Part shown: positions 1 through 64,000 of the stretch, one piece after another | Numbering within the stretch: the first letter of the stretch is position 1 | How the letters are laid out: every line of letters begins with the position of its first letter | Assembly: GCF_000969885.1 (NCBI RefSeq) | Contig: NZ_CP009501.1 | Span: forward strand, 1,116,001 to 1,180,000 | Direction: 5' to 3' | Length of the DNA stretch: 64,000 nucleotides | From: Methanosarcina thermophila TM-1 | GTDB taxonomy: Archaea; Halobacteriota; Methanosarcinia; Methanosarcinales; Methanosarcinaceae | The notes under the pieces: generated by a model | What the model was told of the DNA's origin: nothing | The model's database searches: none | What the model saw: the letters and a program-made list of their open reading frames with translations, nothing else | Program-made: the position numbers and the translations under genes

Positions 1-243
1 TTCCCGAATAAAAACCAGCTTGGAGTAAATACTGTTCATCACGATGCATATTAATATTAGCTATGTCAGCCAGAAGGATTCGCCCGCAGTTTACACTAAG
101 TCAAAACTCCAGCCAATAAATTTGAATGTAACTATATAAATTTAACCATGCCGTTGACTCTAGACCGTTGAGCTGAAACCGTTGCGCCGGTTTATCACCA
201 AGCGTTGCGCCGCTTAACCACGCCGTTGCTTGGGGTTTTCGCT

Positions 244-350
244 CAAGCCTTTTTTGAAAAGGCTTGTGATCAAACTTTTTTCTAAAAAGTTTGCGCTCAA
301 GCTCTTTTTTCAAAAGGCTTGCGCTCCAAAATCTTTTTTCAAAAGATTTT
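244..350. repeat. Array of four consecutive A/T-rich stem-loops
   Basis: Four inverted repeats follow each other directly downstream of the top6B-top6A pair: 244-266 (CAAGCCTTTT / AAAAGGCTTG), 271-293 (CAAACTTTTT / AAAAAGTTTG), 298-321 (imperfect) and 328-350 (AAAATCTTTT / AAAAGATTTT). They are separated by 4-6 bases. Each has a T-run in the loop on one strand. They may act as termination or mRNA-end structures for the topoisomerase transcript. An open frame that crosses them (101-373, minus) has repetitive composition and is probably not a gene. Confidence 0.6.
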
Positions 351-376
351 GTGAAAAGGCTTGCAGGATGCAAGCT

Positions 377-1486
377 TTAAAGCATACCCAGTTCTTTTAA
401 CCGGTTCGGAAGATAAACCTCGGTTACGAAATCGAGACCTTTGCCTGCGAAAGCCTGCTGTTCAGCTTTTTTACCTATATCGAGCTGAAGCTGAATCTGT
501 TCTTGCCAGTAATCGGATTCGAAACGGGGATCGGATAGCTCACTCCGCAGTGCGCTTATGTCCTGTTCTGTAAGCTTGTCGGTTGAGAGTTCATATTCGA
601 CTATATCTGAAGGCTGTAGACCGAGGAACTTAGCTGATGGAGTTGCCATAAATTCAGAGAGATGGGCACTTTTTATGGCTCCGTAGGCAACCGAGGCATA
701 GATCCTGTAGGACCAGGGGTCGCCGTCCGTAAAAACGGCTACAGGGAGGTCTAGCTCCTCGTTCATACGTTTGATAATCCTGCGGGTTGACCTTGCAGGC
801 TGTCCTTTTAAATGGACAAGGATCGCATTGTAAGCTTCGTCAAAGCCATTTTCCATAAGACGCGCGTACATACCACCAGTTTCTATGGCAATTATCATGC
901 TTGCATCGTGGTCTTTGAATTCAATATTTTCCACATTGAAAGGAATCTGGTATCCGCCTTCACCCACGTCCTTCTGGCAGTGAATAATCCGTTCTCCTCT
1001 TTTTGTCTGCTCGGTAATCTCAATGGGTCCAAACATTGTAGCCCCGTCCTCCTCAGGGCGCATATGGAAAAATTCCCTCTGGAGATTGGTAAGGAGCTCA
1101 AGATCTTCGATCAGGCGGTCGCTCTCAGCCTGTTCTTTGAACTTCGCAGCAACCCAGCCCTCTGAAATATAGTAGAGTTCTCGAAGCGTTGATCCGCGAT
1201 TATGGGCGAGATGTTCGTTTATAAGGAAGTCTGTCGCGTAAACGGTTTTCAGGAGCTGGAATGCCCCTTTTACGGTTTTTGCGCTCCTTTCGCTTTCTCT
1301 GTCTCCGTAGACCCAGACATCACTCTCATCGGAATATTCTATATTCGCTTTTGTCCGGCTTGGAAGGCTGACGCTTGGGATAACCTCATTCTCAAACTGG
1401 TTATAGATCCTTTCTACAAGTTCAAGCAGCTTTTCCCTTGCCAGGGCATCTCCCTTAGACATTTTGTTATTTGTTTCTCTAGCCAT
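377..1486 (-). CDS. top6A: DNA topoisomerase VI subunit A
   Basis: The 369-residue protein matches the archaeal Top6A/Spo11 family in length and content. The N-terminal winged-helix part ends in the segment [10 protein letters not shown], which holds the catalytic tyrosine that attacks DNA. The Toprim domain follows, with the acidic sites IAIETGG (about residue 203) and FTDGDPW (about 255) that bind magnesium. With Top6B it makes and reseals a double-strand break to relax supercoils and unlink chromosomes in the cytoplasm. It starts two bases after the stop of top6B, so the two are co-transcribed and probably translationally coupled. Nothing looks unusual. Confidence 0.97.
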
Positions 1487-1488
1487 TT

Positions 1489-3354
1489 TTATGCCCCCTT
1501 GAAGGCTTTTGCCCCGGTTACAAGCTCTTCTTCGAGCCCTTCCACAATAAGGTCGGGAAGTTTTTCGAGTTCTTTATCAGTCACACTTTCTATCCTGTAG
1601 CTGAGTACCTTTGAAGATCCAACTGCTGCCGAGATATCCCATACGTAATCATAGTCGTTGCCCAGGGTCACAACCTTTGGTTCTGGCTTTGCCCTGCTTA
1701 TTGTCCATGGCAGCATCTCATGAACTCTGAACGCGTATGAAGAAGTTCCGAAATTCTTAACCTTAATTACAATATCTGCGGACCCATCCTCATTCTTTTT
1801 AACTTTTCTGTGTACGAGCAGATTCCCCATAATCTTTGCAACAACAGGGTTAATGTCAGGGACATCCTTTTCCAGGATATTTGCTACCTTTGAAGCCATC
1901 TGCGGGAGTACCTTTGTAATTATAATCTCTTTCTCCCGGCGCTTCTTAAGGTTGCTCTGTTTACTAAGATAGTGCTTGAGTTTTCGTGCAACCTCCTTGA
2001 TTGCAAGATCAATCTCATCTTTGATTACGGGAATATCGGCAATTGCATCCTTTGATTCTGAGGTAAAAGGTACGTTAATAGATGCCACATGAACAAGCAG
2101 GATAGCCGGGCCTACAGGAAGTCCCCCTCCAGGCTGGTTTAAGCCGTACTGCTTCCATTTGATGTCTTCTACTGCATGTGTGATCACGCAGCCTCCCTGC
2201 TGGTAAAGCAGAGGCACCCGATTAGCAAAACGCATTATGCTGATCTTGTCTTCTTTCGGAAGGTCCCCCCCATAGGCGAGCCCGACTTCAACTACAAAAG
2301 GGTTTCCGGAATATACTGCAGGTTTTCGCGTGCTTGTGGCAATGAAATCCACGTTTGTTTCTTTTTCAAGCCCTCTGTAGATCAGCTCTTCCCCGATCGG
2401 GGAAAGACAGTCTGTCGGAGGAGCCATGATCTTTACCTTTTCAAAAGCTTCGATTAACTTTCTTGCTTCATGGCGTCCCAGGGTTTTTGGGTCGACTTCG
2501 GGATCAAGCCCCGCAGCTTTGCAAATCTCTTCGGCAGTCAGCAAACCTATTTTACAGAATGAGTATCGGAGGAATGGGGCGAGTTTCTGGCGCTCGGTGT
2601 AATGGAGCATTTTCATAAGAGTGCCAAGCTCTATACCTTCAGGATGGGGCAGGATTTCCTGGGCTGGCTCAGGCATCTTATCCGTGGCTCTTTCAAAGAC
2701 CACCTCGTTACCGTCAGGCTCTATAAGGGTAATTCTTGCATGTGGATTCACAATTGCAGTAGCTTTGAGGTACTCGTAAACTGACTGCCTTCTTCCTTTT
2801 ACATAGGCAGCCTTCATCTCCAGCTCGATCTGAGTCCCGTGCGGGCGGAACCAGTCTCTGATTTCATCTTTCAGAATGTCAGGCTCATTCGTGCTGGTAT
2901 TGATCATAAGCTCGTAATAGTGGGCAGGGGAATTGGGACCGGTTTTGGACAGAATTTTCGTATGCCTGCCCGCAGTCATCTGGGCATAGAGTACGGCTGC
3001 AGAAATCCCTATTCCCTGCTGTCCCCGGCTCTGCTTGAGGGCATGGAACCTTGAACCGTAGAGAAGCTTTGCAAAAACCTTTGGAATTTGTTCTTTTACA
3101 ATTCCAGGCCCGTTGTCTTCTACAATGACAGTTACGTAGTCCTGTCCGGTTCTTTCGATCTGGACAAGGATGTCAGGCAAAATACCTGCTTCTTCGCAGG
3201 CATCAAGGGCATTATCAACAGCTTCTTTTACGGTTGTTATAAGGCTTCGAGGCGCCGAGTCAAAACCCAGGATCTGCCTGTTCTTCTCGAAAAACTCTGC
3301 GACACTTATTGATTTTTGATGCTTTGCAAGTTCTTCTGCAACGGTGAATTCCAT
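1489..3354 (-). CDS. top6B: DNA topoisomerase VI subunit B (GHKL ATPase)
   Basis: The 621-residue subunit carries the GHKL ATPase fold at its N-terminus: the N-box [12 protein letters not shown] (about 44-55), the G1 box DNGPGI (about 80-85) and the G2 loop GQQGIG (about 111-116). The remaining transducer domain and a C-terminal Ig-like region fit the long Methanosarcina form. ATP binding dimerises the subunit and drives strand passage through the Top6A gate. The gene is upstream of top6A with a two-base gap. The ATG at 3354 begins the conserved N-terminus, and no better upstream start is visible. Confidence 0.97.
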
Positions 3355-3765
3355 GAAATTTTACCTCTGGTGAGAATGTAATGTAACTTTATATTATTTT
3401 ACAAATGACTAAACTAAGAATTAAAGTAAGAATTTATGCTTCTTTCAGCAGCAATTTTTAGTCTTATATTTTCTTAGAACATCCTTCAACACATGAGAAA
3501 TAGTTCGCAGCCTGAAAAACATTTTTACAATAAGAAAAATAGTCTCACAATATAAAAAAATATCTTTATATACAGCAAAAGAGCATAAAATCAGAAAATT
3601 TTCATTTACGTTTTTATTTTAAGCAGGTTTAATTAAAACCTTTAAGCAGCTGATTCTGACGATTTCCATTTTTCATAAAAAGTCAGGGTAGTCCGCACCT
3701 GCTAGAAAATATAAATTATTCATTTTGTCTCGTGATAGAATCCTGTTGATTTCGACTCTGGCAGT
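3355..3765. other. AT-rich intergenic region
   Basis: No credible reading frame. It must hold the promoter of top6B on the minus strand, and several TATA-like stretches are present (for example near 3390 and 3565), but none can be assigned with confidence. Confidence 0.5.
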
Positions 3766-3978
3766 TTAAAGTTCTGCCCCGATAATTGTCTTGGTCGTTT
3801 TTACGGTTTCCTGTTGTCTGATTATATCTACCACATCGTTAAGAGTGTACAGATCTTCAACATCTATAATTACTACAAAATCAAATTCCCCAAAGACATG
3901 ATAAACGTCCTTAATCCCTTCAATGTTCTTGAGTTCCCTGTATGCCGCCTTTTCATAACCTGGCAGCACGTTTATCAT
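3766..3978 (-). CDS. Lrp/AsnC-type RAM (ligand-binding) domain protein
   Basis: This 70-residue protein is a stand-alone RAM domain, the effector-binding half of Lrp/AsnC regulators, without the usual HTH. Features seen are the opening strand MINVLPGYE, the AYRELKNIEGIKDVYHVFGEFDFVV core and the ending KTTKTIIGAEL, all typical of the family. Such one-domain proteins form rings and may bind amino acids or partner with full-length Lrp proteins (family knowledge). It diverges from the recombinase gene at 4063 across an 84-base gap, so both promoters share that gap. Confidence 0.85.
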   Translation of the reverse strand: MINVLPGYEKAAYRELKNIEGIKDVYHVFGEFDFVVIIDVEDLYTLNDVVDIIRQQETVKTTKTIIGAEL

Positions 3979-4062
3979 TGATATACCGAAAATGGCATCA
4001 CAACCTTAAAATTTATTATGCTATTAATGAGGTAGGATCTATGGTAAAACAGAGGTATTATT

Positions 4063-5307
4063 TTGAAAAGCTTGTTTGATAAATGGCTTGGAGCAGTTGC
4101 AAAGTCAGATAACACAAAAAGAAATTACTCGCATGCTATTAAAGCATTTTGTGAATTTGTAGATAAAGCTCCTGATCAACTCATTATTGAAGCTGAAAAA
4201 GAAATCAAAGAAGGTTTGCTAACGCGTGAAAGATCTGTTTCTGATTATGTACCAGACTTCATAGAGCATTTGGAAAGCAAGAACCTTGCTCCTAATACCA
4301 TTCGCGGATATATAATGGCTATTCAGTCGTTTTACAATTACTATGATATTCAATTTCCTAAACAGAGAAACCTTGAATCTATAGTATTAGAAAGTAACGT
4401 TGAAATACCTTCAAAAAATGACGTTCAAAAAATATTAAAAGTATGTGATCCTTTGGAGAAGGCAATTGTTCTTGTTGGTGCTTCAGGTGGATTAAGCTCT
4501 AATGAGATTATTAATCTAAAAGTTGGTACTTTTAAGGATGGATATGATTCTACAACAGGAATAACGACCTTAAAAATACGTAGAGGCAAAACTAAGACCG
4601 ATTTTATCACATTTCTCACTCCTGAAGCTAGTCAGGCAGTTAATGATTACCTAGAGTTCAGAGATAGAAAATCTGATTCAACCGATATTAGGAAACAAAG
4701 ACAATTACAGAAGCAGCATGTTTATTCTGATAACGATTATCTTTTTATTGGTAGGACAATACCGAATGAATGGCTTGAGAAAAGAGATGAGCGACTCAGG
4801 AAGCTTGAAAGAAATTCCTTCCTCAAGATATACCGGATGCTGAATGAAAAAGCCCGTAAGTCAACTCCTAAAGGGACATGGAATATCATCCGAAGTCACA
4901 ACCTGAGAAAATACTATGACTCTGCTTTGTTAAATGCTGGTTGCGACTCTTTCTTTGTTGAGTTTACAATGGGACATAAAATTGATAGAACTAAAGCCGC
5001 TTATTTTCGATCTGATCCAACCTCTTTAGCAAAGATATATGGAAAATATGTGCCTTATCTCACAATTCAAAAAGAGGCAGATATTTCAGAAAGTCCTGAA
5101 TACCTGCGGATCAAACAGGAGAATCAGATCTTGCAAGCTGAGACAGCCCGACATGTTGTGGAAAGATCAGAGCTGCAAGAACTAAAGGCAGAGATAGAAA
5201 GGATAAAGGAATCCCAAGAAATTACCGAGATTACACTAGAACTGCAGAAAAAAGATCCTGAGTTCTTAAATGCTGTTATGGAGGCTCTTAAAGCTATGAA
5301 AAATTAA
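4063..5307 (+). CDS. Tyrosine recombinase / integrase
   Basis: The 414-residue protein has an N-terminal SAM-like core-binding domain (about 1-105), a catalytic domain (about 115-335) and a C-terminal coiled coil (about 345-414). The HNLRKYY motif (box II, His and Arg), the MGHK histidine and candidate nucleophile tyrosines in the following AAYFRSD or IYGKYVPYL segments are visible. The box I arginine is not where expected: the segment reads GGLSSNEIINL, with Ser at that place. I chose the TTG at 4063 because AGAGG lies seven bases upstream. The gene sits at the left edge of the accessory region and is its best candidate integrase. Confidence 0.85.
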   Translation: MKSLFDKWLGAVAKSDNTKRNYSHAIKAFCEFVDKAPDQLIIEAEKEIKEGLLTRERSVSDYVPDFIEHLESKNLAPNTIRGYIMAIQSFYNYYDIQFPKQRNLESIVLESNVEIPSKNDVQKILKVCDPLEKAIVLVGASGGLSSNEIINLKVGTFKDGYDSTTGITTLKIRRGKTKTDFITFLTPEASQAVNDYLEFRDRKSDSTDIRKQRQLQKQHVYSDNDYLFIGRTIPNEWLEKRDERLRKLERNSFLKIYRMLNEKARKSTPKGTWNIIRSHNLRKYYDSALLNAGCDSFFVEFTMGHKIDRTKAAYFRSDPTSLAKIYGKYVPYLTIQKEADISESPEYLRIKQENQILQAETARHVVERSELQELKAEIERIKESQEITEITLELQKKDPEFLNAVMEALKAMKN

Positions 5308-5466
5308 TTTTCTAGTTTCCTTATATAAAATTTTAATTATTTTTATGAAAAGATCCAGCACTTAAAATATTGAAGGACATTTGCTACCCCAATTGTGATA
5401 GGATGTTATTATACTAATGTTTTTTTATTGTTTAGTAGCAACTAATATAGACAGATATATAAAGAG

Positions 5467-5510
5467 ATTAACCGTTCACAATTATGAACGGTTAATAATT
5501 ATTAACCGTT
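5467..5510. repeat. Three iterons of ATTAACCGTT
   Basis: ATTAACCGTTCA (5467-5478) and its exact reverse complement TGAACGGTTAAT (5485-5496) are followed four bases later by a further copy ATTAACCGTT (5501-5510). Inverted plus direct copies of a 10-bp word beside a small DNA-binding protein gene suggest an operator or a replication-origin site of the element. Confidence 0.6.
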
Positions 5511-5542
5511 TATCGGTAGCAGGCTCATAGTTTGACCATTAT

Positions 5543-5584
5543 CTTTTTATATAAGAGAACTGTACAATACTTTACAGTAAAGTA
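5543..5584 (+). promoter_or_regulatory. TATA box followed by a 17-bp perfect palindrome
   Basis: TTTTATATAAG at 5543-5553 is a good archaeal TATA box. The perfect palindrome TACTTTACAGTAAAGTA lies at 5568-5584, where the transcript would begin. The arrangement fits a repressed promoter for the small gene at 5723. Confidence 0.55.
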
Positions 5585-5634
5585 AAAAAATTGGTGGAGA
5601 TTAATAACAGACTGATATAAAACATACAAAAAAA

Positions 5635-5654
5635 CGTTAAATTAAGATTTAACG
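5635..5654. promoter_or_regulatory. Palindrome CGTTAAAT-N4-ATTTAACG
   Basis: Perfect 8-bp arms with a TAAG spacer, in the leader between the promoter at 5543 and the small DNA-binding protein gene at 5723. The arms resemble the TTAACG core of the 5467 iterons, so the same protein may bind both. Confidence 0.45.
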
Positions 5655-5722
5655 GCACTAGAGGTTATTTTACTATTACAGTATAAATTCAACAACATAG
5701 TTCACTTAAAATGGAGAATAAA

Positions 5723-5878
5723 ATGGAATATCCACAACTATACGGAGGCAAAGTACCTGTCGTAATGTATGTTGAGAAAGATGTCTTTGCAAAAATCGAA
5801 GCAAAGCGTGGTAAAGAGTCTAGAAATTCATTCTTAAACAGAGTACTTGAAAAGGCATTAAAAACGGGAGTCCGTTAA
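5723..5878 (+). CDS. Small ribbon-helix-helix-like protein (51 aa)
   Basis: The product is 51 residues. A short beta-like stretch (VPVVMYVEKDVFAKIE) is followed by a basic helix, GKESRNSFLNRVLEKAL. That order of strand, helix, turn with S-R-N-S and helix is what ribbon-helix-helix (CopG/MetJ-like) DNA-binding proteins look like. I prefer the ATG at 5723 over 5711 because GGAG at 5713-5716 is then correctly spaced. Palindromes and iterons lie immediately upstream, so it may control its own promoter or copy number of the element. Family assignment is an inference from the pattern. Confidence 0.6.
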   Translation: MEYPQLYGGKVPVVMYVEKDVFAKIEAKRGKESRNSFLNRVLEKALKTGVR

Positions 5879-5880
5879 AT

Positions 5881-5921
5881 CTGCCTTCTCTGCGTCTGGT
5901 CCACACAGAGAAATTAGGCAG
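5881..5921 (+). terminator. Nested stem-loop after the small DNA-binding gene
   Basis: CTGCCT pairs with AGGCAG (5916-5921) and inside it TTCTCTG pairs with CAGAGAA (5906-5912). It begins three bases after the stop codon, so it is probably a transcript end or mRNA-stabilising structure. Confidence 0.5.
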
Positions 5922-6078
5922 TCAACGACTTATCGAATATAGCGAGATTGTGTATTACAATAAGATTGCATTTGTACTACACAGCGTAGTATTGTGTAAA
6001 AGGATGTATATATACTTTTACAAATACGGACTTCTGTTTTTGATTGCCTTTTGCAGTTTTTCGGCTCTAGGAGCTTAA

Positions 6079-6243
6079 ATGCTGAATATCGAACAGTTGC
6101 AACCCTACACAGTTGAGACTTTGAAAAAAATTTGTGCAGATCGAAGAGATACCATCGAGCATATGCAAAAATTCGGAACCACCTTTGAAAAAGCTGTAGC
6201 ACTCGTGATCCTTACAGCCGGAGGCGAGAAAAGTGCAGTATAA
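6079..6243 (+). CDS. Hypothetical protein, 54 aa
   Basis: ATG at 6079 follows TAGGAG at 6068-6073 with normal spacing. The 54-residue product is mostly helical (LKKICADRRDTIEHMQKF, then a hydrophobic stretch KAVALVILTAGG). I do not recognise the family. It begins a chain of overlapping small genes (6079, 6233, 6445, 6715) that ends in the helicase-primase, so it probably belongs to the same replication operon. Confidence 0.55.
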   Translation: MLNIEQLQPYTVETLKKICADRRDTIEHMQKFGTTFEKAVALVILTAGGEKSAV

Positions 6244-6445
6244 AAACAGATGTACAGATGGTTCACAACATCTGCAATATGTTTCAGGCCAAACTTTGGA
6301 CTATATGCCACCCTCTAAGAGAATAGATTACTCTTTCAATCGTCTAAGAAACTTTTCTAAGCATCAGTGGCTAGATACTAAACGCTTGCAGGATAATAAG
6401 CCTGAAAAATTGCACGAAGAGGAGCAGAGCGGGAGGACTTATTAA
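6233..6445 (+). CDS. Hypothetical protein, 70 aa, overlapping both neighbours
   Basis: GTG at 6233 overlaps the previous gene by 11 bases and has GGAGG at 6220-6224. Its TAA overlaps the ATG of the next gene (TAATG, 6443-6447). The product is hydrophilic and rich in Lys, Arg and Gln (for example YSFNRLRNFSKHQWLD). I do not recognise it. The good ribosome-binding site and tight coupling on both sides are the evidence that it is translated. Confidence 0.5.
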   Translation: MQYKNRCTDGSQHLQYVSGQTLDYMPPSKRIDYSFNRLRNFSKHQWLDTKRLQDNKPEKLHEEEQSGRTY

Positions 6446-6714
6446 TGTCCCTTCCTGTCATTTCTAAAAAAACCCTTAATGAGGGAATTTTGGATCATTG
6501 CAGGAAGGCTGCGAACTTAGACAAATTCGTTAAGTTATATGATAAAGGTGATTGGAGAGCCTTTAAATATCCCTCTTAGTCCAAGGCAGATTACGCACTA
6601 TGCTTTATTATTGCCTTCCATACTCAAAATAAAAGGCAAATTGACAGGTTTTTTAGAAAAGGAGCGCTTTACGGGAAGATTAGAACCGGACTTGTAAGCA
6701 TACAGGGTGTTTAA
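6445..6714 (+). CDS. Primase-associated small protein with in-frame amber codon (possible pyrrolysine)
   Basis: Reading from ATG 6445 (GGGAGG at 6431-6436) gives 44 residues to a TAG at 6577-6579. The same frame then continues 44 codons to a TAA at 6712-6714 that touches the ATG of the helicase gene. The text across the TAG is GDWRAFKYPS-amber-SKADYALCFIIAF, then RQIDRFFRKGAL. This matches the motif GDW..YPSQSEADLAL...DRLFRQSGL known from phage and plasmid primase proteins on both sides of the stop. The TAG replaces a Gln codon (CAG). Methanosarcina can insert pyrrolysine at UAG, so readthrough to 89 residues is plausible; a nonsense mutation is the alternative. Confidence 0.6.
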
Positions 6715-7431
6715 ATGGTTCAACTTACCCTTACACAAAATCCTCGAATGAGCCAGGATAAGCGGATAGGAATTGCCAATCAAATCTATGACCAGTTCGT
6801 ATCTGGGCCCTGTATTATTTACAAAACTACTAGGGCTGGAGCTACGATTTCACTACTAGCAGAATCCATGAATAGAAACGAAAAGTTTGTTTGTTTAGTC
6901 CCTACTAATAGGATTGCAACTAACACAGTAATAAAAGACTCTAAAAAGTACTCAGATTTGGATAATGCTGTAGTTATTCGTGTTCCTGCGAACAAAGAAT
7001 GCCTAAAAAATGAGCTTCTCTGTGAAAAATACCCAGATCTAAGGCAACTTCCTGTACTACCTATTGCAGATTCATGTTTTGAATGCGATGAGTTTGATAA
7101 ATGCTTGATTACAGCAGTTGTAAGAAAACCTGATGCAAATGGTATTGTATTGACTTACAAAAAAATAGCAGCTCTCCAGCTTGCTTCTCATTTAAGACCT
7201 AATACATATGCAGAAGAGGTTTTAAAGGTACTTGAGAAGTCAAAAAATCTGATACTAGATGAAATCCACGAAATACAGTTCGGAGATATAACTTCAGTTA
7301 CAGTGTACAATGACACATCTTTCGATATTGTAAATCTGGAGAAATATATCTCCATAATGACTGATTTTGATTATCTACGCCGAGTAATTACTCAGTTTTC
7401 CTTAATAATGAAAGATAATACGGCTCTGTAG
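6715..7431 (+). pseudogene. N-terminal fragment of IS-interrupted helicase-primase (helicase motifs I-II)
   Basis: This is the front of a gene that originally ran 6715-7421 plus 8438-10640 (969 codons in one frame once the IS and one target duplicate are removed). Visible are a P-loop-like KTTRAGAT (37-44), LVPTNRIATNT (motif Ia) and LILDEIH (motif II, about 179-185). Between Ia and II sit five cysteines (C96, C103, C121, C124, C130), the position where XPD/DinG-type helicases carry a 4Fe-4S cluster. The last few codons to the TAG at 7429 come from the IS inverted repeat. Alone this piece cannot be a working helicase. Confidence 0.8.
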
Positions 7432-8350
7432 AAATCCTTAATTTAATCCATAATAATTGTATTACTTTTTTGTTTATATTATAGACTATTAGTTTAACTT
7501 TTACTTCTTTTACTTGATTTCTAACCTTTCTTGCTCTTAATGTTTCTCCAAATTTTCTTTTTACAACAGATATTATTGTCTCTACTATATTCCTTCTATT
7601 GTATTTGATCTTATCAAAGTCTTTGTTTAATTGTTTTCTATATTTTCCGTTTATTCTCTTTCTTTTTCTTTCTCTCAAAGGTACTATTGAATCTGCTTTT
7701 ATCTCTTCTCTTATTAGAGTATGAATTTCTTCGGAATCATATCCTTTATCCATCACATAACATTGAGACTTTCTTGACTTGTTTGATTGTCTTATCAGAG
7801 TCTTTGCATGCTTGACATCATGATCTGTTTTTTGGCTAATTTTCCATCCTAATATTACTTTTTTAATAGTGTCTACTGATATTGAAGTTTTAAGGAAGCT
7901 CCTTCGGAGCTTCCCTGTTCTCTTAGAATAATAATGACTTGCATAAGAACTCGTAAATCCTGTTGCATCAATTGCCGTAATGAGAACTTTTTCTCCATGT
8001 GAGTAAAATAGTTTTAGAGTTTTTGACAAAATTAGGTTAAACAATGAAGAGGGAATTCTGGACACAAACTTTTGAAGAGTAGTGTAATGAGGAACCTTAT
8101 CAAGGTCAAGTTTTTCCTTTATACTGTTCATGAGGTCAACAAGTTCTACAAAGTCACGGTAGTCTGTACTTATATACTCCTTCAATAAAACAAGAACAAG
8201 AAGCTGATGTTGAGTATAAACACGTTTGGAATATTTGCAGGAGTAAAGGTTCAGTCTGGAAGACTGAACCGTTTTAAGACTGAGATCAATAAATTTAATA
8301 TACTTATTTGATGACAATAGCAATTGCTCCTTTGTTTTTTGTGTGGACAA
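7388..8350 (-). CDS. IS5-like DDE transposase
   Basis: The 320-residue transposase has acidic catalytic segments [20 protein letters not shown] and [16 protein letters not shown] (D, D, E), with the basic Y-R-R-N-I-V-E block typical of the IS5 superfamily. Two oddities are seen. The frame has no stop inside the element: it runs through the left inverted repeat and takes its last residues and stop from the target gene. The start is also unclear: the frame opens with TTG at 8350, while an ATG at 8366 would be in frame only if the run of seven T at 8349-8355 were one base shorter. Confidence 0.85.
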
Positions 8351-8429
8351 AAAAATTAAGGAGCATTTTTACAATTTTATTTTTATAATTTTTGGGTAAA
8401 AACAGAATTTAGAGGATTTCTACAGAGCC
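7422..8429. mobile_element. Insertion sequence, 1008 bp, IS5-like, with 8-bp target duplication
   Basis: Perfect 17-bp terminal inverted repeats bound it: GGCTCTGTAGAAATCCT at 7422-7438 and its reverse complement at 8413-8429. The target duplication GATAATAC is present at 7414-7421 and 8430-8437. An 8-bp duplication is what the ISH1 subgroup of IS5 makes (family knowledge). Removing the IS and one duplicate restores the interrupted gene exactly, so the insertion is clean and probably recent. Confidence 0.95.
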
Positions 8430-8437
8430 GATAATAC

Positions 8438-10640
8438 CATAAAGACTTCTGTTCATGAAGTTTTAGGTGGTGCTCAGGAGGAGGACTACTGGAAGCATCA
8501 TCTTACCAAATCAATTCCGAACCCGAGCACTGGAGTAGCCGATGACGGAGAAAACGAGACTAAAGTCACATTAGGTGCATATAAAGAAATTATAGAACTA
8601 ACAAAGAAAAGGAGAAATTATGACCTTGAAATGGGTAATATTCTAGATCTCTACAAAATGATATCAATTGTTACGAGTAAAGTCATCTCTATCAATGGTA
8701 TACGAGATAAAGGAACTATAAAAATAAATCTATCTGCAGTTGATCAGTTAACCACCAAAATGATTCAGTCTTATACGAAGAGAATGCAAAGCAGGAATAG
8801 GCGTATCTTATTGACCTCTGCAACAATTTGCAGTTATGATTATGGGCAACTGTTTTCAGGTGGAGTCAAACTTAAAAAAATAACATTTGGGATCAATGGG
8901 GATCCAGTGAACAATAACTCTAAAATGCTTATTCTGTCCGATTCCAAAAAGTATGACGCCTTCGGTAGAAACTCACGATCAAATAAGAGAGACGAGATCG
9001 TATCTAAGATAATAAGCATTTTAGAAATATATGGAGATGAGGACTGCATAATTGTAACTATCAGCGAGAGAGAAGCTTCAAGTTTAGAGGCTGCATTGAA
9101 GGCTGCAGGACACCCGTATGAAGTAACTTATTACAAAGATCCTAAAATGATGGGGATATCTGCAAGTCAGAGGATTATGATTGCTGTAGGGGTTGCAAAC
9201 AAGCCTTCAAATGCTTTTGACGTGGTTACAACAGACACTGAATCCTCTAAGAGAATGTTATATGAGTCTATCCATTGTGATACATGGCAGGCCTGGAGTA
9301 GAGTAAAAGATCCTAATAGTGAAGTTCCAAGTATTGTGTTCGCTTTAGGATGTACTGTAGAGGAATGTGAGGGTTTAACAACATGGGGATTTGATCGAAG
9401 TATAGAGATTGCTCCTTATATTGAAAGGCAGAAAAAACGGATTACAGTTTCGTGTGACAAAGGATTAATTTCGAAGCCACAAATAAAAAAATGTAAGAAT
9501 TTTGATGAGATGATGAAGGAGGCTAGTTTACATAAACGGTCTAAAAAAACACTGAAAAATACTGAAAATCTCCTTATTTATAATAATATAAGGAGATTTT
9601 GCTATAAATACCCTAAAATTTTACACAGTAGCGAAGAGATTGTAAAACTCATTATCAATCGTAACGATGCTTATGCCATGCAGAAATCTGACGGGTCATA
9701 CATAAAGTTTTCTACTCAAGTTACGGACGAAACTATTAGAAAGCATTTGAAAGGGATCATTACAATTGGTGCTTATCAATTCAATCAGGAGAATAAAGTT
9801 AAATGGATCTGTTTCGACATAGATTCTCATCCACCTAAAAATAGAATTGAAAGCGAAGAAGATATTAGAAAAAGAGATGAAAAAGCAGAGTACAACCGAG
9901 AGAGAATGTGTAATTTCCTGAAAAACGCCAATATACCTTTTCTTCTGGAAAAATCAGGTTCGCCTCACTCTTATCATATATGGGTGTTTCTTCGCCCTGT
10001 AGATGGAAAGAAGGCAAAACAATTTGCAACGATAATAAAAAAAGAAAGCGGAATTAATTGTGAAGTATTTCCAAAGCAGGAAGGAATAGGGAAAAACAGC
10101 TATGGTAATCTTGTTAAGGTTCCTTTGGCAACTCATCAAAAGCATAAAACTCAGTCTCACATAATGGTTAATGGTAAATTTGTAAGAGAATTTACTGATT
10201 TGGAAGTCGAAGTTTTAGATATTAGTGGTTTTGAAGCTCCAGAAGAAAAAACAGTTGAGAAGAAAATAAGGCCTGAAAAACACTTAGTTCGAGTAAATGG
10301 TCAGATTAAGACTAAAATAAGACCTTGTATCAGGAATGCTCTAAAAATGCAGTTAACAGGTGATTCTGGCAACTTCATGCGTGTAGCTATTTGCAGGGAA
10401 CATTACAACGCTGGAGTACACAATCCTGAAGAATTAACTAATCTTTTTAGGACTCAATCTGACTTCTCTTATAGAAAAACGAAATACTACATTCATAAGG
10501 TACTTGAAAAACTATTACCTAATGTAAAATGTGAGACTTTACGAGTGAAGGGAGGTGAATTTGTAAACTGTGCAGGTTGCCCCTGCACGGAAGTAACTTT
10601 TCTTACTCATCATATAAAGGATGATTTTAAAATAACCTAA
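8438..10640 (+). CDS. C-terminal part of IS-interrupted helicase-primase (helicase C-half plus AEP primase)
   Basis: The frame is open from the IS end at 8438; the first ATG is 8631, giving 669 residues if translation restarts there. The helicase half continues with RILLTSATICS and the motif VI-like WQAWSRVKDP. An archaeo-eukaryotic primase domain follows: catalytic FDIDSH (Asp codons at 9816 and 9822), then SGSPHSYHIWVF with its Ser-X-His, then GNLVKVPLATHQKH. The tail holds C-I-R-N and CAGCPC cysteines, suggesting an iron-sulfur or zinc-binding primase C-terminus. The layout resembles helicase-primase proteins of mobile elements (TOTE-like AEP). The primase part could still be made as a separate protein. 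Confidence 0.8.
9565..9600 (+). repeat. Perfect 13-bp inverted repeat inside the helicase-primase gene
   Basis: AAAATCTCCTTAT (9565-9577) and ATAAGGAGATTTT (9588-9600) form a strong hairpin between the helicase and primase parts. The right arm contains AAGGAG, a ribosome-binding sequence that the hairpin would hide. No start codon is well placed after it, so a role is uncertain. Confidence 0.5.
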
Positions 10641-10642
10641 TT

Positions 10643-10660
10643 ACTTCACAATTGTGAAGT
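10643..10660. terminator. 18-bp perfect palindrome after the helicase-primase stop
   Basis: ACTTCACAATTGTGAAGT is fully self-complementary and begins three bases after the stop codon. It may be a transcript-end structure or a protein-binding site. Confidence 0.45.
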
Positions 10661-10756
10661 TATGGTGTTCAGTGTATATGTGCAATTATATCCTAAAAAC
10701 CCTTTTTGATACGAATTGTCTTGTACTAATTATATTAATATGCAAATATATTAAAT

Positions 10757-11101
10757 ATGTTGCTATGTAATTTTTTCGAAAAATACAATGAGATTGAAGG
10801 GATACCCGTATTTTTTCAAACACCAGATTGGGTTTTGATCTTAATTCGATTCTCTATAGGAGATAAAACTGTAATAGACATTCCATGTGAACTGGCTCCA
10901 ATAGCTAAAGTAACGTTATATGTAGAGTGCTTAGTATTAATCTCATGAATAACACTTGAAGAATACAAACAGGATAACTGGATATTAGAAGACTTGTTCC
11001 TTGGTTTAGAAATCAAAGGTGTTGAGCATCCAAACTGGCAAGAAGAAATGAAAAAAATAGTAAGTAAGATCAGTGTGAAGAGGAATGAAAGACATGAATA
11101 A
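10757..11101 (+). pseudogene. Hypothetical frame broken by TGA
   Basis: An ATG at 10757 opens a 63-residue frame that stops at TGA 10946-10948. The same frame continues with a coding-like stretch (EEYKQDNWILEDLFLGLEI, then HPNWQEEMKKIVSKISVKR) to TAA at 11099-11101, just inside the next gene. One base change (TGG to TGA) would explain the break. I do not recognise the protein. No ribosome-binding site is visible at 10757, so the true gene may have been longer or different. Confidence 0.35.
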
Positions 11102-11795
11102 CGAAAACGAGTCAATAAAAGCAAATAAACTTTCTCGGTTATCGTCTTCCAGCCGTAAAACGTACGACTTAAACGAGGAAATAATTCAGTGTAACAGGTT
11201 ATTGAATGATCCTTATATAACTAAACGTGATAAAGCAGAATATCTCGAATGGAAACAGACGTTAGAAGACAAGGTTATTGAATGGTGGGATATCAATACC
11301 GAATGCCTGCAAGAGAGAAACCCTGAAAGCTGGGTTCTTGAGCTTGACAGGAAAGCTTTTGAAGTAATGCTAAAAAATATTCATAACGGCGAAGAGACTG
11401 ATATTTTTGATTTACTGTTTGATAAGCATAGAATCCATATTGAGTGTTTCCCTAGGGACCTCGGAAGCGGTGAGTTTGGGATGCAGTTCTATTGTCCAAT
11501 TTGTGAAGACTGGCATTTACATGGAATAGGAGAAGGGCATAGGGTAGCCCATTGCAGGTTTGATGGCTTTCATAGGTACGGAGAAAAAATGCCCAGAGAC
11601 AACCCGCTTCAAGAGCATGGCTATGTAATAAAAATGATGAACGAAGAAGATCTGCGGAGAATTCGAGATGAGATCGACGCTTATCTAACATATACAGAGA
11701 GCAAAGGACCGCATAATAACCACGGCAATTTTAAGTGTGACCGAGTTCAGAAGGGTATATATAAAGTAACCAAAGAAGTTGACGGAAAGGAATAA
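11094..11795 (+). CDS. Putative zinc-binding protein of the mobile element
   Basis: The 233-residue product has a long polar helical N-terminal part (Ser/Lys-rich start, then EYLEWKQTLEDKVIEWW) and a central metal-binding motif: FYCPICEDWHLHGIGEGHRVAHC, with the pattern C-X2-C-X3-H-X-H...H-X3-H-C. I have seen this Cys/His block in proteins of integrated plasmids and viruses, but no function is known to me. ATG 11094 is preferred over 11085 because AGAGG (11079-11083) would be one base from the earlier codon. After its stop the frame stays open for about 80 codons. Confidence 0.65.
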   Translation: MNNENESIKANKLSRLSSSSRKTYDLNEEIIQCNRLLNDPYITKRDKAEYLEWKQTLEDKVIEWWDINTECLQERNPESWVLELDRKAFEVMLKNIHNGEETDIFDLLFDKHRIHIECFPRDLGSGEFGMQFYCPICEDWHLHGIGEGHRVAHCRFDGFHRYGEKMPRDNPLQEHGYVIKMMNEEDLRRIRDEIDAYLTYTESKGPHNNHGNFKCDRVQKGIYKVTKEVDGKE

Positions 11796-11945
11796 ACAAG
11801 GTTAGATGAGATACCTATAGAATACCAGTATAGTGTAAATTCACTCCAGGAGTTCTACAAGGCTCAAGGCTCGTTAAAAAGTTTTTCTGTTATCCCGATT
11901 GTTATTGGCAATTGCAAAGTCCTTCTTTTCCTCGGGAGGAGTATA

Positions 11946-12047
11946 ATGACTACATTTACAATTTTTCGGCTTTGTAAGCCGGCTTTAAATTTATTCGTAA
12001 AAGATGTTCTTTCTATCGTCTATCCTTTCTTTGACTTCTTAAAGTGA
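11946..12047 (+). CDS. Possible 33-aa peptide
   Basis: ATG at 11946 is preceded by GGGAGGAG with good spacing and gives a short hydrophobic peptide ending FDFLK. The frame upstream is open back to the previous stop, so this could also be the worn end of a longer gene. A small hairpin (CGGCTTTGTAAGCCGG) lies inside it. Weakly supported. Confidence 0.25.
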   Translation: MTTFTIFRLCKPALNLFVKDVLSIVYPFFDFLK

Positions 12048-12092
12048 ATATATTCTCAAATAATGTGTTTAAGACTATACGCTTTATAGGTT

Positions 12093-12275
12093 ATGGAGAT
12101 GAGAATAACAACGCTTTCAGAATCAGACGAGACTCAGAAGAACGAGTATAAAGAAGCTAATCAGGGAAGGAATAACAACACGACCTGTTTATTTCGAAAT
12201 AGGAACCTAGAACCTGATATAGTGATGATGAAACATACAGGGATTTGGAGAAAGCAATCTCTAGGAGATAGTTAG
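12093..12275 (+). CDS. Possible 60-aa hypothetical protein
   Basis: ATG 12093 with TATAGG two bases too close upstream; a second ATG at 12099 is possible. The product is polar (Asn, Glu, Lys, Arg) and unrecognised. It could be a chance frame in a decayed part of the element. Confidence 0.25.
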   Translation: MEMRITTLSESDETQKNEYKEANQGRNNNTTCLFRNRNLEPDIVMMKHTGIWRKQSLGDS

Positions 12276-12993
12276 GAGGCATATACTGCAGGATCATAAC
12301 TAGGCCAAATTGTTGTTTATATAAAGACTGGCTCTAATCAGATGTAGCACCGAAATAAGATGCTTAAAGTTGGCAGAGAAATTGATACCTCAAAACAAAT
12401 GCGGAGTGTGGGATTCGAACTCCAAAATCCCTCGATACCATACTTAGCATATTAATATTATATACTATTTTTCAATCCCTAGTATTCCTTATGAGTTAAA
12501 ATGATGACCATACAAACCTACACATAGAGTTGTCAAAATAATCTACTCTACTTTCCGCAGAGATATACAAAAATCACCTATTTTCTCAATTGGGGCGTAA
12601 AGTAAAAGCCGTCCTGCTTTTAACTAATAATATTGGGCAAATCAATAAATTGTCTTTATATCTATGTACTCTATGGAATATAGGTTACATAAAATTCCTG
12701 CAATAATTTCTTCAGCAATAATATCTTCCACTTCAGCAGGTCTTCTGTTATTTCAGTATGTCTTCGGTTATTTCAGCAAAAATTTTTCTTATTTTCCTAA
12801 TCTTTACTGATACAATTCATATTGCTTCGACTACAACTTATACTCCAATAGTTTCTGTAAGTACTCTTGAAGTAAAAGTTTTTTTGATATTTACTGCACC
12901 ATAAAAGAATGAATGCTATTATTTTTAGATTAGCGCTCTATATTGGTAATTTTGGAACGATTCTTTATATACATGGAGCGCATACTATGTTTA
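12276..12993. other. Intergenic stretch with a tRNA-end remnant and short tandem repeat
   Basis: No convincing gene. It holds the tRNA-like fragment at 12400-12423, a 20-bp imperfect direct repeat (GTCTTC[T/G]GTTATTTCAG) at about 12740-12777, and a TATA box (CTTTATATA, 12962-12970) placed about 25 bases ahead of ATG 12994. Confidence 0.5.
12400..12423 (-). other. Possible tRNA 3'-end fragment (attachment-site remnant)
   Basis: Read on the minus strand the sequence is a T-loop GTTCGAATC followed by CCACACTCCGCA and then a T-rich run (12391-12399). That is how a tRNA gene ends. No matching acceptor 5' strand, D arm or anticodon arm exists next to it, so it is only a 3' end. Integrases often leave such a piece at one border of an element. 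Confidence 0.4.
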
Positions 12994-13623
12994 ATGACAT
13001 ATATAAATCTATACGATGATTTTTTGTATCATGATAAGACTTGCAAAATTACTAAGGAAGAACTGAATGAGTTATTCCCTCAATATAAAGAACGCTGGGA
13101 TGAATTACTAGGAGATTCTAATGGTTGGAGGAGAATTAAAATTGTAACTGCAGCATTTGCAGATATCGGAGAGGAAGGGGGCATATCGATGTTAGTTACC
13201 CCAACCATAGATGGTGAATTTCCAGTCAAAACCGAGGAAACCTTCGAAGAACAGGCACAAAAGTATGATAAAATTGTAGGTAGTGTTCATGAATTTGGCA
13301 CCTGCAAATCCGATCTTTCCGAAGAATGTAAATATCCACTTGCACAAATGTATGTAGCTGATCCAGATGCTAAAATAGAAAAGTTCAATGAATTTAAACT
13401 AAAATACGGAACTGTTGAAGAAAAAAGGGAGATTATTAAAGAAATTGAAAGAGAAAAAGAAATTGGAACATATTATTCCCTTGATCTAGGTATATGGGAG
13501 CCTGTAAAAATGGATAGAGGCGAGTATAAAGGTATGGACCCAGTAGTTACAAGTCAAGGAAATGTAGCAGTTGGTAGAAAGTATGCTGGACAAAGTGTAA
13601 AAGTTTTTGTAAGGAAGCAGTGA
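12994..13623 (+). CDS. Hypothetical protein, 209 aa
   Basis: I place the start at ATG 12994, 24 bases after a TATA box at 12962-12970, as expected of a leaderless archaeal transcript; earlier TTG and ATG codons in frame lie before or inside the box. The protein is acidic with a helical centre (KREIIKEIEREKEIG). Its end, DPVVTSQGNVAVGRKYAGQ followed by VKVFV, resembles the end of the 13932-14252 protein (NNGRLSSVGKELEGQELTVII), so the two may share a small beta-barrel domain like that of DUF2080 proteins. Function unknown. Confidence 0.6.
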   Translation: MTYINLYDDFLYHDKTCKITKEELNELFPQYKERWDELLGDSNGWRRIKIVTAAFADIGEEGGISMLVTPTIDGEFPVKTEETFEEQAQKYDKIVGSVHEFGTCKSDLSEECKYPLAQMYVADPDAKIEKFNEFKLKYGTVEEKREIIKEIEREKEIGTYYSLDLGIWEPVKMDRGEYKGMDPVVTSQGNVAVGRKYAGQSVKVFVRKQ

Positions 13624-13931
13624 AAATTAACTTAAACTTATTTCTTTTTTGAAACCATATCTTTGTCGGGGACTATGCAGCAAAGTTCCCGCACAATTGT
13701 TACTTTAATCCCAACTTCATTCTATCCACAACTTTTCCAACTTTAAAGGTGAATTCCTTCCTCCTAACTATTGGATTATTCTTTCTCATTATGGAAAAAC
13801 TAAGATCTACTCAAATTTGTTGTTTATCGGATTATTTCCTAACTATGGTTCAAACACGCGAAGTATGCATTGAATTTCTAAGTCGAGCTTTCTACAGAAG
13901 TAGAAAATAGGAGAAAAGAGATAGTAAGAAA
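13624..13931. other. Intergenic region
   Basis: 308 bases between convergent genes. An imperfect stem (TGTCGGGGAC with GTTCCCGCACA) near 13664-13694 could serve as a transcript end. Nothing else is seen. Confidence 0.4.
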
Positions 13932-14252
13932 TTAATTGTCTTCTGGTATATGGATGATTACTGTTAATTCTTGACCCTCTAATTCCTTGCCCACAGAAGA
14001 CAGGCGTCCATTATTCCCAAAAACGCCAGTAAATACACGGTCATCAGGCGTAACCATAAGGTTATTTCGTTCCTTATGTCCGACTATAATAGTTACTTCT
14101 TTGTTTGCGTATGCTGTTTTTTTAGGCATAGGGTATCCCTTAGAATCCACTTTGAAATATTCTACTTCATCATGTCTATTCGGGATCAGCACCATACTGC
14201 ACATTATTTTCATGGGTACAGTATTAGACGGCCTATTAGGTTCTCCAGTCAT
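13932..14252 (-). CDS. Hypothetical protein, 106 aa, leaderless
   Basis: The ATG at 14252 lies 25 bases from TTTATAAA (14277-14284, minus strand), a leaderless layout. The C-terminal half (DDRVFTGVFGNNGRLSSVG, then ELEGQELTVIIHIPED) looks like a small beta-strand domain and resembles the end of the 12994 protein. The N-terminal part includes KVDSKGYPMPKK. It may be a small nucleic-acid-binding protein of the element, but this is only a guess from the pattern. Confidence 0.55.
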   Translation of the reverse strand: MTGEPNRPSNTVPMKIMCSMVLIPNRHDEVEYFKVDSKGYPMPKKTAYANKEVTIIVGHKERNNLMVTPDDRVFTGVFGNNGRLSSVGKELEGQELTVIIHIPEDN

Positions 14253-14372
14253 ATTCTTTATATAGTAGACTTAAACTTTATAAACTTTATGACGCAAAAA
14301 AGGGATTAATCAACTTCTTTTATCTCTTTCGCAGTTACGTTCTCTTCCCAATGTACAGAAAAAGGGGATCAT

Positions 14373-14558
14373 TTAGATCACCCCATGTCTCGCAAGAATC
14401 TGCCTTCCTATCTGCCATTGTTGTGCTATTCTGCAGGCTTCCTCATTTGTCAGGTTGAAAGGCTCAAGAATTAAGTAAGCTTCGGATATTGTTGTTGCTC
14501 TTTCGAGTGCTTTCTGAATTTTATGCCATTTTGTTGCTTTTCCTCTTCTCTGAATCAT
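14373..14558 (-). CDS. Hypothetical protein, 61 aa
   Basis: AAGGAG lies nine bases ahead of ATG 14558. The basic N-terminus (MIQRRGKATKWHKIQKALERA) and helical body fit a small DNA- or protein-binding factor. It diverges from the gene at 14788 and both share the same promoter motif (see 14607 and 14734), so the two are probably controlled together. Not recognised. Confidence 0.6.
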   Translation of the reverse strand: MIQRRGKATKWHKIQKALERATTISEAYLILEPFNLTNEEACRIAQQWQIGRQILARHGVI

Positions 14559-14606
14559 TCTACTACTCCTTTTATCTTATCTGGTCTTTCTTATTCAATA
14601 CTAAAA

Positions 14607-14624
14607 TTAGGCTTAAAGTATATA
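14607..14624 (-). promoter_or_regulatory. Promoter/operator of the 14373-14558 gene (left half of mirrored pair)
   Basis: On the minus strand it reads TATATACTTTAAGCCTAA, a TATA box joined to a TTAAGCCTAA box. The identical 18-bp word lies in mirror orientation at 14734-14751 in front of the divergent gene. Confidence 0.6.
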
Positions 14625-14733
14625 TAGTTTATGACTAAAAAACTGATTTAATTCACCATAACCCCATATTCTTAATGCTCCATTTGTCTCCTATTTATGT
14701 TTTGACCTATGCTCCACTAAAAGGAATAAAGTT

Positions 14734-14751
14734 TATATACTTTAAGCCTAA
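14734..14751 (+). promoter_or_regulatory. Promoter/operator of the 14788 operon (right half of mirrored pair)
   Basis: TATATACTTTAAGCCTAA, an exact 18-bp inverted copy of 14607-14624. The TTAAGCCTAA part falls between the TATA box and the expected transcript start, where a repressor would act. Confidence 0.6.
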
Positions 14752-14787
14752 TCACTTTATTGTAGTAACATACAAGGAGCGCAACAA

Positions 14788-14952
14788 ATGAGAATTCAAG
14801 ACCTTAAAATTGGAATGGCTGTCAGATACGAAAACCAGAAGTGGAAAGGCATAGTAACAGGCATTAGAGCTTCATACAATGAAGCAGTTGTAGTCTTTGA
14901 AGGAGACGGAGCAGATGAGTTTATAGAAATCGATTATCTGAGGCCCTTCTAA
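14788..14952 (+). CDS. Hypothetical protein, 54 aa
   Basis: AAGGAG stands ahead of ATG 14788. The product (starting MRIQDLKIGMAVRYENQKWKG) looks like a small beta-barrel: alternating strands, KGIVTGIR, VVVFEGDG and an ending EIDYLRPF. It heads an operon with the genes at 14997 and 15434. Unknown function. Confidence 0.65.
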   Translation: MRIQDLKIGMAVRYENQKWKGIVTGIRASYNEAVVVFEGDGADEFIEIDYLRPF

Positions 14953-14996
14953 TCAGGCCTTCTGATTCTTTTCATGTTGTGCTCGGGAGAAGGTGA

Positions 14997-15398
14997 ATGA
15001 AAATGAGAAGAACGACTTATGAGATGATTTTCGCAAGACTTCAGCAAATGGGAATTATTGACGAATACGGAGAGATGCAAGCTGACTATATGAAGTTTGC
15101 AAGCTCCGGTTTAATGCCTTTAAACGTGGATAAGCTCACATCTAATACAATCGCGTTAGCACACAACGGAAAGCAAAACGGGGATGTAATGGCTGACCCT
15201 GATATGGAAGTGAGGGTTTATCCAGAATTGAAAATGGCTGAAGCTCTTTCATTTAGAAATGATTACATGGGGATCTATCAAGAAGTATATCCAGAGCCTG
15301 GAAAATACTATCCGAAACTCAAGAAGGAGCTCAACAATTTTCTGAACAACTGGCTTAAAACTATGATTGAAATGCAGGATTATCAATTAGCAGCATAA
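14997..15398 (+). CDS. DUF6908-like protein, 133 aa
   Basis: The product has the pattern I associate with DUF6908 proteins: a short helical N-terminus (RTTYEMIFARLQQMGII), ALAHNGKQNGDVMADPDME, LSFRNDYMGIYQEVYPEPG, and an ending LKKELNNFLNNWLKTM. Such proteins occur in mobile and integrated elements; no activity is known to me. GGGAGAAGGTGA precedes ATG 14997, and the gene follows 14788 by 44 bases, so they share the mirrored promoter. Confidence 0.65.
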   Translation: MKMRRTTYEMIFARLQQMGIIDEYGEMQADYMKFASSGLMPLNVDKLTSNTIALAHNGKQNGDVMADPDMEVRVYPELKMAEALSFRNDYMGIYQEVYPEPGKYYPKLKKELNNFLNNWLKTMIEMQDYQLAA

Positions 15399-15433
15399 GA
15401 AATGGAGAAAGTATACTCGGAACTGGCTTATCC

Positions 15434-15607
15434 ATGAAGCTGGAAGAGTACCATGGGCTTTCTGTGGAGATCTCTCCAGAAGATGAGGTGTTTCTCATTC
15501 CAGATAAGTTCAATTGGTGCTCCATCTTCCGTGGGATTGGAATCGCTGAAAAAGGATGTTACCATTACATAAATGAAAGTGAAAACAGTAAATGGGACAT
15601 TTACTGA
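15434..15607 (+). CDS. Hypothetical protein, 57 aa, coupled to an 11-codon leader
   Basis: ATG 15434 overlaps the stop of a tiny frame (15402-15437, 11 residues) as ATGA. No own ribosome-binding site is seen, so translation probably depends on coupling; alternatively a base was lost and the two were one protein of about 69 residues. The product is acidic (LEEYHGLSVEISPEDEVFLI) and aromatic near its end. Not recognised. Confidence 0.45.
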   Translation: MKLEEYHGLSVEISPEDEVFLIPDKFNWCSIFRGIGIAEKGCYHYINESENSKWDIY

Positions 15608-15878
15608 GTTTTACAGTTATCAAGTATCCCCTTTGTCAATGTTTTAACTAACTCTGTATACTGTTCAAAAGAGTTGGTTCTTCCTTAACCCTTTCTGTGT
15701 ATTTTATATAATGTTTGATCCCATATGATAATCTCTGAGAATTATCGACTCATTAGTAATCCATCAAGCTGATCTAGAATGCATCAAGAATAATTGATAC
15801 TCGCCCTCTGGATTTTTAAAACTTTAATCTCTATTTTAATTATAGTCTTTAAATGTCCAATGTAAAAGGGGATTGAAT

Positions 15879-16031
15879 ATGAGTAAAGGGAATGATGCAA
15901 TGTTGGAAGAAGAGAATCCTGAAAGTGACTCAAAAGATGAGGAAGAAGATTTACTGTATACTCATAAGTCTGAAGATAGAGGAAGTAGTATGCAATGGAA
16001 CTCTGCCTTCTGCAGAAGACCAGGCCATTAA
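15879..16031 (+). CDS. Hypothetical acidic protein, 50 aa
   Basis: ATG 15879 has AGGGGAT seven bases upstream. The product begins with an acidic, disordered-looking stretch (EEENPESDSKDEEEDLL) and ends with a basic CRRPGH. It sits alone, after about 270 bases without genes, at the right margin of the accessory region. Weak but plausible. Confidence 0.35.
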   Translation: MSKGNDAMLEEENPESDSKDEEEDLLYTHKSEDRGSSMQWNSAFCRRPGH

Positions 16032-16112
16032 AAACGAATAAAACGCCTAAAACTTCGTGACTCCTGAATGATTTTAACTGTAATAATATTTCTTTAAAAT
16101 GGAGGTATTAGC

Positions 16113-16457
16113 ATGTCATTTTTTAACGAAACATTGCCTGAAACTGCGGAAGCTTTCGGACAGATGAGAAATTCCATTTTTAAAGACGCTTTTCTTGACC
16201 TTAAAACAAAAGAATTAATTGCTGTCGCTTCTTCAGTCCTTATGCGCTGTCAGTTCTGCGTTGATACTCATTCCCAAAGAGCCATTGCTGCAGGAGCAGC
16301 AAAGGAGGAGATCGCAGAAGCCATTTCAGTCGCAATGTTTGTTGCTGCGGGTCCACAAATAGGATGGACTAATATCTATAAAGAAAACATATACGATAAA
16401 ATCTTTGAAAAGGATATTAAAGAAGAAGATGACTGTAACTGTTGCTGTGGCGACTGA
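16113..16457 (+). CDS. Carboxymuconolactone decarboxylase/AhpD-like protein
   Basis: The 114-residue protein has the CMD core with the redox motif MRCQFCVDTHSQRA (C-X2-C-X3-H), as in AhpD-type alkylhydroperoxidases, which use the two cysteines to reduce peroxides or disulfides. GGAGGT precedes the ATG. The end, DCNCCCGD, is an added cysteine tail that the family does not need. As it opens the arsenic island, the tail may bind metalloid; this is inference. It could act as a peroxidase or thiol oxidoreductase in the cytoplasm. Confidence 0.85.
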   Translation: MSFFNETLPETAEAFGQMRNSIFKDAFLDLKTKELIAVASSVLMRCQFCVDTHSQRAIAAGAAKEEIAEAISVAMFVAAGPQIGWTNIYKENIYDKIFEKDIKEEDDCNCCCGD

Positions 16458-16510
16458 ATACCTAATTTTATTATCTAAATTTTCATAACTTTACCTGATT
16501 TATTCTAATT

Positions 16511-16972
16511 TTATTCCTTTACTACAAGGACAGAACTTTTGGAGTGCCTTATCACCTTATTGGTTACACTTCCAAGCAAAAATCTTTCTAACCCACCTTT
16601 ACCAAGAGTTCCCATTATTATCAGATTTACTTTTTTCTGCTCAGCAAATTCTAGGATTGCATTGGCGGGGTTACCTTCAATAACTACACTTTCAAAGCCT
16701 ATTCCCTTATTCCTTGCAACATCTCTTGCGTATTGAATAGCATCCTTTCCTTCTTGACGCAGAGTTTCCTCTACGACATCCCAGTTAGAGCCTAGATAAA
16801 TTGGTGTCTCCAACGTAGGCAGAGTATATGCATTTTTGTCCAGAACATAAAGGACATAGACCTTTGCGCCCACTAATTTTGCAAGTTCCATTCCTTGAAG
16901 CACGGCATTTTGACTAAACTTAGAACCATCTGTTGCAATCAGAATTGTCTGGTAAGTATTGTTAAGAGTCAC
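16511..16972 (-). CDS. Universal stress protein (UspA family)
   Basis: The 153-residue single-domain Usp starts at GTG 16972 behind GGGGGAG. It shows the family pattern: ILIATDGSKFSQNA at the N-terminus and the ATP-binding GTLGKGGLERFLLGSVTNKV near the C-terminus (G-X2-G-X9-G-S/T), so it should be an ATP-binding type. It probably helps cells cope with stress; the target is unknown. It stands alone and convergent to the AhpD-like gene. Confidence 0.92.
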   Translation of the reverse strand: MTLNNTYQTILIATDGSKFSQNAVLQGMELAKLVGAKVYVLYVLDKNAYTLPTLETPIYLGSNWDVVEETLRQEGKDAIQYARDVARNKGIGFESVVIEGNPANAILEFAEQKKVNLIIMGTLGKGGLERFLLGSVTNKVIRHSKSSVLVVKE

Positions 16973-17122
16973 TAATCTCCCCCAGTTCCAATAGTTATTG
17001 AATTGCGTTGATAAAACTAAATAAAAACAAGTTATTACAATATTATTTGAAATACAAGTAAATGAAATTATGGTAGCTGTTTATACAGCCTTTGATATTA
17101 TGTAAGAGATGAGTTCTCATGT

Positions 17123-17488
17123 TTACTTAGTTTGGAGGGGCTTTATCTTTGAGATAACGTTTAGAATATCTCTGAATTCTGGGTTCAGCCTGTAAAACTT
17201 CCATTTAGAGACGTTGTAAGCTTCGATAATTCCACATTTTCTCATAATAGTCAGATGGTGAGAAACTAGGTTCTGCCTCTCATTTAACTTGAATATAAGT
17301 TCGCATACACAATGGTCTCTCTGAGAGAGAAAGTATGCAATTTTTAATCTTATAGGATGCCCGAGAGCACTGAATATTTCACTCGCTTTTTTAATCTCAT
17401 TGTCCAGAAAATCTATTTCCTGGATCATTTTTTCTTCCCATTCCTTTTTTTTCTCAGGGTCCGCAGGACAGCAGTAACTCATGAACAA
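17123..17488 (-). CDS. arsR: ArsR-family metalloid-responsive repressor
   Basis: A 121-residue winged-helix protein with the ArsR signature: FSALGHPIRLKIAYFL, then CVCEL (Cys-X-Cys, the As(III)-sensing pair on helix 3), NLVSHHLTIMRKCGII as recognition helix, and WKFYRLN wing. The N-terminus adds a vicinal pair, SYCCPAD. The promoter on the minus strand has a TATA box (GTATAAAAAG, about 17545-17555) and the palindrome at 17520-17539 just after it, so the gene is probably self-repressed. Single gene, divergent from the thioredoxin-like lipoprotein. Confidence 0.92.
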   Translation of the reverse strand: MFMSYCCPADPEKKKEWEEKMIQEIDFLDNEIKKASEIFSALGHPIRLKIAYFLSQRDHCVCELIFKLNERQNLVSHHLTIMRKCGIIEAYNVSKWKFYRLNPEFRDILNVISKIKPLQTK

Positions 17489-17519
17489 AAGAAGTTAACT
17501 GTTCTAAATAAGAGTTTTC

Positions 17520-17539
17520 ATATCAATTTCGTTTGATAT
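17520..17539. promoter_or_regulatory. ArsR-type operator ATATCAA-N6-TTGATAT
   Basis: Perfect 7-bp arms with spacer TTTCGT, between the TATA box and start of the arsR gene at 17488. The spacer and arms are close to those of the 31015 site read in reverse. Confidence 0.7.
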
Positions 17540-17601
17540 TAAACTTATTACTTTTTATACTTGGCAGTTTTTTCCCCATTCTCATACTCTGAGATTGCAT
17601 G

Positions 17602-17618
17602 TCAATGTATGTTGATAT
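17602..17618. promoter_or_regulatory. Partial ArsR-type operator TCAA-TGTATG-TTGATAT
   Basis: Same core and the same TGTATG spacer as the 23615 and 24177 sites. It lies in the divergent region between the 17488 and 17892 genes, upstream of both promoters. Confidence 0.5.
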
Positions 17619-17822
17619 GGAAATGTTCATTTTTTATCAACTGGAATCCCGAATTTAATTGAAGGAACTGATGCGTGTTTATTGAATGCAATTTACTTAA
17701 TATTTATAACTGTAATATAATTTTTTGGTCATGTCGCCTATTTGGCATCAATTAGATTCTTAAAATCTTTTTGCTCTTTTGTAATCTGGGTAAAATATTT
17801 ATATCATTCATTATACTTGAAT

Positions 17823-17842
17823 ATATCAACATATTTTGATTC
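17823..17842. promoter_or_regulatory. ArsR-type operator at the thioredoxin-lipoprotein promoter
   Basis: ATATCAA-CATATT-TTGAT, with the last two positions differing. It begins 20 bases after the TATA box ATATTTATATCA (about 17792), the position expected for repression of the 17892-19122 operon. Confidence 0.6.
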
Positions 17843-17891
17843 TTAGAATCGTTTGTAGCAAAAACGTAACTGCTGATTTGGGAGAATTATA

Positions 17892-18473
17892 ATGAAACGA
17901 CTAAATAAAATACAGGATAAAGAGCGAATTTATTCATTTCCTTTCTTTTTAAAAAAGCCGCTCTATGTTTTAGCTATTTTTTGCTTAGTTTTCTTCAGCT
18001 TGGGCTGCACTGATATTAATGATTCTGGTGATAAAACAGGGACTGTTGAAACTACAGCTGATGTTAATAATTCTGCTAGTAAAGCAGAATTGATTGAAGT
18101 CACGAACCTTAGTCAGATTGACGAGGCTCTAATAAAAGGTCCCGTTGTGCTGAAGCTTGGATCTAAGGGCTGTATCCCCTGTAAGGAGCAAGAAGATATA
18201 CTTTCAGAGATTCTTCCAATGTATCAGGGCTCTGCTTCAATCATGCTTATTGATATCAAAGAGTATCCAGAATTTGCGACAACATTTGGAGTAAGAGTAA
18301 TTCCAGATACCTGTATAATTACAGGCATCGAGGACGGCAAATATATGTATATACGACAGGACGGAAGCAAAAGTTCAGAAAGATCAAGTGCAAGGTTCCT
18401 GGGTGTTGTTGATAAAGAAACTCTTTCAATGACACTTGAGAAAGCTATTGACTCCAGAAACACAAAGGAGTAA
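17892..18473 (+). CDS. Exported thioredoxin-fold lipoprotein
   Basis: The 193-residue protein begins with a basic segment and a hydrophobic helix (about 27-39) ending in SLGC, a lipobox-like cysteine, so it should be anchored outside the membrane. The thioredoxin part shows VVLKLGSKGCIPCKEQEDIL (active site C-I-P-C) and FGVRVIPDTCII, with the cis-proline at VIP. A linker of Ser, Thr and Asn joins the two. The next gene is CcdA four bases downstream, so CcdA probably delivers electrons to this protein for reducing disulfides or metalloid-bound thiols. Confidence 0.88.
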   Translation: MKRLNKIQDKERIYSFPFFLKKPLYVLAIFCLVFFSLGCTDINDSGDKTGTVETTADVNNSASKAELIEVTNLSQIDEALIKGPVVLKLGSKGCIPCKEQEDILSEILPMYQGSASIMLIDIKEYPEFATTFGVRVIPDTCIITGIEDGKYMYIRQDGSKSSERSSARFLGVVDKETLSMTLEKAIDSRNTKE

Positions 18474-18477
18474 ATCT

Positions 18478-19122
18478 ATGTTTTCCGACTTTCTTCCGGT
18501 TGCTGCTTTTTTTGCAGGAGTAGTGAGTGTACTCTCCCCCTGCATCCTTCCTGTAATTCCGGCAGTCTTTGCTTATTCAACTGAAAAAGGAAAGTTCAGG
18601 CCCCTTGCAATCGTACTGGGGCTGTCCATTTCCTTTACCAGCATGGGGATTGTCACTTCCCTTTTTGGAGCAACACTTACAGCCTATTTAGATCTACTTT
18701 ATGTCTTTGCCGAGGCTCTTCTTATCACGATGGGTGTTTCACTACTCTTTGACCTCAATATCTTCAATTTTTTTGGAAATTTTTCTTCACTTGCAAATTC
18801 CAGAAAGGAAGGTCTTTTTGGAGGCCTTTTACTTGGTCTCTCCCTTGGGATTGTCTGGCTTCCTTGTGTTGGCTCAGTACTTGGTACCATCCTTACAATG
18901 GTTGCAGTTTCAGGTAAAGTTGCGTATGGAGCTCTAATGCTTTTCATATATTCCATAGGCTTTTCCATTCCCATGCTTCTCGTTGCTTATTCTGCGAACT
19001 TTTCCTCCGCGAGACTTCAGAAAGTTTCAAAATATGGGTTTCCTTTAAAAAAGATTGCAGGCCTTATTGTTTTGGGTGTCGGCTTTTATATGGTTTACCA
19101 GAACCATTTTAGTAGTTTCTGA
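18478..19122 (+). CDS. ccdA: Cytochrome c biogenesis protein CcdA / DsbD-like membrane reductase
   Basis: A 214-residue protein with about six membrane helices. The paired cysteines of the CcdA family are present: VLSPCILPVIPAVFAY in helix 1 and GIVWLPCVGSVLGTIL in helix 4, each followed by proline or near it. It moves electrons from cytoplasmic thioredoxin across the membrane. I place the start at ATG 18478 with AAGGAG at 18466-18471, not at the earlier in-frame codon that would overlap the lipoprotein gene. Partner is the thioredoxin-like lipoprotein just upstream. Confidence 0.93.
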   Translation: MFSDFLPVAAFFAGVVSVLSPCILPVIPAVFAYSTEKGKFRPLAIVLGLSISFTSMGIVTSLFGATLTAYLDLLYVFAEALLITMGVSLLFDLNIFNFFGNFSSLANSRKEGLFGGLLLGLSLGIVWLPCVGSVLGTILTMVAVSGKVAYGALMLFIYSIGFSIPMLLVAYSANFSSARLQKVSKYGFPLKKIAGLIVLGVGFYMVYQNHFSSF

Positions 19123-19329
19123 GCTTTTAGGTACTTCCAGAAACTTATTTTTCAGATCCTGGAAGATATTGAAAATAGAGCACCCAGTATACTGATATTC
19201 TACAGCAGTTTGAAGTTGTTTTTTGTCTAACAATAAGTAACTCTAGAATCTTCAATCCTTTTTGATTAGACATTACTTTTAAAAATGAGTTCAAGAACTA
19301 AAGGATTTAGAACTAATAACCATAAATAT

Positions 19330-19357
19330 ATATGGATATATGCCCATATACTCATAT
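19330..19357. promoter_or_regulatory. Second-class ArsR operator (ATATGGATATA-N6-TATACTCATAT)
   Basis: Inverted repeat just ahead of the arsR start at 19362 with a TATA-like ATAAATATATA overlapping its left edge. Its right arm is identical to that of 30835-30862 and the left arm differs in two bases. Confidence 0.7.
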
Positions 19358-19361
19358 AACC

Positions 19362-19733
19362 ATGCTTGATAGTAAAGTGAAGTTCTTTAAAGCTCTCGGA
19401 GATGAGACAAGGCTTACTATCCTGTCTTACTTGCTGGAGCACAGTTACTGTGCCTGTGATTTCTCTTCTCTTACAAGAAAGGATCAAACTACGGTCTCAA
19501 AACACCTTAAGGTTCTTGTTGAGGCTGGTATTTTGAAGTACGAAAAACAGGGAAGAAACATCATCTATAGCATTAAAAACGAGGAGATTGGGGCTTTGCT
19601 TCTATCTCTTGGGATTAAGGATGTAAAGCCCTGTTGTGATGGACAGCAGGTCTCAGGAGTATGTCCTATGTGCAAAACTGAACACAGAACTAATACTGTT
19701 AATGAGACTGTTGATAACAGGGTTGAGAAATAA
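19362..19733 (+). CDS. arsR: ArsR-family repressor
   Basis: I use ATG 19362, since the earlier frame start lies inside the operator. The 123-residue product has FKALGDETRLTILSYLL, the As(III)-sensing pair in YCACDFSSL, the recognition helix TVSKHLKVLVEAGIL and the wing GRNIIYSI. The C-terminus adds PCCDGQ and CPMCK, extra cysteines that could form another metal site. It is followed 68 bases later by arsM, so it likely controls that gene and itself through the 19330 palindrome. Confidence 0.92.
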   Translation: MLDSKVKFFKALGDETRLTILSYLLEHSYCACDFSSLTRKDQTTVSKHLKVLVEAGILKYEKQGRNIIYSIKNEEIGALLLSLGIKDVKPCCDGQQVSGVCPMCKTEHRTNTVNETVDNRVEK

Positions 19734-19801
19734 AGCTAAGGATAACTGAAAGTAAGCTAAAGGTAGAATAGAAAAATATCAACTAAGGAATGGGTAGGAC
19801 A

Positions 19802-20551
19802 ATGGATGCAAATGAAAAAAAGGAAGTTATCAAAAAGAAGTATCAGGACATTGCAGTCTTCGGAGGTTCCTGCTGTCCTGGCGGTTCCTGCTGTGGAGAG
19901 ACAAGTCCGGTAGACCTTTCCAAGTCTCTCGGCTATTCCGAATCTGATGTTCAGGCTGTTCCGGATGCAAACCTGGGACTTGGATGTGGCAACCCTACTG
20001 CTTTTGCAGATCTGAAACCGGGAGATATCGTTCTGGACCTGGGTTCTGGTGCGGGATTCGATTGCTTCCTTGCTGCACAAAAAGTCGGAAGCTCAGGAAA
20101 GGTTATCGGAGTCGATATGACTCTGGAGATGATTGAAAAAGCGCAGGCTAACGCTCAAAAATATGGATATTCAAACGTTGAATTCCGCCATGGAGATATT
20201 GAAGCTCTTCCGGTTGAAGACAGTTCGGTAGATATTATTATCAGCAACTGTGTGATTAACCTGGCACCTAATAAAGAAAAGGTTTTCAGGGAGGCTTTCC
20301 GTGTCCTGAAACCAGAGGGCAGGATGTATATTTCGGATATGGTTCTCCTTGAAGATTTACCTGAAGAGCTTAAAGATGACACTGGTCTGCTCGCAGGCTG
20401 TATCGCTGGTGCCGTTTTAAAAGAGGAATATTTGAAGTTTCTGAAAAAAGCAGGGTTCTCAATAGAGATTCTAAATGAAGATTTGGATATCAGCAAAAGG
20501 CAATACGGAGATTTGCCAGTTGAGAGCCTGAAATTAAAAGCCTGGGTGTAA
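19802..20551 (+). CDS. arsM: Arsenite S-adenosylmethionine methyltransferase
   Basis: The 249-residue protein has the SAM-binding [15 protein letters not shown] (motif I) and [12 protein letters not shown] (acidic end of strand 2). Cysteines match the ArsM pattern: GFDC in motif [12 protein letters not shown] and [10 protein letters not shown]. The N-terminus carries [13 protein letters not shown], two more vicinal pairs typical of archaeal and bacterial ArsM proteins. It methylates As(III) to volatile or excretable forms in the cytoplasm. It lies behind an arsR gene, giving an arsR-arsM operon. ATG 19802 is preferred to 19790, which is too close to AAGGA. Confidence 0.93.
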
Positions 20552-20713
20552 AAAGAAGACAGGGCAAATATGGGAAAAAGCATGAGTGAATATCATCAGT
20601 TCCTGATGGTTTCTTCACTGATCCCCAATTTTCTTTTATTATTTAAAGAATCTGTACTTATTATACCTGATTTTTAATGCTTTATAAAAGGATTAATAAC
20701 CGTCACAATGCTA

Positions 20714-20742
20714 ATTAATTGTTGTATTCAATAACAATTAAT
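20714..20742. promoter_or_regulatory. Inverted repeat overlapping the arsC start codon
   Basis: ATTAATTGTT and AACAATTAAT form perfect 10-bp arms around GTATTCAAT; the right arm covers the first two bases of ATG 20741. It differs from the two ArsR palindromes of the island, so another factor or RNA structure may be involved. Confidence 0.5.
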
Positions 20743-21205
20743 GGTACCAAATACAAGATTACAGGAAAAAAAGAAAATTCTTTTTCTATGCACTCACAAC
20801 TCAGCCAGGTCTCAGATGGCGGAAGGTCTTTTGAGGGCTATCTATGGAGATCGATACGAGGCTTACAGTGCTGGGGTCAGTGCCACAGCTGTAAATCCCT
20901 ATGCTGTTCAGGTTATGAAGGAGATAGGTATCGATATCTCCAGTCAGTACTCAAAAACTCCCAAAGAATTCCGGGATATCATTTTTGATATGGCAGTCAC
21001 AGTATGTGATCGGGCTAGAGTTTCCTGTCCTATATGCAGTACGAACCTGGAAATTCAGACCGAATACCCCAAAGCAAGAGAAGTAATTCATAAAAGTTTT
21101 GAGGATCCTGCTGCAGCTTTGGGATCAGAAGAAGAGAAGCTAAAGGTTTTCCGCCAGGTCAGAGATGAGATAAAAGACTGGATCTCCCAGGTATTTGGGA
21201 AATAA
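20741..21205 (+). CDS. arsC: Arsenate reductase, low-molecular-weight phosphatase type
   Basis: The 154-residue protein has the phosphate loop FLCTHNSARSQMAEG (C-X5-R) at the N-terminus. The cysteines of the relay lie in VTVCDRARVSCPICSTN, and EDPAA provides the acid Asp. These are the features of thioredoxin-coupled ArsC (pI258 type), which reduces arsenate to arsenite. It follows arsM but has its own spacer of 189 bases and a palindrome over its start. Electron donor may be one of the island thioredoxins. Confidence 0.95.
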   Translation: MVPNTRLQEKKKILFLCTHNSARSQMAEGLLRAIYGDRYEAYSAGVSATAVNPYAVQVMKEIGIDISSQYSKTPKEFRDIIFDMAVTVCDRARVSCPICSTNLEIQTEYPKAREVIHKSFEDPAAALGSEEEKLKVFRQVRDEIKDWISQVFGK

Positions 21206-21260
21206 TGTCTGGTCTTTGATCTGCTTGCCTGGCATCATTCCTTAACTTTTTTGAAGATTT

Positions 21261-22160
21261 TCACAATGTCAGCATATTTGCAAGATATCCTGCAATCACA
21301 GCTATTGAAAAAACCGTCACCACGAAGGCTGTCAGTAGTCTTCTCTTGAATATTGATGATAGAAGTGTCAGCTCAGGTATGCTGGCTCCTGCACCGCCGA
21401 TTATCAGTGCCAGAACAGCTCCCACACTCATTCCCTTCTCAATGAGTGCCAGTCCAATAGGAATCATAGTTTCAGCCCGGATATAGATAGGGACACCGAT
21501 AATTGCAGCAACAGGAACTGCTAGAGGATTGTCCGGCCCGGCTAGGCGGGAAATGATATCCGTGGGCACGAAACCGTGAATGAATGCTCCGATTCCTGCT
21601 CCCAAGAGCAGATAAGGCATAAGCTGACGGAAAAGGCTAAATGCGAATACTGCAGACCGCTGTATTCTGGACTTCGCATTCGTTTCCTGCTCACAGTCAC
21701 AGCGGTTTCGTACAACAGCAACTGGCTTAATCTGACTGGAAAAGCCTAACCCATCAAGTAAGAGACCTATAACAATTGTAGATACGAAGACAACGACAAA
21801 ATAGAGAGCAGCTATCTTCCAGCCCAATAGTATGATAAATAGAGATATTATTACCGGGTTTAGCAAAGGTGACGAGAAAAGAAATGCCATTGCTGCAGCA
21901 AAAGGTACACCAGCCTTAAGCATCCCCAGGAGAAGCGGTACGGTTGAACAGGAGCAGAAGGGAGTAAGTGCACCAAATCCTGCCCCAAGAATACTGCCTA
22001 CAACTTTATTTCTTCCCCCCAGAGCTTTTTTTATGGTTTCATCAGGGACATACTCCTGAATCAGTCCCACTAGAAAGGTTATTCCAATAAATAAAACAGT
22101 AAGTTCTACAGCTATCTCAATAAAGAACTTGGCCGCCACAATTAAATTATCCCAGAACAT
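21261..22160 (-). CDS. DUF318/ArsP-type permease
   Basis: A 299-residue protein with about eight membrane helices. The hallmark segment FGALTPFCSCSTVPLLLGM has the Cys-Ser-Cys-Ser pair seen in ArsP and related permeases, and GVPFAAAMAFLFSSPLLNPV and a later GVPIYIRAETMIPIG match the two-fold repeat. ArsP proteins export trivalent organoarsenicals; whether this one moves arsenic is inferred from context. I prefer ATG 22160 over 22169 because GAAGG touches the earlier codon. A loop between the halves has CDCEQE. Confidence 0.85.
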   Translation of the reverse strand: MFWDNLIVAAKFFIEIAVELTVLFIGITFLVGLIQEYVPDETIKKALGGRNKVVGSILGAGFGALTPFCSCSTVPLLLGMLKAGVPFAAAMAFLFSSPLLNPVIISLFIILLGWKIAALYFVVVFVSTIVIGLLLDGLGFSSQIKPVAVVRNRCDCEQETNAKSRIQRSAVFAFSLFRQLMPYLLLGAGIGAFIHGFVPTDIISRLAGPDNPLAVPVAAIIGVPIYIRAETMIPIGLALIEKGMSVGAVLALIIGGAGASIPELTLLSSIFKRRLLTAFVVTVFSIAVIAGYLANMLTL

Positions 22161-22336
22161 TTTGATCATCCTTCAAAATTATTTTTTTCTTCAAATAATC
22201 GAAAGCTACAGCTCTTTGAAACTTGAAAGCGACACATATCCTCTCAGAAACCCGACTTTTTTGAGGTTTAGACCGTTTTTGAGAGGTTCAACTTCGTCCC
22301 TAAATACTACTTTCAAAAAGAGAACTTTCTGGAAGC

Positions 22337-22750
22337 TCATTTATCATAAAGTAGTTTTGCCTGGTTAAGTATTTCAATAACTGCTCCTTCCGAGAGACGA
22401 AAGTAAGACCATTTCCCTTCTTTCCGTTCTTTGATCAGGCATGCACTCTTCAAAACTGAAAGATGGTGAGAAACAGTCGATTGAGAGTTTGAAAGGGCAA
22501 TAGTTAATTCGCAGGCACAGAGTTCTCCTTCTTTTAATAGTTTTATAATTTTGAGACGATTGGGATCTGAAAGGGCTTTAAAAATCCTAGCTTCCGAATG
22601 TAGTGCTTCTTCATCCAGTTCATTTACCAGAGAACTGAGCTTCTGCGTTCTTACCTCTAACTGATCCCTGTCAAAAATAAAACGTTCCAATCTTCCAATT
22701 TCTACTTCACGCTTACTTTTATTCACATCTAATTTTCTTTCAGCTTCCAT
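22337..22750 (-). CDS. arsR: ArsR-family repressor with N-terminal extension
   Basis: The 137-residue product has about 50 extra N-terminal residues, mostly charged helix, before the ArsR core IFKALSDPNRLKIIKLL. The As-sensing pair is in ELCACELTIAL, the recognition helix is TVSHHLSVLKSACLI and the wing WSYFRLS. ATG 22750 has TAGGT ahead and follows the small zinc-ribbon gene by four bases, so the two make an operon. It precedes the permease at 21261 in the same direction. Confidence 0.9.
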   Translation of the reverse strand: MEAERKLDVNKSKREVEIGRLERFIFDRDQLEVRTQKLSSLVNELDEEALHSEARIFKALSDPNRLKIIKLLKEGELCACELTIALSNSQSTVSHHLSVLKSACLIKERKEGKWSYFRLSEGAVIEILNQAKLLYDK

Positions 22751-22754
22751 GAGT

Positions 22755-22922
22755 TTACCTACAGCAGCTGCCTCCACCTTCTAAAGGAAGTAGCATCTTT
22801 TTGCTCTGTTCTTTTGACCAGCACTTCACACACAGTTTTATAATTCCTAAGTCCCTGTGATTGGCTCGGAGTAACGAATCTTCCTCTTTTCCGCAAATTG
22901 AGCATGTGAGATTCATTTCCAT
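22755..22922 (-). CDS. Small zinc-ribbon-like protein with CC tail, 55 aa
   Basis: The product reads MEMNLTCSICGKEED at the start (C-X2-C), then IIKLCVKCWSKEQ (C-X2-C), which together look like a zinc ribbon, and ends GGGSCCR. It lies four bases ahead of the arsR at 22337-22750. A 20-bp imperfect dyad (CTAC..GTAG, 22960-22979) sits about 40 bases upstream and could be its operator. Not recognised as a named family; the vicinal cysteine tail recurs in this island. Confidence 0.65.
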   Translation of the reverse strand: MEMNLTCSICGKEEDSLLRANHRDLGIIKLCVKCWSKEQSKKMLLPLEGGGSCCR

Positions 22923-22985
22923 CGACTCACAACAAAATTCTTGTCAGTAAATGGCAACACTACATATTCATATACGTAGATATAA

Positions 22986-23291
22986 TTACTTTCTTTTCCC
23001 CTGCCAGTATGTCTCATATTCCTTAAGTACTGCGACTTTGAGTTTCTCCAGTTCTTCTTCGGGAATTTCATTTATTTTTGTAAGGTTTCGGACAAGTTCT
23101 TCTATGTCTATATTTTCCGGTGCCTTGCCTGCAGAAAAATGCTTTTCGAATTCCTCATCCAATCCGGCAATTTCCATATCTTTGTTGTCAACTTTTATTT
23201 TTTTGATGCTTACAATAGAAGGACCGCAGCAACAGCAACTTTTGTCGCTTCCAACCAATTTTCCAAGCAAATTTTTTCCAAGTTTGCCCAT
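22986..23291 (-). CDS. Conserved-looking cysteine-rich protein, 101 aa
   Basis: The N-terminus has DKSCCCCGPS, four consecutive cysteines, followed by a beta strand SIVSIKKIKVDN, then a helical part (GLDEEFEKHF, NIDIEELVRNL) ending WQGKRK. I do not know a function; I believe relatives occur next to thioredoxin and permease genes in methanogens. GGAGAT is 10 bases ahead of ATG 23291, and the promoter has a TATA box followed by the palindrome at 23324-23343, so it belongs to the ArsR network. Confidence 0.7.
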   Translation of the reverse strand: MGKLGKNLLGKLVGSDKSCCCCGPSIVSIKKIKVDNKDMEIAGLDEEFEKHFSAGKAPENIDIEELVRNLTKINEIPEEELEKLKVAVLKEYETYWQGKRK

Positions 23292-23323
23292 CTAAGAACA
23301 TCTCCATTAGAGATCTATAAGAT

Positions 23324-23343
23324 ATATCAAGAATTATTGATAT
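23324..23343. promoter_or_regulatory. ArsR-type operator ATATCAA-N6-TTGATAT
   Basis: Perfect 7-bp arms with spacer GAATTA. On the minus strand it follows a TATA box (TTTTATATCA, about 23357) and precedes the cysteine-rich gene at 23291. Confidence 0.7.
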
Positions 23344-23614
23344 TTATGTCTGTCGATATGATATAAAAAGATAACGACTTCAAAAATAGAAGCCTCAATG
23401 ATGGGAATAAAATAGGCATATGTGGCTTTCCATATATTCGAACGAAACTACTTATTGGCCGATTTCAAGGATGACAACTATATTGTAATCTCTAAGTTAG
23501 GGACCAAGAATAACAAGGGCAGAAATAAGGATTATAAGCGATTAAGATCTTGGAAATTCATAAGGGTAATTCAGAGTTAACTTCTGTCTTTAGAAAAGTA
23601 TATATACCTTCTAC

Positions 23615-23633
23615 ATTCAATGTATGTTGATAT
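23615..23633. promoter_or_regulatory. ArsR-type operator at the leaderless arsR promoter
   Basis: ATTCAA-TGTATG-TTGATAT, placed nine bases after the TATA box at 23597-23606 and touching the probable start codon 23632. Confidence 0.65.
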
Positions 23634-23931
23634 GATTAATGAAGAAAATCTACAACTATTTAAGGCCCTTAGCGAAGATACAAGGTATAGAATTATCAAG
23701 GCTTTAATTGAATCTGAGTGTAAATGTGGGGAAAATAAACATGGTAATAAAGGAGAAATATGTGCGTGTGAGATCCCAGAAATTATCGGCAAGACTCAAT
23801 CCAACACCTCAATGCACCTTGCAAAACTACAGGATTGGGGGATAATTAAAGTAAGAAAAGACGGCAAAAAGAGATTATATTCTATACAAAATGAAAAAAT
23901 CAGGAAAATCTTGGAAGTCCTTGAAGAATAA
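23632..23931 (+). CDS. arsR: ArsR-family repressor with two Cys-X-Cys sites
   Basis: The 99-residue protein has FKALSEDTRYRIIKAL, then ECKCGENKHGNKGEICACEI, in which a second Cys-X-Cys comes before the usual one, and TSMHLAKLQDWGII as recognition helix. I choose ATG 23632, about 26 bases from the TATA box, as a leaderless start; an earlier ATG at 23620 lies in the operator. It precedes the permease operon at 24250 and the same palindrome controls both. Confidence 0.88.
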   Translation: MINEENLQLFKALSEDTRYRIIKALIESECKCGENKHGNKGEICACEIPEIIGKTQSNTSMHLAKLQDWGIIKVRKDGKKRLYSIQNEKIRKILEVLEE

Positions 23932-24176
23932 GATTTTGTAATAATTATTGAAAACTTAAGAGTTATGAAGAGTTGTGTTTTCATCAGCTCATTTATTTAC
24001 ATCTCAAGTTTCAGGGAATCTTTTTCTATATTCCACCTCTTTTCTCATTCATCAAATCTGCGGATTTTTTTCTCTGAAAACATGTCGGGGAATCTGCTGA
24101 TATCAGTAAATCTGTAAGAATTCAAAATGAATAAAGTGTTTCGAGGCCTATGGGAATATTTATATAGTATGCAATG

Positions 24177-24195
24177 TATCAATGTATGTTGATAT
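24177..24195. promoter_or_regulatory. ArsR-type operator at the permease promoter
   Basis: TATCAA-TGTATG-TTGATAT, about 12 bases downstream of a TATA box (TTTATATA, 24159-24166) and upstream of the permease gene at 24250. Confidence 0.7.
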
Positions 24196-24249
24196 ATTTG
24201 AGAATTGAGAAATCAGTGAAGAAATGATGGATATAAAGGAGGAGCCAAA

Positions 24250-25221
24250 ATGGTTGACGTGTTTTATCCTCTTCAATGGATTGCTGACCAACTGACATAC
24301 GAGGTGTTAGGAATTGCACCTGATACGCGCCTCGCTGCCAGTGTTAATTTTGTTATCTATGATGTAATGAAAATTTTCGTTCTTCTGGCTGTAATGATCT
24401 TTATCGTTTCCTACATGAGGACATATATCACTCCTGAAAGAACAAGACAGGTTCTTGGAAGCAAGCAAGGAATCAGATATTATGTTCTTGCGTCTCTTAT
24501 TGGAACAGTGACTCCTTTCTGTTCGTGTTCATCAGTTCCGATCTTTATAGGATTTGTGGAAGCTGGAGTGCCTCTGGGAGTCACTTTCGCTTTTCTGATC
24601 ACTTCTCCTCTTATAAACGAAGCTGCTGTAGCTGCTCTATGGGCAACTCTCGGCCTTAAGGCTACAGTGATGTATGTTATATCAGGAGTTGCACTGGGTG
24701 TTCTGGGTGGTTATCTAATTGGTCATTTGAAACTTGAAAGATATGTAGAAGACTTTGTGTATAAGATGAAAGTGGGAAAACAGAGTACTGAAGATCAAAA
24801 ACTAACAATTAAGGAAAGAGTAGATTTTGCTTTTGAGAGCGTAAAGGAAATTGTGGGTAGAGTATGGCTCTATGTAATAATTGGAGTCACTATAGGAGGC
24901 ATTTTTCATGGATATGCGCCTGAAGGTATACTCGAAAAGTATGCAGGGGAAGACAATCTTCTTGCAGTGCCAATTGCTGTACTTATCGGAGTGCCCCTTT
25001 ACTCGAACGTTATGGCAATGATACCTATTGTTGAAAGCCTGATAGGAAAAGGACTTCCAGTAGGAACTGCCCTGGCATTTCTCATGTCTGTTACAGCCGT
25101 GTCTCTGCCTGAGATGATTATCCTTAGAAAGGTACTGAAAAAAGAACTGATAGCGATCTTTGTTTCAATTGTAGCAGTTTCGATAATCTTTACAGGTTAT
25201 CTATTCAATATGTTGTTGTAA
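24250..25221 (+). CDS. DUF318/ArsP-type permease
   Basis: The 323-residue membrane protein is a paralogue of 21261-22160. It has TVTPFCSCSSVPIFIGFVEAG, the hallmark Cys-Ser-Cys-Ser-Ser pair, FLITSPLINEAAVAAL, and a second repeat with GVPLYSNVMAMIPIVE. The strong site AAAGGAGGAG precedes the ATG. It heads a run of same-strand genes (thioredoxin at 25309, DGC remnant at 25609, 26079) below an ArsR-type operator. Likely an efflux permease for metalloid species, with substrate unproven. Confidence 0.85.
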   Translation: MVDVFYPLQWIADQLTYEVLGIAPDTRLAASVNFVIYDVMKIFVLLAVMIFIVSYMRTYITPERTRQVLGSKQGIRYYVLASLIGTVTPFCSCSSVPIFIGFVEAGVPLGVTFAFLITSPLINEAAVAALWATLGLKATVMYVISGVALGVLGGYLIGHLKLERYVEDFVYKMKVGKQSTEDQKLTIKERVDFAFESVKEIVGRVWLYVIIGVTIGGIFHGYAPEGILEKYAGEDNLLAVPIAVLIGVPLYSNVMAMIPIVESLIGKGLPVGTALAFLMSVTAVSLPEMIILRKVLKKELIAIFVSIVAVSIIFTGYLFNMLL

Positions 25222-25308
25222 ACCTGCTACCTTCTGAAATTTGAGAGCATTAAAAATTAGTAAATATAATCGAAGTAGAGTTCAACTAATGAAAAAGGAG
25301 GAAAATGT

Positions 25309-25542
25309 ATGAAAATAGAAATTCTCGGAACAGGATGCGCCAAATGCAAAAAAACAAAAGAAACGATTGAAAAAGTACTGAAACAAACTGGCGTTGAAGC
25401 TGAAGTAATTAAAGTTGAGGATATTGAAAAAATTATGAGCTACGGCGTTATGGTTACACCTGCAGTTGTTATCGATGGAGACGTAAAACTTGCGGGCAAA
25501 GTTCCAGACGAAAAAGACATTCGAAAATGGATTGCAAAATAA
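25309..25542 (+). CDS. Small thioredoxin/glutaredoxin-like protein
   Basis: The 77-residue protein begins MKIEILGTGCAKCKKTKETI, with the C-A-K-C active site of the MTH895/TM0996 small redox family, and has the cis-proline region MVTPAVVIDGDVKLAGKVP. Such proteins exchange disulfides in the cytoplasm. It lies 87 bases after a DUF318 permease; these two families are often paired. AAGGAGG precedes the ATG. It may supply thiols to the permease substrate or to ArsC. Confidence 0.93.
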   Translation: MKIEILGTGCAKCKKTKETIEKVLKQTGVEAEVIKVEDIEKIMSYGVMVTPAVVIDGDVKLAGKVPDEKDIRKWIAK

Positions 25543-25608
25543 CCGAGAAATATGTGCTTTTTGTAAAAAGATTCAAAATTAAACGAGGATCTGAAGGAGA
25601 GAAAAAAA

Positions 25609-25991
25609 ATGGCAGAAGAAACTAATGTTCATGCGGCTCGGCAAACGTTGCACTTTTCCCCTGCGCAGGGGCAGCCAATGTTGGACAGATCTCAAACAAA
25701 ATCGCTATTGCGCTTGAAGAGCAGGGAATTGGAAATCTTATGTGCACTGTTGGAATAGGAGCCAGAGCTCCAGGACTCATGAAATCCGCTGAATCTTCTG
25801 ACAGGATTATTGCAATTGACGGCTGTCCGGTAAACTGTGCCAGCAAGACTCTCGAACTTGCAGGTTTTAAAGTTGGCCGCCAGATAGTAATTTCAGAATT
25901 AGGGATTAAGAAAACAAAGGATAGAAACCCAAAGAATGAAGAAGTAGACGAGATTCTCGAAAAGGTCATTGGGATACTGCAATCGGAGTGA
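25609..25991 (+). pseudogene. DGC-domain (zinc-binding) protein gene with frameshift
   Basis: A strong AAGGAG precedes ATG 25609, which reads MAEETNVH and then leaves the right frame. From 25632 the frame one base off reads CGSANVALFPCAGAANVGQ, and continues to IAIDGCPVNCASKTLELAGF, the hallmark DGC block, ending at 25991. Loss of one base at about 25630 explains it. Joined, the protein would be about 126 residues, a usual size. The intact part after 25740 (ATG) lacks the first cysteines. Could also be a sequencing error. Confidence 0.75.
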
Positions 25992-26078
25992 TTTAGGTTC
26001 CAATTAACATCTATTCAGTGCTAAAACTATCTTTCTTAATGACCAAAAACTTAAGTGACCAAAATTAAGGGTGACAAA

Positions 26079-26399
26079 TTGGCTGAATTTACTGTAAATT
26101 CTACTATCTGTGGTTTTGTCCACAAAGTACATGGAAGCAAAAAAGGAAATAAAATTATTGTTGACATAGAAACCCCATGTGAAAAGATAAAGAAATTTTC
26201 TCACATGGAAGTTCCCATGATGGAAATTCTGGATATAAAGAATAACTACGTGATTGATAGAGCACAGGAAGCCCAGTGTTCCTCAAATTGCCTTGTACCC
26301 TGTGCAGTGCTCAATCTTTGCAGAATGGAAAGTGGTTTCCTTGCAAAATCTCTGGTAAAAAAGGCAGGTGGCATCAGTATAGATTTTAATGAAGTTTAA
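26079..26399 (+). CDS. Conserved cysteine-containing protein, 106 aa
   Basis: I use TTG 26079, which has AAGGGTGA at 26066-26073; a decayed copy at 31132 has a TTG at the same place with GGTAAGG before it. The product has FTVNSTICGFVHKVHG, VDIETPCEKIKKFSHMEVPM, and QCSSNCLVPCAVLNLCRME, so six or more cysteines, some likely to bind a metal or cluster. I do not know the family name. It follows the DGC remnant in the permease-thioredoxin run, so it may be part of that operon. Confidence 0.75.
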   Translation: MAEFTVNSTICGFVHKVHGSKKGNKIIVDIETPCEKIKKFSHMEVPMMEILDIKNNYVIDRAQEAQCSSNCLVPCAVLNLCRMESGFLAKSLVKKAGGISIDFNEV

Positions 26400-26446
26400 A
26401 AAAGGAAAATTTTTCCTTTTTTCATTTAATATAATATTTTAAGAGC

Positions 26447-26995
26447 TTACCCTTTCTTAATCTTGGACATTACATTCTGCTTTACTTCATTTTCATATTT
26501 CTTCCAGCTGTGTTCATGAATCTCGGGCATGGAAAGTTCCGGGGCTTCACTCCTTTCCTTTCCGCTGCAGGAATCGATTGCCTGTTGAATGGCTTTAGGG
26601 TCGGTTGTCCCTACAAGGTCAATGAGTTCAATTTCCCGGAGAAAGCGAGAGATTGCAGTAGCCGGAATTTCGTCAAGATAAGGTATCACTCCTTCCGAAC
26701 CGATAATCTTTTTTGACCCTCCGAAAGTCGAAACCCCATTCTCGACAAGTGCCAGCAAGGATTGCCCGGCAAAATGGTCACTTTCCTTTCCGCAGACTAT
26801 CAGGCAACTGATATTGGGGTTCGAGAGCACATTAACTATCACCTTCTCAATCCCAAAATTTTCCGTAAAACAGGTTCCGCAGATAGCGTAGTTTTTCAGG
26901 TTCAGGCTTTGATAATCAGAAGCGAGGGTTACTACTGCTGCATGAGATTTTGGGTCTCCTACTATATAATCACCGGGAGTTACAGGCCATTCCAT
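26447..26995 (-). CDS. MtrA-like protein without membrane anchor
   Basis: The 182-residue protein matches the soluble domain of MtrA, the corrinoid subunit of methyl-H4MPT:coenzyme M methyltransferase: WPVTPGDYIVGDPKSHAAVV, NFGIEKVIVNVLSNPNISCLIVCGKES, GQSLLALVENGV, and ELIDLVGTTDPKAIQQAI. The C-terminal membrane helix of true MtrA is absent; the end is a charged tail. No other mtr genes are near, so it is an orphan paralogue. It might bind a corrinoid and take part in methyl transfer, perhaps to a metalloid; that is speculation. Confidence 0.85.
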   Translation of the reverse strand: MEWPVTPGDYIVGDPKSHAAVVTLASDYQSLNLKNYAICGTCFTENFGIEKVIVNVLSNPNISCLIVCGKESDHFAGQSLLALVENGVSTFGGSKKIIGSEGVIPYLDEIPATAISRFLREIELIDLVGTTDPKAIQQAIDSCSGKERSEAPELSMPEIHEHSWKKYENEVKQNVMSKIKKG

Positions 26996-27197
26996 GTAAA
27001 AGCACCTTTTCTTAGTAATTCTTCAAGTTAAAAGTTTTTCCTAAGTTCATTTTTAATAACTTGCAATTTTCTCTTAATTTGTTATTAAATGAGATATCAA
27101 TTTCTGTTTGACTTTATGAAGTTGAGTTATGTGTGAGTCTACATTTTCGATGTTACCGATGCTTCTTTCTGTTGTTTTATACTCTTCTTTTTATTTT

Positions 27198-29126
27198 TCA
27201 AAAGTGCAATTCTCTCATCCCTACTCCAACAACTAGTAAATTTGTTTCCATAGGAGGATGATTCCAGCCATCAGGAGAAACAGTTTTTTTCTCAATTGAG
27301 ATCTCAACCTGGTTGCCACTTAGTCCACAATCTCTCATATAGTCTTCAACAAGTTTTTTTCCAATATCGGTTGCCGTCTCCAGAGCTTCTGAGTAAGTAT
27401 CAAATCTCAGCCTACTGCCTGGAGCAAATATAAGGAAATCCTTGTCTGGAGACATGAGACTTGCTGGCCTTATGAGAATTTCAGCTCTTTTGATTCCTTT
27501 TCCTACAAGTGCTCCAACTGCATTTCCTACCTCAGCATGTTCTGGAACTAAGATATCCGCGTCTATAAACTCTTCCAATTCCTTTCTGTGCGCTCTAACA
27601 GGTCCCCCAAGCAGGACAACAGGAACTTGCAGTTTGAATTTAGCAGGATAGTTCCCATCCAGAATCTTCTCAATGGATTCATATGGAACTCCTGTCAGGA
27701 TATATGAGAGAAGTTGAAGTGCCATGTTTCGTGCAACTTTCTTTTTTATGGCAGTACAGAGTTCTCCCGGTGTCATGCGCATAAGTCTTGCAAGTCTTTC
27801 TGCACCTATACGTGAAGCTTCTTCACTCCAGGCTGTATATTCTCCTAACACATGAAGAGCGTCGGTAGGTGTGAAGCCAATTGCCTGAACAAGGCGTTTT
27901 TTGATGAGACAGTCTAGAGTCTGAGGATGAACATCTTTTCTTATAAGGGCTGAGATTTCAAACACAGAAACAGGTTCTTCCCCTATTACCTCCAGTACTT
28001 CAGCTTCGGCTTTACTTAGTTCTCCTGCAGCATATTCAGATCTTACAAAGAACTTTGTGGGTTGGATGTTCTCACAGAGATCTTCTCTGGCAGGCATGGG
28101 CGTTCTTTTGAGGTTATTTAAAAAATTTGGATACTTTATTGCAGCGACTGCAAGTGGTATGACTCGCCTGGGCCCGAGGAAGAGTTCCCTGTTTACAGCC
28201 CAGATATGGCTATCTCCGCCTGTAGCTGTGGTTTCCATCCTGATCGCCCTTACGCGGGTCTTCCATCCACCTACAACAGCTCCCTCGTCGCTCAAGTCAG
28301 GAACACCCATACAGATTGAAGAGATATCCGTACTTGTGCCTCCTACATCAATTACGGCACAGGTCTCAAGTCCGGAGAGATAGGAAGCTCCAACAAGACT
28401 TGCTGCCGGACCTGAGAAAATAGTTTCTATTGGCTTTTGAAGTGCATCTTTGATTCCGACCACTGAGCCATCACATTTGAGCATAAGGAGCCGAGCATTA
28501 ATTCCTCGTTCTTTAATATCTTTTATTATGGACTGAACGAACTGTCTTGTTATGGGGATTAGCTGTGCATTCAGAAAAGCTGTTACTGCCCTTTCGTAAG
28601 CCCCCAATTCTTGAGAAAGCTCGTGTCCACAAACGACAGGCAGCCCCGTAAGCTCAAGGATTCGGTCCTTTGCTTTAAGTTCATGTTCCGGGTTCCTCGT
28701 GCTGAAATAGGATGATATGGCAAAAGCTGAAACCCTGTCCTTAACCTGCAGGGCAAATTTCTCAATAGACTTCAAGTCTAGAGAAGCTTTTTCTTCTCCA
28801 TTGTGGTCATGTCCACCTGTAACAAAAAGTACGTGTTCAGTTGGTAATTCCCGTTCAAGAGGATGATCTCCTATAAGAATCATGGCTACTGGAAAACCGG
28901 TACCCTCAAGAATAGTATTGGTAGAAAGAGTTGTAGAAACCGAAACTAGCTTTATGTTTTTAAGATAATCAGGATTCAGGCCGTCTATTACGTTTTTGAT
29001 GCCAATGTGTAGATCTGGGTAGGTAGTAAGTGCCTTATTCGAATCTACAATGACGCCATCCGAGTCTCTAACAAGCACTGCATCGGTGTATGTGCCTCCT
29101 GCGTCAATCCCCAAGCTATACTGCAT
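27198..29126 (-). CDS. Hydantoinase/oxoprolinase-family (HyuA-like) protein
   Basis: The 642-residue protein has the ATP-binding start LGIDAGGTYTDAVLV and the inner CAVIDVGGTSTDI block of the HyuA/acetone-carboxylase superfamily, which share the actin-like fold. ATP-dependent ring opening of hydantoins or 5-oxoproline is the family reaction; here the substrate is unknown. AAGGAG precedes ATG 29126. No HyuB partner is nearby. In methanogens related proteins are found next to corrinoid methyl-transfer genes; the MtrA-like gene 202 bases downstream on the same strand fits that. Confidence 0.8.
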   Translation of the reverse strand: MQYSLGIDAGGTYTDAVLVRDSDGVIVDSNKALTTYPDLHIGIKNVIDGLNPDYLKNIKLVSVSTTLSTNTILEGTGFPVAMILIGDHPLERELPTEHVLFVTGGHDHNGEEKASLDLKSIEKFALQVKDRVSAFAISSYFSTRNPEHELKAKDRILELTGLPVVCGHELSQELGAYERAVTAFLNAQLIPITRQFVQSIIKDIKERGINARLLMLKCDGSVVGIKDALQKPIETIFSGPAASLVGASYLSGLETCAVIDVGGTSTDISSICMGVPDLSDEGAVVGGWKTRVRAIRMETTATGGDSHIWAVNRELFLGPRRVIPLAVAAIKYPNFLNNLKRTPMPAREDLCENIQPTKFFVRSEYAAGELSKAEAEVLEVIGEEPVSVFEISALIRKDVHPQTLDCLIKKRLVQAIGFTPTDALHVLGEYTAWSEEASRIGAERLARLMRMTPGELCTAIKKKVARNMALQLLSYILTGVPYESIEKILDGNYPAKFKLQVPVVLLGGPVRAHRKELEEFIDADILVPEHAEVGNAVGALVGKGIKRAEILIRPASLMSPDKDFLIFAPGSRLRFDTYSEALETATDIGKKLVEDYMRDCGLSGNQVEISIEKKTVSPDGWNHPPMETNLLVVGVGMRELHF

Positions 29127-29378
29127 GTTAAAACAACTCCTTTTTTGCTATTTTGAGGAAATTATGATATTCTTTTATTTTGTCTATACTCTTGAATATG
29201 TTGTGATATGTCTTTTAGCAAGAAAGGCAACAAAACAAGAAGAGGCTAAATCCTCCAAAATAAGGATATGCCTCATGTGTACAGCTTTAATTGATTGTAA
29301 AAACTATACTGCACAGACTATTTCGTTGTTACCTCAGGCGCGGTTAAATTCTTAATAATCAGCAAAATGTGAGATTTA

Positions 29379-30443
29379 TTATTCTCCACACATTTTGAAG
29401 GAAATACAGTATTTATTTCTCCAGTAAAGCGCGACATTTACAAGTCCTATCATAACTGGCACTTCAATCAGAGGACCTACTACAGCTGCAAATGCCTGTC
29501 CGGAATCAATGCCGAAAACCGCTACTGCTACTGCAATTGCAAGTTCGAAGTTATTGCTGGCTGCTGTAAATGAAAGAGATGTTGTCTGTCCGTAATTTAC
29601 TCCCAGTTTCATAGAGATAAAAAACGAAACTGCAAACATAACAACGAAATAGATTAAGAGGGGAATTGCGATCCTTACAACATCTAACGGTAGGGTAACA
29701 ATGTATTCTCCTTTTAAAGAGAACATCACAACAATAGTAAACAGTAGAGCATAAAGTGAGATACGGCCTGCTTTGGGAACGAATTTTTCATCATACCATT
29801 TGGCTCCTTTTGAGGGGCGCAGGAAATAACGGGTTAAAAAGCCAGCTGCGAAAGGAATTCCAAGGTAGATCGCAACACTCTGGGCAACTTCTCCCATAGA
29901 GACATCTATTTCCATGCCACTAAATCCAAGCCACTCAGGCAGCACGGTTATGAAGAAGTAGGCAAAGATAGAGTAGAATACTAGCTGAAAGATAGAGTTG
30001 AAAGCGACTAGAGCAGCAGCATACTCATTGTCTCCATCTGCCAGAGTGTTCCAGACAATCACCATGGCAATACATCTTGCAAGCCCAATTAGAATCACAC
30101 CTACCATATACTCGGGATAATCTCTCAAAAATACAATGGCAAGTATAAACATCAAAATAGGACCAATGATCCAGTTTTGCAGTAAGGACAAACCCAATAC
30201 TTTGTGATTCTTGAAAACCTTGCCTAATTCTTCGTATTTAACTCGTGCCAGTGGAGGATACATCATAACTATCAAACCAATGGCGATAGGAATCGATGTA
30301 GTACCAATAGATAGACTCTGCAAAAATTCTGCAAAGCCAGGGAAAACGAAACCTAGAGCTATACCGATAAACATAGCTAGAAAAATCCAAACAGTTAAAT
30401 AACGATTGAGAAACGATAATTTTGATACAACGGACTCTTCCAT
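29379..30443 (-). CDS. acr3: Arsenite efflux transporter Acr3
   Basis: The 354-residue protein has ten predicted membrane helices and Acr3 hallmarks: the conserved cysteine in [19 protein letters not shown] (helix 4) and the acidic [16 protein letters not shown] (helix 9). Acr3 expels As(III) using the proton gradient. ATG 30443 is preferred because AGAGG would be next to the earlier ATG 30452. It is 37 bases behind an arsR gene and forms an arsR-acr3 operon under the 30835 palindrome. Confidence 0.95.
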
Positions 30444-30480
30444 AATGATCATCCTCTGTTTTAACCAAATAATTATTTAG

Positions 30481-30792
30481 TTAGCTGCAAGATCTTCCGC
30501 TTGTTTTGAGTTTTTCCAATAAAGATAAGTCTTTTTTACAAATGCCAATTTTTTCGATTTCATTGTTGATAATGATCGAGAGAAATGGATATTGTAGAAA
30601 AATTTCGTCATTAAGTCGGTAATAAACCCACTGAGATTTTTTTTCGGAGACGATAATTCTAGCTATTTTCAATTTATTAAGATGCCGGGAAACATTGGAT
30701 TGTTTAATTCTCAGAACTGCTTCAATATCACAGACACACAATTCACCGTTTCTTAAAAGATTAAGTATCCGTAGTCTGTTTTCATCAGCCAA
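30481..30792 (-). CDS. arsR: ArsR-family repressor, start uncertain
   Basis: The core has ADENRLRILNLL, ELCVCDIEAVL (As-sensing pair), NVSRHLNKLKIARII and WVYYRLN, and ends GRSCS. The TTG at 30792 gives 103 residues but cuts off the usual first helix. In the same frame upstream the sequence still reads DIVQIFKAL, as expected for the family, yet no ATG, GTG or TTG precedes it. An ATG GTG GTG ATG at about 30830 lies one frame off. Either a base was gained or lost near the start or a rare start is used. Drives acr3. Confidence 0.85.
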   Translation of the reverse strand: MADENRLRILNLLRNGELCVCDIEAVLRIKQSNVSRHLNKLKIARIIVSEKKSQWVYYRLNDEIFLQYPFLSIIINNEIEKIGICKKDLSLLEKLKTSGRSCS

Positions 30793-30834
30793 TGCCTTAA
30801 ATATCTGTACAATATCCGTGGCATCACCACCATT

Positions 30835-30862
30835 ATATGAGTATATGCAATTATACTCATAT
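30835..30862. promoter_or_regulatory. Second-class ArsR operator (ATATGAGTATA-N6-TATACTCATAT)
   Basis: Perfect 11-bp arms with spacer TGCAAT, upstream of the arsR-acr3 operon and just after a TATA-like AGTATATTTAA (about 30870-30880, minus strand). Nearly the same sequence lies at 19330-19357 ahead of arsR-arsM. Confidence 0.75.
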
Positions 30863-31014
30863 ATGTTAAATATACTTATTTATATTTTACTACTGATTGT
30901 TAATCCGGAATAGGTTGGTTGCTGAGATCATCTAGTCTAGAATTTGTCACCTCGTATCGATATTTATTTTTACAATTATCCATTTTGTTTAAATTTATAA
31001 AGCACATAAAGTTC

Positions 31015-31036
31015 GATATCAACGAAATTTGATATC
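31015..31036. promoter_or_regulatory. ArsR-type operator GATATCAA-N6-TTGATATC ahead of a decayed gene
   Basis: Perfect 8-bp arms with spacer CGAAAT, 12 bases after a TATA box (AATTTATAAAG, 30992-31002). It points at the pseudogene 31132-31447, so the promoter outlived the gene it served. Confidence 0.7.
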
Positions 31037-31131
31037 TCCTAGAGACTTGACATTACTATTCACTCTCACTAAGTTCTAAATAAAAAAATGATAAGGAAAA
31101 CTTGCAGGACTAAAAAATAAAAGGTAAGGCA

Positions 31132-31447
31132 TTGACTGAAATTACTGAAAATTCCACTAGCTGTGATTTTGTTCACACAATCAGCGGAAGCAAAAAGGAA
31201 GTAAAATTATTATTAACATAGAAACCTAGTGTGAAAGGATAAAGAAATTTTCTCACATGAAAATCCATGAAGGAGATTCTGAATAGTAAAAATAGTCATG
31301 TTATTCATAAGGCATAGGAAGCTAAATGCTGCTCAAACTGTATCGTACCCTGCGCAGTACTCAATCTTTACAAACTGGAAAGTGGCTTACTTGCAAAATC
31401 TCTGATCAAAAGGCAGGCAGCATCAGTATTGAATTTTAGGATGTTTG
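31132..31447 (+). pseudogene. Decayed copy of the 26079-26399 gene
   Basis: Base-level similarity to 26079-26399 is high throughout (for example KKFSHM and CIVPCAVLNL can be read in pieces). It has a deleted A in the poly-A tract after AGCAAAAA, a CCA-to-TAG region stop, another stop at CATAGG, and at least one more frameshift, so it cannot be translated. It keeps a TATA box and an intact palindrome upstream, evidence for a duplicated operon that later decayed. Confidence 0.85.
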
Positions 31448-31516
31448 AAACTGTAAAGTACCGGAGAGTAATGATAAAAATAACAGTTTGATTGTATGGG
31501 TTGGTTTTTTAAATTT

Positions 31517-32038
31517 TTACGCTTTTACTTCTTCTACCTTAAAATCACTGCCAACGATTTTTTCCATCAAATATCCTATAAGTATAAACAGTGGGAGGGA
31601 AATTAGAGTCCTTACAACTGTAAATTTTATTCCCAAATAACCGATCTCTATTCCTAACATAGGTAACTTCATGGATGAAAAAGCTCCTAAATAAATGAAA
31701 ATGTTCCTCACGGAGGCACCTTTTTTTGATAAAATGTAAGCAACCGGGAAAGCACCATAAAGCGGGCCTGCCTGAAGCATTGCTAACAAAATAACTATAA
31801 AAATGCCTTTAACTCCAGATTCTTTACCTACATGTTTTTCAAGTATCTCTTTTGGAACCCATACATCAAAAAGTCCGATTATTATGAACAGAAATGGAAC
31901 AAATGAAATCATTTCTATAAAGAATTCAGTAAAATTAGAATATATACTAAGACCAGGCTTAAATCCCATCAGGTATGAACTTACTGAAAAGAGGACAAAC
32001 AGTATAACCCACGTATAGTTTTTCAGATATTTCTTCAC
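31517..32038 (-). CDS. Half-size permease, second member of pair
   Basis: The 173-residue protein has about five membrane helices and no soluble domain. GVKGIFIVILLAMLQAGPLYGAFPVAYILSKKGAS resembles one repeat of the DUF318-type permeases (charged VPKEILEKHVG before it, as in the full-length ones). It starts with GTG 32038 overlapping the TGA of the gene at 32035-32520 (GTGA), so the two are translated together and probably form one heterodimeric permease. Substrate unknown; the context suggests metalloid or thiol export. Confidence 0.78.
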   Translation of the reverse strand: MKKYLKNYTWVILFVLFSVSSYLMGFKPGLSIYSNFTEFFIEMISFVPFLFIIIGLFDVWVPKEILEKHVGKESGVKGIFIVILLAMLQAGPLYGAFPVAYILSKKGASVRNIFIYLGAFSSMKLPMLGIEIGYLGIKFTVVRTLISLPLFILIGYLMEKIVGSDFKVEEVKA

Positions 32039-32520
32039 ATTAACCAGCCCACAAAAATGCCTATTATTACTGCTGCAATGAGATTCAAGATATTCCTCGT
32101 TATTGCTGCTTTCTTCCCAAAGTATTTGATTTCAAGAGGCATCGTGACAACTCCGACCATTATAAGAGTAGTGATAAAAACCGCAATAACAGAGTAAGTT
32201 GCACCTTGCTTAAGTAAAGTTGCAGCCAGAGGATATGAGATAAATCCGGGTATCAGTGTTATTGACCCAATACATGCAGCTATTCCAAAACCAGACCAGC
32301 CAGAATTTGCTCCGAGATAATGCACAATTACAGAATCTGGAATAAAGAAAAGGACTATGCTTATAAGGATTAAAATATTAAGAAAAGGGTGGAAAATATT
32401 GAAAAACATTTTTCCTCCTTTCTTCAGGCCGAGAAATGTCTTATCTTTATCCAGAATAAGAGAAATTAGTAAGCTTATACCAGTCAGCAATCCAAAGATA
32501 AATGTATTGTTAAATACCAT
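32035..32520 (-). CDS. Half-size permease, first member of pair
   Basis: A 161-residue membrane protein with four to five helices. FIPDSVIVHYLGANSGWSGFGIAACIGSITLIPGF and the following FISYPLAATLLKQGA match the other repeat of DUF318-type permeases (an EKYAGEDN-like loop, then the pore segment). GGAGAGAA precedes ATG 32520. Together with the 173-residue partner (GTGA overlap) it equals one full-length permease. The Cys-Ser-Cys motif of the full-length ones is not seen; a single cysteine (AACIGS) is near its place. Confidence 0.78.
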   Translation of the reverse strand: MVFNNTFIFGLLTGISLLISLILDKDKTFLGLKKGGKMFFNIFHPFLNILILISIVLFFIPDSVIVHYLGANSGWSGFGIAACIGSITLIPGFISYPLAATLLKQGATYSVIAVFITTLIMVGVVTMPLEIKYFGKKAAITRNILNLIAAVIIGIFVGWLM

Positions 32521-32623
32521 TTCTCTCCGACCATTTTGAGAGTTGCCTAATTTCGCTAAGAAGAGAGAAAATAACTTTAGGATATCAAATGTGTTATAAA
32601 TCCTTAAATTGACCTTTTAAGAT

Positions 32624-33310
32624 TCAAGGTTTCAATTCAATCTCAGTCCTCATAACGTTATCCACTTGGTCTTCCGATTCTTTAGGTTTTTCTTCCCAGA
32701 AGATAGGACCATACTCATTTCCACCATATATATCCATCCAGCAGAACTGTGAACTCTCAGGTATCCTAAGAACTTCAGAAAGAATACTCTCCTTTATATA
32801 CACGAAATTTTCCTTATCCTTCTGCTCTCTTTTAATTGTAAGGCGAGTCCCAATTACGCTTCTAATTTCATTAAAACTTAAAACATCCCTTTCTTTTGTC
32901 TTTTTTTGACAAGAATATTTATTTTCAAAATACAGTGCAATAGTTACTGCTACTATTACAGCAGCTATAAAAACTTCAATAAAGGCGTGCATTATGCCTT
33001 GCTTAGTTAAAGTACAAGCCATGGGATGCAATAATAAACCGGGTATTTGGATGATTGACCCCGAAAATGCAGAAGTTCCAAAATTATTCCAGCAAGGATT
33101 AGCTCCAAGATAATGCACAATTAAGGCATCAGGGATTAAGTACAGTATTATTTTTGTAAGGGTTAAAGTATTGAAGGAATAAAGAAAAATTTTAAAGATT
33201 ATTTTTTCTAATTTGTTCAAGCTAAGTAGTGCTTTATCTCTCCCCAAAACAAAAGAAAGAAATGAACTTCTCTCATTCAAAAATCCAAAGATAGAAATAT
33301 TACTAAACAT
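32624..33310 (-). CDS. Chimeric paralogue of the half-size permease
   Basis: Residues 1 to about 130 align by eye with the 32035-32520 product (IPDALIVHYLGANPCWNNFG, PGLLLHPMACTLTKQG), including its helices. From there the protein is unlike any permease: a soluble tail of about 95 residues, SFNEIRSVIGTRL, FCWMDIYGGNEYGPIFW, VDNVMRTEIELKP. AGAGG precedes ATG 33310; the earlier TTG 33322 is less likely. It may be a fusion created by deletion after tandem duplication, and may no longer transport. Confidence 0.6.
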   Translation of the reverse strand: MFSNISIFGFLNERSSFLSFVLGRDKALLSLNKLEKIIFKIFLYSFNTLTLTKIILYLIPDALIVHYLGANPCWNNFGTSAFSGSIIQIPGLLLHPMACTLTKQGIMHAFIEVFIAAVIVAVTIALYFENKYSCQKKTKERDVLSFNEIRSVIGTRLTIKREQKDKENFVYIKESILSEVLRIPESSQFCWMDIYGGNEYGPIFWEEKPKESEDQVDNVMRTEIELKP

Positions 33311-33557
33311 TATTCCTCTCAATTATTTGGAAATGGTTCTGATTTTGCTCTTCAAGCGCATAACTCCTATTGTTATTTCAAATAAATTTGAAACAATATA
33401 TAGATATTCCTATCTCAAAAAACGCACATGGTATTCTTCAAATAACATGCCCAAAAAATGAGAGCACTTGAGAGCACTTTCATGCTAAACAAAACAAGCA
33501 TCTTAAATTTTAATTTAATGAAAAAGATGCAGAAATATCGCTTGGTTTTCAGTATAC

Positions 33558-33842
33558 TTATTTCCCTGATGCTTTCTGTACTTCTTTTGTTATCTCTTTC
33601 ATCATCTCTCCCACAAGTGTTGCTTTTTCGCAGTGGGAAGCTTCTTTCGGGCTGCAGTTTAGGAGAATACTCATTAACCTATCCGCTGTCCTGTAAAATT
33701 TCATATCCTCAACCTTTACCAGGAATGAGGATAAACCTTCGCTAAACTCCCTGCATTTCTCGTGATCGCAGACTGCCTGTTCATGAAGCCGACTCACACG
33801 TTCCAATTCCTTAATAAATTCAGGTGGGAGCTTTTCGACCAT
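33558..33842 (-). CDS. Unknown cysteine-containing helical protein, 94 aa
   Basis: The product is mainly helical and contains Cys in AVCDHEKC (C-X5-C), LLNCSPKEASHCEKA, with His nearby, perhaps a metal site. It lies at the end of the run 36908 to 33558 of same-strand genes, 51 bases after the DsrH-like gene. I do not recognise the family. Its position with sulfur-relay-like genes and the HTH-FeS regulators suggests a thiol or metal role. Confidence 0.55.
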   Translation of the reverse strand: MVEKLPPEFIKELERVSRLHEQAVCDHEKCREFSEGLSSFLVKVEDMKFYRTADRLMSILLNCSPKEASHCEKATLVGEMMKEITKEVQKASGK

Positions 33843-33893
33843 ATATAAGACTGTCCTATCAAGCGATTATTAATCTATTATTTTTACTTTCAT

Positions 33894-34190
33894 TCAAAAT
33901 GTATATGTACATCTGCAATTTTCCATCATATCCTCTATGAAAACAGAATAAAAGTTGTCCGGAATTATAACCTTCTCTCTGCTGTTTATAGCTCTAGCCT
34001 CGAGATCTTCCTGACATGCATAAACTAAACACCCTGGTATTTCCTGTATACCGGAAAGCAGGTGATAGACTCCATCTCCCGCAAGGTAAAGCCTAGCATT
34101 TCCGGAACGAACTATCAGTTTAAGACAAAGTTCCGATCGCAGGTTGAATGGAGGTTTTGTCAGTAGGAATACATCATACTCTTCTTGCAT
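33894..34190 (-). CDS. DsrH/TusB-like protein
   Basis: A 98-residue protein that reads like the DsrH/TusB subunit: opening YDVFLLTKPPFNLRSELCL, ARLYLAGDGVYHLLSG in the core, VYACQEDLEARAI with the possible active Cys. AGGGG precedes the ATG. It closes a DsrE-DsrF-DsrH-like trio (34954, 34550, 34190), each reading minus strand with short gaps. TusBCD complexes carry persulfide for tRNA thiolation or sulfur oxidation; in a methanogen the partner is unclear. Confidence 0.72.
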   Translation of the reverse strand: MQEEYDVFLLTKPPFNLRSELCLKLIVRSGNARLYLAGDGVYHLLSGIQEIPGCLVYACQEDLEARAINSREKVIIPDNFYSVFIEDMMENCRCTYTF

Positions 34191-34205
34191 ACTATTACCC
34201 CTTTT

Positions 34206-34550
34206 TTAAAATAAGATAACGGAGTCTGAGTTTTCCATCTCTTCTAGAAAATCCTCTTCATCTACAAGTTCTATGGTCTCTATAAGAATTTCACCAAAAA
34301 GACCCCTTTCAATCAGTGAGGGTTCATGCACAATTACTCTTAACTCTCCATATGAGTAAAGGATGTCTGAGAGGTTTGGCATTCCAAGATTTGTGCTGTC
34401 CTGGTCAGCAGCTGCAAGATAAACTCCATCTCCATAAAGGCCGAGAGTTACGTTCATTCCCATAAGACTTACTGCAGCTGCATTTAATGCTCCAAAGGCT
34501 TTTTCAGTGCCGTATGGGGCAGTGTCCAGCAGATAGAAAACTGAGTTCAT
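34206..34550 (-). CDS. DsrF/TusC-like protein
   Basis: A 114-residue protein with VFYLLDTAPYGTEKAFGALNAAAVSL, MNVTLGLYGDGVYLAA and ELRVIVHEPSLIERGL, the pattern of the middle subunit of DsrEFH/TusBCD complexes. The cysteine is absent, as in many TusC proteins. GAGGT precedes ATG 34550. The 15-base gap to the DsrH-like gene suggests one operon and a hetero-hexamer. Confidence 0.75.
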   Translation of the reverse strand: MNSVFYLLDTAPYGTEKAFGALNAAAVSLMGMNVTLGLYGDGVYLAAADQDSTNLGMPNLSDILYSYGELRVIVHEPSLIERGLFGEILIETIELVDEEDFLEEMENSDSVILF

Positions 34551-34573
34551 AGTTCAGACCTCGTTTCTGGAGT

Positions 34574-34954
34574 TTATCTTGACAGTGATATTACTCTATC
34601 ACTCTTTTTCAGCATTTCTGCGAGTTCGTAAAGACTGGAGATCTTTATTCCGGGAAGGTAGTCTTTGCAGTTACTTCCTTTCAAAGTATTCTCTTCTGCG
34701 ATATAACCTCGTGCAGCAGCACATCTTGCACATGCCCTGATAACAGCGCCTTTCTCTGCCAGTCCGGTGAAGAGTTCACCTGCGCTGGCAAAAAAGGATG
34801 GGTTCTGGCCTCTTTTGGGTATGTGCACTGCATCCAGGTAAAGGAATATGTTCACATGATATCGTTTAAGTGCTTCTTCAGCTAGTTTGCAGGCTATTTC
34901 GGTATATTCTGAAATATAAGGGCCATCGGTAAGTACTATAGTAAGCGTCTTCAA
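34574..34954 (-). CDS. DsrE/TusD-like protein
   Basis: I use TTG 34954, because GGAGG lies six bases ahead of it, whereas the frame opening at 34966 overlaps that site. The 126-residue product has LTIVLTDGPYISEYTEIACKLAEEAL, NIFLYLDAVHIPK, and GAVIRACARCAAARGY, with two cysteines (C-A-R-C) at the active place of DsrE/TusD. It is followed by the DsrF-like and DsrH-like genes. Persulfide carrier is the usual role; here a metalloid-binding or sulfur-transfer role is possible. Confidence 0.76.
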   Translation of the reverse strand: MKTLTIVLTDGPYISEYTEIACKLAEEALKRYHVNIFLYLDAVHIPKRGQNPSFFASAGELFTGLAEKGAVIRACARCAAARGYIAEENTLKGSNCKDYLPGIKISSLYELAEMLKKSDRVISLSR

Positions 34955-34989
34955 AGTTTCCTCCAAACAAACTATATTTTATTAATATT

Positions 34990-35787
34990 TTAGATGTAAT
35001 TAACCAAAACCTCAAGATGCTCTTGATTATTTACGTACTCCGGCTCTTTAAGGGGTGTGCACAATTCCAGAGCTGCCTGTCTAGCCATAAGCTTGATGGC
35101 AAAGCTGTAACATCCCTGCTCGCCACATCTGCCACAGTTGGTTTGGGGCAGGTGTTTATATATCTCCATAAGATTAACCTTTACCTTTTCTCTGGGAGCT
35201 GGAGCTTCGCCTTTTGCAATAGCCTCATTGATAGTACTCTTCAATCTTTCAAGTTCTTGTTTAGCTTCGTTTTCGTTTTTGACCATTCTGATGGAAACTT
35301 TCCCGCTACCGTAAATAGTTGTGATGATTTCTCCTTTTTGAATTATCAAGCTATCTTTTCTATCTGAATAACTACTTCTTTGAAAGAGAGTTACAAGGAG
35401 TTTCAAAACTCTACCAAGTGGTGGAGTTATATTTGCACTTATCCTGAGTCTTGAGGCATCAGCTATGCAGGGCAAAACCTGTCTGATACTTGCAATCTCT
35501 ATTGGCTTTGCCTGTGAGAAATCAGTGATTTCCTCAGGATTTGACTCTTTTTTACCTTTCAGGAAATTCCTTCCGTACTCACTTAACTTTACAGCTTCTT
35601 CTTCTAGCTCGATAAGGCCCGCATCTTTGAGAATCTTGAGATGGAAATTAAGAGATGACTTTCCAACTATCTCTTCGATTTCCCTGGTACTTCTATCGCC
35701 GTTTCCCAAGAAATTAATTATTTTCCTCCGAGTACCATTTGCTACAGCGAAATTTACCAGTTTTGTTTCACTCGCGTTTTCTGGCAC
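34990..35787 (-). CDS. HTH regulator with C-terminal 4Fe-4S domain
   Basis: The 265-residue product has an ArsR-like winged helix (about 1-75: FAVANGTRRKIINFLG, SSLNFHLKILKDAGLIE), a middle part of about 100 residues ending in a helical EAKQELERLKSTIN, and a C-terminal block LPQTNCGRCGEQGCYSFAIKLMARQAALELC, which is the FeS domain (PF04060) known from corrinoid FeS proteins. It may sense iron-sulfur state, oxygen or metalloid. GTG 35787 is preferred with AGGTG ahead. It is 35 bases upstream of the DsrE-like gene, so probably the first gene of that operon. Paralogue at 36111. Confidence 0.8.
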   Translation of the reverse strand: MPENASETKLVNFAVANGTRRKIINFLGNGDRSTREIEEIVGKSSLNFHLKILKDAGLIELEEEAVKLSEYGRNFLKGKKESNPEEITDFSQAKPIEIASIRQVLPCIADASRLRISANITPPLGRVLKLLVTLFQRSSYSDRKDSLIIQKGEIITTIYGSGKVSIRMVKNENEAKQELERLKSTINEAIAKGEAPAPREKVKVNLMEIYKHLPQTNCGRCGEQGCYSFAIKLMARQAALELCTPLKEPEYVNNQEHLEVLVNYI

Positions 35788-35796
35788 GTTTAACAC

Positions 35797-36110
35797 CTAC
35801 TCAAAAGTTAAAGGTCAGGTTTTCTAATCCTATTCACAGAATCAGAAACCTTTGTTATGAGCGAAATTAACCTCTTCAAGACCAATTTATCCAGTAAATG
35901 ATCTATGAATTGGTTTTATAAAAACCCGAAAGTTAAATATCAAGAAAGGCTGATATTGAAACTGTTTGATCAGTTTATTGTATAAAAAAGTGGATAATGG
36001 ACATTAATGAAGTAAGGTAAACAAAATTTATTCAGCTCCTCCTTTTAATATATAGTTCTTTTCTTAACGTCTCTAATTACATAGATCATATTTTTATAGA
36101 CATCATTGGA
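35797..36110. other. Promoter region of the HTH-FeS/Dsr-like operon
   Basis: 314 bases between the two HTH-FeS genes. On the minus strand it has the palindrome at 35937-35956 and then GGGTTTTTATAAAACC, a TATA box at about 35914-35925. Otherwise AT-rich with no gene seen. Confidence 0.55.
35937..35956. promoter_or_regulatory. ArsR-type site upstream of the TATA box (HTH-FeS gene 1)
   Basis: ATATCAA-GAAAGG-CTGATAT, one mismatch in the second arm. On the minus strand it comes before the TATA box, in the place of an activator site, unlike the others in the island. Confidence 0.6.
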
Positions 36111-36908
36111 TCAGATATAAGCAGTTAAGACCTGCAAATGCTCCTGATTGAGTGCATATTGCGACTCTTTAAGTGGTGTACATTTCTCTAGAGAAGCTTC
36201 ACCACTCATCAGCTTTATTGCAAAAGTATAGCAGCTCTGTTCACCGCACTTTCCACAGTTAGTCTGAGGCAGATATTTGTAGATCTCCATAGGTTCTACC
36301 CTGACTTTTTCCCTGGGAGCTGGAGCTACGCCTTTTACAATAGCATCATTGATGGTGCTCTTCAAGTTCTGGAGAGATTCTTTGGCTTCACCCTCACTTT
36401 TTATCATTGTCATGGTTACTTTTCCAGTGCCGTAAATAGTTGTAATAATCTCTCCTTTTTGAATTATCAGAGCGTTTATTTTGTCAGAATATTTACCTCT
36501 AGGAAAGAGTGGCTCAAAAACCTTAAGGGTTCCACCTAGGGGAGGAGCTATGTTTGCAATTACCCTGAACTTTGAAGAATCAGCTATACAGGGTAAAAGC
36601 TGCCTGACTTCGGTAACATCTATCGATTTTACCTGAGAAAGATCTGCAGTTTTATCCATACTTTTCTCTTCTTTTTCTTTAAGGAAATTTCTGCCATATT
36701 CGCTTAGCTTTACAGTCCCTTCTCCCATCTCAATTAAACTTGCCTGCTGAAGAAGCTTAAGATGGAAATCAAGCATGGACTTCCCTACCTCTCCTCCAAC
36801 TTCTTCAGTACTTTTGTCTCCTGTCGATAAGAAGTTCATTATCTTCCGTCGGGTAACATTAGACATCGCATTGTTTACCAGTTTTATCTCATTGGGATTT
36901 CCAGGCAT
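36111..36908 (-). CDS. HTH regulator with C-terminal 4Fe-4S domain (paralogue)
   Basis: The 265-residue product is a close paralogue of the gene at 34990-35787: NAMSNVTRRKIMNFLS, LDFHLKLLQQASLIEMG in the winged helix, then KSIDVTEVRQLLPCIAD and PQTNCGKCGEQSCYTFAIKLMSGEASLEKC as the FeS domain. ATG 36908 has AGGTGG ahead. The two genes share promoter form with a palindrome ahead of a TATA-like box. Tandem duplication is likely. Role: redox- or metal-sensing regulator, inferred. Confidence 0.8.
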   Translation of the reverse strand: MPGNPNEIKLVNNAMSNVTRRKIMNFLSTGDKSTEEVGGEVGKSMLDFHLKLLQQASLIEMGEGTVKLSEYGRNFLKEKEEKSMDKTADLSQVKSIDVTEVRQLLPCIADSSKFRVIANIAPPLGGTLKVFEPLFPRGKYSDKINALIIQKGEIITTIYGTGKVTMTMIKSEGEAKESLQNLKSTINDAIVKGVAPAPREKVRVEPMEIYKYLPQTNCGKCGEQSCYTFAIKLMSGEASLEKCTPLKESQYALNQEHLQVLTAYI

Positions 36909-36917
36909 CTTTACCAC

Positions 36918-37883
36918 CTACAAGAGTTATAGAAGTTTAATTAATTTTCAGAAGTAAAAATATCAAGTATTTTTTATCTCAAAAACAAAAATTCGATTCC
37001 CTTAATCGATATGAATTTAGTTCATAAAAACCCCCAAGACAGGTATCAAAAAAGATTGATATGAAATGCTGGAGTTTAGCTTATTCATTTAATCTTTCAA
37101 GATCTAATTCTGACAAGTACCTTTTCTGTCAGTTATGCCAAACTCATCAAAATAAGAGTGGAAGGTTAAGAGTAATAATTACTTAAATGTAAGGGATGGA
37201 TGTAGTAACTTTAACACAGCTTCTTGGTGTACTAAAGTTTTTGTGGAAAGTGTGAGATCTAATATTTTCCTTTTATTTTTTTCTCAATAAATATTTTATA
37301 CGCAAACCTAAATGCAGTTGAAAAGATCTCAAGAAAACCTTGTATTCAATTTTTCTATCGAGTATATGATTTACTTATGACAGTTGAGAAATGACTGTAA
37401 CGTTATTAGAACGGTTTATCAATTTAGGCACTTATTTTTATACAGCCAAGAAAATAGGCAGCATTATACCTGTTAATAGATCTTCGGTATTAAAATAATG
37501 AATTATAAAATTATTTTACGGCGTGTTTAAATATTTGTTGGTTACTATTACAATAAGCCGATGCTCTAAAATCATATTCTCTAACTATTATAATTACTTA
37601 TATTTACATATCTCGCAAAATTTATATTATTGTGCTTCCTTATACACATTCACAATTATCATTGTGACTCCTATTACCATAAATACCAAGTATGAGGTAA
37701 CGGCTGCAAGTTATTTATCTTTTTTCCGGGAATCCGAAAAACTGATTGGAATAGTTGAGTTAACCGTATCTTTAGCTTATTTCTAATACAGTCCAGAAAT
37801 TTTTCTAATCAATAATTTTTATAAAGAATCCTTTTTCTAAGGTTGGGGATTATTTTAATATTATCAGTGTATAATACAAGCGC
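36918..37883. other. Long AT-rich spacer
   Basis: About 960 bases. It has the HTH-FeS 2 promoter with its palindrome (37043-37062) at the left and then no credible gene; a frame at 37523-37786 is low complexity and has no ribosome-binding site. The border between the arsenic island and the magnesium-transport genes lies here. Confidence 0.5.
37043..37062. promoter_or_regulatory. ArsR-type site upstream of the HTH-FeS gene 2 promoter
   Basis: GTATCAA-AAAAGA-TTGATAT. The bases around it (CATAAAAACCC before, TATGAAA after) match those around the 35937 site, so the promoter was duplicated with the gene. Confidence 0.65.
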
Positions 37884-38510
37884 ATGCCCCCAGAGTCTCA
37901 AAGGGATGAAGATATTTTCGAGTCCCAGTATATTGATAAATACCTCAGCGAGTACGCTAGTGTTTCGTCAATAGTACGTGAGGCGCTACCCTTTGAACTT
38001 ATTGCCACTGTAGGGGGAGTTATAGCAGGGATAATCTTTTCGGGGATGACAGCCGAACTTGAGATGATTCCTGGACTGCTTGTGATTTATCCCGGCGTGC
38101 TGGGGCTTCGAGGAAATATTTCATCTACTCTTGGCTCAAGGCTTGGCAGTGCAATCCACCTTGGGCTGATTACAGACCTTGACAGGCGTAATCCCGAACT
38201 CATGAATAATATCTATGGCTCCCTTATCCTGAGTGTTATTATTGCCATAGTTCTCGGAGTTCTGGGGCACTATGTGACCCTTGCCTTGGGCTTCGAAAGT
38301 GCAGGTGTCCTTAAACTTACCCTTATCTGTGTGATTTCAGCCTTTACATCCGGGATAATTCTCTCGATTATTGCGGCTCTGCTGGCTATAGGAATGTTCA
38401 GGTTCGGCTTTGATCCTGACAACGTTGTAACGCCTTCGATTGCAACCCTGGGAGATATTGTCTCCATGCTCATGCTTTTCATCTCGGCAAAACTGGTGGT
38501 GATGCTTTGA
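37884..38510 (+). CDS. MgtE/SLC41-type divalent cation transporter, first half
   Basis: The 208-residue protein holds one five-helix MgtE repeat: VREALPFELIATVGGVIAGIIF, PGVLGLRGNISSTLGSRLGSAIH (the conserved G-N-X-G-type loop that binds ions) and an ending FGFDPDNVVTPSIATLGDIVSMLM, with the DPD and P of the family. No cytoplasmic CBS domain. It overlaps the second half at 38507 by four bases, so the two make a heterodimeric transporter for Mg2+ or similar ions. Confidence 0.88.
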   Translation: MPPESQRDEDIFESQYIDKYLSEYASVSSIVREALPFELIATVGGVIAGIIFSGMTAELEMIPGLLVIYPGVLGLRGNISSTLGSRLGSAIHLGLITDLDRRNPELMNNIYGSLILSVIIAIVLGVLGHYVTLALGFESAGVLKLTLICVISAFTSGIILSIIAALLAIGMFRFGFDPDNVVTPSIATLGDIVSMLMLFISAKLVVML

Positions 38511-39085
38511 CGAAAGAAGAACATCAGACTCCGTATTATACGATAGAGGGCATCATTCAGCGTGGGCTTCCTGTACTTATCATCACATGTATAATGTCAA
38601 TTCTCGTAGGGCAGATTCTGAACTCAAGAGAAGAAAGCCTTATATCCATGCCAGCGATACTGATTCTTATTCCATCCCTTATCAAGATCGGGGGAGATAC
38701 CGGCAGCATGCTTGGGGCAAGGCTCTCATCGGCTCTCCATATGGGGCTTGGGGATAATCTTAGAAGTAACCCAGTTGTACGCAACAGCGTAATTGCTGCT
38801 TCAATTGTAGGGTTTATTTCATCGATTTCTGTCAGCATACTGGTCTTTCTGGCAAGCAGCTTGTTTGGCTTCGGAATGCCTCTTCTCACCCTCCTGCAAA
38901 TCAGCCTGATAGCTGTTGCTATAGAGCTTGCAGTTGTTTATTCCGCAACGGTAGCCATCGCCTTTGCCTCCCACCGATTTGGGATCGATCCGGATGATAC
39001 AGTTATACCTTTCATAGCAAGCCTTGGAGACCTGGTCGGCGTTGCAGGAATTTTAATAGCCCTGAATCTGTTAGAAATTTTATAA
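38507..39085 (+). CDS. MgtE/SLC41-type divalent cation transporter, second half
   Basis: The 192-residue protein is the paralogous second repeat: LISMPAILILIPSLIKIGGDTGSMLGARLSSALHMGLG and FGIDPDDTVIPFIASLGDLVG. Translation starts at TTG 38507, overlapping the TGA of the first half (TTGA). The pair is equal to a fused SLC41-like transporter. A GC-rich stem (CAGGC / GCCTG, 39142-39159) follows the gene. The next gene (39237) is a PhoU/TrkA-C regulator which probably controls the channel. Confidence 0.88.
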   Translation: MTKEEHQTPYYTIEGIIQRGLPVLIITCIMSILVGQILNSREESLISMPAILILIPSLIKIGGDTGSMLGARLSSALHMGLGDNLRSNPVVRNSVIAASIVGFISSISVSILVFLASSLFGFGMPLLTLLQISLIAVAIELAVVYSATVAIAFASHRFGIDPDDTVIPFIASLGDLVGVAGILIALNLLEIL

Positions 39086-39236
39086 ACAATGTTTTAATTA
39101 AAAGCTAGTTATACTATTATTCAATTTTATTATATTCCATCCAGGCTCTTGAGCGCCTGAATAATTCAAAAATTAATAATTACTATGAAGTATATACTCA
39201 TAGATACCAACATAAGGTAGAGTTGATATAGAGACT

Positions 39237-40436
39237 ATGTTCCCTAAAGAATTCAGATACAGTCCAAAGAATATCAAAGATCTTTTGACTGAGATGAAGG
39301 ATACTTCCGAACTCATGGTAGATCTTGCATACACTGCAATGATCTATGATGACGAGGATATTGCACAAGAGGTACTCAATCTTGAAGACAAGATGGATAC
39401 CCTCGATTACCATATAAAAATGGCTGCGATGTTAAGCACACGCAGGGTTGACGAAGCCGAAGGGCTCCTTGGTGTTTTACAGGTTGCTGCGTGTTCAGAA
39501 AATATCGCAAATGCCGCTGGGGATATTGCGAAAATTGTGCTCATGAATATGGGCATTCCGATGGAGCTGAAAGTTGCTCTCAGGGAAGCAGAAGAAACCG
39601 TAGTCAGGGCAACAATCGCCGAGGAATCTGTAATGGCAGGACGTACACTTGGCGATCTCGAGCTTGACCTTGAGACAGGCATGTGGGTCATTGCTATTCG
39701 GAGAAATGAAGACTGGATTTATGATCCTGACAAGGAAACTCGCCTGCGCCAGGGTGACGTTCTGATTGCCAGAGGGCATGATGAAGGAGTCCCTCTTTTC
39801 TTCGAAATGGCCACGACAAGGAAATTTATCCCGAAAGAAATCGAGCATGATAAGATCTTAAAAGATCTTGAGCATGCCGTGGATATTATCGTGGATATGA
39901 AGAATATGTCCGAACTGTCTGTAGGGCTTGCATACTCAGCTATTCTCTTTGACAATGAAGACATAGCATATGAGGTCAGTGCCCTGGAATCCGAAATGGA
40001 CTCCATGAAATACGAACTCCAGCACTGGGTACTTGAGACTGCAAAGCATGTTGAGGATGTAAACATTCTCAGGGGAATTCTGCACCTTGCAAGTGCTTCA
40101 GAAGCGATTTCTGACGCTGCCTACGAAATTGCGGATACCGTACTTAGGGATATTGAACTCCACCCAATTATTACTCTCGCAGTCAGGAATTCCGAAGAGG
40201 TTATAACCAGGCTCCAGGTTGAGAAATGTTCTCCCATAGTCGGAAAGACTTTCTATGAGCTGAAGCTTGAGACGGAAACCGGACTTCATGTAATGGCAAT
40301 CAAGAGAGATGACCGCTGGGTCTATGCTCCAAAAGGGAATACTGTTATCCAGGCAGGAGATATGCTCATTGCACGAGGCTCAAGAATTGGCGAAGGGGCA
40401 CTTATAGAGATGTGTGAGTGCAAACTGGACCAGTAA
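39237..40436 (+). CDS. Tandem PhoU-TrkA_C regulatory protein
   Basis: The 399-residue protein is an internal duplication. Residues about 10-100 form a PhoU-like helical bundle (LTEMKDTSELMVDLAYTAM), then a TrkA_C domain about 115-185 (GRTLGDLELDLETGMWVIAIRRNEDW, LRQGDVLIARG). The same order repeats at about 210-300 (VDMKNMSELSVGLAYSAI) and 320-395 (VGKTFYELKLETETGLHVMAI). It likely binds a ligand or nucleotide and gates the MgtE-type pair upstream, 151 bases away. Soluble, cytoplasmic. Confidence 0.88.
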   Translation: MFPKEFRYSPKNIKDLLTEMKDTSELMVDLAYTAMIYDDEDIAQEVLNLEDKMDTLDYHIKMAAMLSTRRVDEAEGLLGVLQVAACSENIANAAGDIAKIVLMNMGIPMELKVALREAEETVVRATIAEESVMAGRTLGDLELDLETGMWVIAIRRNEDWIYDPDKETRLRQGDVLIARGHDEGVPLFFEMATTRKFIPKEIEHDKILKDLEHAVDIIVDMKNMSELSVGLAYSAILFDNEDIAYEVSALESEMDSMKYELQHWVLETAKHVEDVNILRGILHLASASEAISDAAYEIADTVLRDIELHPIITLAVRNSEEVITRLQVEKCSPIVGKTFYELKLETETGLHVMAIKRDDRWVYAPKGNTVIQAGDMLIARGSRIGEGALIEMCECKLDQ

Positions 40437-40712
40437 CTTCACCCCTAACCCTAAAATTCGCCGTAGCAAACCCTCTCATACAGGTTAATTAAGGACAGTT
40501 TACAGGAGGTATAACTGAGATATAGCTTCCAGGCTGTCTTATAACTTCTCGTAATCTCACAATAGCACATTCCATCGGGCTGTTGTGGGCTTGTCTCTGT
40601 AAAGTACTCCAGAACAGCAGGCTTCGAACCATTCTCTAACTTTTTTTGAAAGCTTGCAATATTCTTAACTTTTATACAACTGGTTGCATATTACTATGTG
40701 GGAGTTTTGAGT

Positions 40713-41591
40713 ATGGTAGTTGTAGGTCTTTCAAGAAATAAAGATACTCTGGAGTCAGTAAGAGAGGCAGTTGAGCTCGCAGGAGGGCTTGGAATAGAAG
40801 AAGGATCCACTGTACTGATCCGCCCTAACGCAAACACCGCAGACCTGCCTCCTGGCTCTACAAATCCAGAAGTACTGAAGGGAGCTATACGGGAAGCAAA
40901 GAAATGCAATCCGGGAAAAATTATTGTTGCCGAAAAGTCGATGACCACGCTGGATACTGAGATGGTACTCAGGAAGCTTGGGCTCTGGCAGGCGGCTGAA
41001 GCCGAAGGAGTGGATGAGATTCTTACCTTTGACCACATGAAACGCTCACATGTGAAACCTGAAGGCGCTTTTTCCTGGCCCGAGGGATTTTACGTTCCTG
41101 AGTTTCTGGCTTCTGTGGATTACGTGATTGCACTTCCTGTTATCAAGACCCACTGGACTGCAACATTTACCATGGGCTTGAAATCCCAGATCAGCATAAC
41201 TGCAGATCGTGACAGGAGACAGCTTCCTCACGGTCAGCACAAATACGTGCTTTTCGGGAACATGATTGCCGAATCAAACCTTGTCTACAAACCTGACTTT
41301 TACATCTCAGACGCCACGAAATGTTTTGTGACTGGCGGACCTGACATGGGAACCCTTAAAGAGCCTGGCATTGTAATGGCATGCTCTGATGTAATTGCAA
41401 ATGATGTTGTAGGGCTTGCTCTGCTGAAAACCCTTGGGACTGTTCCGAAAATTCAGGAACACTCGGTATGGGCTCAGCCCCAGATCAGAAGAGCAGTAGA
41501 ACTTGGACTGGGGATACGCAGCAGAGAAGAAATAACAATAAAAAGCTCAGGAATTGAGGAGATTGAAGAAATTCTTGCTAATCTTACCTGA
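40713..41591 (+). CDS. DUF362-domain protein
   Basis: I use ATG 40713 (GGGAG at 40700-40704); a GTG at 40698 has none. The 292-residue product has the DUF362 pattern: an opening GLSRNKD, GSTVLIRPNANT, GKIIVAEKSMTTLD, YVIALPVIKTHWTATFTMGLKSQ and DVIANDVVGLALLK. Related proteins are redox or ferredoxin-linked and some are radical enzymes, but no activity is known for this group. No ferredoxin domain is attached. Stands alone. Confidence 0.82.
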   Translation: MVVVGLSRNKDTLESVREAVELAGGLGIEEGSTVLIRPNANTADLPPGSTNPEVLKGAIREAKKCNPGKIIVAEKSMTTLDTEMVLRKLGLWQAAEAEGVDEILTFDHMKRSHVKPEGAFSWPEGFYVPEFLASVDYVIALPVIKTHWTATFTMGLKSQISITADRDRRQLPHGQHKYVLFGNMIAESNLVYKPDFYISDATKCFVTGGPDMGTLKEPGIVMACSDVIANDVVGLALLKTLGTVPKIQEHSVWAQPQIRRAVELGLGIRSREEITIKSSGIEEIEEILANLT

Positions 41592-41942
41592 CAACGCGGT
41601 CTGGAAGTTTTAAAAGGAAGCTATAGATTGACAGGTCACAAGAAGTCTGATTTCCGTTTTTTCTCCAATTTAAAATTTTTGCTTTTCAGAACAGAAATTT
41701 TAACAATCCTTAAAAAAGAATATTCAGGTAAGTGTTTACAGAATAAAAGTCCTCATATATAAAATTAACAGAGCCTAGCAATTTTTTAGCAATTTTACAG
41801 GGGTTTAGAGTAACTTTATCATGTTCAATTTTCGAATTTCTTTGCTTTTACTTCTCTTTTTTTCAAGACTGTGGAAATATGCTTACATGTCACCATAATT
41901 TATTTATTTTCGACTTTCCCATAGATTATTGGGGAATTTTCA
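41592..41942. other. Intergenic region
   Basis: 351 bases, AT-rich; a TATA-like TTTATTTATTTTC at about 41900 may drive the zinc-ribbon gene. No other feature seen. Confidence 0.4.
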
Positions 41943-42149
41943 ATGAAATGTGAAGCTTGTGGAGTAGAAAGTGAGGAAAAGTACTGCATGGAATGTGGCA
42001 AAGTAATGAACGAAGTTGTAAGACGGGTAGGAGAAGCCCGCTGGGCTGCAATAGATGATTGTTCGTTTATCTATCCGCTTGTCCAGCGTGTAGCTAAAGG
42101 AGAGGCTACAGTCAATGACATAATTCAGGCTCTTGAAGTAGAAGACTGA
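41943..42149 (+). CDS. Small zinc-ribbon protein, 68 aa
   Basis: The N-terminus MKCEACGVESEEKYCMECGK has four cysteines in the order C-X2-C-X9-C-X2-C, a zinc ribbon. A helical tail (VVRRVGEARWAAIDD, then VNDIIQALEVED) follows. This looks like a small regulator or adaptor protein; I do not know a specific function. Well separated on both sides, with good coding composition. Confidence 0.7.
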   Translation: MKCEACGVESEEKYCMECGKVMNEVVRRVGEARWAAIDDCSFIYPLVQRVAKGEATVNDIIQALEVED

Positions 42150-42220
42150 TTCCGGTTCTCAAGGAATATCAGCTTACGGCTTCTTGAGACAGCTGTTGGG
42201 TTTTTTAAATTTACCTTCCA

Positions 42221-42350
42221 GCAGGCATCATGTTAGCTGAGAGAGCTTGACTGATGCCTGCCGGATTGCAGCTGGGGGTACAAGCATGCCTGAGTTAAGC
42301 CTTAAATCAAACCTCAAAATTGACTTTAAGGCTCAATCTTTTGAGATTAA
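42221..42350. repeat. Series of stem-loops in the leader of the PEBP gene
   Basis: GCAGGCATCA (42221-42230) pairs with TGATGCCTGC (42252-42261); GCCTTAAA (42299-42306) pairs with TTTAAGGC (42325-42332); CTCAATCTTTTGAG follows. The first may be the end of the zinc-ribbon transcript, the others part of the next leader. Confidence 0.45.
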
Positions 42351-42443
42351 ATCTTAGTGCATGCCACGTGGCCTAGCCTTAAGATTATATCTCTTTAGCT
42401 TTAATATTACATTGTTGAGCAGTCTTCCTGCTGTCAGGAGCTG

Positions 42444-43055
42444 ATGCCATATATGAACAGAAAAGCCGGTACAGTTATTCTGATATTCTTGCTTGCAGGA
42501 GTGCTCTTTACATCGGGATGTGTTCAAAATGAGAAGGCAGAGTCACCTGTAAAGGCAGAGACACCTGTAAATAATGAATCTGCCGAAGCCGGCAAAGGGG
42601 ACGAAAACATGAATATTAAAAGTATAAAGGTTTTTAGCAGCGCATTTGCAGCTAATGGTAGTATTCCAGGAAAGTATACCTGTGACGGAATAAATGTAAA
42701 CCCGCCTCTGGAATTTGAAGGTATTCCTGAAGAAGCCGAAAGTTTGGTGCTTATAGTAGACGACCCTGATGCTCCCATGAAAACTTTTACACACTGGATT
42801 GTCTGGAATATTGAACCTGTGGCAAAAATAGAGGAAGACAGCATACCTGGGGTTGAAGGAATAAATGATTTCAAAAAAATAGGATATGGCGGACCATGTC
42901 CATCCTCGGGCACACACAGGTATTTCTTCCGGGTTTATGCTCTGGACAAGCAGCTCGACCTTAAAGCAGGTGCAGGGAGAAAAGAGCTTGAGAATGAAAT
43001 GATAGGACATATTATTGCCGAAGGGGAATTAATGGGGAAATACAGCAAAAAATAA
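42444..43055 (+). CDS. PEBP-family (YbhB/YbcL) lipoprotein
   Basis: The 203-residue protein has a signal helix and lipobox-like TSGC at about residues 19-26, then a Glu/Thr-rich linker. The PEBP domain shows IPGKYTCDGINVNPPLEF, VLIVDDPDAP, THWIVWNI and GYGGPCPSSGTHRYFFRVYAL, all family hallmarks. It may bind lipids or phosphate groups outside the membrane. Start could be ATG 42444 or 42453 (AGGAG at 42436). It is 22 bases ahead of msrA. Confidence 0.9.
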   Translation: MPYMNRKAGTVILIFLLAGVLFTSGCVQNEKAESPVKAETPVNNESAEAGKGDENMNIKSIKVFSSAFAANGSIPGKYTCDGINVNPPLEFEGIPEEAESLVLIVDDPDAPMKTFTHWIVWNIEPVAKIEEDSIPGVEGINDFKKIGYGGPCPSSGTHRYFFRVYALDKQLDLKAGAGRKELENEMIGHIIAEGELMGKYSKK

Positions 43056-43077
43056 TCTTTCTTAAGGGGGGAAGAGA

Positions 43078-43623
43078 GTGGAAGAAAATCAAACCGCTGA
43101 AACGAATCCTGATTTCTTCGAGAATCCCGGGGGCGGTCTGGAAAAAGCAACCTTTGCTGCCGGCTGCTTCTGGGGCGTTGAAGAAGCTTTCCGACAGGTT
43201 AAAGGGGTAGTTGCAACTGCGGTTGGTTTCAGCGGCGGGCACTTTGAACACCCGACCTATGAACAGGTTTGTAACCTTGACACCGGTCACGCCGAAGCAG
43301 TTCGGGTCATTTTCGACCCGAAAGTGGTGTCTTACGAGACTCTGCTTGATGTCTTCTGGAAAATCCATGACCCTACAACAAAGGACAGGCAGGGTCCCGA
43401 TATAGGTAAACAATACCGTTCAGTCATCTTTTACCATAACGAGGAACAAAAGGCTGCCGCTCTGGCTTCAAAAGAAAAGCTTGAAAAATCAGGGGCTTTC
43501 AAAAATCCCATAGTGACCGAGATTGTGCCGATTTCGGAGTTCTATATGGCTGAGGAATATCATCAGCAGTACTATGAAAAAAAGGGTTTTCTGAAAAATG
43601 TGTTCAGAAGCTTTAAGAAATGA
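43078..43623 (+). CDS. msrA: Peptide methionine sulfoxide reductase A
   Basis: The 181-residue protein has the catalytic [14 protein letters not shown] (GCFWG) and [31 protein letters not shown] of MsrA. It reduces S-methionine sulfoxide in proteins using thioredoxin. Translation starts at GTG 43078 after AGGGGGGAAG. The 22-base gap from the PEBP lipoprotein gene suggests one operon. Resolving cysteines at the C-terminus are not seen. Confidence 0.96.
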
Positions 43624-43908
43624 TTACCCTAAGTAAATGTGCTCTGCAGCTCCTCATATTGGAAACACAATTATCAGAAAGATTCTTTTGGTGAAATAGC
43701 GCTTAAACCGACATTACCTGTTACATCATGCCGTATTTTTAATTTCTATAAATCATAATTTATATTAAATCCGCGTTCAAAGGAAACTATTCAATAACCC
43801 TGGAGTTACCATCTTTTCACCGGAAATAAGCGCCGATCTTGAACGCAAAGTTCACTTTTATTTAAAATCCGGGATAATTATTTACCTTCCCATATCCTAT
43901 TTTTTCTC

Positions 43909-45009
43909 ATGATTTTTGACCCTATCACTGTCTGTAACCTGGAGCTCCAGAACCGTTTTGTAAGGTCTGCAACACACGAATTTCTGGCTGAGGAAGACGG
44001 GACGCCAACCTCAAGGCTTGGAGATGTTTATGAAGAGCTTGCCAAAAACGAGGTCGGGCTTATAATAACCGGCTATTCCTATGTGCTCCCTGGCGGGCAG
44101 AGTGATATTTTACAACAAGGGATCTATGATGACCGTTTTATTGAACCTTACAGGAAGATAACCGAAAGGGTTCACAGGTACAGAAGCAAAATCGTTCTCC
44201 AGATCGTGCATGGAGGGCGGCAGGCAAATGTTTCGGACGAATATCCGGTTCCTATCGCTCCTTCGGCAGTAAAAGACGGACACTCAGCGGTTGTACCAAG
44301 AGAAATGACCGAAGATGAAATCCTGGAGATGATCGAAGCTTTTACAAAAGCGGCTGTCAGGGCAAAAAAAGCAGGTTTTGACGGAGTGCAGCTCCACTGT
44401 GCCCACGGCTTCCTCTTGAGTAACTTTATCTCCCCCTACACCAACAGGCGGACTGACAGATGGGGAGGCTCGGTGGAAAACCGAACAAGGATAATCACGG
44501 AAATTGTCAGGCGCATAAAAGAAGAAACAGGAAATTCTTTTCCCATTCTAGTCAAACTGAATGCAACTGACGGCTTCCAGCCCGGCTGCTCAAAAAAGGC
44601 TGAAATCGGACTCGATATTACGCAGGCGGTAGAAATCGCAAAACTGCTTGAGAAAGCCGGAGTCTGTGCGATAGAGGTCAGTGGAGGAATAGGGGAGACA
44701 GCTGGGGTAACTATAAGAACCGCAATCAATGCCCCTGCCAAAGAAGCATATTTCAAGGATTGTTCAAAAGCAATAAAGGATGCAGTAAATATCCCGGTCA
44801 TTCTTGTAGGCGGGATCAGGTCGCTTCAGGTTATTAATTACCTTCTTGAAAACGGATTTGCAGATCTTGTTTCAATGAGCAGGGTGTTTATAAGCGAACC
44901 TGATATTGTTCTGAAATTCAAATCAGGGCAGGTAAAAAAAGCAAGATGCGTTTCCTGTAATCTTTGTTTTGATCCAGAAGGCATAAGCTGCAACTTTGAA
45001 TTTGAGTAA
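43909..45009 (+). CDS. Old-yellow-enzyme-type NADH:flavin oxidoreductase
   Basis: The 366-residue FMN barrel protein has the opening DPITVCNLELQNRFVRSATHE, FDGVQLHCAHGFLLSNFISPYTNRRTDRWGGSVENR (the H-X-A-H-G site), and VILVGGIRS. It ends CVSCNLCFDPEG, cysteines as in the N-half of enoate reductase types but without the FeS partner domain. It reduces electrophilic alkenes or similar compounds. ATG 43909 follows a TATA-like stretch, so it may be leaderless. Confidence 0.92.
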   Translation: MIFDPITVCNLELQNRFVRSATHEFLAEEDGTPTSRLGDVYEELAKNEVGLIITGYSYVLPGGQSDILQQGIYDDRFIEPYRKITERVHRYRSKIVLQIVHGGRQANVSDEYPVPIAPSAVKDGHSAVVPREMTEDEILEMIEAFTKAAVRAKKAGFDGVQLHCAHGFLLSNFISPYTNRRTDRWGGSVENRTRIITEIVRRIKEETGNSFPILVKLNATDGFQPGCSKKAEIGLDITQAVEIAKLLEKAGVCAIEVSGGIGETAGVTIRTAINAPAKEAYFKDCSKAIKDAVNIPVILVGGIRSLQVINYLLENGFADLVSMSRVFISEPDIVLKFKSGQVKKARCVSCNLCFDPEGISCNFEFE

Positions 45010-45375
45010 GGGATTACATTTTGCTTCCGCATTCCAGAAGATGACATTAGAATCCCACTTGAGTAAAGGATTAAATCCAGTCCTCAATTTGAGTAAGCTC
45101 CTGAATTCCTTCTTCTTTTACCATTCATTCATATTATAATTCTCTTCTGCCTGTTTTCATCTCTTTTTATCCATCATTTATCTCTTTTCTACCTGTTTCA
45201 TAATTTTTATTCTGGTTGTTTGTATTACATGAGATATTTAAAAGCGTACTTTAACGTACATTTTTTATAATAGAGTGGTGCAAAAGAGATAAGCCTTCAA
45301 AGTTATCTACAGGATTCGGGTATTTATTTTTCTGCCGGGTCCGCTATCCCAGAGAATTTGTGAGGAAATCGAATA
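45010..45375. other. Intergenic region with repeat and XRE-cupin promoter
   Basis: A short sequence (TTGAGTAA-G/A-G) recurs at 45000, 45058 and 45089. On the right, GATATTTAAAAG (about 45232) looks like a TATA/BRE, followed by two halves of CGTACTTTAACGTACA (45245-45260), a possible operator of the regulator at 45376. Confidence 0.4.
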
Positions 45376-45954
45376 ATGTTAGAAGAGAACCGTGTCGGTA
45401 GTAAAATACGCCAGCTTAGAGAAGCCAAGGAAATGACCATTGAAGAACTGGCTGAAGCCAGTCAGAGCAGCGCGGAATTAATCCGGCAGCTAGAAGATGG
45501 AGCCCTGATTCCGTCTTTAACGCCTCTTATAAAGATTGCCCGGGCTTTAGGCGTCCGCCTCGGTACTTTTCTGGACGATATGCCCCAGAGTGGGCCTGTA
45601 ATTGTCAGGGCAGGGCGATCCGAGAAAGTAGTCCGTTTTTCGGGAAAAACTGAGAAACCCAAAGAGAGTGCTCTTGAGTTCTACTCTCTTGCCTCGGATA
45701 AAGCAGACCGCCACATGGAACCTTTTATTATTGACATCCACCCTTCCCCCAACGAAAGCCACCCGCTCTCTTCTCACGAAGGAGAGGAATTCATCTATGT
45801 CCTGTCAGGAGAAATCGAGATTTTTTACGGAAAGGACGTTCAGAGGCTGAGCGCAGGAGACAGCATTTATTATGACTCCATTGTCCCGCATGATGTTCAC
45901 GCAGCAGGCGAAGGGGATGCAAAAATTCTGGCTGTAATCTATGCTCCCCTGTAA
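45376..45954 (+). CDS. XRE-family HTH regulator with cupin domain
   Basis: The 192-residue protein has an N-terminal HTH (about 8-62: [39 protein letters not shown]) and a C-terminal cupin (about 115-190: [38 protein letters not shown]). The cupin probably senses a small molecule. The next genes (thioesterase, acyl-CoA synthetase, both on the same strand) point to control of acyl-CoA or aromatic/fatty acid use. GAGGAAATC precedes the ATG. Confidence 0.93.
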
Positions 45955-46068
45955 AATTACAGTCAGGTAGAGAAAAAGTAAGAACTTAGCTTAACTGGTG
46001 AGAAGTTCTGGATTTAAAAGTTAGATTTAAAAACTAAGTACAAGTATCTCAGAGTCAGGTAATCCAAA

Positions 46069-46518
46069 ATGTTCAGTACAATTGTTAGTCCGCGATTTGG
46101 GGACATAGACGGGCTTGGGCATGTAAATAACACTGTCCTCCCTGTCTGGTTCGAAATTGGAAGAAACCCGATATTCCGGCTGTTTTCACCGGATCTTGAT
46201 CTCAGTCCTGATGTATGGCATTTGATTCTGGTCAGAACAGAGTTTGATTTTCTACGCCAGATGTATTTCAGATCTGATGTGGAAATAAGAACTTATATTA
46301 CAAAGATCGGAAACAGTTCTTTCACTGTCGGGCATGAAGCCTGGCAGGAAGGAGAGCTTAAGGTCAGGGGTCAGGCAGTGCTGGTCTATTATGACTTCAA
46401 GCTCCAGAAAGCAATCCCTCTTCCGGATTCGATCAGAGAGATCCTAAAAGAACATATGCTCCCTGCAATGGACAGCACTGAAATGGGTACGGATACGGAT
46501 TCTCCCTGCTCGATATGA
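46069..46518 (+). CDS. Acyl-CoA thioesterase (4HBT, hotdog fold)
   Basis: The 149-residue protein has the hotdog pattern: PRFGDIDGLGHVNNTVLPVWFEIGR (the D and H-N of the active site) and SSFTVGHEAWQEGELKVRGQAVLVYYD. It hydrolyses acyl-CoA thioesters. It lies 114 bases after the XRE-cupin regulator and 99 bases before the acyl-CoA synthetase, so the three are probably co-regulated. Confidence 0.9.
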   Translation: MFSTIVSPRFGDIDGLGHVNNTVLPVWFEIGRNPIFRLFSPDLDLSPDVWHLILVRTEFDFLRQMYFRSDVEIRTYITKIGNSSFTVGHEAWQEGELKVRGQAVLVYYDFKLQKAIPLPDSIREILKEHMLPAMDSTEMGTDTDSPCSI

Positions 46519-46617
46519 ATATACTTGCCTCCAGTAAACGAGCTTTGAGATTTAATATCTCGGCTCGTAAGCTAATGATTTCTAAAAAATAGATAATGCA
46601 AGTGAGAGGCTGAAATT

Positions 46618-48270
46618 ATGGATCTTATAGAAGACTCCCTCGGTCAATACTTTGAAAAACAGGTGGCTGTAGATCCTGATCATGAATTTATTGTTTACCC
46701 TGATAGGAATCTCCGTTTTACTTATGGGCAATTTAACGAAAGGGTCAATAACCTTGCAAAAGGGCTGCTAGCTATAGGAATAAAAAAAGGAGATCATGTA
46801 GGAATCTGGGCAAAAAACGTTCCTGACTGGCTTACATTCATGTTTGCAACAGCTAAGATAGGGGCAGTACTTGTTACTGTAAATACTGCCTACAAAAGCC
46901 ATGAAGTTGAGTACGTAATAAAGCAGTCTGATATGAAAGCCCTGGCTCTTATTGATGGTTTCAGGGATGTTGATTATCTTGAAATAATCTATGGACTAGT
47001 TCCCGAACTAAAGAGTTCTGAGAGAGGGCGACTGAAAAGCAAAAATTTCCCGTATCTAAAGAGCGTAATTTACATTGGGCAGGAAAAGCATAGGGGTATG
47101 TATAATACCAATGAGCTCATGCTGCTTGGCAGTCACTATCCCGACGACAAGCTCAGGGAAATCCTGGCGAGTGTAACCGCAGATGATGTCGTAAATATGC
47201 AGTACACCTCTGGAACTACGGGCTTCCCGAAAGGAGTTATGCTTACCAGCAAAAACATTCTAAATAACGGGCTCTCCATAGGCGACCGCCAGAAATTCAC
47301 CCATGAAGACCGTCTCTGTCTGCCTGTACCTCTTTTCCACTGTTTTGGAATAGTGCTAGGAGTCATGGCGGTTCTGACGCACAGGGCAACGCTTGTTATG
47401 CTTGAGGTTTTTGACCCCCTGCTTGTGCTTGCAGCAGTTCAGAAAGAGAAGTGTACAGCTCTCTACGGCGTGCCTACAATGTTTATTGCCGAGTATACGC
47501 ACCCCATGTTCGATATGTTTGACCTTTCCTCCTTGAGAACCGGGATTATGGCTGGCTCTACCTGCCCCATAGAAGCTATGAAAAAGGTTGTAAACGATAT
47601 GCACTGTTATCAGATTACAAGTGTGTACGGGCTGACTGAAGCTTCTCCTGGCATGACTCAGACCACAGTTGACGACCCTCTCGAGCTCAGAGTAGAGACA
47701 GTAGGGAAACATTTCCCTGGAGTTGAGGTCAGGATAGTAGACCCAAATACAAATGAACCTCTACCTCCGAATACAGTTGGAGAAATTTGCTGCCGCGGAT
47801 ATAATGTAATGAAAGGCTACTATAAAATGCCTGAAGAAACGAGAAAAGTGATTGATGAGGACGGCTGGCTGCACAGCGGGGATCTTGGGACCTGTGACGA
47901 GAACGGCTATTTCAGGATCACAGGCAGGATTAAAGACATGATCATCCGGGGAGGTGAAAACATATACCCAAGGGAAATTGAAGAATTCCTTCACACCATG
48001 CCCGGAATAAAAGATGCCCAGGTTGTGGGGATTCCTGACGAGAAATACGGAGAAATTGTAGGAGCTTTTGTAATTCTCGAAAAGGGCGCAGACCTTACCG
48101 AAGCTGACATAAGGGATTATGCTATAGGCAAGATCGCCCGTTATAAGGTTCCCAAGCATGTCTTCATCGTGGACGAATATCCCCTGACAGCAAGCGGGAA
48201 GATTCAAAAGTACAAACTAAGGGAGCTGGCTGTAGAGCTTCTTAAAAAGAAGAGTGAAAACACCGCTTAA
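46618..48270 (+). CDS. AMP-forming acyl-CoA synthetase
   Basis: The 550-residue protein has the complete ANL-family set: [14 protein letters not shown] (A3), [10 protein letters not shown] (A5), [10 protein letters not shown] (A7), [20 protein letters not shown] (A8) and [14 protein letters not shown] with the catalytic Lys near the C-terminus. It activates a carboxylic acid to its CoA thioester with ATP. Length suits medium- or long-chain or aromatic acid types; substrate not fixed. It is the third gene of the likely cupin regulator operon. Confidence 0.95.
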
Positions 48271-48318
48271 TAAAAAACAGCTGGCTAAGACAACAATTGA
48301 TTAAAAACAGAAGCTAAT

Positions 48319-48376
48319 CAGTATAATTAGCTGTAAGGCAGTGCATACCAGTATAATTAGCCATAAGGCAGCATAT
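48319..48376. repeat. Two tandem copies of an about 30-bp sequence
   Basis: CAGTATAATTAGCTGTAAGGC (starting 48319) recurs as CAGTATAATTAGCCATAAGGC (starting 48349). It lies after the acyl-CoA synthetase. Confidence 0.6.
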
Positions 48377-48404
48377 CGGCCTTTCAGGCCGGTTTACCTT
48401 TTTG
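48377..48404 (+). terminator. Stem-loop CGGCCT-TTC-AGGCCG followed by T-rich tail
   Basis: A 6-bp GC stem with a three-base loop at 48377-48391, then TTTACCTTTTTG. Likely transcript end of the 45376-48270 operon. Confidence 0.6.
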
Positions 48405-48668
48405 TTAAATTTTAAGTCATTGATTTTTTTCGCTTTAAAATTTAAAGCTATTAAAAAATAAGGTGCCAGCATATTTTAGGAATCAATTATATTTTTGGAA
48501 CATATCGTAAATTATTCTAATATCCAAAACTTTATAGTGATTTAAAAACGGCAGGCAATTGAATATTTGCCATAATTTATTATATATACAATTTCAGCAT
48601 TAGAAGGATTTAGTTGTAAGAGAAGCGTAACAGTGTACTATAGCATAGCGTATGGGGAGCTTTTCACA

Positions 48669-48852
48669 GGGGTTTCATCGATTGAGAGCTCAGGGATCCG
48701 AAAGGAGCTCTCAATCAATCACCAATTTCAGATAATTGATTTCTACACTGTTTCTCTTGCAACTGTGGGAGAATATGGAATTATTCTCCAGGGGGGGGTT
48801 TCATCGATTGAGAGTCCGGGTCACCAAACAGGGACTCTCAATCAATTACCAA
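48669..48852 (+). repeat. Two copies of a structured module with compensating stem changes
   Basis: Both units read GGGTTTCATCG, then a stem, then CAATYACCAAT. Unit 1 has ATTGAGAGCTC (48681-48691) pairing with GAGCTCTCAAT (48705-48715). Unit 2 has ATTGAGAGTCC (48808-48818) pairing with GGACTCTCAAT (48833-48843). The units are 127 bases apart. The stem differs at two positions in each arm and pairing is kept both times, so the structure, not the letters, seems conserved. Confidence 0.6.
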
Positions 48853-49764
48853 TCTTTAACTTTTAACTGAATACTTTTTTAATTCGGCGTTAGCATAGCT
48901 TATAACTTTTAACATTATTTTGCAGCTTATTAACATTATTTTGCGGCTTAAACACACTTGTGAAATTAAGCATCACTTATTAACTTAGATATATTTATGA
49001 AATTTTAGCACAACTTATTGACTCAGTAAATTGCATGAATAATCGAATTTTTCTCTTTTTTAGAGTTAAGCCTGTTAGAGTTAAGTTTTTGAGTTTCCCC
49101 AAACTGACCTTTAGTAAATCTTTCAAACAATCAATACTGTGCTATCCTATTTAAGTCCTTTGATGAGTCACTTTTTATTTGTATGAATACTAACAAAAAC
49201 TGATTCATCGCGTCATAATAATGTTTTTATTCTATAAATTTTTTTTCAATGATTGCCGCAAAACCGAACAGGTAAAGAGTTCTGAACCTTAATATTTTTA
49301 AAAATCTTTGTAATATTATCATTTTATGCACATAACACTGCAGAGACAGAAACCATTTCACATGTGAAGCGTTCAGGTGTTAAACTCAGCTGGCTGTTAC
49401 TGCTGCATCTGGAGATGCAATGATATCGATCGGCTCAAAGATACTTCACAGCACCAGTTAAAAACAAATTACTGGACTGGGCAAAAATACATAAAATTGC
49501 GATTACATCGTAACTAAAAGAAAAATCAAAGATTCTCCTGGTCCCAAAACATAATTCGAACCGTTCTTCCGAGAAAGAATTCGGACAACAGTAAAATTAA
49601 TAAAAAAAGAACCTATAATAACTGTGTAATTTTTGGTGGTCAAACTCATAAGCCTGAGAAGAGGGGATTTATAATACTATTGGTGGATTTTATCCGGACT
49701 TGTGTCCTGAGTTAATTCACTGAGGGGAAAATCAAACCATGTAGACGTGATTTTAGAGGGGATT

Positions 49765-49821
49765 ATGAGAGACTACGTTTATGAAAAAATGGAAGAATTG
49801 ATCAATGATGAAAACGGGTGA
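49765..49821 (+). CDS. Possible 18-aa leader peptide
   Basis: ATG 49765 follows AGGGGATT and runs 18 codons to TGA 49819, overlapping the front of the response regulator gene (ATG 49805 or 49826). It may couple translation, or it may be the end of a lost gene. Confidence 0.3.
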   Translation: MRDYVYEKMEELINDENG

Positions 49822-50215
49822 AGGAATGGATCGAATAAAAATTCTGGTTGTTGAAGACCAGACTATTGTGGCTCTTAATATTAAAAATAAATTGAAAAAT
49901 CTGGGCTATGACGTACCATGTACCGCAGTTTCAGGGGAGGAGGCTATAAAAGAAGCCGAACTTAAGAAGGTTGACCTCGTGTTAATGGATATTATGCTAA
50001 AAGGAAACATGGATGGAATTGAAGCTGCCCGGATTATTAAATCACGCTTTGGAATACCTGTAATCTACCTTACTGCCTGCACAGATTGCGAGACACTTGA
50101 GCGAGCTAAGGCAACAGAACCAGAGGGTTATATTTCGAAGCCTTTTAAAGAAGAGGATCTCTGTGAGACTATAGAAGCCGCTCTTCTTAAAAACCGATTA
50201 ATAAGGAAAACATGA
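49805..50215 (+). CDS. Single-domain response regulator
   Basis: The 136-residue protein is a REC domain: KILVVEDQTIVALNIKNKL (acidic pocket), VDLVLMDIMLKGNMDG (phosphoryl-accepting Asp), GIPVIYLTACTD (Thr/Ala switch) and PEGYISKPFKEEDL (Lys). It lacks an output domain, so it probably passes a phosphate to another protein or acts by binding. No kinase is adjacent. The start could be ATG 49805 or 49826. Confidence 0.92.
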   Translation: MMKTGEGMDRIKILVVEDQTIVALNIKNKLKNLGYDVPCTAVSGEEAIKEAELKKVDLVLMDIMLKGNMDGIEAARIIKSRFGIPVIYLTACTDCETLERAKATEPEGYISKPFKEEDLCETIEAALLKNRLIRKT

Positions 50216-50371
50216 GAAGGCTTTTGAAGCTCCATGCCATGTGACGGTATTCTCAAAGCTCAAAATCTCTTGAACTGATAGAGTGATTAAAAAGCCTGAA
50301 ATACCTTGGCATTAGCATTTACTAAAAATTAAATATTATTATAAGTTAAATTAAAAGAATTAAAGCCAATT

Positions 50372-51688
50372 TTATAGTTTAATGACTTTTGCGGCTTTCA
50401 TAGCATTGGAAACCATTGTATCGATATCCATTTTTCTTTCTTCATGCACAATAAGGTCATAGTTTGCTCCTATTTCAGGTCGCTCCGGCACGGCAGTGCA
50501 AGTGCCTGCGGGCCGGCTGGAGATATCATACGTTCCGATTTTGCGGGCAATATCTATAATCTCGGTCTTATCAAAGGCAATTAAAGGATGATAAATAGGA
50601 ATAGCAAGCTGATAGATTTCGGCATACATGTTGGCAGCGGTCTGGGAGGCTACCTGTCCAAGGGAAGAGCCGGTAATAATTCCGCTTGCGCCCTCTTTTT
50701 TCATAACCTCGTAAGCTTCCCGATACATCATGCGTTTGCATAAGAGACAGGTATTTTTCCGGCTGCAGAGGTCGATAAAAGCCCGGAGGTTCGGACCATG
50801 AGGGATCTCATAAGTCTTAAACTGATGTCCAGGAGCCCATTTCTGGAGCTGGCGAATACAATCAAAAGCACGTTCTCTTGCGGCATTCTCGGCATAAGGG
50901 GAATTATTGCAATAGACAGGAATAATCGTAACTCCGCGCCTCATCATAAGCCAGGCTGCAACCGGAGAATCAAGCCCACCTGACATCAAAACTACCATAC
51001 TGCCCTGCGTGCCGAGAGGAAGCCCACCAACTCCTTTAAACGTTCTCAGGTAAACATAAGCCAGATTCTGACGCATCTCAACAAAAATTTCCTTATCAGG
51101 AGAACTCAGGTCAACCCTTGGATGTTTCCCTTCTTTTTCCAGTGTGCTCCAGACAGCATCTCCGCAGACCCTGCCGATGTCCGCTGAAGAGAAGGAATGT
51201 GTTCCACTTCTTCTTGCCCTGATGGCAAAAGACTCCCCTTCTAAAACCAGATCCTTTGCAAGGGCAGCACATACAGCGGATACACTCTCAAGAGTAGGCT
51301 CTGTTGACAATGCAGGGGAAGTTGAGACAACTCCAAAAACATCAGCAGCAGCTTCAGCCGCGCGGGCATCCACAGTCTCGATAAATATCCTTCCCCACTC
51401 CCGCCGTATCTGGGAATATGGAATGCCTCTCGAGTCGAGCATTGCCGCAATATTAGTCATAAGGATTTTCTCATACCAGTTCCGAATTCCTGCGCTTTTA
51501 AGGGCGAGTTCCCCATAGCGTACTATGACTACGTCAGATTGAGTTTCATGCCCGGAAGAAGAAGGGTCGGAGCTATATTTTTTCATTTTTTCAGTATGAC
51601 TTTCCGAAATATTCCTGATTTTTCTTTTTCCCGAAGTATTGATATCAGCCTCGGTCTGTGCTTCTGATTTACTGGAATTGTCTGTCAT
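50372..51688 (-). CDS. thiI: tRNA 4-thiouridine synthase ThiI
   Basis: From ATG 51688 the product is 438 residues. It has an N-terminal ferredoxin-like/THUMP domain (about 55-165), then PP-loop ATPase VLMSGGLDSPVAAWLMMRRG, and NTCLLCKRMMYREAYEVM cysteines. It lacks a rhodanese domain, as in archaeal ThiI. It inserts sulfur at uridine 8 of tRNA or supplies thiamine sulfur. Ahead of the core is a charged stretch of about 45 residues. The frame is open further up to 51892 with a membrane-like segment, which I do not include because the family does not have it. Confidence 0.93.
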   Translation of the reverse strand: MTDNSSKSEAQTEADINTSGKRKIRNISESHTEKMKKYSSDPSSSGHETQSDVVIVRYGELALKSAGIRNWYEKILMTNIAAMLDSRGIPYSQIRREWGRIFIETVDARAAEAAADVFGVVSTSPALSTEPTLESVSAVCAALAKDLVLEGESFAIRARRSGTHSFSSADIGRVCGDAVWSTLEKEGKHPRVDLSSPDKEIFVEMRQNLAYVYLRTFKGVGGLPLGTQGSMVVLMSGGLDSPVAAWLMMRRGVTIIPVYCNNSPYAENAARERAFDCIRQLQKWAPGHQFKTYEIPHGPNLRAFIDLCSRKNTCLLCKRMMYREAYEVMKKEGASGIITGSSLGQVASQTAANMYAEIYQLAIPIYHPLIAFDKTEIIDIARKIGTYDISSRPAGTCTAVPERPEIGANYDLIVHEERKMDIDTMVSNAMKAAKVIKL

Positions 51689-51895
51689 GGGTATTACGAT
51701 AAGGACGGCATGAAGTTTAAAGTTTTCAGGAAAAAGAATTTTGTTTATAGAAATAGTAAAAGTAAATAAGCCCAAAGCAAAAAACAATAAGAAGAAAATA
51801 AATACCGACGGCAGCCAAAAAAACTTGAAAAAATTGTGCCAGTGTGCAGTAATGCACACTGAGCTTCTGAGTTCCAATATTCTGGAATTCAAACT

Positions 51896-54800
51896 TCAGC
51901 CGGCTTCCGGAATACGCCATTCTTCGTTATTATTTGCTTTTCCCCCATCAGGCTCTGGCACATACCAGTCACCTGAATCCTGGTTTCCCTTCTCTTCACC
52001 GAACTCCGAAGTATAGTTATTGGTATTGTTTTCCAGATTATCAGAAGATTCCCGGGTAAAGTTGCTGGTATTATTTTCCAGATTGTCAGAGGATTTCTGG
52101 ATATCTCCTGATAGGGGAGTTTTGGTCATGTTCTTACTTATGTTTCCTGATGCGTTTTCCTCTCCTCCGTACCATCTTGAGGGCAGCGTGTAATTCAAAG
52201 TGCTGTCGTAAGTCTCAGGAAGGAAGAATCGAGTTCCTTTATTCTGCAGGGCATCTACAAAACCGGGATCGATCTCATCGAGTTTTTTCTTACACTCTTC
52301 AGCCTCATCTAGCTCCTTAATGGTGTAAAGAGCAAACCTTTTATTGTAAAGGACCGAAGGTGAGTTCGGATCAATTGCAAGAGCACTGTCGTAGCATGAA
52401 ATTGCCTCTTCAGTGTTTCCCATCATGTTGTTGATGAACCCCTTATTATACCATGCCGTGATACAGTCAGGCTTAAGCTGGACTACCCTGTCGAAACAAT
52501 TCAGTGCAGCTTTATTGCTGCTTATCGTGAGATAAGCACATCCCTGCAAATACAGGGTTGAAGCATTATCCGAATCGTATTCAAGTGCTTTGTTGTAGCA
52601 GTCAATCGCCTGCTGATACTTCTCCAGTTTGTAGAGTGCAAAACCTTTGTGGTTGTAAGCATCCACATCCTCGGGATTCAACTCAAGAATCCTGTCGTAA
52701 CAACCTATTGCTCCCTCAAAGTTTCCGTTCTTCTCCAGGGCTTTTCCCTGCATGTAAATTATCTCCGTGTTATCTGGCGAGATTTCAAGCATTCTTTCAT
52801 AACATGCAGCAGCTTCCTCATACCTTCCAAGTTCCTCAAATAAAGAAGCTTTCTCAGCCAGGATCTGGGTATTATCAGGCTCAAGCTCAATTATTCTATC
52901 GTAGTCCGCAAGCGCATCCTCGGATTTATTAGATTTTGACAGAGCAATAGCACGATTCCTGAGAGCCTCGCGATTTTCAGGCTCAGAATCCAGGATAGTG
53001 GTATAACAGGAGACTGCCTCCTCATACCGGCCCAGGTTAGCAAGGGCAATACCTTTCCCAAGAAGAGCCTCGGTATTGCTGGAGTTCAGAGCAAGCACCT
53101 GGTCATAGTAACTGATTGCTTCTTCCAGCCTTCCAAGATCACTTACGGTAGAGGCAACTCCGTACCATGCCGCACTTGACTGAGGATCAAGATCCAGAGC
53201 TTTCTGGTAGCATTCCACAGCTTCCTCATTTCTATTAAGCTTTTCAAATATCAAACCCTTTTGATACCAGGCATCAGAACTTGAGGGATTGATTTTTAGT
53301 ACCATATCGTAGCAGGTAAGGGCATCTTCATACATTCCAAGTTTACTATAGATGGCAGCCTTCCCGGACCATGGCGCGTCATAACCGAACTCCGGGCTGA
53401 GGGAACTAAGATCTTCCGAGAGTTCGGATTCATCATTTGAATTTGCATATTTATGATTCAGAAGATAAGACCAGAAACCTCCAGAAAGCGCCTGGGCAGG
53501 ATTCGCATCCACACTAATATTTTTAACAGATTCAGACACTGAAGCTTCTGTTGAATTCTTTCCTAGATTTTCATTCAGTTTAAAACGGGCAGCAGAATAA
53601 TCGGGGTCTATCTGAAGTGTCCTGTTATAACAATCTGAAGCTTCGGCATGTCTTCCGAGTTCATCGAGAATAAGACCTTTATTGTACCAGACATCAGCAC
53701 TGTCTGGAACGGCATCAAGGACTTTATTGTAGCACTTGAGCGAGCTTTCGTATTCTCCAAGCTTTGCAAGAGCAAAAGCCTTACCATACCATGCAAGCGT
53801 ATAGTTTTCATCGATTTTAAGGGCTTTATCGTAGCTTTTTACCGCGCTGTCATAATCTTTTATCTTTGAAGCATCGAGACCTTTCTTGTACCATACTTTA
53901 GCATACCTGGAATCCAGTTTCAGGGCTCGGTCATAGCACTCAATGGCTTCTTTATACCTACCAAGTTTGTCAAGGTCAAGACCCTTCATATACCAGACAA
54001 CAGCGTGTTCTGGCTCGGTCTCAAGAACCTCATCATAGCATTCAATTGCAGCTTCGTATTTCCCAAGCTTATCAAGAGAAAGGGCTTTCTCGTACCAGAT
54101 CTTGATTACAGGAGACTCAAACTCAGGAGTTTCGGAATAACCTGGAAGGGAAGCTTCGTAAACACTCAGCTTTTCGAGCAGTTCACCTCCGATTTCCTTA
54201 ACCGGAATCCCTGTATCCGGATTAAGCGCCTTATCATAACAGGCTATTGCAGCATCGTATTGACCGGCTTTATTAAGCAAAGAACCTTTGCTGTACCATG
54301 CCTCGGAATTGCCAGGGTTATAGGTCAAAATCTCATCATAGCACTTCAAAGCCTCATCAATTCTCCCGAGATTTTCGAGGCATAAACCCTTTCCTTTCAA
54401 GGCTTCAAGGTTTTCAGGCTCAGAAAGGAGAACAAAATCATAGCAGGCAAGAGCCTCTTCGTATGCTCCCATCCTTTCAAGGTTAACACCTTTCTTGTGC
54501 CAGGCGTTTACCATATCAGGATTATAAGAAATTGCTTTGTCATAACAGTCTACTGCAGCTTCATAATCCCCTAACTTGTCAAGAATTTCTCCTTTCTGGT
54601 ACCATAGTTCAGAATTGTCAGGAGTGATATTAAGAGCTCTATCAAAAGCCTCCATTGCCTCTTTATATTGTTCAAGTCCGAGGTAAGCCATTCCCTGCAT
54701 CTGCAGCGCCCTAGAAGAATTGGAATTTAATTCAATGGATTTATTATAAGCAGCCAGAGCTTCCTCATCAAGCCCCATCTTCTCGGAAGCAAGAGCTTTT

Positions 54801-55315
54801 TGGTACCAGACAGTGGAAACATAGGTGTCAGCAGCAAAGCTTTTATCATAACAGTTAATTGCATCAACATATTTTTTTAGTTTAAAGAATTCATCCCCTT
54901 TTTCAGACCAGCTCCCTGAAGAAACTGGAAAGGTCGAAAGAGCCTTCTCATAACAGTTTATTGCTTCTTCATATTCTCCCAGTTCAGCCAGAGAGCAGCC
55001 TTTCCCATACCAGGCAAGTGATGAATTGGGGTCTATATCCAGTGCATCGTTATAGCAGTCTATAGAAAGATTATATTCTCGAAGAGAATGCAGTGCATGT
55101 CCCTTATCAATAAGACCTTCTACAGAAGTTGGACGCTGCGAGATTACCTTATCAAGGTCAGGAGTAATTTTAGCTCCTGTATTTTCATTACCCTTTACAA
55201 TCCGTCCTTGGTCTGTAATAGCTCCTGCTACAGGTGAAAAACCTGAAAAATATAATGTCAAAGCAAGGAGAATAAATAAATTAACAATTAATTTATTTTT
55301 TTTCACTGAGCTCAT
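51896..55315 (-). CDS. Exported TPR-repeat protein, 25 units
   Basis: The 1139-residue protein has a signal peptide (basic start, hydrophobic 9-26, cut near VAGA). I count 25 units of 34 residues with the TPR pattern (W-Y-X-K-G-X3-L...Y-X-E-A-I-X-C-Y-X-K-A-L...P): 14 in a first block to about 590, a Ser/Asn-rich insert, and 11 more from about 640 to 1015. The tail is Asn/Thr/Ser-rich with many N-X-S/T sites, and no membrane anchor is seen. TPRs form protein-binding solenoids; the partner is unknown. Many units are very alike, so tandem growth is likely. Confidence 0.9.
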   Translation of the reverse strand: MSSVKKNKLIVNLFILLALTLYFSGFSPVAGAITDQGRIVKGNENTGAKITPDLDKVISQRPTSVEGLIDKGHALHSLREYNLSIDCYNDALDIDPNSSLAWYGKGCSLAELGEYEEAINCYEKALSTFPVSSGSWSEKGDEFFKLKKYVDAINCYDKSFAADTYVSTVWYQKALASEKMGLDEEALAAYNKSIELNSNSSRALQMQGMAYLGLEQYKEAMEAFDRALNITPDNSELWYQKGEILDKLGDYEAAVDCYDKAISYNPDMVNAWHKKGVNLERMGAYEEALACYDFVLLSEPENLEALKGKGLCLENLGRIDEALKCYDEILTYNPGNSEAWYSKGSLLNKAGQYDAAIACYDKALNPDTGIPVKEIGGELLEKLSVYEASLPGYSETPEFESPVIKIWYEKALSLDKLGKYEAAIECYDEVLETEPEHAVVWYMKGLDLDKLGRYKEAIECYDRALKLDSRYAKVWYKKGLDASKIKDYDSAVKSYDKALKIDENYTLAWYGKAFALAKLGEYESSLKCYNKVLDAVPDSADVWYNKGLILDELGRHAEASDCYNRTLQIDPDYSAARFKLNENLGKNSTEASVSESVKNISVDANPAQALSGGFWSYLLNHKYANSNDESELSEDLSSLSPEFGYDAPWSGKAAIYSKLGMYEDALTCYDMVLKINPSSSDAWYQKGLIFEKLNRNEEAVECYQKALDLDPQSSAAWYGVASTVSDLGRLEEAISYYDQVLALNSSNTEALLGKGIALANLGRYEEAVSCYTTILDSEPENREALRNRAIALSKSNKSEDALADYDRIIELEPDNTQILAEKASLFEELGRYEEAAACYERMLEISPDNTEIIYMQGKALEKNGNFEGAIGCYDRILELNPEDVDAYNHKGFALYKLEKYQQAIDCYNKALEYDSDNASTLYLQGCAYLTISSNKAALNCFDRVVQLKPDCITAWYNKGFINNMMGNTEEAISCYDSALAIDPNSPSVLYNKRFALYTIKELDEAEECKKKLDEIDPGFVDALQNKGTRFFLPETYDSTLNYTLPSRWYGGEENASGNISKNMTKTPLSGDIQKSSDNLENNTSNFTRESSDNLENNTNNYTSEFGEEKGNQDSGDWYVPEPDGGKANNNEEWRIPEAG

Positions 55316-56179
55316 TAAACACCCCTATTTATTTTAATGAGTTCCTAAAGAAACTTTTCATAAAGAGTCTTCCACTATCGTTTTATTTCACTATTCTATA
55401 CTGTTCAATAACCACGTAAGCGAGAACAATAAAAGAATAATAATAACTAAATAAATTCCTTTTGCCCCTCCCGAAGATAGTTTACCCAGTTTATGACCAT
55501 TCCCTTGATTGATACTTAGTTTTAGGAGTACCTCCATATAAAATTTTTGCAGTTTAAAAAGAATGTTCAGGCTTCTTCTATATTTAACCCGATAATATAT
55601 TATTGTTACAGAAATAATAAATAGTAAAATAAAAACGCATAATAAGGGAAATAAAAATTATTAGTATAAGTATAGCCTCTAGACCTTCGAAAACATGCGG
55701 AAGTCTTATACATTGAGGCTCCTATTGAAGTATGCATATGGAAAGAAGAGCTGGAACTCCTGAGAAAGTGGTTTTTGGATTATATAGATTAATTTTCTTC
55801 TCCTGAGACTTTTGTAAAGGAAAACATAAATCTGAAAAATAAAACATACGGCTGGTAGAGTCTGTGAAAATATTCTTTTACTGACCGAACTAAAAAAACT
55901 GGAGAGGATGGTTGCAGGTTCGCCAAAGCAACAGCCCAGTTTCATGACCTGGGCCGTTTTGAGCATTTTAAAAAATACAGGATGTTTAGAGACTCTGAAT
56001 CTGAAAACCACTCTCTACTTGGAGAAAAAAATTCTCCAAAATACAGACGTTCTTTCCCGTCTTCCCTGTGGGAAAAAACTTTAATTCTGAAAACTGTGGA
56101 ATGTCATAACCTCATGAGAATTCCCGAATGTGAAGAAAATTCTAGAAAATTTCTTTTTATTCAAGGACCCACCAGGAGA
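55316..56179. other. Intergenic region
   Basis: About 860 bases without a clear gene. Hairpins include GCCCAG/CTGGGC (55934-55954) followed by GTTTTGAGCATTTT and TTGGAGAA/TTCTCCAA (56019-56039). A frame at 55706-56011 (minus) has no ribosome-binding site and odd composition. Confidence 0.45.
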
Positions 56180-56416
56180 TCATTCCATATATCTTCTACG
56201 ATTTTCGCTGCCCAGGCTGCGGCGATAATCCGAACGAATCTGGCTTCTTGACTGCTCTACAAGCATTAATTCCAGGGAATCCTCTGTATATTCTTCGAGT
56301 TTATTTTGATCTTCTTCCTCTATTTTGTGTTTACTTCTATCCATTTCCTCTATTTCCTTTTTATTCTGATCCCTTTCTTCTGTTTCCAGCCTGTTGCAAT
56401 TTTTTTTCTCGATCAT
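56180..56416 (-). CDS. Highly charged hypothetical protein, 78 aa
   Basis: ATG 56416 has GGTGA six bases ahead. The product is very rich in Glu, Lys, Arg and Gln with a recurring E-E-X-D-Q-N-K unit (EERDQNKKEIEEMD and IEEEDQNKLEEY), probably a long helix or coiled coil, ending in a basic part RSDYRRSLGSENRRR. The 253-bp duplication begins two bases ahead of its start, so its promoter region is doubled. Not recognised; could be chance. Confidence 0.35.
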   Translation of the reverse strand: MIEKKNCNRLETEERDQNKKEIEEMDRSKHKIEEEDQNKLEEYTEDSLELMLVEQSRSQIRSDYRRSLGSENRRRYME

Positions 56417-56417
56417 A

Positions 56418-56924
56418 TCAAATCACCCGTGCGTTGACCAAGGGTAAAAACATGCTTTATCTCACATATATCTCATATACTATTACATAGCCTACTGTTC
56501 AATGGTCTAAAATTAAACTCGTTTTAAACGGAAGTCTATTCTAAATGGAACTTATTTTAATTAGATTTTATTTTAATAGAGTTTAATAGAACTTATTTTA
56601 ATTAGGTTTATATTAATAGAGTTTAATAGAACTTATTTTAATTAGAGCTTATTTCTAATAGGGCTTATTTTCAAATCACCCGTGCGTTGACCAAGGGTAA
56701 AAACATGCTTTATCTCACATATATCTCATATACTATTACATAGCCTACTGTTCAATGGTCTAAAATTAAACTCGTTTTAAACGGAAGTCTATTCTAAATG
56801 GAACTTATTTTAATTAGATTTTATTTTAATAGAGTTTAATAGAACTTATTTTAATTAGGTTTATATTAATAGAGTTTAATAGAACTTATTTTAATTAGAG
56901 CTTATTTCTAATAGGGCTTATTTT
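56418..56924. repeat. Perfect tandem duplication, 253-bp unit
   Basis: Positions 56418-56671 and 56671-56924 are identical as far as I can read. Each unit holds GTGCGTTGACCAAGGG, TATA-like and T/A-rich words, and inner short repeats (TTTAATAGAACTTATTTTAA type, period about 36). It is between the charged protein gene and nif3-like gene. The lack of differences means a recent event or active correction, or an assembly artefact. Confidence 0.9.
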
Positions 56925-56993
56925 AACCGGGGTTTTGTTTTAATTACAGTTTCTCAGATGCTTCTTCTCAGGATCGGATCCCCGAAAGGTGCT

Positions 56994-57743
56994 TCAAGAT
57001 TTATCAATAACCTTGAGTCCTGAAGGCTGTTCAATAAATTTCACCTCGAGACCGGGAACTTCAGCCAGCCGGGAACACAGAGCCTCCATACCCGGATTCT
57101 CCGTAGCATAGTGAGTGGCGTCAATCAGGCAGAGATCTCCATAAGCACGGAGAATATTATGCTTGAGTTCGGAAGATATGAAAGCATCAACTCCATTTGC
57201 CCTGGCAAGCTCTAGGAATTCGGTTGAGAACCCGCTGCCTCCAACGACCATCACCCGTTTTATCTCTTCTTTTTCTCCGGCATACATTACAGGAGTTTTA
57301 AGGACATCAGAGACACAGGATGCAAGTTCAGCCAGGGAACACGGTTCGATATCCCCTATCCTGCCTATCTCCACGGTTTTGATATTCCTGAGCCCGAGCT
57401 TTGAGGCAAGCACATCGTTGATGCCTCCTTCAGCCCTATCGTAATTTGTGTGCATGCTGTAAAGGGATATTTCATTCTCAAGAGCAAGCTTCAGACATTT
57501 CGCCAGAGGCTTTGAAATTTTGTTTATGGGATGGAAAATAAGGGTATGGTGGGTAACCAGCAGATCTGCTTTCATTTCTGCAGCTTTCTCAAGCACATAA
57601 ATGGTAGCATCAAGGGAGACCGCAACCCTTTTTATATCATTATCCAGGTCGAGAATTAGCCCAATCCTGCCTTCATCAAATTCGTCAGCAAGCTCGGGTG
57701 GTGCAATTTTTTCGAGAATTTCCACAACTTTTGCAAGTTTCAT
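56994..57743 (-). CDS. NIF3-like (DUF34) protein
   Basis: ATG 57743 has GGAGGT seven bases ahead; earlier frame codons are not needed. The 249-residue product has the NIF3 hallmarks: VSLDATIYVLEKAAEMKADLLVTHHTLIFHPI (the metal-binding His-His), SMHTNYDRAEGGINDVLA, VVGGSGFS and LIDATHYATENPGMEAL. The family binds two metal ions and is linked to GTP cyclohydrolase-like or nucleotide repair roles; exact role unknown. Confidence 0.93.
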   Translation of the reverse strand: MKLAKVVEILEKIAPPELADEFDEGRIGLILDLDNDIKRVAVSLDATIYVLEKAAEMKADLLVTHHTLIFHPINKISKPLAKCLKLALENEISLYSMHTNYDRAEGGINDVLASKLGLRNIKTVEIGRIGDIEPCSLAELASCVSDVLKTPVMYAGEKEEIKRVMVVGGSGFSTEFLELARANGVDAFISSELKHNILRAYGDLCLIDATHYATENPGMEALCSRLAEVPGLEVKFIEQPSGLKVIDKS

Positions 57744-58223
57744 AAAACACCTCCGATATACGCCTGAAGCTGTTACCTCTTGATAGCATTTGAAAATTTC
57801 CAATTCTACCTTGCCAGGGTATGAGCTTTAAAATGAAAACATCTCTAATATTAGAAGTTTATTAAGATTCTAAACTCTACAAAAAATTAAAATACCTGTC
57901 ATTAAGATAGTTTATAGGGTCATAATTACAGAGTTAAAACAAAATTTACAGAGTTAAGATAAATCTGTTAAAAAATTGCTTTAGAATTTAACAATATAAA
58001 TCTAACAGCATAGGCGATTTAAAAATTATAAATCATAGGGGAATGCTGGGGCAAAAAACAATGCATTGGATTATAATACGGCCGTATTACTGTAAATAAA
58101 CATTTAATATTTATTTATATTCTGAAAGTAAAGATATTTAGGTAGCTGTAATTGTTGCAACAATCCAGAATGCATGCTTCCAGTGCGCAGATTGTTATAA
58201 AAGTGAAATCAAGGAAGGTAACT
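57744..58223. other. Intergenic region
   Basis: 480 bases, AT-rich. A TATA-like AATATTTATTTATA (about 58108) probably serves the surface-protein gene at 58224. A frame extending upstream of 58224 to 58152 lacks a ribosome-binding site. Confidence 0.45.
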
Positions 58224-59819
58224 ATGGATAAGAAGCTTGCACTGATTGCATTATTTGCCGTTTTCTTCTTTCTGGCTGTCTCAATGACCACCCTGGCGGC
58301 AGAAGATATCGAGTGGGTAGAAGAACGTGATGGAACTACACTGCACTGGGGGAAAACGATAACAGTCGGCGACTATGTTATAAAAGCAGAAGACTTTAAT
58401 GAAAACAAGCAAGTATTCGTCTCAATTTCAAAGGAGGGGGAAAAATTAAAGACTGCTCCTCTTTCCGCAGGCCTGGAAGTAGTATATGATGACAAAATAA
58501 AAGTTTATGCTCGGGAAGTAGATCCAAATTATGAGATTATAAAGAGAGATGGAAAGGAGTTCAGGACAGGGAACTGGAATCCTTATGCTAAACTGGATAT
58601 ATTTCTAAAGGGAGAGCCGAATTTTGACATAGGCGTTGAAACTAAAAAGGATACATATGACTCCAAATCTACTGGGGACAGCGCAATCGATGTATCAATA
58701 AAGATTAAAAATGACGGAAAAGCAAAAGCTAAGGATACCGTTCTAACCATTGATACGGCTGGAATGGAGGTTCTTAAAGGAAAAACAACATACAAACTTG
58801 GGGAAGTTCTTAAAGGCGAGACTCTTGAGCCTGTAAATATTACGCTAAAAACTCCAACTCCCTGGGTCGATACTGACCTTAACATAACTGCAAAAACTAC
58901 ATGTGTGGATGTGAGGGGCGATAAATATGAAAACGTGGGTTCGAAAGTTATAAAAGTAGAGAAAAAATGGGGTCTTGTTATCTCAAAGATTGTTACGAAA
59001 AATAATCATATGGGAAAGCCTGTACATGTCACTGTCAACGTCCGAAATGAAGGGGTCTGTGATCTGAATAATATAGTGCTCAAGGATTCAATTGCTCCTG
59101 AAACTCACCTCCAGAACCCTGTAACTCTTGAGAAGACCTTTTCGCTTAAATCTGGAGAAACAAGTGAAAAAGTTTTTGAGTATAACCTGATTCCTGACAA
59201 GCCAGGAGAATTTACTTTCCCGCAAGCTATAGCTACTTTTACTCTTCCCAATGGGCAGAACGGAGAGGCTGCTTCTAATAACTCGGAGAAAGTAAAAATT
59301 TATGGGCCTGAAATAACAGTTACGAAAAACATAAACAGGCAACAGCTTAATCAGGGAGATGAGCTGACTGTTACTGTCACTGCAAAAAATACGGGGAATG
59401 TTGATGCAAGTGTAACGTTGACCGATATAATACCTCCTGAAGCTAAATTTATAAGCGGGGAAACCAGATTCAAACAAGTTCTCGAAAGTGATGGGGGCTC
59501 AAGACAAATAAAATACATCCTGCAAATGAATAAAGAAGGAGAAATCCACCTTCCTGCATGTAAAGCAACTTTTCTCGATCTTGATGGGTATTCAGGAGAG
59601 GTCATCTCGGATGCTCCTGTTATTTATGTAGGAGTAGGCCTTCCTCTTGAAGAAAGCAGCCCACAACCCGAAGGGATAACGGGATCCAGCCATGAAAAAA
59701 ATGACTCTTTAAGCAGCCTCAAAGAACAGGATAACGGAGAAACTCCCGGATTCAGTGTTATTCTTGCTGCAGCAGGACTTCTAGCTGCTACAGGTTTACT
59801 GGGAAAAAGACGACCGTGA
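58224..59819 (+). CDS. Surface protein with CARDB/DUF11-like repeats and PGF-type C-terminus
   Basis: From ATG 58224 (AAGGAAGGT ahead) the protein has 531 residues. It begins with a signal peptide (LALIALFAVFFFLAVSM...LAAE), then an S-layer-like N-domain (about 25-145), and three Ig-like repeats with the NDGKAKAKDTVLTID, VRNEGVCDLNNIVLKD and KNTGNVDASVTLTD starts. It ends in a linker and PGFSVILAAAGLLAATGLLGKRRP, a PGF-CTERM-like sorting tail. Likely anchored on the cell surface with adhesive or structural role. Confidence 0.88.
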   Translation: MDKKLALIALFAVFFFLAVSMTTLAAEDIEWVEERDGTTLHWGKTITVGDYVIKAEDFNENKQVFVSISKEGEKLKTAPLSAGLEVVYDDKIKVYAREVDPNYEIIKRDGKEFRTGNWNPYAKLDIFLKGEPNFDIGVETKKDTYDSKSTGDSAIDVSIKIKNDGKAKAKDTVLTIDTAGMEVLKGKTTYKLGEVLKGETLEPVNITLKTPTPWVDTDLNITAKTTCVDVRGDKYENVGSKVIKVEKKWGLVISKIVTKNNHMGKPVHVTVNVRNEGVCDLNNIVLKDSIAPETHLQNPVTLEKTFSLKSGETSEKVFEYNLIPDKPGEFTFPQAIATFTLPNGQNGEAASNNSEKVKIYGPEITVTKNINRQQLNQGDELTVTVTAKNTGNVDASVTLTDIIPPEAKFISGETRFKQVLESDGGSRQIKYILQMNKEGEIHLPACKATFLDLDGYSGEVISDAPVIYVGVGLPLEESSPQPEGITGSSHEKNDSLSSLKEQDNGETPGFSVILAAAGLLAATGLLGKRRP

Positions 59820-59850
59820 AGGAAATTAAAGATCTAAACTGAAGATAACA

Positions 59851-59905
59851 GAATAAGGTAAACATAGATACACTTTCTTTTATATTTTCCATGTTTACCT
59901 TATTC
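59851..59905 (+). terminator. Perfect 15-bp inverted repeat after the surface-protein gene
   Basis: GAATAAGGTAAACAT (59851-59865) pairs with ATGTTTACCTTATTC (59891-59905) around a T-rich loop. Probable transcript end. Confidence 0.6.
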
Positions 59906-60194
59906 CGTAATTAAAGTTCTGGCTGAGTATTTCCCTGCTATGCAGTAGAACAAAAAATCAGTATAAACACTTAAGATTCTGATGTATATTATATTTTAGC
60001 CCTTTTTTGGTTGTTCTTTTTCGATCTATTCCTTTTTTTCTATCTGCTCTTGTATTTTCTTGCCATCCCCGAGAATAGAATATTAAAACGAACCTTTTTT
60101 TAACTTAGGAACATCTGGATAAAAAATAAAATAAATTTAGTAGCAGAACGCTAATATCGCGGTGATCTTCCGAAAGTGAAAAAAGGAGAGAAAA

Positions 60195-61193
60195 ATGAAA
60201 GAACTGCAGAGCCGGCTTAAAACAAAAACTCTAGTGCTTACCCATGGGGACTCGGATGGAATCTGTTCGGGTGCGATTGCAAAAACTGCTTATCCGGATG
60301 CTTATGTATATTTTACAAGTCCAGTTAACCTTCTTGAGAAGTTAAGGCTTATTGAGGATGTGAGAAACCTAATTATCTGCGATATCGCAATAGATGAGAG
60401 GAACTGCTCTGAGCTTTATACAATGCTTTGCAGGTTTGCAAAAAAATGCAACCTTTACTATATTGACCATCACCCTCTCCCGAAGAGCTGTATAAAAGAA
60501 AGCTGGTTTTACCATGAGTCTGAAGCCTGTTCCTCAGAACTAACCTACAGGCTTTTTGAAAAGCGCCTGAACAGGGATATGCGGAGAGTAGCCATATATG
60601 GAGCTATAGGGGACTTTTGCGACAACACCGAGCATGTAAAAAGCTGGATTAAAGACTGGGATAAAAGAAACCTTTACTTCCAAGCTGGAACTCTGACCCA
60701 GGCTATCCTTTATAAAGGAAAAGAGTACGAATTCAAAAGAAGCCTGATCGAACCCCTCTCAAAGGATATTATTCCCTCAAATGTCCCTGAACTGCTTGAG
60801 CTCGCAAGGGAAGCTGCTATCAATGAGGAGAAGATAAGGCTTTTTGTTAAGGAAAACGTGAAGACCCTGAGAAATTGTGCGTATATTGTAAATAGCAATA
60901 ATTCCATTTCAAAAGCAGCAATTTACGCAGCCTCCTATGGCAGGCGTAATGTTGGGATTGCTGCTGAATACCGTGAGAGAAAGGAAGCTTACGACCTGAG
61001 CATCCGCTCGCGGGGAGAGGTCGATGTAAACCGTATTCTCCGCTCAGTCGCTCCCAAGTTCGGGGGAAGCGGTGGAGGTCACCCTCTTGCGGCAGGTGCT
61101 CGAATCCCGGAAAATTCCCTTTACATATTCCTCAGAGCTTTTGATAAGGAACTCGGAGAGGCAAATGAAGCAGAAGACAATGGAAATAAGTAA
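60195..61193 (+). CDS. DHH-family phosphoesterase (RecJ-like)
   Basis: The 332-residue protein has DHH motifs: THGDSDGICSGAIAK (motif I), ICDIAID (II), YYIDHHPLP (III, DHH) and the DHHA1 part GGSGGGHPLAAGARI (GGGH) near the end. It is a metal-dependent nuclease or phosphoesterase, related to archaeal RecJ-like/GAN proteins or nanoRNases. AAAAGGAG precedes the ATG. Its last 29 bases overlap the EngB gene, so the two are co-expressed. Confidence 0.92.
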   Translation: MKELQSRLKTKTLVLTHGDSDGICSGAIAKTAYPDAYVYFTSPVNLLEKLRLIEDVRNLIICDIAIDERNCSELYTMLCRFAKKCNLYYIDHHPLPKSCIKESWFYHESEACSSELTYRLFEKRLNRDMRRVAIYGAIGDFCDNTEHVKSWIKDWDKRNLYFQAGTLTQAILYKGKEYEFKRSLIEPLSKDIIPSNVPELLELAREAAINEEKIRLFVKENVKTLRNCAYIVNSNNSISKAAIYAASYGRRNVGIAAEYRERKEAYDLSIRSRGEVDVNRILRSVAPKFGGSGGGHPLAAGARIPENSLYIFLRAFDKELGEANEAEDNGNK

Positions 61194-61809
61194 AATCGCA
61201 GCTGAAAGCGGAATAAGCTTTGAGATAATTTTTGTGGGCCGCTCAAACGTGGGCAAATCCTCCCTGCTTAGGGAACTCTTCGGGGCGAAGGTAAGGGTTG
61301 GAAAGCGCCCTGGGGTTACCCTTCGCCCTGCACATATCCAGATTTCGGACCTGCTTATCACGGATATGCCGGGCTTCGGCTTCATGAGCGGAGTAAAAGA
61401 CCGGAAACAAGACATCATAAAAGATAAAACTGTGCATTATATTGAAGACAACGCCGAAAGAATAAAACTCGGGGTACTTGTAATAGACGGTCCTGCTCTC
61501 CCGCAGATTGTGGATCGCTGGGATTCAAGAAACCAGATCCCAATAGACGTCGAGATGTTCGATTTCCTGAGGGAAGTCGGGATTGACACCATTATCGCAG
61601 CAAACAAGATGGACAAAGTAAAAGAAAACGAGTACGATCCTCTCCTTGACGAGATTGCATTTTGGCTCGGGCTTGAGCCGCCCTGGCAGAACTGGAAGCA
61701 TATAATAGCCCCGATAAGCGCGAAAAAAGGAGACCTGAAAGCCTTAAAGGGCTTGCTTCGGGACAGGCTGCACGAAATGAAAAGGGATGACCTCTTCAAG
61801 TATGTTTGA
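61165..61809 (+). CDS. engB: EngB/YihA-family GTPase
   Basis: ATG 61165 has GGAGAGG upstream and overlaps the DHH gene by 29 bases; ATG 61180 is the alternative. The 214-residue protein has GRSNVGKSSLL (G1), RPGVTLRP (G2), ITDMPGFGF (G3), AANKMDKV (G4) and PISAKKG (G5). In bacteria it helps 50S assembly; the archaeal role is probably similar. An extension after G3 (SGVKDRKQDIIKDKTVHYIE) is typical of archaeal members. Confidence 0.94.
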   Translation: MKQKTMEISKIAAESGISFEIIFVGRSNVGKSSLLRELFGAKVRVGKRPGVTLRPAHIQISDLLITDMPGFGFMSGVKDRKQDIIKDKTVHYIEDNAERIKLGVLVIDGPALPQIVDRWDSRNQIPIDVEMFDFLREVGIDTIIAANKMDKVKENEYDPLLDEIAFWLGLEPPWQNWKHIIAPISAKKGDLKALKGLLRDRLHEMKRDDLFKYV

Positions 61810-62254
61810 TTTTTGAGAAATTTTCATCCTTAGTATAATTATATGTAAACTCGCTCAGAAACGAATTTTACAACACTCAATTTTAAGCTTAAAAAGCCAT
61901 TCATTTCCTGTCGCCGCATTCACAGATATTTTTCTTACTTTCTTATTGAATTTTTCTAACACAATATATTATTTTATCTTCTGTCGGGCGTGTATATTGG
62001 TGTCATTTTTGCTAATTTTGTTGTTTAGCGAAGGAAAAAGTATTAAAATTATTTGTAAAAGTAAAGTCGAATTTTTGGTGTCAATTAGAACTCGAAGACT
62101 TTTACGTTTCTATTAAAACCTGACCGGTTTAATGAATGTTTAATTAAACTCATGAAAATTCACCTGCATAATTTTACATAATAAATTTATATCCGAAGAT
62201 TGAAACCTTATTTAGTTTCAGAGTTCAAAGAAGACTATAGGTGGAAATTTTTTC
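61810..62254. other. Intergenic region
   Basis: 445 bases; near the right end AATAAATTTATATCCGAAG (about 62180) gives a TATA box 60-70 bases ahead of the UPF0228 gene. Nothing else seen. Confidence 0.45.
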
Positions 62255-62935
62255 ATGAAGAAAAAATCAATTTATAAAAAATTGATTATCGCTGCCATTA
62301 TTGTTTTTCTGATTCTAGTAATACCCCTGGTACTGTTTGCTTCAACACATGTTGAGCCAAATATGTCAGTTGACAAGGAAAATCCAGATGGTATATGGAC
62401 TGCAAATGATACTAATGATTCAGCTAATACTAATGACTCAATCGATACGAAAACTCCAGTTAAAGAACTGCAAGTAGGAGGTTTAACCATTCAATTTGAA
62501 GAAGGAGTTACTAAACCCGAAGTTAAAGCTATTCTTGAAAACTGCAACCTGACCATGTATAGGCTGAATTATGATGTAGATGATTACGCAGACAAATATT
62601 ACATAAAGGTAGATGAAAATAAAAGAGATGAATTGAAAAAAGAGGAGAATTGGAATGATCCTGTATATCCTGAAATCCCTGAACCTAGATTCCCTGAAAT
62701 CAAAAAGGGAAATTATTATTACATTCTTGTATCCGAAGAAGGTCTTGAGGATGAAAGTGTTCTTAAGGTGGTGGAAAAATATAATCTTCAGATTAAAAAG
62801 TTTGTTTGGTGTTATCTTCACCTTGGCGATGAGTCTAAGTATTGGATTCCAGAGAAAGATGCACTTAGAATGAAAAATGAGCTTGAAAAGAATGAAACGG
62901 TTTTGAACGTATTCCCTGAATATCTTGAAGGGTAA
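62255..62935 (+). CDS. UPF0228-family membrane-anchored protein
   Basis: The 226-residue protein has a basic start and one membrane helix (about 10-29), a Asp/Asn/Thr linker, and two similar halves typical of UPF0228: VGGLTIQFEEGVTKPEVKAIL, YKDKYYIKVDENKRDEL-like and NYYYILVSEEGLEDE, LQIKKFVWCYLHLGDESKYWIPEKDALRMKNEL. The family is known to me only from Methanosarcina, often in several copies, without function. AGGTGG precedes the ATG. Confidence 0.85.
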   Translation: MKKKSIYKKLIIAAIIVFLILVIPLVLFASTHVEPNMSVDKENPDGIWTANDTNDSANTNDSIDTKTPVKELQVGGLTIQFEEGVTKPEVKAILENCNLTMYRLNYDVDDYADKYYIKVDENKRDELKKEENWNDPVYPEIPEPRFPEIKKGNYYYILVSEEGLEDESVLKVVEKYNLQIKKFVWCYLHLGDESKYWIPEKDALRMKNELEKNETVLNVFPEYLEG

Positions 62936-63161
62936 AATGTGCTGCAATGACAATTTATTGCAGAAGTGTTAATGAAATTATCGTGAAGTTACAAACAGAA
63001 TGTTAGAATGTGACTATTCAGCCTGGGTAAAACAATACCAACAATGAACAAATTTCGGTAAGTTAGTTCTCTTTAATTGTTGACTATTGATTGCGTTTTT
63101 AAATTGTTTTGTGCAGGATTAAGTCCTGCATTTTATTTTGTTATGTATTTGGAGAGAGAGT

Positions 63162-63500
63162 ATGGAAACAAAAACAAAACCCTTAATCGCAGCTTTTCTT
63201 GCGGTTTTAGCAATATTTCTAGTCTTCTTTTTAATGATTTATCAGCCTGGTGCAGGTATGTATATTAGGGCAGATAAATTTCAGGATCCACCAGAGAGAT
63301 ACATAGAGTTCAGTTTAGAAGATCTTGAGAAATATCCCTGTGTTAAAGAAGCGGTGATGAATCCAGGAAAAAATATAATAGTACCTTCCAACTACCATGA
63401 AAATATATCGGAGTTTGGGAAAATCTCATCCAATAATGGAACTAATTATATAAAAGTTAATAATGAGTATTATGACATGCATTATGAATCTGCTGACTAA
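63162..63500 (+). CDS. Hypothetical membrane-anchored protein, 112 aa
   Basis: ATG 63162 has GGAGAGAGAG ahead; earlier in-frame codons do not. A membrane helix (about 8-30) leads an extracellular part with YIEFSLEDLEKYPCVKEAV, PSNYHENISEFGKIS and an acidic end. The anchor and size fit a small surface protein of Methanosarcina type, and it lies next to the UPF0228 gene, but I do not recognise the family. Confidence 0.6.
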   Translation: METKTKPLIAAFLAVLAIFLVFFLMIYQPGAGMYIRADKFQDPPERYIEFSLEDLEKYPCVKEAVMNPGKNIIVPSNYHENISEFGKISSNNGTNYIKVNNEYYDMHYESAD

Positions 63501-63735
63501 TCGATGATATACATATGAAATTTTGATATTGAGCCCATCCTACTAACGGAAGGCTTACTTACGTTCCAAAACTTCTGTTTATATGTAAAATTAATCTCCG
63601 AAAAATGTCCTGTCGTTGACTAAGAAAATATTTATTTCCAGCCGAAAAAGACAAAGGATTTAAACTGTTTCAAAAAAGAGTAATCAAAAGGTCATGTGAT
63701 TGCCGCAAAAAGAAAACGGCAGCCGCTCCCCCTTT

Positions 63736-64000
63736 TTACAGCCTTTTCAACTGCTGGCTGTATACCTTTTCTATCCTCTGTATTGTATCGGCTTCTTCCG
63801 GGTCTTTATCGTCCCGGATGCGGATAAAGCGCGGGAAACGCAATGCAAAGCCTGAGTTATAATTGGGGCTTTTCTGGATTTCCTCAAAGGCGATCTCAAG
63901 GACGATTTTTGGGCGTACTGCAAATACTCCGCCTGCCTCTCCGCCTTCCATGAGGTCAGAGAGCATCTCTGTGAGCTCCTTTAGCTGATCGTCAGTCAGA
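63736..64000 (-). CDS. lig: ATP-dependent DNA ligase, C-terminal end (partial)
   Basis: The frame stays open to the window edge. It reads [51 protein letters not shown] and ends QQLKRL, the OB-fold C-terminus of archaeal ATP-dependent DNA ligase (motif [17 protein letters not shown]). Only the last 87 codons are present; the rest lies past position 64000. Confidence 0.93.

Follow-up and report, generated by a model that had tools for sequence, protein, structure and literature searches.

Gene content of the integrated element

The window analysed comprises 64,000 nucleotides of Methanosarcina thermophila TM-1 (contig NZ_CP009501.1, positions 1,116,001 to 1,180,000), and all features below lie on its forward strand unless stated otherwise. 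An integrated element is marked by a tyrosine recombinase of the phage integrase family, which forms an intact frame of 414 codons (4063-5307; PF00589, E=4.5e-13); no attachment-site direct repeats of at least 16 bases were found to be shared by positions 3301-5720 with any other part of the window. Further along are three overlapping or abutting ORFs, which appear to form a tight group of small genes ahead of a helicase-primase gene. The first (6079-6243) encodes 54 residues, is preceded by a Shine-Dalgarno (SD)-like AGGAG and has no Pfam match, while the second (6233-6445) encodes 70 residues from a GTG start, with GGAGG upstream, and has no homologs in 112 genomes of the family outside its own. 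The third, a frame of 89 codons (6445-6714), corresponds to a stand-alone helix-bundle domain (HBD) of NrS-1/D5-type primases and contains one amber codon. It reads MSLPVISKKTLNEGILDHCRKAANLDKFVKLYDKGDWRAFKYPS-TAG-SKADYALCFIIAFHTQNKRQIDRFFRKGALYGKIRTGLVSIQGV-TAA, with an SD-like GGGAGG before an ATG that overlaps the last base of the preceding ORF's stop (TAATG). The amber is codon 45 (6577-6579), and the frame is otherwise free of internal stops and frameshifts. An earlier, sequence-only reading of this DNA had pointed to the in-frame TAG and to the contact between the next stop and the helicase start; both are borne out, the TAA directly abutting the helicase ATG at 6715.

The gene following the HBD frame encodes a TOTE-type helicase-AEP primase (AEP-TOTE match to PF22548, 1.6e-24) and is interrupted by an insertion sequence (IS). 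Based on Pfam matches, relatives and the joined flanks, its 5' part spans 6715-7421, through the target duplication GATAATAC (7414-7421), and its 3' part spans 8430-10640. The intervening IS (7422-8429, minus strand) carries a DDE_Tnp_1 transposase and is delimited by perfect terminal inverted repeats of 17-18 bp and the 8-bp target duplication; the transposase ORF (7388-8350, minus strand) overruns the IS end, with its stop at 7388 in target DNA. A genome search identified 12 full-length copies of this IS at 100% identity, the present one included, and the insertion is therefore recent. When the flanks are joined without the IS, they form one open frame of 969 codons; from the window's copy, the helicase-primase cannot be made in one piece. 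Of the window's 58 long ORFs, two terminate with TAG: one does so as a result of the IS, and the other is located at 25622-25969 on the minus strand, with its next TAA or TGA 50 codons on. Downstream of the element region, positions 17892-25221 comprise thioredoxin, DsbD-like, methyltransferase and two ArsP-type permease genes, possibly an arsenic-related cluster.

Full-length relatives of the helicase-primase occur in the family, the closest being 57% identical over the helicase part and 60% over the primase part. These relatives differ from the window's IS-split copy in having no HBD gene upstream. Since other small genes occupy that position in the nearest relatives, an HBD gene seems, as a rule, not to be required by elements of this kind.

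Homology of the helix-bundle domain and its missing parts

The 44 residues past the TAG alone match the NrS-1 polymerase HBD family (PF22763, E=5e-8), at 32-33 bits against a curated cut-off of 27.9. Furthermore, a profile built from 21 relatives, excluding the window, scored 74 bits in an uninterrupted match to residues 13-76 that spans the TAG. Codon usage is coding-like on both sides of the amber (0.19 before, 0.17 after), as opposed to scores of -0.04 and -0.03 for the other two frames after it. Together, homology and codon usage identify the amber-split frame as more than chance, and uphold the earlier proposal that both sides of the TAG are conserved. The HBD alignment profile also matched solved structures, namely NrS-1-type primase chains (PDB 6a9w, 6k9a; E about 3e-9) and the DNA primase 7ola (E 2e-10). 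AlphaFold modelled the 89 residues as a helical bundle (mean pLDDT 75) in which codon 45 opens a predicted helix spanning residues 45-59. A fold search against the PDB returned only weak, non-significant matches, led by a primase helix-bundle and a primase-polymerase chain, and no relatives of the HBD or of the helicase-primase were recovered among viral contigs.

In contrast to the NrS-1-type and 7ola domains, which are fused to a primase (and helicase), the window's HBD is a separate frame that carries an amber and lacks the nearly invariant KW...DY motif (KW loop). Clear homology ends at residue 76 and PF22763 is covered over only about positions 1-33 of 64, leaving out the KW...DY...TI end of the full domain. 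No 3'-end frameshift that would restore the KW motif was seen in the other frames, and the last 12 residues, KIRTGLVSIQGV, show a weak resemblance to the final HBD helix (p about 0.02), to which they may correspond. Nor is the domain joined to an AEP part, as is characteristic of NrS-1/D5-type primases: a six-frame search with a 302-position profile of relatives found no AEP part upstream of the HBD, whether intact or frameshifted. Apart from the window's own, HBD matches above the cut-off in the 112 family genomes numbered 25. With the exception of a scrap in a 63-codon frame of genome G021, these reside in frames of 314-1054 codons that cover at least 57 of the 64 profile positions. All intact copies are thus within larger primase frames, and a second intact stand-alone HBD gene was not found in these genomes.

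A stand-alone piece with an abrupt end to its homology, a comparable scrap in G021 and a broken helicase-primase gene are what would be expected if the frame were a dead fragment left by recombination between primase modules, its TAG an ordinary nonsense mutation and its product not meaningful. However, the frame contains a single stop and no frameshift, its start is well placed behind an SD-like motif, its end exactly abuts the next gene, and coding-like codon use is retained on both sides of the TAG. We therefore consider such a fragment rather unlikely.

Residues at codon 45 and decoding of UAG by the host

The sequence-only reading had stated that relatives carry glutamine in place of the amber and had asked whether related elements would have CAG or TAG. 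Glutamine was indeed found, together with H, K, P, N, A or D, and the aligned relatives have sense codons throughout, none with a TAG at this site; the amber itself is therefore not conserved. One primase locus (L014, genome G022) has a TAG in the same domain but at a different site. Because of this array of residues, codon 45 appears from the alignment to be a site that tolerates change, and its ancestor was presumably CAG, one base from TAG. That a frequent residue of this position is encoded just one base away, and that a single copy is known, might also suggest a CAG to TAG error in sequencing or assembly; given a single-contig genome of 3.13 Mb that is 99.95% complete, and a frame that is otherwise regular, we regard such an error as highly improbable.

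As the earlier reading had presumed, the host is equipped to read UAG as pyrrolysine: the TM-1 genome encodes pylS and tRNA-Pyl (pylT, anticodon CUA), with pylB, pylC and pylD adjoining. The locus also displays a hallmark of a pyrrolysine protein gene, an in-frame UAG within coding sequence conserved on both sides. In pyl-bearing archaea UAG serves as a sense codon as well as a stop, and an introduced amber was read through at 20-30% in an M. acetivorans reporter (PMC2933860). This capacity speaks against a wholly silent fragment as well, since, provided that the gene is translated, host suppression could scarcely fail to yield some readthrough. A PYLIS is not strictly needed for UAG to be read (PMC2933860), and no PYLIS-like structure was seen downstream of the TAG (z=+0.6).

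Two published cases offer parallels. The Thg1 gene of M. acetivorans likewise possesses a single amber that is absent from relatives, in a Pyl-decoding Methanosarcina, and the amber is inessential for Thg1 activity (PMC2933860). The Thg1 amber is, however, reported to be translated as pyrrolysine, whereas the frame described here is known from its sequence and is situated in a mobile element. Methanosarcina transposases with in-frame UAG are also known (PMC2933860; PMC3639795), and resemble the present case in being mobile-element genes of pyl-bearing hosts, but their ambers are conserved across copies, in contrast to an amber known from one copy only. Among the matches listed for integrases of the family, a small sample, in-frame stops comprised 3 TAG, 3 TGA and 1 TAA, and hence no excess of TAG over TAA and TGA.

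Interpretation of the amber and comparable replication genes

From these findings, the explanation that we favour, with somewhat better than even confidence, is that of an incidental, tolerated amber that is partly read through in a dispensable stand-alone HBD gene. According to this model, a small HBD gene would have derived from an NrS-1/D5-type primase and come to lie just before the TOTE-type helicase-primase of an integrated element in Methanosarcina. At the variable start of a helix, codon 45 would then have become TAG, most simply from CAG. With pyrrolysyl-tRNA(CUA) available in the host, ribosomes would either stop, yielding a 44-residue product, or insert pyrrolysine, yielding one of 89 residues, and no special signal would be required for insertion at this codon. 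The amber would persist because the position accepts many residues and because the gene can be spared or has already fallen idle. Both the partial readthrough in M. thermophila TM-1 and the dispensability of the gene are what we infer for this locus, and some pyrrolysine-bearing product, in partial yield, is plausible.

A tolerated amber is consistent with continuous homology around a variable site, the pyl genes, the Thg1 and transposase parallels and the lack of structure after the TAG, as well as with the closest helicase-primases having no HBD nearby, the IS-split gene, the absent KW loop and the lack of a TAG excess in integrases. Set against an accident are the tidy packing of the frame (SD-like motif, TAATG and TAA-ATG contact) and a codon usage that still resembles coding sequence past the TAG; the 74-bit match also indicates little decay across residues 13-76, which would suit a gene in use whose amber is read.

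These same features would be expected of a functional pyrrolysine-containing HBD, in which UAG is read efficiently and the 89-residue domain acts in trans with the adjoining AEP-TOTE helicase-primase, such that the element depended on Pyl before the IS arrived. In addition to the compact cluster with its SD-like motifs and to the coding signal and homology kept past the TAG, this possibility draws on a helicase-primase that was an intact 969-codon frame until the recent insertion, on the AlphaFold helical bundle (mean pLDDT 75) and on a similar TAG that interrupts the HBD within a long primase frame of the pylS-bearing genome G022. Nonetheless, it would call for a stand-alone gene with no other intact example in the 112 family genomes, for a domain missing the KW motif of nearly all relatives, and for an element whose close helicase-primase relatives do without an HBD gene; moreover, a site that accepts Q, H, K, P, N, A or D has no need of pyrrolysine. 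We deem efficient, required decoding unlikely, and a tolerated accident more likely than a required pyrrolysine site. The earlier suggestion that the element needs the Pyl system of its host is consequently not supported by a stand-alone HBD without a KW loop, by helicase-primase relatives lacking an HBD, or by the IS-cut helicase-primase. Likewise, the restriction of hosts that had been proposed to follow from such a need does not follow here, since the replication gene of the element has already been split by a recent IS.

Stop codons within replication genes were also identified elsewhere in the family. In G022, a D5-type primase (L104 4368-6824; G022:C77:18000-30000) comprises about 800 codons that are otherwise open, with one TAG, located within the HBD where Q is found in many relatives (YTQD). 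In G018, a 925-codon helicase-AEP primase frame (L103 1415-4192, counted on the minus strand; G018:C8:8500-13948) has a single in-frame TAG (HYI-TAG-TLGKF). Both genomes possess pylS. A third HBD primase frame (L018; G076:C16) breaks soon after the domain, with a TAG and other stops close together, and looks like decay. Because the G022 and G018 frames have no other interruption from end to end and the genes, unlike the window's HBD gene, are of normal size, they appear on sequence grounds to be better candidates for pyrrolysine-containing enzymes. One TAG in each of these long replication genes of pyl-bearing relatives suggests that TAG is tolerated in working genes. The window's HBD could be a separate pyrrolysine-containing subunit of the helicase-primase, with the G022 primase and G018 helicase-primase of related Methanosarcinaceae elements also reading UAG as pyrrolysine and so tied to Pyl-decoding hosts, a scheme that we judge improbable.

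While the HBD locus of the window is one weak case in this regard, ambers in the mobile elements of Pyl-decoding archaea provide a test of whether, outside the methylamine methyltransferases, UAG is a sense codon tolerated genome-wide or a stop.
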